Shown: one piece after another, positions 1 through 64,000 of the stretch | Layout: each line of letters opens with the position of its first letter | Numbering within the stretch: position 1 is the first letter of the stretch | Assembly (NCBI RefSeq): GCF_964355755.1 | Contig: NC_092673.1 | Location: 2,733,001-2,797,000 of the forward strand | Source of the DNA: Antedon mediterranea | Lineage: Eukaryota > Echinodermata > Crinoidea > Comatulida > Antedonidae | Reading direction: 5' to 3' | Length of the DNA stretch: 64,000 nucleotides | The notes under the pieces: generated by a model | Databases searched by the model: none | The model's input: only the letters and a program-made list of their open reading frames with translations | Told to the model about the DNA's origin: nothing | Translations under genes and position numbers: made by a program

Positions 1-3000
1 AGTGGATCCAGATCCAAGACATCCAAGAACTTTAACACCGTATATTTTAGCTCCCTTGGCTATACCCCAGGTGTTACTAGCGGTGGTTCCAGCGCTATGG
101 GTTCCATGTCCGTCGCAGTCAACACCCTATGCAAATCAAAGAAATATTTTGTTTGATTGGTAACAGGTAGATAGGGCTGATCAGGCGGATTATTTTTAAT
201 TCACTGATTAGCTTCTGATAACTGGGTAACATGGTGGTGTTATGCGCGATTTGAACGATTTGCGCAATTTAAAATTGCGCAAAGAATTCTTGCGCAATTT
301 GAAATTGCGCAAGGATTTTCTTGCACAATATTAAATTGCGCAAGAAACTTGCGCAATTTCAAATTGCGCAAGAAAATCCTTGCGCAATTTCAAATTGCGC
401 TGCACAATTTGTAAATTGCGCAAGATAGTTCTTGCGCAATATGACACCTTTGCGCAATTTGAAAACGAACTGTTTGTTATTTTTATTATTGTACTCATTT
501 GTTGTTGAGAATGGTACCGAAAGGTCAATCTTTTTTGTCATTAAATTTAATTTTTAAGTTAAATAGTAAACGTCTAATAATTCGTAATAATTATTGTTTC
601 TAAAAAAAATTCAATCGTTATTAATCTTATTAATCGTCATTAGTACTGATATTTGAATTGAAATTATTATATTACTATTGGTATTTATTTATGCCTTCTC
701 CTCATATTATGTGTGAATATGGTATTTTATAGAACCATTGGGAATTCGAGATTTTTTTTATTCGGAAAAAAAATTCGGGAGTTTGAATTTGAAACACATG
801 TTTCAATTCAAATTGCGCAAGAATTTTTTTGCGCAATTTTAAATTGCGCAAGAAAATCCTTGCGCAATTTCAAATTGCGCAAATCGTTCAAATTGCGCAT
901 AACATAGGCATTGTTGGATTATGTAAATAATAATTACACAGTGGCAACTTACATCACCATTTATGGTGGCATCATAAGCGATTGATGCGCGTCCACCAAA
1001 GTCATTGTGAGATGGGTTGATTCCAGTGTCGATGACGTAGATGTGGGCACCGGATCCAGTTCCTTGATTAAAAAAAAACACGACAAAGGTAATTGTTGTT
1101 ACACTTTCAAAATTAGAAATTGAAAAAGAAATCAGAAAAGATTAAGAAATTGGACAAACGGTTAACAGTTGAATGGGATAAGTAAGCAATAAGCCAAGTG
1201 CTATGCTTCCGAATTCAAGCCCAGCAAATACGTCGAATAGGGTATAGTGGAGAACTTACCACTGACGGAAAATCCGCCATCCAATGGGAGATTTCTTTGA
1301 TCAACACGATCCAAACCCCACGTAACGGCCTGTGTTCTCATGATGCTGTCTTCTTCAATGTAGTCAATGATGTCCAATTGACGGATCTGAAAATCGAAGA
1401 TAGATTACTAATTTACGCTTGCAATTTTAATGATTTTTAAAAATGTATGAAAGTTTGTATTACAGTATTTATCTAACATAAGACCTTGTATATACACTAT
1501 CAAACTTTATGTGACGTGCCTATATAGGCATATGGACATGATGATGTCATATCACTACCATATTTGGGCATATCACTACCATCTGGGAACTTTTTTTGTC
1601 AAACTAGTTTGATAGTGTAGACAGAGCTTAACATGATTTATCATAACATTGGACAGCAACTACTGTCATTAGAAAATCGACTAAAAACATACTTAAATAT
1701 ACAGTTTGTATTCATGCCTAAAAATATCGTTATATTAAATAATAAAAATGATTAATGTTTGACAAAATGATAACTTGGTGTGTTTTGAGCTTACCTTTTG
1801 TATGATTTTGTCGTTCATATTTTTAACAACGAATGCTTTGATGTTTCTGAATTTTCTTTCTATCTTTTTTTTCAACTGTTGTGGAACACGGCTGAAGTCA
1901 GCACTTGCCTAAAATTGTAAATTATTAAATTAAAGTGGAAATATTAAGTAAAATTATATTAGAAATAAATTTGTAGTTATTATGTCGTAGCTTTTCATAA
2001 ATCTCCATACAAGACTCGAGGTAAAAATAAGGAAACCATAGGATTCAATGATTTCGACCGGTGCGGACGTGTGTGACAAGTATTTCTTAATTTAGATTCT
2101 ACGGCATACAGGTGTAACTGAAATGGCTGATGAAAAAAAGCAACCTGAAAGAAAATCACAACGCAATAAGGATAGCGACCAGTACACTGGTATTGATAAA
2201 GAAAAGGGAGAACAAATACTATGTAAATTAGAAAAGCTGAACAAACTAGACGAAATTGCAGACATGTTGCATACCGTAGTTGCTAGACTTGATGCGGTGG
2301 AAACCAAGCACAAAAAGCTAGAAGAAGAACTACGAGGTGCAACAAATCAACTTGAGGCTAGTGTAGATTACCTATCATCGGAAACCTCAAAATTAAAAGA
2401 AGATATTAACGCAACCAAGACCGACACCAGTGGCAGGCTGGAAAAACGCCTGGATGAGCTAGAAAACCGATCTAGAAGAAATAACATAGTTGTTTGGGGT
2501 GTACTCGAAAGCACGGAAACATCATCGGACTGCAGTGAAGTAATTACTGACATCATTAAACAATATTTTAATATTGAAACGAATATCGAAATTGAAAGAG
2601 CTCACAGAAGCCCGATGGGGAAATTAGGCTATGCTCAGACCATTAGGAAATCTACGCCACGCCCAATCCATGTTAAGCTGTTGAGGTACACAGACAGGGA
2701 TCGAATTCTGCGAGCGGCTCCTAAATTACTGAAAGGCAAACAATACCACGGTGACTTTATCTTTATTTCTGATGACTTACATCCACCGTGAGAGAGCGGA
2801 CCGTGCTAAACTAAAAGTTGAGCAAAGTAAGCTTAGTAGAAAAGATGGGAAATTCGCGCTTATTCCGTGGTCCGTGCCGGGATATATGTTGGTGAAAGAT
2901 GGCGAGGGTAAGCTGAAACGAGTATACCCAAACTAATGTAGGCCTAGGCCTATATGGCTTTCGAATATCTCAATGAAACTCATCGGTAGGAGTGAACTTT

Positions 3001-5822
3001 ATTTTATTTCTTCGTATTATTTGTCGTATTTGTCGTATACAGTACTATGTATTTTATATGATTATATTTGTTGTAGCTGGCGCCAACCAGTGTTATGTAC
3101 GGTATTATGAGGAACTTATTACTACAATTAGAAGAGATTGTTATCATTGTTTTGTTTGTTTGTTATCTAAAGTATGTAATGTGCCGGAATTTGAATATTT
3201 GAATTCTGACGAGAATAGGTATTCTGATTTGAATAACAATTCAATTAACGCCATATGACTCATTCAGCTTTCAACGACACATATGGATCAAACTTTCATC
3301 GCATATTTACAGCCTCTCATATAAATATTCGTTCAATTTCAATGCAATGAGACTATTGTATGAAGATCTTTAAAAGAAAAAATTAAAATAATTGGAATTT
3401 CAGAAACATAGAACATCGATAATCCAGAAAGCTATAAATTAGATTCATATTCATTTGAATATTGCTGCCGTGAAGAAGGAAGGGGTGGTTGCGTTGGCGC
3501 ATATGTCCATAACTCATACAGCGTTGCTAACTCCGAATCAATATGGTTAGAGATAACAGATGGGAAGCAAGTGATTGTTGTCGGTGTTCTTTTTAGAAAA
3601 CCAAACACAAATTTGAAATATTTTCAAGATGAATTGTTAAATGTTATATATTGCATTGGATTAGATAAGAAACGTTGTATATTACTTGGCGACTTTAATG
3701 TTGATTTATTGGGGAATGATGGAATCAATGATTCATTTTGTACAGCGTTGCATTGCCTTTATCTACATCAGTTAATAACTGTTCCAACAAGGGTAACACC
3801 AACGTCGAAAACAATTATTGATCACATTTATACAAACATAGATAATAATGTAATTGACTCTGGAACAATTGCATGCGATATTTCGGATCACTTACCGATA
3901 TTTGCTATATTCTCTGAATTGAATTTGTCAAGTTTTGTTAAGGAGAGTGTTGTATGTAGAGATTATAGTCATTTTTTATCTGAATGTTTTATAAATCTAA
4001 TCTAATACGTGGCTGCTGACCAAATTAGTTCTGATAAACTCCCAATCTCATGTCCCACAAGGATCAGTATTGGGTCCAACCCTGTTTCTGATCTACATAA
4101 ATGATATTTCTCATTCTACTAATCTTTTTGAATTTAGGCTGTTTGTTTGCAGATGATACTAATTTATTTCATCTCTATAATTATTATTTTCAACATGTCA
4201 TTGAATGGTGCAATGCAAACAAATTAACTAACGTTGGTAAAACAAATCATATTGTATTCTGTAACAGGAATAAAAATGTTTCTACTAACGGTAACATATA
4301 CGTAAAACATAAACAACTTAATGAAGCAGAAGAAGTAATGTTTGTTGGTGTTAAGATTGATAAACATTTAATTTGGAATAGTCATATTAATGATGTTAAA
4401 AACAATATTAGAAAGAAGGCAGGCATTTTATTTAAACTAAGATATGTTGTACCCACAAATATATTAATCTTATTATATAAAATGTTTATTCAACCAAGTA
4501 TCACTTATGGCATCAAAGTTTGGGGTAGCACGTATAAAACATATTTACAACCTATTTGTGTTATTCAAAAAATGTGTATGCGGTGTATAACTTTTTCTGA
4601 TTTTAATGCTTCGTCATCTCCGATATTTAAGCAACTTAATATTCTAGATGTTCATAAACTATACGAATTATGTGTACTTAATTTTGTTTTTGATTTATAT
4701 AATAGAAACTCTGCACATCAAATCAGTTATTATTTTAGTAAAGTTGATCATTTACGAACTACTAGGTTTAAACAAGGGTAATAAGATAGGTATCTATCAC
4801 AAAAGCCCGTACTATGGCAGGTCAATTTAGAATTTCGTTTACTGGCACAAAATTTTGGAATAATTTATCACTCGACATAAAAAATAATACATCAAAAATT
4901 AATTTCGTAAAAAATATAACTTGAACTACTATTATCGAGATACTGATTAATGCTGGCCCACCTCTTACTTTTTGTCATTATTGTGTTTTTCTTAAATTAT
5001 TGTATTATATTATCAAAATCGTTTGGACTGAACAGTATTATATTTGTTAATCAGGTGTAAACCATTGACTAGCGAAAGTTATTTGTTTATACCGTTTTTT
5101 GCCTTTGGTGAATAAAGAATTATTATTATTATGTATTATTAATTTTATATTTCATGCATATGAAGGCATTTGTGAGGATTTACCATGAAAATAAAACATA
5201 AAATAAAAACCCAAAATATATGGTATTAATTATTGGTATCTCTATAGGCCTATAGTACAACATTAACCAATCACAGTGTTACAGACTACAATTGGAAGAA
5301 AAGACATCAATTTGGAACTTGAGGGTGATTTTTAAGCGTCCAATTTTGAGTATCAAGTTTGTAACTGATGCCGATGAAAAAGCGTATTCAATCAATTAGC
5401 TTTAAGCTTGGTTCCTACACAACGCAAGGATGTACCATGGCGCATCACAAGCAATTTCACATACATGCTAATAATTTACAATTGAAATTTTAATGATTTG
5501 GTGCTTGATGATTTTATGCTAATAATTTACTACTGTGCTAGTTTAGGTCCACGACTATGCCTTAGTCATTTTCTTAATTAATGTATAAAAGGGAGAAACA
5601 TACCCTTTGTCAATAGTTGTCTTTGACAGCTAGCTCTTGTCTCTTCTCAGCGCTTCCATTTTATGTGTCACTGAAAGGAAAAAATAAATAAAAAATATAC
5701 AAATATTTTACCGTTAGTCCAATGATGTACTTGCCGGGAATTCTGTTTTTTCCATGAGTCTGGAGAGGTGCTAGTTTGGCACAGGCCACGGTGGCGAGGA
5801 GAAGTACGATGAAACAACGCAT
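1..5822 (-). CDS. Secreted proteinase K-like serine protease (S8A), gene A, 3' part outside window
   Basis: Exons in transcript order: 5712-5822, 1795-1908, 1260-1386, 953-1062 and 126 down to the window edge. The ATG is at 5822-5820. Exon 1 encodes a signal peptide ([15 protein letters not shown]) and the start of an I9-type propeptide. Exons 2-3 give the rest of the propeptide and the likely mature start near [17 protein letters not shown]. Exon 4 has the catalytic Asp in VIDTGI and exon 5 the catalytic His in GHGTHSAG. The exon bearing the catalytic Ser is beyond the left edge, so integrity is only shown to there. Exon sizes (111, 114, 127, 110) match gene B exactly, so the two are tandem paralogues. 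GH(T)HS replaces the HC seen in B. Intron 1 is enlarged by an antisense LINE and intron 4 by an inverted-repeat element. By family, an extracellular endopeptidase; its substrate is unknown. Confidence 0.9.
237..904. mobile_element. Inverted-repeat element built of TTGCGCAA-type palindromes (intron 4 of gene A)
   Basis: The ends are mutual inverted repeats (TGTTATGCGC at the left, GCGCATAACA at the right). Near both ends are several head-to-tail palindromes of the type TTGCGCAATTT/AAATTGCGCAA. The middle is AT-rich with no credible gene. The corresponding intron of gene B (11,880-11,975) lacks it, so it inserted in A after the A/B duplication or was lost from B. Most like a non-autonomous foldback/MITE. 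The short open frames inside follow from the palindromes. Confidence 0.75.
1480..1631. repeat. F1-family MITE copy (intron 2 of gene A)
   Basis: F1 is the commonest short element here. Its full copies are about 150-170 bp, with terminal inverted repeats close to CTCTGTCTACACTATCAAAC and inner palindromic blocks such as CCATATATGG and GATGTGCCCA. The left end of this copy is decayed. A remnant of its right end is at the same place in gene B, so the insertion predates the A/B duplication. Confidence 0.8.
2100..5140 (+). mobile_element. Degenerate non-LTR retrotransposon (CR1/Jockey-like LINE), antisense in intron 1 of gene A
   Basis: Three coding blocks lie in LINE order. An ORF1p-like frame at 2123-2791 has a coiled coil and an RRM-like part ([14 protein letters not shown]); its tail continues in another frame to 2936, so a frameshift near 2787 breaks it. 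An endonuclease piece at about 3280-3960 contains GDFNVDLL and SDHLPI. Reverse transcriptase from about 4040 contains [17 protein letters not shown] and FADDTNLF, and ends with the usual C-terminal block ([11 protein letters not shown]) near 4850-4925. The sequence runs almost directly from endonuclease to RT palm, so the N-terminal RT domains are deleted. The 3' end is an AATAAAG plus ATT repeat near 5110-5140. Gene B lacks the insertion. Not functional. The clade is inferred from the C-terminal motif and the tail. Confidence 0.88.
5400..5460. repeat. Partial F2-family MITE end
   Basis: Matches one end of the F2 family (GCTTGGTTCC then GACGCAACGCAA-like). Full copies are listed at 11,355, 26,889 and elsewhere. 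The other end is not visible. Confidence 0.5.
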
Positions 5823-7380
5823 CTTGTAGCTTGGTAGTGGTGTCGTTTGGTCGGATCGGAAGAAACGAATAAAAAGTAGCTTCGAATCTTCGAGTTTTAT
5901 AGGCAAATTCAGATAAAAATGTCTACGGTCACGTGACTGATAACTAAAACAGAATGGGCAAATAATACCGGATGCTAATTAAGTTGACTCAAAATCGATA
6001 TAAAATTCAAGAAAATAAGAATTTGACATATGGTTTAAATTTATGTATGTACTACAAAAGTATGATTTGGTTACTATTTAGAAACTGACTCACGCCTGGT
6101 TGTTAGAAATTAGGTATTGATTTAACATGGACGTTTGCATCAAAATGAACTAACTTTTGTTTTCTTCTAAAGCGTTGAGTTTATAAGATTTACATGTTAT
6201 ATACAAATACAAAAACATGCTAACTGAAAGACGAAGAGGGTAATAACATCGAGATTCCGGCAAATTTAAACTTGTATCTTTACTGTAATAAAAAGTTAAA
6301 TTCATTGCTATAATATCATTTAGTTGGTGCAATTATAATAACGGTAAGGGCCGACTACAAGTTCAGCTTTCATAAGCAAGAAGATAGTAATGCATACGCG
6401 CTTCATCCTCATGTCAGAAAGGGTAGGCTATTTATGGCTGTTGTAAATTAACTCAAACCCCTAACAACAGGCCCTTTTATGTAATAGAAATTGTTCTTCA
6501 GTTTTTCTGCTCTCCTCCTGTATGTATAGTTAGTATTCATTGATATACATTTATTTTGAAGGAAATAAATATATTATTATAACATTAATACGGTATAATA
6601 TTCCAGATACAAAGAAATTTGATTGGGCCACTTGAAATGGAAAATCATTTTCCTTGGCATAATTAAGACAATAAAGGATAATAAACTACAAAAAAATACA
6701 TCAAATGACAAACACTTTAGGCCACGTGAGTGTCGAGTTGCATTTATAATTACTTCGTTTTCAACGCCAACCATACTTTATAATAATAGTTACCAAATAT
6801 ATAAAAAAAAAAAAATTAGTGTATACATATATAAACTCCCACTTTTCACTCAAGGTTACAATTCAAAATCAAAATGGTTTTCACTTACTTACTGCTTCAT
6901 ATCCAAAAACTAATTAAAACAAATCAACAATGTTCAAATGATATGTACAAACAACGTTCAAAAAGTTGCAAAATTAAAAAATGATGAATGTTCAAACAAC
7001 GTTCAAAGTGTTCAAAATTTGAAAAAAAATTAACGATGATGAATGATCAAACAACGGCCCTTCTTGTCCGCTTGCTTCTGTTCTTCAGGTCTCCGTTTTG
7101 AATCTTCTGGCGTATCTTCTTTGATGATCGGCTCGTCTTCATCCAATGGTTACACAAAATTTGGAAAAATCGGCTATCTGCTTTTCTGGATCCAGTTAAA
7201 AATGCGGTTAAAATGCTGTACTTGAAAATTCTGCTTGTCTCTTAAAAAATGAATTTCTGCTTGTTTCCTTATCAAATAGATTTCTACTTGTCTTCTTATA
7301 AGAACATATTTCTAGTTGTCTTCATCTTCTCTTGTTTTATTTTAAGAAATTCTTGTTTTTATAGTCTGCTTCTTTTCTTC
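5823..7380. other. Upstream region of gene A, partly paralogous to that of gene B
   Basis: About 5,823-6,780 aligns by eye with 14,093-15,170 upstream of gene B, for example shared GCATGCTAACTGAAAGACGA-like and CGAGATTCCGGCAAATT blocks. The A/B duplication therefore carried about 1 kb of 5' flank. From 6,780 to 7,380 I see AT-rich sequence with short TGTTCAAA repeats and no gene. Confidence 0.6.
5895..5901 (-). promoter_or_regulatory. TATA box of gene A
   Basis: TATAAAA on the minus strand, 73-79 bp upstream of the ATG. The same box and flanks stand at the same distance in gene B (14,168-14,174), so the core promoter was copied with the gene. A start of transcription about 30 bp downstream is inference. 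Confidence 0.6.
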
Positions 7381-7387
7381 TTGTTGG

Positions 7388-9046
7388 ACATTTCTTCGAA
7401 GACACACCTCATAGACATTTCTTCGAAGACACACCTCATAGACATTTCTTCAAAGACACACCTCATAGACATTTCTTCGAAGACACACCTCATAGACATT
7501 TCTTCAAAGACACACCTCATAGTCATTTCTTCGAAGACACACCTCATAGACATTTCTTCAAAGACACACCTCATAGACATTTCTTCGAAGACACACCTCG
7601 CAGTCATTTCTTCGAAGACACACCTCGCAGTCATTTCTTCGAAGACACACCTCGCAGTCATTTCTTCGAAGACACACCTCGCAGTCATTTCTTCGAAGAC
7701 ACACCTCGTAGACATTTCTTCGAAGACACACCTCGTAGACATTTCTTCGAAGACACACCTCGTAGACATTTCTTCGAAGACACACCTCGTAGACATTTCT
7801 TCGAAGACACACCTCGTAGACATTTCTTCGAAGACACACCTCGTAGAAATTTCTTCGAAGACACACCTCGTAGACATTTCTTCGAAGACACACCTCGTAG
7901 ACATTTCTTTGAAGACACACCTCGTAGACATTTCTTCGAAGACACACCTCGTAGACATTTCTTCGAAAACACACCTCGTAGACATTTCTTCGAAGACACA
8001 CCTCGTAGACATTTCTTCGAAGACACACCTCACAGTCATTTCTTCGAAGACACACCTCACAGTCATTTCTTCGAAGACACACCTCTTAGACATTTCTTCG
8101 AAAACGCACCTCTTAGACATTTATTCGAAGACGCACCTCATAGACATTTCTTCGAAGACGCACCTCATAGACATTTCTTCGAAGACGCACCTCACAGACA
8201 TTTCTTCGAAGACACACCTCACAGACATTTCTTCGAAGACACACCTCATAGACATTTCTTCGAAGACACACCTCATAGACATTTCTTCGAAGACACACCT
8301 CATAGACATTTCTTCGAAGACACACCTCATAGACACTTCTTCGAAGACACACCTCATAGACATTTCTTCGAAGACACACCTCGTAGACATTTCTTCGAAG
8401 ACACACCTCGCAGACATTTCTTCGAAGACGCACCTCGTAGACATTTCTTCGAAGACACACCTCACAGTCATTTCTTCGAAGACACACCTCACAGACACTT
8501 CTTCGAAGACGCACCTCACAGACACTTCTTCGAAGACACACCTCGCAGACACTTCTTCGAAGACCCACCTCGCAGACACTTCTTAAAAGACACACCTCAC
8601 AGACATTTCTTCGAAGACACACCTCACAGACATTTCTTCGAAGACACACCTCACAGACATTTCTTCGAAGACACACCTCACAGACATTTCTTCGAAGACA
8701 CACCTCACAGACATTTCTTTGAAGACACACCTCACAGACATTTCTTCGAAGACACACCTCACAGACATTTCTTCGAAGACACACCTCACAGACATTTCTT
8801 TGAAGAAACACCTCACAGACATTTCTTCGAAGACACACCTCACAGACACTTCTTCGAAGACACACCTCACAGACACTTCTTCGAAGACACACCTCATAGA
8901 CACTTCTTCGAAGACACACCTCATAGACACTTCTTCGAAGACACACCTCATAGACACTTCTTCGAAGACACACCTCATAAACACTTCTTCGAAGACACAC
9001 CTCATAGACACTTCTTCGAAGACACACCTCATAGACACTTCTTCTA
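7388..9046. repeat. 27-bp minisatellite, about 61 copies
   Basis: The unit is about ACATTTCTTCGAAGACACAC plus CTCATAG. Most copies are exactly 27 bp, so long frames stay open on both strands (a 9-residue repeat with the theme DISSKTHLI). Units differ mainly at three bases (CATAG, CGCAG, CGTAG, CACAG) and identical variants form blocks, as expected from stepwise tandem duplication. No start context, splice structure or domain supports translation, so I call it noncoding. Confidence 0.93.
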
Positions 9047-9222
9047 TTCTATCTAGTGTCAATCGAGTTACTCGGATAGGCTTATTACATAGGCCTATGA
9101 TATTAGGCTTAACTTTGTAGAAAGGAAGTTTATATGTAAAAAACGTAAATATAAAAAAAATAAACATTAATATTAAGATACGTACATACAAATCATGGTA
9201 AGTTCTAATCCCATGATAAACG

Positions 9223-9346
9223 TAAAGAAACACGTGTAAAGAAACACGTGTAAAGAAACACGTGTAAAGAAACACGTGTAAAGAAACACGTGTAAAGAAA
9301 CACGTGTAAAGAAACACGTGTAAAGAAACACGTGTAAAGAAACACG
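9223..9346. repeat. 14-bp minisatellite, about 9 copies
   Basis: Tandem TGTAAAGAAACACG units just 3' of the 27-bp array. No coding role is evident. Confidence 0.9.
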
Positions 9347-9349
9347 GGA

Positions 9350-10377
9350 TTGTATGCTTTTCTGTTAAGTATAAAACGATGTATTATAAAACAAAATGTA
9401 TTGCCGTTTTGGCAAAATTGTTAGAGATATCGATGGCTTGACATCGATTATCTAGGGACTATTTCTATAATTATGCATAGGAATAACTGGACACTCAATA
9501 GGCCTACAGATGATGGATGTTTCATGTTGTTGACATCTCCTCGGTCACAAAAGTCCCTATTATCCGTTTTATATTGCTATGCAATAATTATGTATTAAAT
9601 AATACATTTTGTTATTGATTTGAGTCAAATTATTTTTTTGTTTGAGTTTGAGTAAACAATCAGAAGGAATCTTTCCTGGTACAACGATGTCGGCCTACAC
9701 AAGCCCTTCATACACTCATCGTTATCATCTCCATGGCTGTGGTAGTTTTGGTGGGGGTGGTGGTTGTGGTATTAGCGCAGTGGTGGTTATGGTAGTGGTG
9801 ATGACAGTTAGATCATCTTTGTTGATATCAAGTTTGCGGTACACCACGTATATTAGTTCTGAAAAGAACTGTTGAGTTTCTCGATGTTTGATCAATATGC
9901 TTTGATCGTCCTCAGGACTGATAATCCAGAAAGTCAAGGAAACTGGGAATATAAGTGGAATAGGGTGGGACTGGTGTGAAAACTAAAAACAATAGCAAGT
10001 TCACAAGGATCATCTTCTTCTGGTTCCTATCTATACTATAGAAGAAAAACGCCAGAGCATAGATAGACGCATCGGAACTCGTTTTACCAATATCGACGGA
10101 TTGTTTAGCCTTGAAATTTGCAAAAAGTTTGCACAAATGTGAGGTTTTGCATATTTCACGGCTTAACACGGTTCCGTGAGCTTGTCGTCATCAAGTTACG
10201 TCATAATTGTGTACAAACAAATCAAACAAACTTACTTCATTTGCATTTCATTTATTAAATTGAAATCAATTTAAGTGAATATAGGCCTATGTACTATGGG
10301 TACATTGTTATTAATATGCCTACCAAATTGTATTGATATTTAGAATTATAATAACGAATAGAATTAGGCAAAGTAAC
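9350..10377. other. Spacer 3' of gene B
   Basis: Holds a TGG/GGT-rich stretch near 9,735-9,805 and a partial copy of the hairpin element seen whole at 23,033-23,151 (here about 9,817-9,880: TGATATCAAGTTTGCGGTAC and AGAACTGTTGAGTTTCTC). I see no gene. Confidence 0.55.
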
Positions 10378-14092
<3,715 letters not shown>

Positions 14093-14167
14093 CTTGTAGC
14101 TTGGTAGTGGTGGTGTCGTTTGGTCGGATCAGAAGAAACGAATAAAAAGTAGCTTCAAATCTTCGAG

Positions 14168-14174
14168 TTTTATA
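14168..14174 (-). promoter_or_regulatory. TATA box of gene B
   Basis: TATAAAA on the minus strand, 76-82 bp upstream of the ATG, in the same sequence context as the gene A box. Confidence 0.6.
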
Positions 14175-16229
14175 GGCAAATTCAGATAAAAATGTTTGCA
14201 TTTCTACGGTCACGTGACAATGATAACTAAAATAGAATGGGCAAATAATACCAGATGCAAGATAATACAATTGTTCTGTAATATTTTTCTATCAGTATTC
14301 AATCAAGAAATAAAACAAGTTGATGTAAGCAGATATCACGATATCTCGTATAGTTTCGTAATTAAGTTGATAGGTTGTATAGGTCCAACTTCAATTCGAA
14401 TTCAAGAAAATAAGAATTTGATAAATGGGTTGAATTTTGGTGGTATGATTTGAGTATGATTTGCTTACTGTTATACTGTAGCAATTTAGAAAATGACCCG
14501 CGGCGCGCCTGGTTGTTAGAAATTAGGTATATTTGACATTGTAATATTAGATTTGCATCAAAATGAACCCAACTTGTTTTTTTGTGTAAAGCGTTGAGTT
14601 TATAAGATTTACATACATATACAAATACAAAAAAATACAAAAGCATGCTAACTGAAAGACGAAAAGCTGAGGGTAATAGCATCGAGATTCCGGCAAATTG
14701 AAACTTAGCCAAGATACATGTACATCTATATAATAACATATTCATTGCTACACAATTTAGTTGGTGCAATTATTATATAGTGGGTCGACTACAAGTTCAA
14801 TCTTTCAAAGGCAGGCGGTAGTAATACATAGGCTACGTACTACGCATCATCCTCCGGGTGGTAGGAAAGGGTAGTAGTCTTGGAGGTTGTAAATTAATTC
14901 AAACCCCAACAACAGGCCCTTTTGAGGTAATACGAACTTGTTCCTCGGTTTCTTAGCCCTCCTCCTGTATGTAGTTTGTATTCATTGATATACATTTGTT
15001 TTGAAGGAAATAAATAATTATGTTATTATAACATGAATATAAGATTCAAGATTCAAGGAATTGTATTGGTTCACTTATAATGGAAAATCATTTTAATTGG
15101 CATAATTAAGACACTAAAAGATAATAAAACTACAAGAAAAAATCAAATTGCATGAAAAACGATTTAGGCTAATGTTAAAATACGGTTAATATAATATGCT
15201 AATTTTAAAATACTGATCGATGACGACATGATTGATTATTGACAAAATGCCAACTCACCAAACTTAGTAAAGAAACTTACTGATGATGAAATAACAATCA
15301 ATAACACATTTAATCTAAAAACCTACGTCAATTAAACACCTGTGATTGATAACATTCCTACATCAAATACAGGCCATATTCATCCATATGGTTCAATTGT
15401 GAACAATAAACATTATAAACAGTTAAAGAAAAACTTAATTAGTAGATGTCTTGATAACGAGTAAATCATTAATTGACTGATCCGGTGCCTTGTAACCACC
15501 GCAACAGGTGTTCATAAGTTTGAATTTTAAACAATTGAAATTATTATTATATATGTATTATATTATTGCCTGTGCAATTTCTCATAGAGGTTTGTTAGAG
15601 TGGAGGCCTATGTTTATAGTTGTATAAAGGGTTAAACATGTGTCTTGTAATAAGACACATCGTACCATCATTATTACATACGACATTTTATCCGAAATGC
15701 TAAATAGAATTTCACTGATGTTCCATTCAACTTGCAATTGTTAAAATGTAAAACATGTGTAACATTAGTACACCAACAAATTCGCTACAAATTAGAGAAC
15801 GCAACGTTTGGCGAATAGATATATAATGTGAGCTGACATGACAAGAAAAGTGTAGGACTATAGTAAGATAAAGCAAAAAAAAAACTATAATAATAAAATG
15901 GTAATAATTCCTTTTAAAAATCTAATTTTCATTATGGAACAGCTATACGTCAACTAAACACCTGTTATTGATAACATTCCGATATCAATATCTCATTCAT
16001 ATGGTTGTCAATCGTTGATAGTAAATCAAGAGTTAGTTATAGATGTAGAAGAAATAAACGCCGAGTTTTTTTTTTTCCCTACATTTTTGTAAAACATCAT
16101 TAATAGGCGCGCCTCCGTGTTAATTTCAACGCTTTTTGCTCGCGGGCTCTCCTATTATTTTTTTATTAATTGTGTAAAAGGCAAAAACGGCGTTCCACAG
16201 GTATTTTTTTATACGCAAAAAAAGTTAAG
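14175..16229. other. Divergent intergenic region, gene B / WDR91
   Basis: The first kilobase is paralogous to the gene A upstream region. The rest is AT-rich with no gene or tRNA that I can find. Similar blocks near 15,300-15,400 and 15,940-16,010 (ACGTCAATTAAACACCTGT and TGATAACATTCC) suggest an old local duplication. Promoters for both genes must lie here; I see no clear TATA for WDR91. Confidence 0.5.
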
Positions 16230-19200
16230 ATGGCTTCAGCAGCGATACGTTCAGATGAAATGGTTAAAGACTACTTAATTTTTCGGGGCCTAACAAACAC
16301 ATTAAGAACGTTTGAAGCAGAATTAAAAGTGGATAAAGATAAGGGTTTCCGAGTATGTGTATAGTATGGTGATATTTTATTTCTGACCTAGCTAGGCTAT
16401 CTCTACCTCATCTAGGCTAGGCGTCTCGAGTCTAGGAGATAGCTAATACAGGGCCACCAGGCGCTCAGAGATACCCGCGTGTAGGGGAAGTACCCTACTA
16501 TAGCTAGGACCTAGGCATAGTGTATGCAAGATAAGCCCTGGCACGCTAGGCTAGCTAGTTTATTAGTATTTTTATATTTTTGTCTATGTTTGATGTTTAT
16601 TCGTATTTTTATAAGATCTTGTATTTTTGTATTTATGACTTTTTATATGTATATTTATACGCCGTGGCTAAAGATACGGTACCGTATTCTAACTTCTGTT
16701 TACTAAAGGTACGGTAAAATTGCATTACGTCATAACCAGCCAATGGGGTGCTGGTACATGTGTGACGTCATCGTATAAGACTTAGGATTTTTTTCATATC
16801 GCGAAAACAGTGATCAACCGCATTTTCTTTATGCTTCATTTATCGCCGTCGTGTGTGACAAAAACTAAATGTAGCCTACGTCTGTTATTATTATTATTAT
16901 TGAAAAGCCAAAACATGTCGGATTTTAATTCTAGAATACAAAAAACCGTTTGAAAAGAGGCCTAGGCCTACGTACCATAACCTCATTATGAGTTTGTTTG
17001 TGTAGGGAAAGCGATGCCAGGCTGGGGCCAGCCGCGTGTGTGCGCTGATTTCTGTGACTCAGACCTGGGGCTACTGTCTAAAAATCATAGTATTTGAGGA
17101 CCCCTTTATTGTCCGCATTTGCTTGTTGTTTATGGTCACCATTGTAAACAAAGTTTAATAAAAAATATAGGCATAAAGGCCATTTGGAATAAAAATAAAA
17201 CCCTCATCAGCGCACACATCCATGCAGCCTGGCGCCGCCGACAGGAATTCTCTACATACAACACAACAGACGCGATATGAAAAAGAATAGTCCTTATACG
17301 ATGACGTCACACACGTACCAGCACCCCATTGGCTGATTATGACGTAATGCAATTTTACCGTACCTTTAGTAAACAGAAGTTAGAATACGGTACCGTATCT
17401 TTAGCCACAGCGATATTTATAATTAATTGTTGAGAGCTTGTCAACGAAACAAAATTTCCTTTCGGGCCAATAAATTTCTGTATTCTGTATTAATATATTA
17501 ATTAATTATTTTCTAATAATAAGTAAGACCTAGGCCTATTAAATGGAGGTATTATACCTCCATGTTATCAGTATCAACATGATTGACTACGCGCACGCGT
17601 GCCGTAATATTTAGTAAATTAAAAGGTAGAGTTTCTCGGCAGCAGAGTATATTACTGTTTTATGGACCTGGTCTTACCACCTGATAAAAAGTAAAATGAT
17701 ACATAATATTATTATTTATCTTCATATATGATTATGATCTGAATGAATGAATTTACCCAAAATGTGTTTGCAGAACAGCAATTTAACAGCATTTAGATCA
17801 TGGTGGTATAAAATTAGATACCTCCATGTTTGGACAACAATCTATTGAAATATGACTTTTACTTTTTTTTAAAATCAGAGTAACCGGATAGTAGATCAAC
17901 TTTTTACCTTCATCAACATGTATGACTTGATGGGCTTACGCAGCTATTGGGATCACCTGGATAGGAGGTTGTTCAGTCGATTAGAATCCACCTACAGTTC
18001 TAATGTCAAACGTCTTCAAATTAGTGTCCTGAGGTTTGTGAATTAAATTTTGTACTAGCATTAGTACCCATCTTCGACGAATGGGAGCTGATTAAAAGAT
18101 TTCAACCGAGAAAACTAAAATTATAAGTAAAAAGAGTTGCAATTGAAATCTCATTTTCTATTTTAAAATCCATTGATACACATAGGATTGAAATAAAGTT
18201 TAACATAACATTATGTCTGGTACACTTATTATAAGTAGGCTCTATGCAATTTTACACTGTCTGTAAAATGCATTTTAACCAAATCTAAATACAGAACATT
18301 TTACACTATATTTTATATACACTTGCAAGTTTTAGGTACCGTCCATAATCTGAAGTTTGAAATGCAAGTTCACCGTTATTATTTTTGTATTGTGTAAACA
18401 TTAATAATGTATAAACATACAGGCCTACAAGCCTGAAAGGACAGATAAAGAGTTGAACCAGAACAAACACTTTCCAAAGTACCAACATTAAATACAGTAT
18501 TGCACCCTAAAAAGCACAGTGTACATCATCTAAAAATAGATGAAATATTGATGGCTGTAGCTACCGTTAAATGCATGCATAAATATTGTCAAAGCCAGAG
18601 ATACTGTACGATCAAAAGAGTGTTAAAATCCTCTATCTTTGGCAAGTCAAGATCAGTCTCCTAATGTTTATCTAAAGCTCTGTCTACACTATCAAACCAG
18701 TTTGACAAAAAAAAGTATGATGTGCCCAAATATGGTAGTGATATGCCCAAATATGGTGGCAATATGACATCATGTCTATATATATGGGCACATCACATTT
18801 TTTTGTCACATAAAGTTTGATACAGGTAGACAGAGCTTAATAGTATTTATTTTATTTAATCTCAGGTTATATTTAGTGAATGCTATACAGAACAGTAAGC
18901 AAGACAAAGTACTAGAATTTTTTGATAAATTGTCAAATGAACTACAAAATGCAATAGAATGGAAAGAATGGTTCAGTAAGTATTTTAAGATAAATTTGAT
19001 GAGAAATGGTTGAATTACAAATTATTAATATCTGTTGTATCATCATCATCTTATCAGCAACATTGTAAACATTACCTTCCCATAAACATTAATAAGCATT
19101 ATCAATATCATCATTAACATTACATTTATTATCAACAATATCACCACAGCACCTTTGTTGTACAATTAACTGCAATGTTAAAGATGTATTGTCCCCTTGA

Positions 19201-22200
19201 AATATATTTGTTTTTCACATTTTTGTTGTTGAATATGCCATTTTAATGTTCCATAATAGTTATTCACTTTGACCAAAAATTGGATGGGAAAAAACAATTA
19301 TTTACCTGAAAAATTTTTTTATTTAAAAGCAAAAAATAGTCATATTGGCTGCCAGTTAATTTTGGTTGAATTTAATGGTTTATTTGGTCATTTTATAAGT
19401 GGAAACATTTTTTCCTCGTTTTTTCCCTAAAAAATGGCCTATTAAATATCTGATTTTATTTATCTTCATTTTTCATGTTTTTGAGTGACAATACATTTTT
19501 AAATGAATATACTTTTCTTAATTGTTCCTTCAGTATTGCCATTTTTAAAGAACCCTGAACAACAACCATCGTTTGAACTCTACTTTTCCAAACAGTGGCA
19601 AGAAACGCTAACCATCTCACTACAAAACTTTCTGAGTGTTATATTTCAATCTATGCATATCCTTTGATAAACTAGTTATTTTGATTACACACGACACCAA
19701 ACGTTCAATACGGTACTGTAGTACCAAAAAATAATGTTATGTGCTCAAATATGGTAGTGATATTCCCAAATATGGTAGTGATATGACATCATCATGTCCA
19801 TATATGGGCACATCACATTTTTTTTGTCATATAACATTTGATAGTGTTGACAGAGCTTTATACATAGTTATCAAGTTCTTTAACATTTCATACCTCTTCC
19901 TACCCTGTTGAACTATGACCTAGAACAACAAAGGATGATAAAACTTCAAGAAGAAAACAGCAGACTAAGGAATCAGGTATGTGTGTTTTAAATTACAGTG
20001 TGTTATTTTGTTGTTGTGGTTGGAGAGTGTTATTGTTATTGTTATTTGGCTTGGGCCTGGAACACGATGTGTTTGAGATTAGTGCTGAAATGGAAAGCCA
20101 AATGTTTTTTCTTTCTTCAGCTTGCACAGAAAGAAAGAGAAATAATGCTATTACCATCTGCCGCCACAGCGAGTTCAACAGATGAAGCTACAGACGATTT
20201 TACCAACTTTAAAAGGTTTTTTTGATTTTTCATTTAAATATATTTTTCTAACGACAGTCATTTTAGTATTTATTTATAGATAGTCAAACTTATTTGATAA
20301 TGGTTGTGGTGTCCATTTCAATAGTTTCATGATTTACCTTCCCAGTACTTTTTACATATTGGTACATCTATATTAGTCTAGTCAAGGCATTCTAACAACA
20401 GGATGCTGAGCTCCGGAGATCAAAAGGTTTATCTGTGGCTGTGACAGGATCAGTTTCATGCCCCCACACAAAATATGTACATAGTACAGTACTGTGGTAT
20501 TTGTCGCAGCCAGACATAAGATCAAAGGACTGTTACGAGTTCCTATCTCAAGCTCAGTGTCCTGTTGTTAGATTGCCATTGTTTAGTTGTGTTATATTTC
20601 CATTATTTTTATGTCTTAAGCAGTAAATATAAGAAGTCATCGTCACCTCAGCTCGTTTGTAAACCTCCAACAACGACACAAGCAAACGCAGCCAAATCTC
20701 TACCTTCATCAATAATAAAATCAAGTGCAAAACAGACACCAGTCAAAAAAGAGGAGGATAACAATCTATTAAAGAATAAGAAAGTTGAGGGAGGGTCACA
20801 AGTCAGCAGAGAAATACCTACAGCTAGACAACAATCAAGTCAGGTATTTATTTTAAGTTCATTCCATTTCATCCATGTCTTTATTGGTAATTTGCCTTTT
20901 TTTAAGTATTTCTAAATTAAAGTTAGGTAACAGTAAATCGGAGAAGAATAATCTGTATGACAAAATGTTTTGGCACCAGATTCTAACTTACGGCCTCACA
21001 AATTGAGTATACAGCAGAGTCTATTTGTGCCTAGCTTACCTGGATAAACAGACAATAGCCCTTTTTCCTTAAAGAGCGAGATATAACTCGAAAAGTAGAA
21101 ATATTCATGAACACCTCTCTCCCAAATGGTATAGTCCATGACCTATGCCCTCATGTGAGAGCCTACCCACAAACCACCATCATCATTTCTTTTTGAGACA
21201 TACATACATTTTTTAATTTTCAGTTTACCTCAAATTCGTCAACAAAAGAAAAACATGTTCAGCAAAAACAAGTGTATCAGAAACAAAGGCAACAGTTGCT
21301 TTCAAAAGCACCAGAAACACTAGTTAAAGAGACACTAGAGAACACAAAAATACAAGAGAACACAAAAACACAAGAAAGTGTTAAACATCAGGAAAGTCCT
21401 AAACATCAAGCGAGTACGACAGATACACAGCAGCAGGCAGCAACAGAAACTAAAGTTGCTGCTATTAATATCTCCCAAGGTAAGCTGTTATTTTAGAATG
21501 AATGTCATCTTTTCTCCGTATGAGAATGTCATAGAAAATCATCAGTTTTTTTGCAAGTTGCATTTGTTTTTAACAAATGTTTGTCTGCATTTTGTATTTA
21601 CCAATGACCAGAATAGTTTCCCATTGTGATAACAAAATTGATTTTTCTTGAATTTGAAATTTTGAATTTTAAACTGTTGCCAACTCACAAATATGAGTGT
21701 TTGCAATAAGAGGCTAATCTTGGATCTGAGCCCCAACAACCTTTCCAAAGTGCATACCATCTTACTGTAGTTTATGGAACTAATTGGAGTAAAAAAATTA
21801 ATGAAATTTTTCCTTTTTTCCCCATAGAAACTGAAATTGATAAAGGACATGCATCAACAGATGGTGGAGGAGGCAAGTAAAATGTTGAATTATTTTTGTA
21901 CAAATGAGTTGGTAAAGCGTTTGTAAAAAGAAAAAAAAACCAACCCAGTAATAACTTATCAAACAACATTAAGGTGCCCTTATGTCGACGTGGAACCCAA
22001 CTCAACTGTGTTGACATAAGTGCTCAACTTAATGCAACTGACCACAAATGACAGGCACACAAAAAATGTTGACATAAGCTTAGTTACTTTCATGCCCCTG
22101 TTTTATTTTTTTTCCAGGAATTGAAAGGAACTGAAAACTTTGAATTGAGTCACGCGTGTGGTACGGGTCACCGCGGACCAGTAGGGATCAGTTTGATATT

Positions 22201-25200
22201 ACTGTAGCGCTTGCGCATACTGGTTCCTTCACAACTATGAATCGCGTCGTGCGCACCGTAAGGTAGCAACGACTAGTTCCAGTGCTGACATAAGCACTCG
22301 CACACTGGTTCCTTTCAGTTCCGTTCAGTTGATCAAAATGTCAACATAAGCACTCTTGCGCAACTAGTTACTTTGAGTTGAGTTCCATGTCGACATAAGG
22401 GCCCCATTAGTTTCTAATAATATGAAGTGCTTATAATGTGATTGTTGTCTTGTTTCTTAGTTCCAGCATATAGCAATGAACAACCATTCCTAGTACTTAG
22501 TCAAGATGAGTATATTGAACACCACTCAGCTATTACTACCTGCAAGTTTTCCTCATCCGTTTCAATGGTAGCAAGTGCTGATATTGATGGTGTAGTCAAG
22601 TAAGTATGGACCAATTGAATTGAAAACACAGGGAACAAACTACCCATATATTAAAAATACACAATGTATAGACTACATTATATTACTAAAGCTCTGTCTA
22701 CACTATCAAACAGGTTTGACAAGTGTGATGTACCCAAGTATGGTAGTGATATGCCCAAATATGGTAGTGATATGACATCATGTTCATATATGGGTACATC
22801 ACATTTTTTGTCACAGTGTAGACAAGGCTTTAGATGTCCTCTAATTGGAGCCACTGAAGTATTCCTAAAATGTCAGCTCCTTGTCAAAATCAATTTATAG
22901 ACTGTATCTTGTTTTAAAAAATTTCATTTTTAACTTTCATGTGATGAACGATTATAACATCTTATCATGATAATGAATTTGTAACCCTGTTATATCTGCA
23001 AATTACACAAGCAATAACAATTTCTTAATCTTGTTGATATAAAGTTTGCAGCACACCATGTATATATAGTTTTGAAAAGAACTGTTGAGAGAGAAACTCA
23101 ACAGTTCTTTTCAGAAATACGTGGTGTACTGCAAACTTTATATCAGCATTTGATTTTGCTATGCAAACCTTCAAACAATATATTTCTTAATCTTCTTTAA
23201 AATATTTATTTGGTCACCAATGAATAATAACCAGAAGTGAGAACCCCAAATGACCGCTTTATGATACGTGAATTGTTTTATCTTGCAGAGTTTGGCGTTT
23301 TTCGCCCTCTCCTGCTACTGTGGCAACAATCATGTCTAAAAGTCCATTACTATCATTAGAATGGGCTTCAAAAACAGATAGACTTGTAAATATGCCTTAG
23401 TATATTTCATTTCTTTTATATCAAACTGTTTTTATGTATTCATTATTTAAAGATGCCATTGTGAATCGTTTTAGGTTTATTCTTTCCCAATTTATCTGTT
23501 ATTAGTTGTTACTGGGAAGTTGTAGTGGTGCTGTTAAACTATTTGACACAACATCTAAGCGGACATTGTGTGAGGCTGAGACTGATCCACTATATCCAAG
23601 GTATTTATGCCCATTTGGCATTTCATACCTTGTCATATTATATAATATAGTTAATAAACTATTTTCCAGCATGTTCTTAGTTCCAATTGGACATTGTATG
23701 TGGCCGAGACTGATCCACTATATCCAAGGTATTTATGCCTATTTGGCATTTCATCATAATACAGAATTATATAATATATAGTTAATAAACTATTTTCCAT
23801 GTTCTTTGCAGGATACAGTCACTAACATGTAGCCCGAATGATAGTGCGTTTGTTTGTTCAGCTTCTCGGAATCCTAATGATGTTATGTCTCCTGATATTT
23901 CATCTTACCCTGAGAGCAAGCTGATGGTGTGGGACATGAAATTAATGAAATTACAGGTAACGTGATGTTAATGACCTTGACTGATGAACATCCCCCCCCC
24001 CCCCCCCACCCAAAGAGAGGATTCCTGGGTTTTCCTCTTGAAAAACACAATTCTAGGAATTACAATGATTGTAAATCATGTAACATCTAAGTAGATCCTT
24101 GTCATTTGATTGGAGGATTATGGGTCACATGATACTTAATAGATACTCCATTGAATATTCCAGTGAATCTTTATTTCGTACTGTCAAATTTTGTTTTCAT
24201 GTAGAAAGAGCTCCCTCTGTTGGCTAATTCTGGCTGCATCAATTGTTGTTCGTATAACCATAATGGTCATCTGTTAATTACTGGCTTTTCAGATGGAAAG
24301 ATCAGAATATTTGGTGAGCATTTTATTTAACCTTTATTTTAAACCTTTTATTTAAAGTTTACATAATTAACAGGTAACTTAAAGATGTATTGTCCCTTGA
24401 AACACAAAAAAATGAAGGTCAAAATATTCTAAATTTAAAGTGGCCATATCAAAGTAATATTAAAGTTATTCACTTTAAGTCGAAAATTCGAGCCAAAAAC
24501 AACAAGTTTACGTAATTAACAGGTAAATTAGTTTAATTACATTTCATCTGGAAAATCGTCACGAGCAAAAGTAAACAAAGATTTCAAACCATGAGTACGC
24601 ATTATGCATATGCTAAATTAGGATTGTTTACAACTCGTCACGGTTAAGAAGGTATTTTCACACAGATCATGAGGAAGTTTTATGATTATGCATACAGAGT
24701 AGCCAAACAAGTGCGTTTCATTATGGGATATGTTTTGATTGAAAACTTTGACTGGAAGTCAAAGTTATTTTTTTAACAAAAAAACGTCTGTATTTCAGTT
24801 AAATTTTTTTTTTTTCGAAAAAGTTTTGGTGATAGTTAATAACTATTATGATACTTCAAAATGACCCACCTTTTTTCGAAATCTTTTATTTTTTATTTTT
24901 TTGGAATTAGTCAAAGGGACAATACATCTTTAATTTGATTACATTTCATCTGGAAAATCGTCCCGAGCGGAAGTAAACAAAGATTTCAAACCACGAGTAT
25001 GCATTATGCATGATGCTAATTAGGATTGTTTACAACTCGTCACAGTTGAGAAGGTGGTGTTTTCACACAGATCGCGAGAAAGTTTGTGATTATGCATACA
25101 GAGTAGCCAAACAAGCATGTTGCATATGAGATACGTTTTTGATCGAAAACTTTGACTGGAAGTAAAAAAAAACAAAAAAAACGTCTGTATATTAGTTAAA

Positions 25201-26335
25201 TGATTTGTTTTTTTACTAATTGTTGGTGAAAGTTAAAAACTATTATGATACTTCAAAATGACCCACTTTTTTTCGAAATATTTTTGTTAAATTGTTTTGG
25301 AATTAGTCAAAGGGACAATACATCTTTAATATTTCATGCATTGATATGATGACACAGTTCTATACAGAACATATTCCATAATAACTCCCGTATTAATTAC
25401 AGTATTGTATCTATATGTTTCATGGAACGTGTAATATTTTTATTTAGATATGCAGCGGTATGAAAGTCTTTTAAGCTGGAAAGCCCACAGTGGTCAGGTA
25501 TTCTCTGCACAATTTAGTCCGGATGAGAACTCTGTGTACAGCATGGGGGAAGATGGCAAAGTAAGATTAGTATCTTATCAATTAAAAAACAAGTTTGACA
25601 AAGAAAATGTGATGTGCCCAAATATGGTAGTGGTATGCCTAAATATGGTAGTGATATGACATCATCATGTCCATATATGGGCACATCACAGAGCTGAACA
25701 GTACTGTAATTATAAGAAAGAGAAAGATGTACGTTGATATATTTCTCCTTCTAATTTTGTTTAAACTGAAATTAATAATTTTACTAATTTACAGTTTTGT
25801 CAATGGAGTATCCAGCAGGTTGGTCAAAAGATAAACGAATTACCAATACACAATGGTGCAACAGGCCCCTTTGTAGTGTCTGGATATGGAGGCTACAAAC
25901 AGGAGCAAATTCCTTGTGGGAAGTTGTTTGCGTTTGACCCCAGTGGAGGTCATGTGATGACATGTGCAATGAATGGATCTCTAGTATACAAGGTAGGTAT
26001 TATTAATACTTTGATAAAGTAATTAATATAAAGAATATCTTTATCATCACATTTTATGAGAAACATAGAAAGAAAATATAAGTAATATATATAGTAATAT
26101 TAGAGATTAATTCAATTAAGATTGTGTATTTATTGGTGAGATTGTTGATTATTTTTTTTAATGTTTTATTTATCATTTATAGGTTGATGATGATAGGTTT
26201 GAATCTACTCTTACAATCCTAGGCCACAAGACGCCAGTAGTGAGTGTAGACTGGGGTAGTACGATGAACACTGGCATGTGCTTAACAGGGTCAATGGATG
26301 GACGTTTAAGGGTCACTATGCTATTAACCCACTAG
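16230..26335 (+). CDS. WDR91: WD repeat-containing protein 91, complete (17 exons)
   Basis: Exons: 16230-16352, 17879-18033, 18866-18975, 19534-19656, 19894-19976, 20121-20215, 20624-20843, 21224-21479, 21828-21872, 22461-22599, 23289-23385, 23506-23600, 23812-23956, 24205-24313, 25448-25560, 25795-25992 and 26183-26335. They total 2,259 bp, 752 aa, close to the vertebrate length. The N-terminus ([19 protein letters not shown]) is the LisH-like/helical region. About 170-230 is coiled coil, then a Gln/Lys/Ser-rich linker, and from about 410 a WD40 propeller ([20 protein letters not shown] near the end). In animals WDR91 is a Rab7 effector that, with WDR81, lowers endosomal PI3P and drives early-to-late endosome conversion. 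Intron 4 is a U12-type AT-AC intron and intron 9 a GC-AG intron; GT-AG choices give stops. The last exon is followed by tandem copies of itself. Introns carry many MITEs. Confidence 0.95.
16654..17418. mobile_element. Long inverted-repeat element in WDR91 intron 1
   Basis: The left arm (about 16,654-16,785) and right arm (about 17,288-17,418) are near-perfect inverted repeats, with TGGCTAAAGATACGGTACCG and ATTGCATTACGTCATAA as landmarks. Further inside, 17,005-17,046 pairs with 17,205-17,245. No transposase frame, so a non-autonomous foldback/MITE. Confidence 0.85.
18672..18840. repeat. F1 MITE copy (WDR91 intron 2)
   Basis: Complete, with both terminal repeats and the tandem CCAAATATGGTAGTGATATG core. 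Confidence 0.85.
19178..19507. repeat. F4-family inverted-repeat element (WDR91 intron 3)
   Basis: Ends AAAGATGTATTGTCCCC and GTGACAATACATTTTTA are inverted repeats shared with the element at 24,379. Confidence 0.7.
19657..19893 (+). other. WDR91: U12-type AT-AC intron (WDR91 intron 4)
   Basis: The donor reads ATATCCTTT right after exon 4 and the 3' end has TTCTTTAAC, a close match to the U12 branch site, about 10 nt before a terminal AC. Splicing there gives the continuous reading [17 protein letters not shown], which fits WDR91. No GT-AG pair restores the frame, because exon 4 runs into TGA and the exon 5 frame has an upstream TAA. The F1 MITE at about 19,735 lies inside it. Confidence 0.92.
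19735..19861. repeat. F1 MITE copy (inside WDR91 U12 intron)
   Basis: Core and right terminus are clear; the left terminus is lost. Confidence 0.75.
20383..20579. repeat. F5-family inverted-repeat element (WDR91 intron 6)
   Basis: Ends CAAGGCATTCTAACAACAGG and CCTGTTGTTAGATTGCC. Related copies are in intron 1 of genes C (28,021) and D (43,467). Confidence 0.75.
21873..22460 (+). other. WDR91: GC-AG intron (WDR91 intron 9)
   Basis: Exon 9 ends GGAGGAG and is followed by GCAAGT, otherwise an ideal donor. The only nearby GT donor (GTAAAATG, 4 nt on) would put TAG into the next exon within five codons. The GC site gives [20 protein letters not shown], the conserved entry to the WD40 domain. Confidence 0.9.
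21971..22408. mobile_element. Inverted-repeat element in WDR91 intron 9
   Basis: Left end GCCCTTATGTCGACGTGGAA and right end TTCCATGTCGACATAAGGGC are inverted repeats flanking about 400 bp with further internal symmetry. No coding potential. Confidence 0.85.
22686..22833. repeat. F1 MITE copy (WDR91 intron 10)
   Basis: Both terminal repeats recognisable; right end slightly decayed (GTGTAGACAAGGCTTTA). Confidence 0.85.
23033..23151. repeat. Near-perfect hairpin element (WDR91 intron 10)
   Basis: Arms of about 55 bp (GATATAAAGTTTGCAGCACA against its reverse complement at the right end) meet at GAGAGAGAAACTC. A half copy lies at 9,817-9,880. Confidence 0.85.
23670..23728 (+). pseudogene. Duplicated fragment of WDR91 exon 12 inside intron 12 (pseudo-exon)
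   Basis: The 3' half of exon 12 with its GTATTT donor and about 65 bp of intron is repeated at a period of about 121 bp. The copy also has an acceptor-like TTTTCCAG before it, so a 59-bp exon could form. Since 59 is not a multiple of 3, inclusion would shift the frame. Confidence 0.7.
24379..25333. mobile_element. F4 element with a 400-bp internal tandem duplication (WDR91 intron 14)
   Basis: The first copy (24,379-24,933) has ends TTAAAGATGTATTGTCCC and GGGACAATACATCTTTAA. Its right part (from 24,534) is repeated at 24,934-25,333 with the same right end. No coding potential. Confidence 0.85.
25589..25694. repeat. Truncated F1 MITE (WDR91 intron 15)
   Basis: Retains the core (GATGTGCCCAAATATGGTAG) and a short right end; begins 28 bp after the exon 15 donor. 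Confidence 0.75.
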
Positions 26336-26796
26336 AATCCCTGTAGGCCACAAGACGCCAGTAGTGAGTGTAGACTGGGGTAGTACGATGAACACTGGCA
26401 TGTGCTTAACAGGGTCAATGGATGGACGTTTAAGGGTCACTATGCTATTAACCCACTAGAATCCCTGTAGGCCACAAGACGCCAGTAGTGAGTGTAGACT
26501 GGGGTAGTACGATGAACACTGGCATGTGTTTAACAGGGTCAATGGATGGACGTTTAAGGGTCACTATGCTATTAACCCACTAGAATCCCTGTAGGTCACA
26601 AGAAGCCAGTAGTGAGTGTAGACTGGGGTAGTACGATGAACACTGGCATGTGCTTAACAGGGTCAATGGATGGACGTTTAAGGGTCACTATGCTATTAAC
26701 CCACTAGAATCCCTGTAGGTCACAAGACGCCAGTAGTGAGTGTAGACTGGGGTAGTACGATGAACACTGGCATGTGCTTAACAGGGTCAATGGATG
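26220..26796 (+). repeat. 124-bp tandem amplification of the WDR91 terminal exon
   Basis: AGGCCACAAG landmarks are at 26,221, 26,345, 26,469, 26,593 and 26,717, an exact 124-bp period over about 4.6 copies. The first copy is the functional end of exon 17 with its TAG. The extra copies carry the same coding end and stop but lie in the 3' UTR. Copies are nearly identical, so they are recent or homogenised. One more piece of the array is at 38,280-38,395. Confidence 0.95.
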
Positions 26797-26888
26797 GAAT
26801 TGTACATCGGAGTTTAGGCGTTTAAAAAACATGGCTCTCACTTTCCATAGAATACTGTACATATTCTCTCCCCTATCTCATTCTTAAT

Positions 26889-27044
26889 GAGTGGTTCCCA
26901 CTAGAGACGCAACACAAGGACGTAACGCAACGTAAGTGAGTTGACCAATCACAAGCGATGGATTATTCGAACTGTTGCTTGTCATTGGTCAACACACTTA
27001 CATTGCGTTTACGTCCTTGCGTCCTAGTGGGAACCAAGCTTAAA
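26889..27044. repeat. F2 MITE copy, duplication unit 1
   Basis: GGTTCCCACTAG and CTAGTGGGAACC ends around a short hairpin core. Its partner in unit 2 is at 42,350-42,501. Confidence 0.85.
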
Positions 27045-27727
27045 AAAAACAATGTTCAGTGCCATGCACTATGTGCTGAAATACATTCCATATGATAACA
27101 CTTTTCGCAGCTGTTGGTGTATAGAGTTCACCAGTTAAAATAAAATTTGAAGAAACCATTGGTTTGTTAAAGCATGGGTTAAAGAAACATCCACCCAGGC
27201 ATTTTTTTAAACACCCCATCCTTATTGTACGACCGTGTTCTCTCATTCCAAAATAAATGTTTACTGCTCTCTATATACTTAATATTCTTACATAATTGTG
27301 TTACACATATTGTGTACATCAATTGGTTTCAATGACTATATATTTTATAATAACAGTTATAATTATGTATAACTTGAAGAGATATCAGAATAAAGTACTG
27401 TATAATTTAATATATGAAGTAAATTTGGTGGTGAAATTTGTTTTATGTGTGTGTGTTTGTGTACACTATTTCTAGTGTAAAATCTTGTATCCCTATTGAG
27501 CTACCAGTGTTTGTACAACGTCACTAACATGTTGTACCAGCAGTAAGTTTATTCATGAATTGTCTGTTTTATTATATTACAAATTACACAGTGTGATATG
27601 ATAGTTAAAGTTGCTGGTTGTTGGGGACATTGCTAATTAAAAAACAAATGCATAGACTAACTACGACAACACTCCGGGTGTAGTCAATTATATACTTTAG
27701 CCGGGACACAGTAGGACATCTTTAACC

Positions 27728-30700
27728 ATGGTACATCAAGTATTTAGTTTACTTGTAGCCTTAATATGTATAATGTGCATAGGATCTGGGAGTACAACTA
27801 AACGGCTTGCTCCCCTATACTCAAGCTTAAATCATCGTCGGGTGGAAAACCAATATATTGTGAAGTTACAGGTAAGAACAATTCATTAATAATATGTAGC
27901 ATTTGTTGTACATTTATATGCAGATCTACATATTGTGTAGCTTCCTATCAGAGTGAAATTCATTTTCAAACACATGCTTCTTGTGATTCTATATATAATG
28001 CAGTTTGTAGTAAGTAAAAGCAAGGCAATCTAACAGCAGGACACTGGGCTCGCCTTGCCAAGATAGGAACTTGTAACAGTCCTTTGATCTTATGTCTGGC
28101 TGCAACAAATACCAACAGTATTGTACTATGTACTATGTACATACTTCGAACATGCGCGGTGTCTGGTAAGGGGTGTGGAACTGATCATGTGGAGCCACAG
28201 ATACCCCTTTCATCTCCGGAGCTCAGCATCCTGTTGGATGGCCTTGATAAAAGGATAGGTCTATGGTACTCACAGTCAAGTGGATATGTTATTAAACGTA
28301 ATGGAGGCATGAAATATAAGCAAAACTAAAAAATCAATCATTGGATCGTTAAATTTATTATAGGCCTAGCATAGTTTTGACAAAGAAATTGCCCAATGTA
28401 TCAAGAAATATATTACAAATATACGTGACACAGCAATACCAGCTTTTGACACTATTCATCAGTCTCAAAATTATTATATATTGAATAAATGACTAGTATT
28501 CATATATCATCTTATTCTAATGGTTTTCCTTCATATTAATTAATTTAATTCGACTAGTAATTTGTTAGCCAACCAGCTTGTTTGGTAATGAGATTCCATC
28601 CTTGCCTTTCTGGTTTTGTTATTCATGTTCAGTTTGTGTTGCAGGTAGATGGTATGACTGATATGAATCCAATTAAGATTATTATTATAATAATGAATAC
28701 ACAATTACTAATAAATTATATCATGTGTGTGTTATTACAATCAACTTTCCCAATACCGGATTGTCTGAAAACTGGAAACTCTCCCAAAACCAAACTTTTT
28801 TTAGGTCTAAAATGTCCTAAATTAACTTTTACCATTAGAAAGCAGTGGCGTATCCAGTAGGGGGGCCGGGGGGGCCCGGGCCCCCCTGATTTCGTTTCCG
28901 TCGGCACATCATCGCGGCCGTCGGCAAACAAAGGTGCCGGGGAAAAAATAAACTATTTATTCTGACAATATTTGAACTGTAAACATAATTCTTTTGAGTG
29001 TTTGTTTATTTACATATCATATCATCATTGATCCCTTCAGATCAAATATTTTTTATTTTCATTACATCTAACGAAACACGTAAAAAATGTGTAGCACGTA
29101 GGCTACGTACGGCCGTACGCGGTAGATTGTTTACTCAAAAGTCTTTGACCTTACCCTAAAACCTTGTTTTTGCATGCAGTTGAGCCTCTTATGACCTGGG
29201 ATTTGTATGTCTTCCTACGCTAAGAGATTATAGTTCCACATGCCATGTGCTTTTTTGTCTAAGATATATTTGTTATAAGTGCCAAAAACCCGTTTTTTTT
29301 TTCTCGATATGAGGCCTTTATTATTCAAAATTTTTAAAGAAAAAGCACATATACCATAAAAAATATCCATGTATTTCATTTTTGGAACAGAATATTCCGT
29401 GAGGCTCAACTACAAAACCACCATTTTGTGATATTATGTCATCGTAAGCCAATCAAAGCTGAGCTTTCTCGGGATTGGCATTGCTCACGGTTGAATGATT
29501 TAGGATTTTAGCTGATTTGATTGGTGGATGCGAATCACCCGCAGCGGAATGTTTTCTCTCGCGCGTGTACCATGAATCTCTCTGATCAAAGTTAGAGCAA
29601 TGAATTTGTCCGAATTCCGTTAAGTAAACAACTTTATATATTTGATAAGCATTTAATAACATGTTTTATTGATATTTCCAATGGTGATATATAAAATAAA
29701 TTACTAAAAACGTAATTGTATGTAATTATTTTAACCAAAAATGGCGTAGTTAATAGAATTGTCGACTGAGGCCGCAAATTGTTTTACTTCTTTCGTGGCT
29801 AAAAACGATCATTTTCGGCGATGTTTTAGACCCAATATTTCGAAAACTACAAATCAGATTTTCCTAATTCTTTCTTTATTGTAATATGAATACAACATAG
29901 GCCTACTAACAGATTATGTTGGTTTGGTTTTAATTTTGCATCGTTATCCCATATAAGACAATATGACTATGTAATCCTAGAACATATTGATCAGAGACGT
30001 CGTGTATGTACAGATAATGACACCAATTTTGTCGGCAAATTGGCAATTCCCGGCCCCCCCAACTTCAAAATCCTGGATACGCCACTGTTAGAAAGACATT
30101 CCAAATACAAGACTTTTCAGAAAAGGTGTCTGGTATTGGGAGAGTTGACTGTATATCATTTCCTATTTTTATCATTTATATAGAATAACGTTGATGCAGA
30201 GATTTTCCTAAACAATGTAAAATCAATATTCAAGGCACTGCGCTACAACGACTGTCAAATCTCATTGAGTTATAATACGATTTTTAAAGGATTTCTTGCT
30301 AACATGAATTCTGATGCTCTTAAGATGGTAGGTACAGTCTACAAATTATCATGCTCTATTAACGTGATCAACCACTTCCTCTTTCATGATGTTATAGCCG
30401 TAGAAACATCTCATAGTAAACTCAGAGAGTTGTAAACTTATTTTAAAACTCTCTGGTAAAAAAGTAACTCTTAATTCTTAACAATGTATAATCTGTCTGT
30501 TGCTTGCTTTAAAAGTATACTTTAATTTTGGAAACTGTACGCAAAACATTGGATACACTTCTTGACATGATATTGCAGGTACGAGAACTCACGTTGGTCG
30601 CTCATGTTGAGGTGGACAGTGAGTTTTCAATTTCAAACGTGGCATCTTGGGGACTGGATCGCATTGATCAGCGTAACCTACCACTTGATAATCAATATAC

Positions 30701-32872
30701 ACCTTCAGGTAAGAAATTTATTTAGACTGTTACCGTATATACATATGTGACATTGTATCATAGAATTGGCCTATGATACTGGGGTCACATACAAATTATA
30801 GATGCAATACCAGGAATACTCTATGCAATGTTACTCTCAAGATAATTTCTGAAATATTCACATTTTTAGGAACTGGAGAAGGAGTAAATATATACATAAT
30901 TGACACTGGTATCTTAGCCACTCATGTCGACTTCGAGGATAGAGCTGAAGCAGCGTATGATGCGTTAGACGGTGATGTACGTTTTTTAAATTTATTGAGT
31001 TATCTTCCCTATCACATTAAACATTTTAAGAATGAAATTTGATGATAATAATATTTCAAAACATTCATTAAGCTCTGTCTACACTATCAACCTTTATGTG
31101 ACAAAAACATGTGATGTGCCCATATATGGACATAGTGATGTCATATCACTACCATATTTGGGCATATCACTACCAAATTTAGGAACATAACACTAGTTTG
31201 ATTGTGCAGACAGAGCTGAATAAGTAAAATCCGAATATAAATAGTTGTGAATTTCTTAAAGGGTGTAGATTGCAATGGACATGGAACCCATGTTGCCGGG
31301 ACTGCTGGTGGGAAGACGTTTGGTGTGGCCAAAAAAGTGAACATTCATGGGGTTCGAGTGTTGAATTGCCAGGGAGATGGACTGACGTCTGATGTTTTAG
31401 AAGGTAGCTCAATTTCAGGCTCTCCTGTCCAATAGGCTGTTCTTTTATTGTTACCGTTCTTGTAGCCGTTTTCTTCTGAAGACAAATGGCCGCCATTGAC
31501 GGATACTTAGTATCAGTTGATTTCACTGCTGGTGTACTCAAGATCTACGATTATGCCATGCTATACAGTTTTGATTTTTTGATTTATATAACATTGAGAA
31601 TAAGAATAATAAATCCTCTTTATTAGAAAGACCTTCTCCTGCAGTTTAACAAAAATTGAATGTTGATTTTATTTTAAAGGAATGGATTGGGTTGCGGCAA
31701 ATGCCCAAAAACCTGCTGTTGCTTCAATGTCGATAGGCGGTGGATACTCCATATCACTTAATACCGCAGTCGGCGGATTATATGACATGGGTATACTATT
31801 AGTGGCAGCATCTGGAAACGAACAAATTGATGCATGTAATACGTCACCGGCATCCGCGGAAGAGGTAATGATTCCATCAACAACATAAACACAAATAAGG
31901 CACAATAAACACGAAACTGCAGCGTACATTCCCCCTTAATAAAGGTGTCCGTTGAATGAAGAAATCTTTGTATGTTTGAGACGCAAATAAAACAACCTCT
32001 ACTGTCTACCCATTCTTTATCTCCAGATATGGTATAATATGCCCAGTATCATGCAAAATATATAATACAGTGTCACATATGTAACACATGGCGCCTGGAC
32101 TATGTTATGGTACATGGTACATATGTAAGACTGTATCACAAAATCTGCCTATGATACTGGTGTAACATACACATGCGTGACACTGTATCACACAATTTGT
32201 CTATGATACTGGGAAAATTATACATCCCAGTACCTTCGATACAGTATCAAACTGTGACCTTTGATATCTTAATCTATTCTTAGGCATTCGGTGTTAGTGC
32301 TTCAGACAATTCTGACAATTGGGCAAGCTTTTCTAATACTGGAAGCTGCGTTGATCTGATTGCTCCTGGAGTTGACATTGCTAGTACATATATTGGCTCA
32401 AACACAGCAGCGGCCGTTGCCTCTGGAACTTCCATGGCTTGTCCACACGTTTCTGGTAAGTATAGTTGATTAACAAAAATGTAGCAGTTCTACTGTAAAG
32501 CTGTCTACTCTATCAAACTTTATGTGACAAAAAGTGATGTGCTCATATATGGACATGATGATGTCTGTATCACTATGATGTATCACTACCATATCTGGAC
32601 ATGTCACTACTGTATTTGGGCACATCACACTTTTGTTGTCAAACTAGTTTGATAGTGTAGACAGAGCTTAAAAGTAGGAGGAAAGCATCCAAAATATATT
32701 AAACAATTATGTTTTATTACCGACAGGTGCAGCATGCATATTACTGCAACTAGAACCAAACTTAAGTGTGGATCAACTTAGAGAAAAACTAATAAGCACA
32801 AGTACAAAAGATGTCATTAACAACGTACCTTTAAATACTGTTAACCAACTCCTTTATGTTGGAAAGTCTTAA
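27728..32872 (+). CDS. Secreted proteinase K-like serine protease (S8A), gene C, complete
   Basis: Eight exons: 27728-27871, 30184-30327, 30579-30708, 30870-30976, 31262-31403, 31680-31864, 32284-32455 and 32727-32872; 1,170 bp, 389 aa. The N-terminus (about 1-22) is a hydrophobic signal peptide; about 40-110 is the I9-type propeptide (NQYIVKLQ start). The catalytic domain has Asp151 (IIDTGI), His182 (GHGTHVAG), oxyanion Asn269 (AASGN) and Ser334 (GTSMACPH). The pocket strand reads SIGGG, with Ile241 where D and most relatives have Leu. Intron positions match gene B except for an added intron after PHVSG. Intron 1 holds a hAT-like insertion missing from D. An F1 MITE begins at the stop codon. 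An AATAAA is near 33,118. By family a secreted endopeptidase. Confidence 0.95.
28021..28252. repeat. F5 element (intron 1 of gene C)
   Basis: Ends CAAGGCAATCTAACAGCAGG and CATCCTGTTGGATGGCCTTG. It holds an 81-codon frame with no recognisable domain, which I treat as chance. Confidence 0.7.
28738..30155. repeat. F6 inverted-repeat element split by the hAT-like insertion
   Basis: Ends near TCAACTTTCCCAATACC and GGTATTGGGAGAGTTGACTG. The uninterrupted partner is at 44,189-44,354, and a third copy is at 53,282-53,468 in ETF1. Confidence 0.75.
28843..30087. mobile_element. Non-autonomous hAT-like transposon in intron 1 of gene C
   Basis: 1,245 bp with terminal inverted repeats CAGTGGCGTATCCAG and CTGGATACGCCACTG, each followed inward by G/C-rich runs. 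The 8-bp target duplication TTAGAAAG is exact on both sides, and gene D keeps the empty site (a single TTAGAAAG near 44,287). An 8-bp duplication with a CAGTGGCG end is typical of hAT. No transposase frame. Confidence 0.93.
31069..31219. repeat. F1 MITE (intron 4 of gene C)
   Basis: Both ends present (GCTCTGTCTACACTATCAA, GCAGACAGAGC). Also in gene D at 45,270-45,419, so it predates the duplication. Confidence 0.85.
32497..32670. repeat. F1 MITE (intron 7 of gene C)
   Basis: Lies in the intron that distinguishes C/D from gene B. Partner at 46,708-46,881. Confidence 0.85.
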
Positions 32873-33013
32873 GCCTTGTCTAAACCACCACACTGTATGC
32901 GACAACAAAATGTGATGTGCCCATATTTGGACATGATGTCATATCACTCCCATATTTGGGCACGTCACACTTTTTTTTGTCAAAACTAGTTTGATAGTGT
33001 AGACAGAGCTTTA
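32870..33013. repeat. F1 MITE forming the start of the gene C 3' UTR
   Basis: Its terminal TTAAGC supplies the TAA stop codon of the gene (TCT TAA GCC). The right end is GTAGACAGAGCTTTA. Partner in D at 47,082-47,224. Confidence 0.75.
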
Positions 33014-33119
33014 GTCACAGACAAAACTCTACAAGTTAAGGAATGTGCACATTTTGAATTTAGTTTGGTTATTGTAAAAATACCAAAAATGTTATTGCAT
33101 GCAGTTTGTAGTAATGGAA

Positions 33120-34825
33120 TAAAGTAAAAGAAAATTAAGTACTATTAACCTTCTAATTAAAATCCTAGGGATTTATGGACATTTTGACTGTAAATTAATT
33201 ACAATTTACAGTATATTTAATTGAATACCTTGAATTAAATTGAAATATAGAATTTAGTCTAAATGATATATGAATTAAACTACAGTAAACAAATACTAAA
33301 GTTGATTTTTGTTTGAAATTGTTTTCTTATTATATTCAAATTTAACCAACAATAAAATATAAATAACCTTCTTTGCCAAAGCAAATGTTTCGAGTCCTGC
33401 TGAAGTGATTTTATTTAGGTTACATACCAGTAAGTTATTGACAAAAAACACAATCGATCAACAACATCAAAATTAAGAGTCTATATTTAATTGTCACTTC
33501 GGAAAACGTGGTTCACAGTATTTTATTTTTGTTTTTTTGAGTCATTCAAAAATCAAATGGCACAAAATTAAACAGAACAAAAAAAATATCTTATAGTTTA
33601 ATGTTATTTTAATAAACTTAAAAAACTAAATTTTATCATAAATACATTATTATAATAATGTACCAGATTTTATGTTTTGTTTATTGGGAGATAAGAGTAT
33701 AATAAATCCCAGTGACTATGATAAATACAGAGGCTCTGGAAAATACATTTCTTGGTACCATTCTCATACTCCTAAAGAGCAATATACAGTGAATTGCATA
33801 TTTATATGCAATAAGTAGCAAAATATTATTAAATGTAAATATATACGACTCATAATATAAAGATAATTACCCTCCGTTTACAAAATCAATCAATTGCTTT
33901 CTTCTTAAATCAAATTCGTAATAGATCACTTTAGGAAAATCCCTTGTAAAGTTTGATTCTCACTAGGACGCAACGCAGTGAAATGACCAATCACAATGAA
34001 ATAATTTGAATGATCATGATTGGTCAAATTACTTTTATCCTTGTGGGAACCAAGCTTATTGTATGCGTATATTGGGAATTCCCCATATGTACAATAAAAC
34101 AATGAACAAACTTGTTTCTACCTTTAAAGGGGAATTCAAATTCATATTGCTTAATATACAATTTAAGGATTTATAATTATATTTATAATAACACCCTATA
34201 TTTTCAGAAAAGGGTGAATCAGGTTTTGTAACAAATTGGTGTTACAGGACCTATTGTTAAAAATATAAATTGTAAACTCGGAGCTACCCTTTAAGGTATT
34301 TATTTGACTCAATAGATGTATTTAACTTACACTAAAAAACACCTTGCAGTGATCTGCTCCCACTGTTGGCATATATACAGCAAGGAGTTTGAGGAGCTAG
34401 ATCTGCTGATTATCTGCTCAAAACAGCCCAGTCAAATACTCATCAGTTAACACCTCTGCTTTTTAAATTTTGTGTTTAACACTCCTATTCAAAGTATTTT
34501 GGTTGCAACGTACTAAACTGTGACCAAGTGATATTTATGCGTGGTTCCCACTAGAGACGCAACACGAAACGTATGGGATTTAACCAGTTACAGGCGATAA
34601 ATTATTTGATGACAATGTGTAGCTTATCATTGGTCAACTCGCTTGCGTTGCATCCTAGTGGGAACCAAGCTTTACTCTCACTTTTATCAGATGTTAATTT
34701 TGGTAGTGGTATCACACACTATGCTCATGAAATTGTGACGAGTCAAAAAAAAAAAAAAAAAATTTATAATATCTTTAAATTGAAGTGTGCCACGAAGTCA
34801 CCCCATGGCAGGAAAAGTATCAAAT
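33120..34825. other. 3' flank of gene C with two F2 MITEs, no gene seen
   Basis: AT-rich intergenic DNA shared with unit 2. F2 copies are at about 33,950-34,058 and 34,542-34,674 (GGTTCCCACTAG and CTAGTGGGAACCAAGCTT). No further coding exon found on either strand. Confidence 0.7.
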
Positions 34826-35380
34826 AAACAAGAAATATTTCTTACAAAAAATGCCGCGTAACTTTTTGACTGGACAGTTGTAAGAACAGCCTGCATTAAT
34901 CTAATATAATAGGTCGGCCAATCAAAACGCAAGTGAACAATTGGGACTTTACTTGTGATTTATGTCATTGGCCTGTCAGCACAGTCGTTTCTTTCTAGAA
35001 TTACGCACAAACTTGTATTGGGAGTAATGTATGTTTATGTGGTTATTACTATCGCATTTAGGTATTGATAATAATAATAATATGGCTTTTGAATATATAA
35101 TTACTGTCTGTAGAATAACATTTATACATTTTCGGTTCGCGATGAAAAGTTATATGAATGGATTTGTAATATAGGTATTTATAATAATAGTATATGGGTT
35201 GTATTATTGCTAAGCTATCACCAAATCGCGTTATAACATTATTTCTCAGAGTTTTTTGCACCATTGATCAATACCAAACGCGTATCTGTATTATAGTTTT
35301 TAATGAATCATTACATTACTAAAAATACCCAATTAAATCAATCGCGTCAGTCCAATTCCGACTTATGTTTCGATCACATA

Positions 35381-35537
35381 GTTCTGTGTCTACACTGTCC
35401 CAACTAGTTTAACAAAAAAAGTGTGATGTGCCCAAATATGGTAGTGATATGCCCGAATATCGTAGTGATATGACATCATCATGTCTATATAATATGGGCA
35501 CATCATATTTAGTTTGATAGTATAGACAGAGCTTAAG
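35381..35537. repeat. F1 MITE
   Basis: Core and right end (GTATAGACAGAGCTTAA) intact; left end diverged. Confidence 0.8.
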
Positions 35538-35561
35538 GATTATATTTAAAAAATGTTTTCT

Positions 35562-35790
35562 TACATTTTGAAAAAAAAGTATTTATTTGTTTATAAGCCC
35601 AATTTTCCAGTCTTAATTTTACATTTTGAAAAAAAAGTATTTTATTTGTTGATAAGCCCAATTGTGCAGTCTTATTTTACATTTTGAACGAAAGTATTTA
35701 TTTGTTGATAAGCCCAATTTTGCAGTCTTATTTTACATTTTAAACGAAAGTATTTATTTGTTGATAAGCCGAATTTCCAGTTTAATAATA
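35562..35790. repeat. About 57-bp tandem repeat, 4 copies
   Basis: The unit includes AAGTATTTATTTGTTGATAA then GCCCAATTTTGCAGTCTTA. Stray single copies recur near 36,330 and 36,530. Confidence 0.8.
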
Positions 35791-36870
35791 ATGACCCCTT
35801 CCACAGTGCTTATACCATATACATTTTACATGATATTGACCGTGGGTTCTTTACGCCTCTGATGCATTTGTTTTTATTGTACCTTTTTAATAAATTATTA
35901 TATGTTTAGGCCAAATCACACCCAATTTAATGAAACGGTCAGATTCTGATTTCAATTGAACGAAAGTACAGTAGTACTGTATTATTCATTGATAAGCCAA
36001 GGGTCCCATGGCGTTAGCCAATATCTTGAGTTTTTGACTCATGTCAACCTGTAACACAAATCATTCTTCAAAATCTAAAGAAAGAACCTCACACGTCTTT
36101 TTTGTGAGTGATACACTATGGATATGCCCACGAAAATAATATGTGGACATTGCAAACAATCATAGGCCTACAGTAACAAACATAACATGGCTAATAAGCA
36201 TAGCATTCAGACTGGTTTGTTTTCTAGCGGATTTTTATTTACTTTAGCATGTACAATAAAACTAGTAACAGTGGCTATATTAATAATTATACTGATTATC
36301 CTTGATGTTATCGCGTCTAATAATAAAATATTTTGTTGTTGATAAGCCCAATTTTGCAGTCTTAATAATGACCCTTCCACAGTGCATTTTACATGATATT
36401 GACCGAGGGGTTTTACGCCTCTATAGCCACTGATCAATACCATAATTAATGTACTTTTTTTAATGAAAATTGAAATGTTTCAACATACCCAATTCAATAA
36501 ACGGTCCGTTTTCGAGTTCAATCTTTTACGAAAGTATTTATTTGATTGATAAGCCAAATTTTTAGTCCTAATGATTTGAGATTCAACGGGTTTTGCTTTC
36601 AATTGTATAATAATATAATTATATATATATATAAATATAATATTAAGTATAATTATGAATTCACCAACACTTTCAGGCCCAATAACAATGATCCCGGGCC
36701 CGAGTTTTTGTAGACCGGACTTCCATGCACAGCCACATGTTAAGGAATATGAATCTCTTTATGATTTTAATATGGTTCGAAATGATATTACACAACAACG
36801 ATTAGACAGCAACTGTGCAAGAGTCCAACTAATAAAATCGGAATGATCAATTAATTAAACATTTACAGCA

Positions 36871-37240
36871 TAAGGCCCATACACTAGGACGATAACGATC
36901 GACGATAAATAGACAAATATGCATTTTTAATACATAAACCAAAAGAAATATAAACAATTCATTTGATGAAAATTATATTTTCACACGTCCAATCAAATGA
37001 CGTCATGATTAGTAAGACCATTAATATCGTGACAATACAGCGATTTTATTGTTTTTATTTATCATGACGTCATTTGATTGGAATTTGAAAAACATTATTT
37101 TTATCAAAGACAGCATAAATGATTATCCTATAGGTCTAGAACGAAAACCTTTCTAATTTCTTTTGGTTTATGTAAAAAAAATGCATGCTATATATTTATC
37201 GTCCGTCGTTATCGTCATAGTGTAATTGGGCCTTTATACA
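36871..37240. repeat. MITE with GGCCCATACACTA-type ends
   Basis: Left end GGACGATAACGATCGACGAT pairs with the right end ATCGTCCGTCGTTATCGTC, and outer GGCCCA/TGGGCC also pair. Internal arms pair too (CAAATGACGTCATGA-type block near 37,000 and 37,065). Noncoding. Confidence 0.8.
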
Positions 37241-38279
37241 AAAAAAATAAATTGATTACGAAGTTACATGTCATTTTCACCTATCACCAAAAAACTAACA
37301 CTAATTAATTGTTACGAAGCCAATTTATATTATATATTTCATTAAATCTGAACTTTACGGTAAATGAAGAGTAAGTGTCAGTTAATATGAATAATATAAC
37401 TAGTAGGTCTATGAACTTGCGTCCAGACACAGAACTGTGACATTACTATCATAAATGTTGAAACCACTTATAAAACCTTTTTTTAAAGAAAATATAATTG
37501 TATTAGGAGAAGGCTAATAAACAAATAGATAATGTACAAACCTTTTTCTGGATTAATTAATGAAGCAGGCGTTAATAATAATCTGCTGCTGCTACCTAGA
37601 CTGATTGTTCACCTTCTGACGATAATTGATTAGACTCCCCCCCCCCCCCCCACAGCATCTGATAACCAAAAAAAAATTTACCAGGACACTGTTTCAATGA
37701 TTCAATATCTGACGGCGTATTATTATAACATTGGCCTAGATTTACAGTCAAAAGAAAGTCATTGTAAATACCTCCCTTTATGTTGACAGAGCCAAATTAA
37801 AGTTTTGACCATTATCGAATGATTATTTGACAGTGACTTATTATAACACCGGCCTGGTTGACAGCAAAAACGAAGTTATTATTTATTGAACAAGATTTTA
37901 CAGATTTCCGTCTACATCTCAATAATACTGTATTATCAGCAAAGGCTTTCATATAGACCTTCTTCTCCCAGACGTTTTTTGGGTCCAGCAGCTACCTATA
38001 AATTATAATCGAGTTTCTAAATTCACAAAACTGTCAGCCTTAGATACTAAAGCTACCGCTATGAAACAGCTTATTAATGAATATGTCCTCCTGGGACATA
38101 GCTGGCTAGAGCCGCGGCGCGAAAAATACATATATTTGTATAATTTGTTGTACATACTACTAAAACAACAAATCTAAGGTCAAAAGATCAAAGTTCAATA
38201 ATTGACCTTTTAACCTTAGAATTCTCTATACCAATGATCACAGACATAATGGAATGACGTTCATCTTGTCATACAAAAA

Positions 38280-38395
38280 TGGATGGACGTTTAAGGGTCA
38301 CTATGCTATTAACCCACTAGAATCCCTGTAGGCCACAAGACGCCAGTAGTGAGTGTAGACTGGGGTAGTACGATGAACACTGGCATGTGCTTAAC
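38280..38395 (+). pseudogene. WDR91 terminal-exon fragment at the segmental-duplication junction
   Basis: Begins abruptly at ATGGATGGACGTTTAAGG, runs through the WDR91 stop and into the next 124-bp unit as far as GTGCTTAAC, where a transposon follows. It is the left edge of duplication unit 2. Confidence 0.92.
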
Positions 38396-38397
38396 TA

Positions 38398-40381
38398 CGG
38401 TGGCCCACAACTGTCACGCACACTATAACACAGAATCACACAATTAAAGAAGGAATTACACAATTAAAGAAGGAATTACACAATTAAAGAAGAAATCGCA
38501 CAATTAAAGAAGAAATCGCATATAAACAAAAGAAAGCATGAAAATATAAAACGAAATGCACAAATAAAGAAGAAACGCGCAATTAAAGAAGAGCTAAGCA
38601 CAATTAAAGAAGTCCGCAACAAATTCGAAAGCTCCTCGCACAATTAAAGAATTCCGCAACAAATTCGAAAGTACCTCGCACAATTAAAGAAGTCCGCAAC
38701 AAATTCGAAAGCTCCTCGCACAATTAAAGAAGTCCGCAACAAATTCGAAAGTACTTCACACACAATTAAAGTACAGTAGTCCGTATGGAACGCCATTGCT
38801 GCCTCCGGCAGCAAATTTTAATTCCATTCGGCTCTTTTACCATTACGTTCGGCTCTTTTAGCATTCGGCGCATTTCTATTCGGCCCATTTACCATTTCGT
38901 TCGGCTCTTTCAGAATTCGGCGCATTTCTATTTGGCCCATTTACCATTATGTTCGGCTCTTTCAGCATTCGGCTCTTTTTTATTCGGCCCATTTACCATT
39001 ACGTTCGGCTCTTTTTAATTCGGCCCTTTTTTATTCGGCTCTTTCTGCATTACGTTCGGCTCTTTTTGATTTGGCCCTTTTTTATACGGCGCAATTCAAT
39101 TCTAACCTTTTACATGGGATCAAATGGAAGAAAATCAACGGCTGGAAATGAGTCTATGAAAAGTTTACAAAACATATAGATGCAGCATGTAGATTGTTGG
39201 TTGAATTAAATGAATTTGAAGGCTATTTCAATATAACTAATCATTTTATTGACATGATTAATGTGTTAGTTAGAGAACTTGCAATTGTCCAACCTTATTG
39301 ACCATTTTGAGAGAGAAAAGGTTTGATTCATGGCCTAGGCTAGCTAGGCCTAGCCTAGTGTCAGCCTAACATTTAATAATAATAATTTACCCTTTCTCTC
39401 TAAAAATTTGTTAAAAGATGAATTAATTTTAGGTTATTCAACACATCCTTAATCGGTTGGCTACTCATGGTTGGCGCCATGATGATCAAATGTTTGTAAA
39501 CTTTTCATAGACTCATTTCCAGTCATTGATTTTCTTCCATTTGACCCCATGTCAAAGGTTAGATTTTAATTGCGCCATATAAAAAAATGCCGATTTAAAA
39601 AGAGCCCAACGTAATGCAGAAAGAGCCGAATAAAAAAGGGCCCAATCAAAAAGAGCCGGCCGAACGTAATGTTAAATGGGCCGAATAAAAAAGAGCCGAA
39701 TGCTGAAAGAGCCGAATGTAATGGTAAATGGGCCGAATAAAAAGAGCCGAATGCTGAAAGAGCCGAACGTAATGGTAAATGGACCAAATAGAAATGCGCC
39801 GAATGCTGAAAGAGCCGAACGTAATGGTAAAAAGGCCGAATAGAAATGCGCCGAATGGTAAAAGAGCCGAACGTAATGGTAAAAGAGCCGAATAGAATTA
39901 GAGTTTGCTGCCGGAGGCAGCGATGGCGTTCCATACGGACTACGGTACTTTAATTGTGCGAGGTACTTTCGAATTTGTTGCGGACTTCTTTAATTGTGTG
40001 AGGAGCTTTCGAATTTGTTGCGAACTTCTTTAATTGTGCGAGGTACTTTCGAATTTGTTGCGGACTTCTTTAATTGTGCGAGGAGCTTTTGATTTTGTTG
40101 CGAACTTCTTTAATTGTGGGAGGAGCTTTCGAATTTGTTGCGGACTTCTTTAATTGTGCGAGGAGCTTTCGAATTTGCTGCGGACTTCTTTAATTGTGCT
40201 TAGCTCTTCTTTAATTGCGCGTTTCTTCTTTATTTGTGCATTTCGTTTTATATTTTCATGCTTTCTTTTGTTTATATGCGATTCCTTCTTTAATTGTGTG
40301 ATTTCTTCTTTAATTGTGTGATTTCTTCTTTAATTGTGTGAATATGATTTATATAGTGTGCGTGACAGTTGTGGGCCACCG
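38398..40381. mobile_element. Foldback transposon 1 (long inverted arms, TA flanks)
   Basis: The ends are CGGTGGCCCACAACTGTCAC and its reverse complement. Arms of roughly 780-890 bp (38,398-39,175 and 39,488-40,381) enclose a 312-bp unique spacer. Arms are layered: terminal repeat, ATTAAAGAAG-rich repeats, about 40-bp units with CCGCAACAAATTCGAAAG, then short CATTCGGCTCTTTT-type repeats. TA borders each end. No transposase. The frames seen in the arms (GSFTITFGSF-like) are products of the short repeats. Confidence 0.93.
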
Positions 40382-40383
40382 TA

Positions 40384-42263
40384 CGGTGGCCCACAACTGT
40401 CACGCATACTATAACACAGAATCACACAATTAAAGAAGGAATTACACAATTAAAGAAGGAATCACACAATTAAAGAAGAAATCGCACAATTAAAAAAGAA
40501 ATCGCATATAAACAAAAGAAAGCATGAAAATACAAAACGAAATGCACAAATAAAGAAGAAACGCACAATTAAAGAAGAGCTAAGCACAATTAAAGAAGTC
40601 CGCAACAAATTCGAAAGCTCCTCGCACAATTAAAGAAGTCTGCAACAAATTTGAAAGCCCCTCGCACAATTAAAGAAGTCCGCAACAAATTCGAAAGCTC
40701 CTCGCACAATTAAAGAAGTCCGCAACAAATTCGAAAGTACCTCACACACAATTAAAGTACAGTAGTCCGTATGGAACGCCATTGCTGCCTCCGGCAGGAA
40801 ACTTTAATTCTATTCGGCTCTTTTACCATTACGTTCGGCTCTTTTAGCATTCGGCGCATTTCTATTCGGCCCATTTACCATTACGTTCGGCTCTTTCAGC
40901 ATTCTGCTCTTTTTTATTCGGCCCATTTACCATTACGTTCGGCTCTTTCAGCATTCGGCTCTTTTTAATTCGGCCCTTTTTTATTCGGCTCTTTCTGCAT
41001 TACGTTCGGCTCTTTTTGATTTGGCCCTTTTTTATGCGGCGCAATTAAATTCTAACCTTTTACATGGGGTCAAATGGAAGAAAATCAACGGCTGGAAATG
41101 AGTCTATGAAAAGTTTACAAAACATATAGATGCAGCATGTAGAGTGTTTGGTTGGTTGAATTAAATGAATTTGAAGGCTATTTCAATATAACTAAATCAT
41201 TTTATTGACATGATTAATGTGTTAGTTAGAGAACTTGCAATTGTCCCACCTTATTGACCATTTTGAGAGAGAAAAGGTTTGATTTATGGCCTAGGCTAGC
41301 TAGGCCTCGCCTAGTGTCAGCCAAACATTTAATAATAATAATTTACCCTTTCTCTTCCAAAATTTGTTAAAAGATGAATTAATTTAGGTTATTCAACACA
41401 TCTTTAATCGGTTGGCTACTCATGGTTGGCGCCATGATGATGAAATGTTTGTAAACTTTTCATAGACTCATTTCCAGTCGTTGATTTTCTTCCATTTGAC
41501 CCCATGTCAAAGGTTAGATTTTAATTGCGCCATATAAAAAAATGCCGATTTAAAAGGAGCCCAACGTAATGCAGAAAGAGCCGAATAAAAAAGGGCCGAA
41601 TCAAAAAGAGCCGAACGTAATGTTAAATGGGCCGAATAAAAAAGAGCCGAATGCTGAAAGAGCCGAACGTAATGGTAAATTGGCCGAATAAAAAAGAGCC
41701 GAAAGCTGAAAGAGCCGAACGTAATGGTAAAAAATGGGCCAAATAGAAATGAGCTGAATGCTGAAAGAGCCGTACGTAATGGTAAAAAGGCCGAATAGAA
41801 ATGCGCCGAATGGTAAAAGAGCCGAACGTAATGGTAAAAGAGCCGAATAGAATTAAAGTTTGCTGCTGCCGGAGGCAGCGATGGCGTTCCATATGGACTA
41901 CTGTACTCTAATTGTGCGAGGTACTTTCGAATTTGTTGCGGACTTCTTTAATTGTGCGAGGTACTTTTGATTTTGTTGCGAACTTCTTTAATTGTGCGAG
42001 GAGCTTTCGAATTTGTGCGGACTTCTTTAATTGTGCTTAGCTCTTCTTTATTTGTGCATTTCTTTTTATATTTTCATGCTTTCTTTTGTTTATATGCGAT
42101 TCCTTCTTTCTTTAATTGTGTGATTTCTTCTTTAATTATGTGATTCCTTCTTTAATTGTGTGATTTCTTCTTTAATTGTGTGATTCCTTCTTTAATTGTG
42201 TGATTCCTTCTTTAATTGTGTGAATATGATTTATATAGTGTGCGTGACAGTTGTGGGCCACCG
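40384..42263. mobile_element. Foldback transposon 2, abutting the first
   Basis: Same architecture and strand symmetry as its neighbour, 1,880 bp, sharing a single TA with it (40,382-40,383). That makes a perfect CCACCGTACGGTGG palindrome at the joint. Arms differ from element 1 by small indels and repeat counts, so it is a separate copy rather than a fresh duplicate. Right border TA at 42,264-42,265. Confidence 0.92.
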
Positions 42264-43166
42264 TATACATCGGACGTTAGGCGTTAAAAAAAATATGGCT
42301 CTCACTTTCCATAGAATACTGTACATATTCTCTTCCCTATCTCATCCTTAATGCTTAGTTTTTACTAGAGACGCAACACAAGGACGTAACGCAACGCAAC
42401 GTAAGTGAGTTGACCAATCACAAGCGATGGATTATTCGAACTATTGCTTGTCATTGGTCAACACACTTACTTGCGTTGCGTCCTAGTGGGAACCAAGCTT
42501 AAAAAAAACAATGTTCAGTGCCATGCACTATGTGCTGAAATACATTCCATATGATAACACTTTTCGCAGCTGTTGGTGTATAGAGTTCACCAGTTAAAAT
42601 AAAATTTGAAGAAACCATTGGTTTGTTAAAGCATGGGTTAAAGAAACATCCACCCAGGCATTTTTTTAAACACCCCATCCTTATTGTACGACAGTGTTCT
42701 CTCATTCCAAAATAAATGTTTACTGCTCTCTATATACTTAATATTCTTACATAATTGTGTTACACATATTGTGTACATCAATTGGTTTCAATTACTATAT
42801 ATTTTATAATAACAGTTATAATTATGTATAACTTGAAGAGATATCAGAATAAAATATAATTTAATATATGAAGTAAACTTGGTGGTGAAATTTGTTTTAT
42901 GTGTGTGTTTGTGTACACTATTTCTAGTGTAAAATCTTGTATCCCTATTGAGCTACCAGTGTTTGTACGACGTCACTAACATGTTGTACCAGCAGTTAAG
43001 TTTATTCATGAATTGTCTGTTTTATTATATTACAAATTACACAGTGTGATATGATAGTTAAAGTTGCTGGTTGTTGGGGACATTGTTAATTCAAAAACAA
43101 ATGCATAGACTAACTAAGACAACACTCCGGGTGTAGTCAATTATATACTTTAAGAAATCTTTAACC

Positions 43167-47081
<3,915 letters not shown>

Positions 47082-47084
<3 letters not shown>

Positions 47085-47224
47085 GCCTTGTCTAAACCAC
47101 CACACTGTATGCGACAACAAAATGTGATGTGCCCATATTTGGACATGATGTCATATCACTCCCATATTTGGGCACGTCACACTTTTTTTGTCAAAACTAG
47201 TTTGATAGTGTAGACAGAGCTTTA
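47082..47224. repeat. F1 MITE supplying the gene D stop codon
   Basis: Same arrangement as gene C: TCTTAAGCC at the junction of last codon and MITE end. Confidence 0.75.
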
Positions 47225-49833
47225 GTCACAGACAAAACTCTACAAGTTAAGGAATGTGCACATTTTGAATTTAGTTTGGTTATTGTAAAAATACCGAAAA
47301 TGTTATTGCTTACAGTTTGTATTAATGGAATAAAATAAAAGAAAATTAAGTATTATTAACCTTCTAATTAAAATCCTAGGGATTTATGGACATTTTGACT
47401 GTAAATTAATTACAATTTACAGTATATTTAATTGAAATACCTTGAATTAAATTGAAATATAGAATTTAGTCTAAATGATATATGAATTAAACTATAGTAA
47501 ACAAATACTAAAGTTGATTTTTGTTTGAAATTGTTTTCTTATTATATTCAAATTTAACCAACAATAAAATATAAATAACCTTCTTTGCCAAAGCAAATGT
47601 TTCGAGTCCTGCTGAAGTGATTTTATTTAGGTTACATACCAGTTATTGACAAAAAACACAATCGATCAACAACATCAAAATTAAGAGTCTATATTTAATT
47701 GTCACTTCGGAAAACGTGGTTCACAGTATTTTATTTTTGTTTTTTTGAGTCATTCAAAAATCAAATGGCACAAAATTAAACAGAACAAAAAAAATATCTT
47801 ATAGTTTAATGTTATTTTAATAAACTTAAAAAACTAAATTTTATCATAAATACATTATTATAATAATGTACCAGATTTTATGTTTTGTTTATTGGGAGAT
47901 AAGAGTATAATAAATCCCAGTGACTATGATAAATACAGAGGCTCTGGAAAATACATTTCTTGGTACCATTCTCATACTCCTAAAGAGCAATATACAGTGA
48001 ATTGCATATTTATATGCAATAAGTAGCAAAATATTATTAAATGTAAATATATACGACTCATAATATAAAGATAATTACCCTCCGTTTACAAAATCAATCA
48101 ATTGCTTTCTTCTTAAATCAAATTCGTAATAGATCACTTTAGGAAAATCCCTTGTAAAGTTTGATTCTCACTAGGACGCAACGCAGTGAAATGACCAATC
48201 ACAATGAAATAATTTGAATGATCATGATTGGTCAAATTACTTTTATCCTTGTGGGAACCAAGCTTATTGTATGCGTATAAGGGAATTCCCCATATGTACA
48301 ATAAAACAATGAAAAAACTTGTTTCTACCTTTAAAGGGGAATTCCGGGTTTCAAATTCATATTGCTTAATATACAATATAAGGATTTATAATTATATTTA
48401 TAATAACACCCTATATTTTCAGAAAAGGGTGAATCAGGTTTTGTAACAAATTGGTGTTACAGGACCTATTGTTAAAAATATAAATTGTAAACTCGGAGCT
48501 ACCCTTTAAGGTATTTATTTGACTCAATAGATGTATTTAACTTACACTAAAAAACACCTTGCAGTGATCTGCTCCCACTGTTGGCATATATACAGCAAGG
48601 AGTTTGAGGAGCTAGATCATCTGCTCAAAACAGCCCAGTCAAATACTCATCAGTTAACACCTCTGCTTTTTAAATTTTGTGTTTAACACTCCTATTCAAA
48701 GTATTTTGGTTGCAACGTACTAAACTGTGACCAAGTGATATTTATGCGTGGTTCCCACTAGAGACGCAACACGAAACGTATGGGATTTAACCAGTTACAG
48801 GCGATAAATTATTTGATGTGTAGCTTATCATTGGTCAACTCGCTTGCGTTGCATCCTAGTGGGAACCAAGCTTTACTCTCACTTTTATCAGATGTTAATT
48901 TTGGTAGTGGTATCACACACTATGCTCATGAAATTGTGACGAGTCAAAAAAAAAAAAAAAAATTTATAATATCTTTAAATTGAAGTGTGCCACGAAGTCA
49001 CCCCATGGCAGGAAAAGTATCAAATTAAAAAATACATATATTTGTATAATTTGTTGTACATACTACTAAAACAACAAATCTAAGGTCAAAAGATCAAAGT
49101 TCAATAATTGACCTTTTAACCTTAGAATTCTCTATACCAATGATCACAGACATAATGGAATGACGTTCATCTTGTCATACAAAAAAGCATCTTAAACGGG
49201 AATATTTATATATGCGGAAAACAATTAAAGCAGACAATGTAAAAAATTGTCGTCAAAGTTCAAATAAAACAAGACGCACAAACTGGTTTAAAATGGATTA
49301 TGTATTTCTGTTGAGTTTAAGGATTGAGATAAACTACAAATGGTATATATACCCACAATGCATTGTCAGTAATTAGGTATTGTTTACATGAATATTTCAA
49401 ATATAATAATCTTTGGCCACTTATGGCTACAGGTATTTAGGTCCTCATTTTCATACACGTTGTAGAAAAATTAACATCGCAAAGTTAATATCTTGGGTAT
49501 CAGAAAGCAAAGACAATAATAGCAGTCAGGGAGATTTGAACCCCCACAGGATATTAGTGAATTGTCAAAGTTGGTGAAGCATGACCAACATAAAAAATTG
49601 GTTATCCACTTCAAAATTCTTATGTTCTGGTAAGTGGAAATTATCGGCCAATATGTGAGATGCTCGGCAGCCAATAGATGCCACATAAGATTTAGTATTG
49701 TGTGTTTGTAACTGGTTTTAAATACGACTGTTATGATGTTTCTGAAATTCTTGTGAGCTCTATATTTTAGGCATAAGGATGATACAACCAATATGGTCAT
49801 TCACGATAAACTCCTCACCTTCATAAAGGTTAT
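47225..49833. other. Convergent intergenic region, gene D / ETF1
   Basis: An AATAAA near 47,328 can end gene D. The region to 49,187 is duplicated from unit 1; 49,188-49,833 is single-copy and probably includes the ETF1 3' UTR. No gene seen. Confidence 0.6.
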
Positions 49834-56151
<6,318 letters not shown>

Positions 56152-57079
56152 TTTCGACTATTTTTAAAATTTTTCTTCTATAAAAAGTTACTACCGACAA
56201 GTCAATTGATAAATAATTAAAATATGTGTACAACAGTTTAGTGGCAACAGACTGCCACCGATATCAGTGTTTTTATCAGTTTTAGATCTAAGCCTACACA
56301 CCAAGAAATTTACAGTATGAAAACAGCTGGTGTTCTTGATCTATACACAACACAGGCAATATCGACCTATCCCACGCACAGGCAGACAGACAGAGGAGAC
56401 ACACACAGGCGTTTGCGGTAAAACGACCAAAATGTATTCCTACCTTCGTGACAAACACGGGGCGGGAAAACGATACACTGAAAAGCTTACGAACGATAAT
56501 TTTGTTGGACAAAATGTCTTATAATCAACCTACTTTACAAGATGGTTGTTTACGTACATATTATTCTGACAAATTGTTATTTCACAATTTTTAGCAACAA
56601 AGCATGACAGAAACACCATGAACAAAATTTCGTACATGTGATGAAAGGATGTCGTGAGCGCCCTTACGTCATAAGGCCCATTAACTTGTGTCTAGGGGTG
56701 AAATAAAAGTGCTATACTATTATAAAATTAAAACAAATTATATTATCCATTTACATTTATACTAACTCCTTTATAACACATTATAAAATAAATAATACAT
56801 CTATTAATAATATAAGTAATGATAATAATATTGTATTATAAATAAGTATATTTCCTTATTACATAAAATAAAAATGGAATGTCTCAAAAGACCAAATTTT
56901 CTAACGCCCTCTATGTTATTTAAATTTATCAAAACGAGGTCGAGGTGAAAAATATTACTTCCGGGGTATTTTCGAAAGTAAACATTGGAGCATGTTCATT
57001 TCTCTCGATTAACAAAATGTGGACCAAGAATATGTTTTAAATGTTTATTGTGAAATAATGTCAGTAAATAAAGGCTAAT
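56152..57079. promoter_or_regulatory. Shared head-to-head promoter region, ETF1 / PSTK
   Basis: 928 bp separate the two start codons, with no other gene. No TATA in the expected place for either gene, and no element I can name confidently. A bidirectional promoter is inferred from geometry only. Confidence 0.6.
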
Positions 57080-59841
57080 ATGACACGAAAGTGTTTAATA
57101 ATTATTCTATGTGGTATTCCAGCAGTAGGAAAATCAACGTTCGCAATAGATTTATTAGAAAAATTAAAAACCAATGATGCTGATGAGCTTAGAAAAGTAG
57201 CCACTACGTGGGTTTGTTTTGATGATATTATCCCAAACGATGGTCTTGATGTAGAGTATCTGGTGTCAAATCCAAACGATGTAAGGGCCTAGAGTTTTTA
57301 CTAATTTATTAGTAAAAAATGTGTATGATATTAATGCATAATATAATAATATAATACTGCTTTACTGTTCGGGAGATGCGGAGCATTGTTTGTAATATCC
57401 TTCGTGATTCGTAATATCCTTCGTAATTCGTAATATTGCAGGATCCTTCAGATGAGATGTTGAGCAGTTCAAACAACCATGTATGCATGTGAAAAATAAA
57501 CTTTCATACTAATATTATTTAATCAGTATTTTTAAAATGTTCTATTATCTGGTTACAGGAATCAAAGCGTCATGGGATTTGGAAAGAATATCGAATAAGT
57601 ATACTAAGAACAGTTGATGAGATTATATCCAAGATTGTTAAAGATGGTGCGCCACTATTGACTGAACAACCAGAACAAGATGATGGAACGGACAATATTT
57701 ATAAATATGTACGAACGAAAGTCCAGAAGCAGTTCAAATCAAGCTTACAAAAATTTCTCAAAACGAATGGATGTAGTTGTAGTGACAGTAAAGATGAAAA
57801 TTATGAGATGGGGACATTTTTGGATCAAGATGTTTTAAATAATACCAATTTTATCTTTATTTTAGATGATAATTTTTATTACAAAAGTATGAGATATCAA
57901 TATTTTCAAATTTGTAAAAAATGTAAGTATAGTACATACAATGTTAACTTTTGACTTATAATTATTTTAAAGTAAGAAAAATCATTTTCTCAACACTTTA
58001 TCTTCTTTTTTGGTTTCAGATAGTATTTCTTTTTGTCAGATTCAAATTAATTGTCCACTAGAAGTTGCTGTCATCAGGAATCGCTCACGAAGAAGCAGAG
58101 TTGCAGATGACACAATCATTGACATGGCAACTAGATTTGAAGCACTAAGTGGCAGCGGCAAAGATTCCTGGGAAATGATGTCAATTGAAATAGATGGCAG
58201 TAAAGAACTGACTGAAGACACTTGGTAATTCAGGCAATCAATGCATACTGCACATAATTATTTTCACACAATGCTTTGGTTTTGTCATTCTTTACAATTG
58301 CACACCGTCTAAACTCTTAACATTAACAATCTTTCGCATAGCATATGAATGATGTAATTTCCACCTAGTTCGAGCCTTGTGGTTGTAACGCTTTAGAGAA
58401 AATTTATTTAAGTGCTATACAAAAGACAATTAGTATTATTTAATCCAATCCAACTTTGGATACTTAGCGAGAATATATTAAATGGGTGTGCTACTGTACA
58501 CCTAGGTTTATTGTTATCATTACCATACCCAGTCTGTCTAAACCTAACCCTAAAGATAATCTCAGCCATTTGAACAATCTTCTGCAATAAAACATATTTA
58601 CATAGAAAATTAGTATTAAGTATGTGTGTATGTAGTATGTCTTCATGTAGTTTTCTTTGTTCCAATTATTTTTGTATAGGCTTACTGTTTTTGCATTGGT
58701 ACAAAAAGCATGGTCTCATCCAGTACCACCAGTTGAAGTTGAAGACCATCTACAAAAAGTCTGTTTAGAAATTATATTATAAGATTATTATCAGATTTGA
58801 ATTAAATATGAGTGGAGTTGTGGCTTGGTGGTTATGATGCTTGGCTACCAATCCAAGGGTCCTGGGTTCGAATCCTGTCATAAATCACAAATTACAACTG
58901 CACTCACAAAGACTTGTAATAAGACTTTGTGTATGGGAGCATCTTGTGTATTTGTGTCTTACAAAACAATATAATTAATTTAAAGTTAAATGATAGTGAT
59001 GTTCTTTTAAGGTTTTCCTCCAATCTAATTATTTTTCATATCTTTCAAACTTAAAGGAACTCAACTTATTGAGATTCAAAACAATATGTATTAAATGTAA
59101 ATTGAAAAGAGTGATGCCATTTAGATATTCAAATTCTTGTATTTAATTTTTGCAATTTCAGGAGGAAAGCAGACTCGGTTGTTTAAAGAGCATAATCCAC
59201 CAAGGAGATCAAACTCTAAGACGGCTGATTAGTGAGAAGATGAAGATGAATAAAGGTTAGTATTATCTATGGATTGGTTCAAGATGCTTCATTCAGTAAT
59301 CATAGGATTATAAATTAGATGTTAAAATGTCAGAAATCTCGATACATTCTCATTATTTAAAATATTGATTTGATAAATGTTATACAACATTAATGACAAT
59401 TTTGATGATGGATTCCAAAAATTGATATTTTTAATTATTTAAAAAAAATATATTTGAATTTCTATATTTTTGCAATAAAATTCATTTTGTAATATGTATT
59501 TTTATACAGGATAACATAAATTGTTATATCATCACTTTGCAAAGGAGCGAAAATATTCCGTAACAAGTATATTCACGTTTTCACAACAAAAAGCCCCCTC
59601 AAATGTTCTGTCTTTAACCCTTCAGGAAATAATAAATATGATGTAACTTGCCTTTATAGAAGAGGGAATGCCTAAATCACAGATGAAAGTACAATCGTTG
59701 AAACTAAACCAGGCCAGACAAGAAATCTTGGAATCACTACGAGAAGGCACATTAACACCCCAATTATCAGATGACTGGGATATCGAAAATAAGTTGCGTG
59801 CAATTTTTAATCAACATCTTGACGAACATAAGAAAGTTTAA
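57080..59841 (+). CDS. PSTK: O-phosphoseryl-tRNA(Sec) kinase, complete
   Basis: Seven exons: 57080-57280, 57442-57480, 57559-57922, 58020-58224, 58680-58758, 59162-59255 and 59660-59841; 1,164 bp, 387 aa. The P-loop GIPAVGKS is at 12-19, the second kinase signature LDDNFYYKSMRY near 182-193, and CQIQINCPLE follows. The C-terminal HQGDQTLRRLI is also typical. The enzyme phosphorylates Ser-tRNA(Sec) with ATP, after which SEPSECS converts it to Sec-tRNA(Sec), so the organism probably makes selenoproteins. Exon 2 is a 39-bp in-frame microexon (DPSDEMLSSSNNH), and exon 3 adds a polar stretch, making the protein about 40 residues longer than in mammals. The upstream in-frame region offers no better ATG. 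Confidence 0.95.
58812..58985 (+). repeat. tRNA-derived SINE (PSTK intron 5)
   Basis: A-box TGGCTTGGTGG and B-box GGTTCGAATCC stand in tRNA spacing and the anticodon-arm region can pair, but there is no clean acceptor stem. An unrelated tail of about 100 bp follows. A SINE rather than a functional tRNA. Confidence 0.7.
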
Positions 59842-60710
59842 ATGAACAGTTTTCAAAATAATTATTCAATATCGGCTGTTCTCAAATTTTTGTCTGGCTA
59901 TTATTTTCATTATGATCCAGAGTCCTTGTTTTCAACCATAAGGGAGCTTTCGAAATAGCAACACGGGTTAGTAGAGACACGCAAGTCAGAAACAACCCTG
60001 CATTGCCTTCCTCCAGGCAATGGCAAATCGCTGAAATTTTCTTGTATCCGCATGCGCATTATAAATTGCATGCTCGGTTGCGTGTCGCACACCGTCACGT
60101 TACCCGTTTCGAAAGCTCCCCAAGTCGTCTTCAAATATTCTTCATTAACTGACTTAAAACTAGGATGTACAAATGATAAATATTAATTAACATTGTCACT
60201 TTTATAATAAATTTATTATTTCAAAACAAAATATTGATGGATCGGCTAGTGTATACAATTGCAATACTGACCTTTTATTTCAATGACTTAAGGAGCTTAA
60301 TTGCTTTTTATTTCAATGACTTAAGGAACACACTTGCCCCTTTTTTTCAATGACTTAAGGCTCTCGCTTGGATTTTTGTTGTGGAGATCACATAGCAAAC
60401 TACACCAATTTTTAATGAAAAATCAAAATATGATGTGTTGGTTTATCATTTAAGATAAACTTTAAAAAAGAAACAAACAAAAGAAAAATTATTGTTTTTT
60501 TTTAAATGGAAGTTCATTAAATAATGAGGCAGATACATAGAAATTATAAAGTAAAGCCTTTTTAAACCCTGTACTTTTAAAAGTACTGAAGGCCATAGCA
60601 ACGGTCACAGCAACCAAAGTGTTTCAGTTGACCACTGGACAAAGGAGATAGATGGAGGTAGGCTTAGAAAACAAGAATTTAAAACTACTATGATGATGAA
60701 GTCAGTCAGT

Positions 60711-60849
60711 TAAGCTATGTCTACACTATCAAACTTTATGTGACAAAAAATTTGATGTGCCCATATATGGCCATGCTGATATCATATTACTACTATATTT
60801 GGGAATATCACTACCATATTTGGGTATTTTTAGTGTAGACAGAGCTTTA
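60711..60849. repeat. F1 MITE
   Basis: Left end TGTCTACACTATCAAAC intact, right end GTGTAGACAGAGCTTTA. Confidence 0.85.
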
Positions 60850-60949
60850 CAGGTTGCTATATCATGTGTATCGTTCCCTCAAATAGATAATAGATATCAT
60901 GCATCCTTACGAGGCCTTCGTAGCAATATTGTTGTTTGGGTATGAACAT

Positions 60950-61015
60950 GGAATTGAACCCAAACATTTGTGGTTAAGAAATTAGCACCAAGCTACAGCT
61001 GCTACTCTAAATAAA
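60950..61015 (-). repeat. tRNA-like SINE fragment
   Basis: Minus strand has A-box-like TAGCTTGGTGCT and B-box GGTTCAATTCC. Confidence 0.45.
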
Positions 61016-61199
61016 CCGGATATTTCAACCAGATATTTTAACCGGATATTTTCAGACTTAATCAGTCAATCATCATGAAACCTCATGTCATGTCTATTAA
61101 CATTTTGTTTCATTCAACTGAAAGGACTTAAATTCAATAAATGCGCCACATAGCTTATTTATATAACTTGATTTGACCTTTGACACTCGACATTGTCTT

Positions 61200-63952
61200 C
61201 TACATTATTCCATGTTTCTCTTTATACCGTCTGAAAAAATAAAAATAATTATTTACATTTTATACATTAGACTATGCCAGGGACTGTAAAATGGAATTAA
61301 AAAAGTTTTCAGTAATAATATATAATGCCCATTTTAACAAAATATATCTTAAAGAAAACAAATATTAAGTTAGATATTTATTACATACCTTCTGGCATTG
61401 TCAAGCAATGCAGATTTTCTTTCTTCAAAAGACTGCATTCGTTCATGCGAGTTTCTACTAAATGTAGCTGCAGCATACTTCGCAGACTGAAATTTAAAGA
61501 AATCTCAATTTCAAGAAACTAAATTCTCAGCCAAACCAGCAAAATTTCTGTTTGAAGTCAATTGGAATGTGAAACCTCCTGTGAGATTATAGTCTATCAT
61601 AGGTTACCTTCATTCTATAATAGTCAAACCCATTTATATACCCCTACTTTAAACATATCTTGGAGACTCTTGTACAAAATGGATCCGTACAAAATGGCGG
61701 CATCTAAACAGAACGAGCTCATAATTTAACCGAAAACCCCAAAAGACTGCAGATATGGGGAACCAACAAAAAAGACCTTGAGACAGTCACGATAACTACT
61801 AGTCGTCCAAAAGTGGTGTCCCTTTAGGACTTTATCGACGTGAAGTACCGGTACAAAATGTTTGAATATACAACTACAATCAACTTAGTTCGTGGCTGTA
61901 AATTGAGCGAATTAATAGATAACCGCAACTATGATCAGATGGTGTCCATATTAACACCATTGAGGACAGAAATCCAGCCACTGGGATACTTGTTTCATAA
62001 ACCTCCTGATGGCAACTGGGGTATGCTTGATGTCCATGGCAAAGAAATGGAGATGGCAGGAGGACTATCCCGAAAACTTAAGCGCGTCTTGCTATACGGC
62101 ATGGATGACATGAATGGAAAAGAAACTATGAGATCGCTAGCCGAAAAAATTATCACCCTATTAAAACTCAACTTTGAGGCCGTACCAACAGGGTCCACAT
62201 CCCACGTGACATGCTTTGCAACCTCAATAATCGCTAAAGATAAAAGGTCTCCATCCTCTTCATCACAAGAAGAAGATTCTGATTCACCAGAATTCAAAGG
62301 ACATGTTTTGCCCGATCCATCATCGTCCCCAGTAACTACCCGTCCCAGATTGTCCTCATCTAAATCGAGTGACAGTGATGAGTTGGAGGCACATATCTCC
62401 ACTCCCGACGTTCTCATTTTCAATTGGCAACAACTTGGCAAACCAATGAAAGTAAAGCTGGTTGTTTCGGTGAAAAAAGGTGATACGGATGGTGTCGCTG
62501 ATCTTATAAAACCACTATTATCCAGATTGCCTTACCAAGGAGATAATTGGATCTTCGGACTGCATATAAATACGATGACAGCAACCATATGTGGAGTCGA
62601 GCATAAACTCCGGAATGACGAGACATGGACAGGGAACCCAGTTAATGTTTACGTTTCCTCACCTATCTTCTTCAAAACGGTAATGCAGGCCTTCAGTATA
62701 GAACGCTTCTGGGAGATGATATTGCACATTGGTACTATACTTACAAACTGAACTAAATACAAACCCCTTTATGTATACATGTATGTGTACTGTATAAATG
62801 TCATAGCCAATCTCACTCTGTTCGAAACTGATTTATAAAATCCATTTGTATGCCATTTGTACTGATAAGTTTGCCATCAATAGCCTATGTACGCTAACAC
62901 AATCTATGATCATTACATAAAAGTGGGTTTTTTATTAGAATGGGGCAAGTCTTACCGTCTTGATTTTAATTTTTGTAGTTAAGTGTTTGCATAATTTAAT
63001 TGATTTTGATATATTTGAATACCTTACAATTAATTCTCGGTATCCAGAGTCCCTCACCTTTAAACACATGTATGCTAGAACTAATGCATTTTAATACTCC
63101 CTGTTTGTTAATTTCCCTCGAATATGGGAATGTATCCCGCATGAAGTTCGTAACAAAGTCCTGTTTAACTTTGGGGGGTTTAGAAGGGATTTGAAAAAAT
63201 GTATTACTGATATTGAATTCATCTAGACTATCTCTGTGTTTTTATGTCTATTGCGTTTTTCGTACTATTAGTTGGGAATGCCACTCGACAGTGCAGTTCT
63301 TTTGAACTGATCCACTTTTGGTTACCCGCAGGTGCTGATAGTACTTTTGTTCTGTTTTGTTGAATGATGCCGTACCTTGTTTATGATTTTTGTATGTTAC
63401 CTGGAAATTGAATAAAATAAAAAAAAAATATATATTCCAGTATGCAAATTTGTTCGCGTGAATCAAAAAATACATGCGTATTCATGTTTCCATCTTCCAA
63501 ATCACCCTCTGTGACGAAGTCTAGTTTCTAGAGTTTTTCGCTTCAGTGAAATTGGTAAATTGGTAGTGCAAATTGTTTCTACTCTTTGTGAAGCGAAAAA
63601 TTGCGCAACCAATCAGAGCTCATGAAATGAGCTTTGACACGTTCATGAGCACTCATGTGAATCAAAAAGCTCATCAGACATGCCATGAACATAAAAATTG
63701 CTATTCGTTCTTCTAGTTGAAAAGGGTAGCGCAATTTTTTTCCAATGCGAAACGGTTGCGAATGTGTTAGGATGTTCAGAAATTAAATAAACTATTTTAA
63801 AAACGTTTTTATTAGCCTTACCCCAGGTGGTACTATAGGTGGTTTCGAATCTTTTTGACTAGATGACAAAGGACTGGACAAAGACTCGGGTGTATATGTA
63901 ACTCTTTTTTCTAGTATATTTGAAATTGTTGTATCAATGCTATCTGTTCGAG
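61200..63952 (-). CDS. AUP1: Lipid droplet-regulating VLDL assembly factor AUP1, last three exons (5' part outside window)
   Basis: Exons: 63822-63952, 61389-61486 and 61200-61230, ending in TAG, in one frame. The first gives the end of a CUE domain (DTTISNILEKRVTYTPESL) and a Ser/Pro linker. The next two give the C-terminal UBE2G2-binding region (SFEERKSALLDNARRRYKEK, ending HGIM). Both blocks and their spacing fit AUP1; the E3 gp78/AMFR has a related UBE2G2-binding region but not this ending. AUP1 sits in the ER and lipid-droplet membrane as a hairpin protein and recruits the E2 UBE2G2 for ERAD. The intron 61,487-63,821 holds an opposite-strand ORF and a LINE 3' end. Upstream exons (acyltransferase-like domain) are off the right edge. 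Confidence 0.85.
61858..62751 (+). CDS. Unrecognised intronless 297-aa protein, antisense in an AUP1 intron
   Basis: One open frame from ATG 61,858 to TGA 62,751 with a codon-like composition and no stops. I recognise no family. It has an N-terminal globular block (about 1-125, with PLGYLFHKPPDGNWGML), a Ser/Glu/Asp-rich, probably disordered linker (about 130-185, SPSSSSQEEDSDSPEF), and a second globular block (190-297, ending FWEMILHIGTILTN). The two blocks share a loose pattern of a helix, PL, then a G-x-W/F strand region, which may mean an ancient domain duplication. No membrane segment or signal peptide. Lack of introns inside a spliced host gene, and a LINE 3' end with poly(A) 660 bp downstream on the same strand, suggest mobile-element origin (for example ORF1 of a LINE) or a retrocopy. 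Expression is unknown. Confidence 0.55.
   Translation: MFEYTTTINLVRGCKLSELIDNRNYDQMVSILTPLRTEIQPLGYLFHKPPDGNWGMLDVHGKEMEMAGGLSRKLKRVLLYGMDDMNGKETMRSLAEKIITLLKLNFEAVPTGSTSHVTCFATSIIAKDKRSPSSSSQEEDSDSPEFKGHVLPDPSSSPVTTRPRLSSSKSSDSDELEAHISTPDVLIFNWQQLGKPMKVKLVVSVKKGDTDGVADLIKPLLSRLPYQGDNWIFGLHINTMTATICGVEHKLRNDETWTGNPVNVYVSSPIFFKTVMQAFSIERFWEMILHIGTILTN
63030..63428 (+). mobile_element. LINE 3' end with poly(A) (AUP1 intron)
   Basis: One frame gives the LINE C-terminal block (WECIPHEVRNKV, then FRRDLKKCITDIEF) ending in TAG near 63,227. It is followed by about 180 bp of 3' UTR, AATAAA at about 63,410 and a 10-A tract. The RT core is missing upstream. Confidence 0.75.
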
Positions 63953-64000
63953 CTGAAATGTAAAAAATTAATTAATATTAGTTACATGTTAATAGTTGAC

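Follow-up and report, generated by a model that had tools for sequence, protein, structure and literature searches.

How can the fourth intron of WDR91 in Antedon mediterranea be removed, when its terminal dinucleotides are AT and AC? A sequence-only reading of this locus, which lies in a 64 kb window (the whole stretch of DNA that was analysed), had proposed a U12-type AT-AC intron at 19657-19893. The present analysis supports this assignment: with a probability of about 0.96, the AT-AC intron 4 of this gene is U12-dependent and would be excised as such in the species itself. The evidence comes from the splice signals and the reading frame, from a comparison of all competing splice choices and from the spliceosomal genes of the same genome.

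The WDR91 gene around intron 4

Judged by its predicted protein, the gene at 16230..26335 is WDR91 (Table 1). The 17 joined exons yield 752 residues and one terminal stop only. The WD40 half (residues 408-752) is of the WDR91 type and matches WDR91 chains in the PDB with E = 7e-121. The N-terminal half carries a LisH/CTLH region, in which the CTLH_Armc9 model (PF23138) is found at 1.2e-19 and a LisH motif is weak (22.4 bits, below cut-off). Around intron 4, the 15 other introns are of the GT-AG or GC-AG type and leave the frame intact.

The Pfam CTLH model stops just short of the exon 4/5 junction. The N-terminal half of WDR91 is absent from the PDB, which holds no deposited sequence spanning this junction. 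In an alignment with a provisional human WDR91 sequence, residues 1-206 run through it without a gap. Splicing 19656 to 19894 in silico gives the conserved 13-residue joined reading that had been proposed across exons 4 and 5; in the alignment with the provisional human sequence it is set against FQCMPVPVILNFD.

Table 1. Coordinates of the WDR91 features in the window and of the ARMC9 intron discussed below
Feature	Position	Strand	Basis
WDR91 coding span, 17 exons, 752 aa, without internal stop	16230..26335	+	spliced translation; PDB match; CTLH domain
Exon 4, ends with the ...FQSM region and the first base of the following codon	19534..19656	+	spliced translation
Predicted intron 4, U12-type AT-AC, 237 nt, phase 1	19657..19893	+	signals and ranking of frame-keeping pairs
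U12-type 5' splice site ATATCCTTT, 9/9 to RTATCCTTT	19657..19665	+	consensus match
Partial copy of a dispersed MITE-like repeat	19726..19860	+	genome-wide similarity search
Branch site TTCTTTAAC, 8/9 to TTCCTTRAY	19876..19884	+	consensus match
Terminal AC, 3' splice site	19892..19893	+	sequence
Exon 5, begins (C)PLPTLLNYD...	19894..19976	+	spliced translation
ARMC9 intron, U12-type GT-AG, 213 nt, phase 0	L013 1714-1926 (G000:C3, about 31,320,830)		

Splice signals and competing splice choices

The donor, a branch-site-like element about 10 nt from the end and the terminal AC had all been named by the sequence-only reading, and each was found in its place, with the exact intron borders and the frame in agreement. 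The intron starts at 19657 with ATATCCTTTGAT and ends with TTCTTTAACATTTCATAC. Its terminal dinucleotides, AT...AC, are one of the two combinations (AT-AC or GT-AG) of U12-type introns, its donor matches RTATCCTTT, and a branch site like TTCCTTRAY lies near the 3' end. TTCTTTAAC offers two candidate branch As, at distances of 10 and 11 nt from the end of the intron.

Such signals are rare in the window. ATATCCTTT occurs a single time in the 64 kb, both strands counted, and among 13,398 AT dinucleotides only one, the donor at 19657, agrees with RTATCCTTT at 9/9 positions. Of 7,376 AC ends, 38 (0.5%) are preceded at 5-15 nt by a sequence that fits the branch-site consensus at 8/9 positions or better. 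Since donor and branch site both sit exactly where the conserved frame needs the splice, chance is no serious explanation. Single-duplex energies of U11, U12 and U6atac with their sites did not separate from shuffles of such short sites and are therefore not counted as evidence. When the genome was scanned with an exact pattern for short U12-type AT-AC introns, 0 matches were obtained compared to 4 in the reversed control; the length band of the pattern was too narrow for this to be informative.

Within the region, every GT-AG, GC-AG, AT-AC, AT-AG or GT-AC pair that is frame-keeping and stop-free was compared, with the provisional human WDR91 sequence serving as reference. On this reference, the pair 19657/19893 obtained the best score, 209, followed by a pair with 196 that uses the same donor and an AC within the branch site. 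The proposal that only this splice gives the conserved reading holds insofar as it is the best-scoring frame-keeping pair, but the accompanying statement that GT-AG borders lead to stops on either side was overstated: the frame stays open with 11 GT-AG and 11 GC-AG pairs. These pairs are the basis of a first alternative, according to which the major spliceosome removes the intron via GT-AG or GC-AG borders, e.g. GT 19636/AG 19923 or GC 19655/AG 19933. However, every one of them deletes conserved residues around the junction, at least 14 in each case, and their acceptors are located in coding sequence without a pyrimidine tract, which makes this alternative very improbable.

Equally improbable is that the AT-AC intron itself is removed as a U2-type intron, by the major spliceosome. 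Such AT-AC introns exist in small number, with 85 counted in human (PMC8280824), but here the donor agrees with the U12 consensus throughout, and a branch site of the U12 type is found at the close spacing of U12 introns. The least probable alternative, that WDR91 is here a decaying copy or a mis-assembly in which the splice is not needed, could draw on the tandem duplication of the last exon at the 3' end, but this is the sole WDR91 copy that a protein search found in the genome, and its 17 exons give one intact frame. What counts against the preferred reading is that the same search, with the gene being single-copy, revealed no intronless retrocopy in which the joined exons would be seen.

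The preferred U12-dependent AT-AC splice also matters for annotation. If intron 4 is retained, translation ends after 173 residues, so that a gene predictor limited to GT-AG would truncate WDR91, as had been anticipated. Skipping of exon 5 or of exons 4 and 5 ends it early, too, at 191 or 150 residues, respectively.

The minor spliceosome and its introns in the genome

The minor spliceosome is complete at the snRNA level in this genome. Across all 18 contigs (354 Mb), a search with Rfam cut-offs detected genes for U12 (125.7 bits), U4atac (97.6 bits), U6atac (136.6 bits, and a weak second copy with 33.7) and U11 (two genes, 88.6 and 82.9 bits), all above the respective cut-off. The 5' end of U11 and segments of U12 and U6atac pair with donor and branch site, and in alignments these pairing segments are intact (U11 5' end, AAAAAGGG; U12, GAGUAAGGAA; U6atac, AAAGGAGAG). 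Of the proteins, CENATAC (CCDC84) was found in five pieces with a best E of 1.2e-17 and PDCD7 in two pieces. The expectation that the host retains a minor spliceosome was thus confirmed by four snRNA species and two protein components. Human AT-AN minor introns depend on CENATAC (PMC8280824). The two U11 genes are diverged and located on different chromosomes (L002 1501-1629 and L003 1501-1628).

For the splicing of intron 4 the following course can be proposed, in which signals, frame and machinery genes come from the present analysis and excision and order of events from established knowledge of the intron class. ATATCCTTT would be recognised by U11, and TTCTTTAAC would be paired by U12. At the donor, U11 would then be replaced by U6atac. 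The minor spliceosome would join exon 4 (...FQSM) to exon 5 (PLPTLLNYD...), with cut points C/AT and AC/C in phase 1. CENATAC probably assists, given its preference for AT-AN introns; here, this dependence is derived from what is known of the class.

As a positive control, the intron behind LFPG(T/K)(D/H) was inspected in p38, ERK and JNK of the same genome. All three genes have a U12-type GT-AG intron at this common position. Removal of the p38 intron (GTATCCTTTT...ACAG) in silico gives the reading LFPGTDHIDQL and that of the ERK intron (GTATCCTAC...TTTCCTTAGC...TCAG) LFPGKHYLDQL; the JNK intron (GTATCCTTCT...TTCCTTTAAC...TTAG) joins as GATC/ATATTGATCAATGG. The MAPK family is known for its minor introns (PMC6865273). 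This means, the genome keeps ancient U12 introns besides the machinery, and both the snRNA and protein genes and their substrates are present. The MAPK introns share the class of donor and branch site and the machinery with intron 4 of WDR91, but they end GT-AG instead of AT-AC. The JNK gene contains two similar exon copies for human residues 286-332 (L049 807-938 and 979-1119), which are probably mutually exclusive alternative exons.

A further U12-type intron was found in a gene that we take to be ARMC9, a paralog of WDR91, based on the common CTLH domain and a provisional human sequence. It spans GTATCCTTTGAT...TTTCTTAACATTTTTTCTCAG, with the donor GTATCCTTTGAT (also GTATCCTTT) and the branch site TTTCTTAAC, and is followed by a 16-nt microexon; the joined reading LFEIY/QDVPN/EMSTQLQQLQQ...KRYNYLQ/SDYHNL is in frame. 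The ARMC9 intron is located just behind the CTLH domain. In an alignment that was continued gapless by hand, it lies 26 nt further downstream than the intron of WDR91. In both genes, a U12-type donor and branch site thus appear just after the same domain. In contrast to the AT-AC intron of WDR91 in phase 1, the ARMC9 intron is GT-AG, in phase 0, lies 26 nt further downstream and precedes a microexon. That both descend from one ancestral minor intron, which changed its subtype and moved by 26 nt, is unlikely; if true, it would be a rare case of minor-intron sliding.

Minor introns account for less than 0.5% of all human introns. About 24-26% of the human ones have AT-AC ends (PMC8280824; PMC10639083), and phases follow the order 1 > 2 > 0, phase 1 being commonest in animals (PMC10639083), which the phase of WDR91 intron 4 fits. 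The human AT-AC U12 introns of IPO5 (intron 21) and P120/NOP2 have the ATATCCTTT donor and the AC end in common with it. Like other A-type minor introns, it has a branch site resembling TTCCTTRAY at 10-11 nt from its end and is a single minor intron among major ones. Nothing of substance sets it apart from this class; a partial repeat copy fills over half of the intron. In the texts of open papers, no mention of WDR91 together with a U12 or minor intron was found; a vertebrate WDR91 counterpart of the intron may have been recorded before. In a starfish, minor introns occur at a vertebrate-like density (PMC10639083). As such introns have been documented widely in animals, a starfish included, the WDR91 case leaves the general understanding unchanged: intron 4 belongs to a well-known class, as a sound but unremarkable member. 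Its value is that the WDR91 gene model in this genome is fixed and that a clean AT-AC minor intron is added to a genome with an snRNA-complete minor spliceosome.

Repeats and duplications within WDR91

An inserted MITE had been suggested for intron 4. A repeat copy is indeed present, but it is only partial: its degenerate right end is kept, and the left end, which two of the other copies have in common (at 18672 and 22686), is lost. At least dozens of scored relatives with approximately 90-94% identity exist genome-wide, and three further copies are located in other WDR91 introns (at 18708, 22716 and 25600). About 15 nt separate the repeat from the branch site, and neither splice signal falls within it. 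Introns commonly grow by insertions of this kind.

Several other peculiarities were observed in the gene. Intron 9 (21873-22460) is apparently of the GC-AG type (GGAG/GCAAGTAAA), and its GC donor keeps the frame into the next exon. Together with the AT donor of intron 4, WDR91 thus has two non-GT donors. In intron 1, an inverted repeat (16660-16792/17280-17412) has 133-nt arms that are 93% complementary and 487 nt apart. Exon 12 is partly duplicated, donor included: the segment 23554-23626 recurs 128 bp downstream with 90% identity, and this second copy (23682-23754) looks like a pseudo-exon. One intron contains a tandem duplication of a block of about 400 bp (24528-25330, 83-94% identity). 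The last coding exon is part of an array of five nearly identical head-to-tail copies of 124 bp (26220-26839), the first four of which each contain the stop codon; the array stems either from a tandem duplication of recent date or from the assembly.
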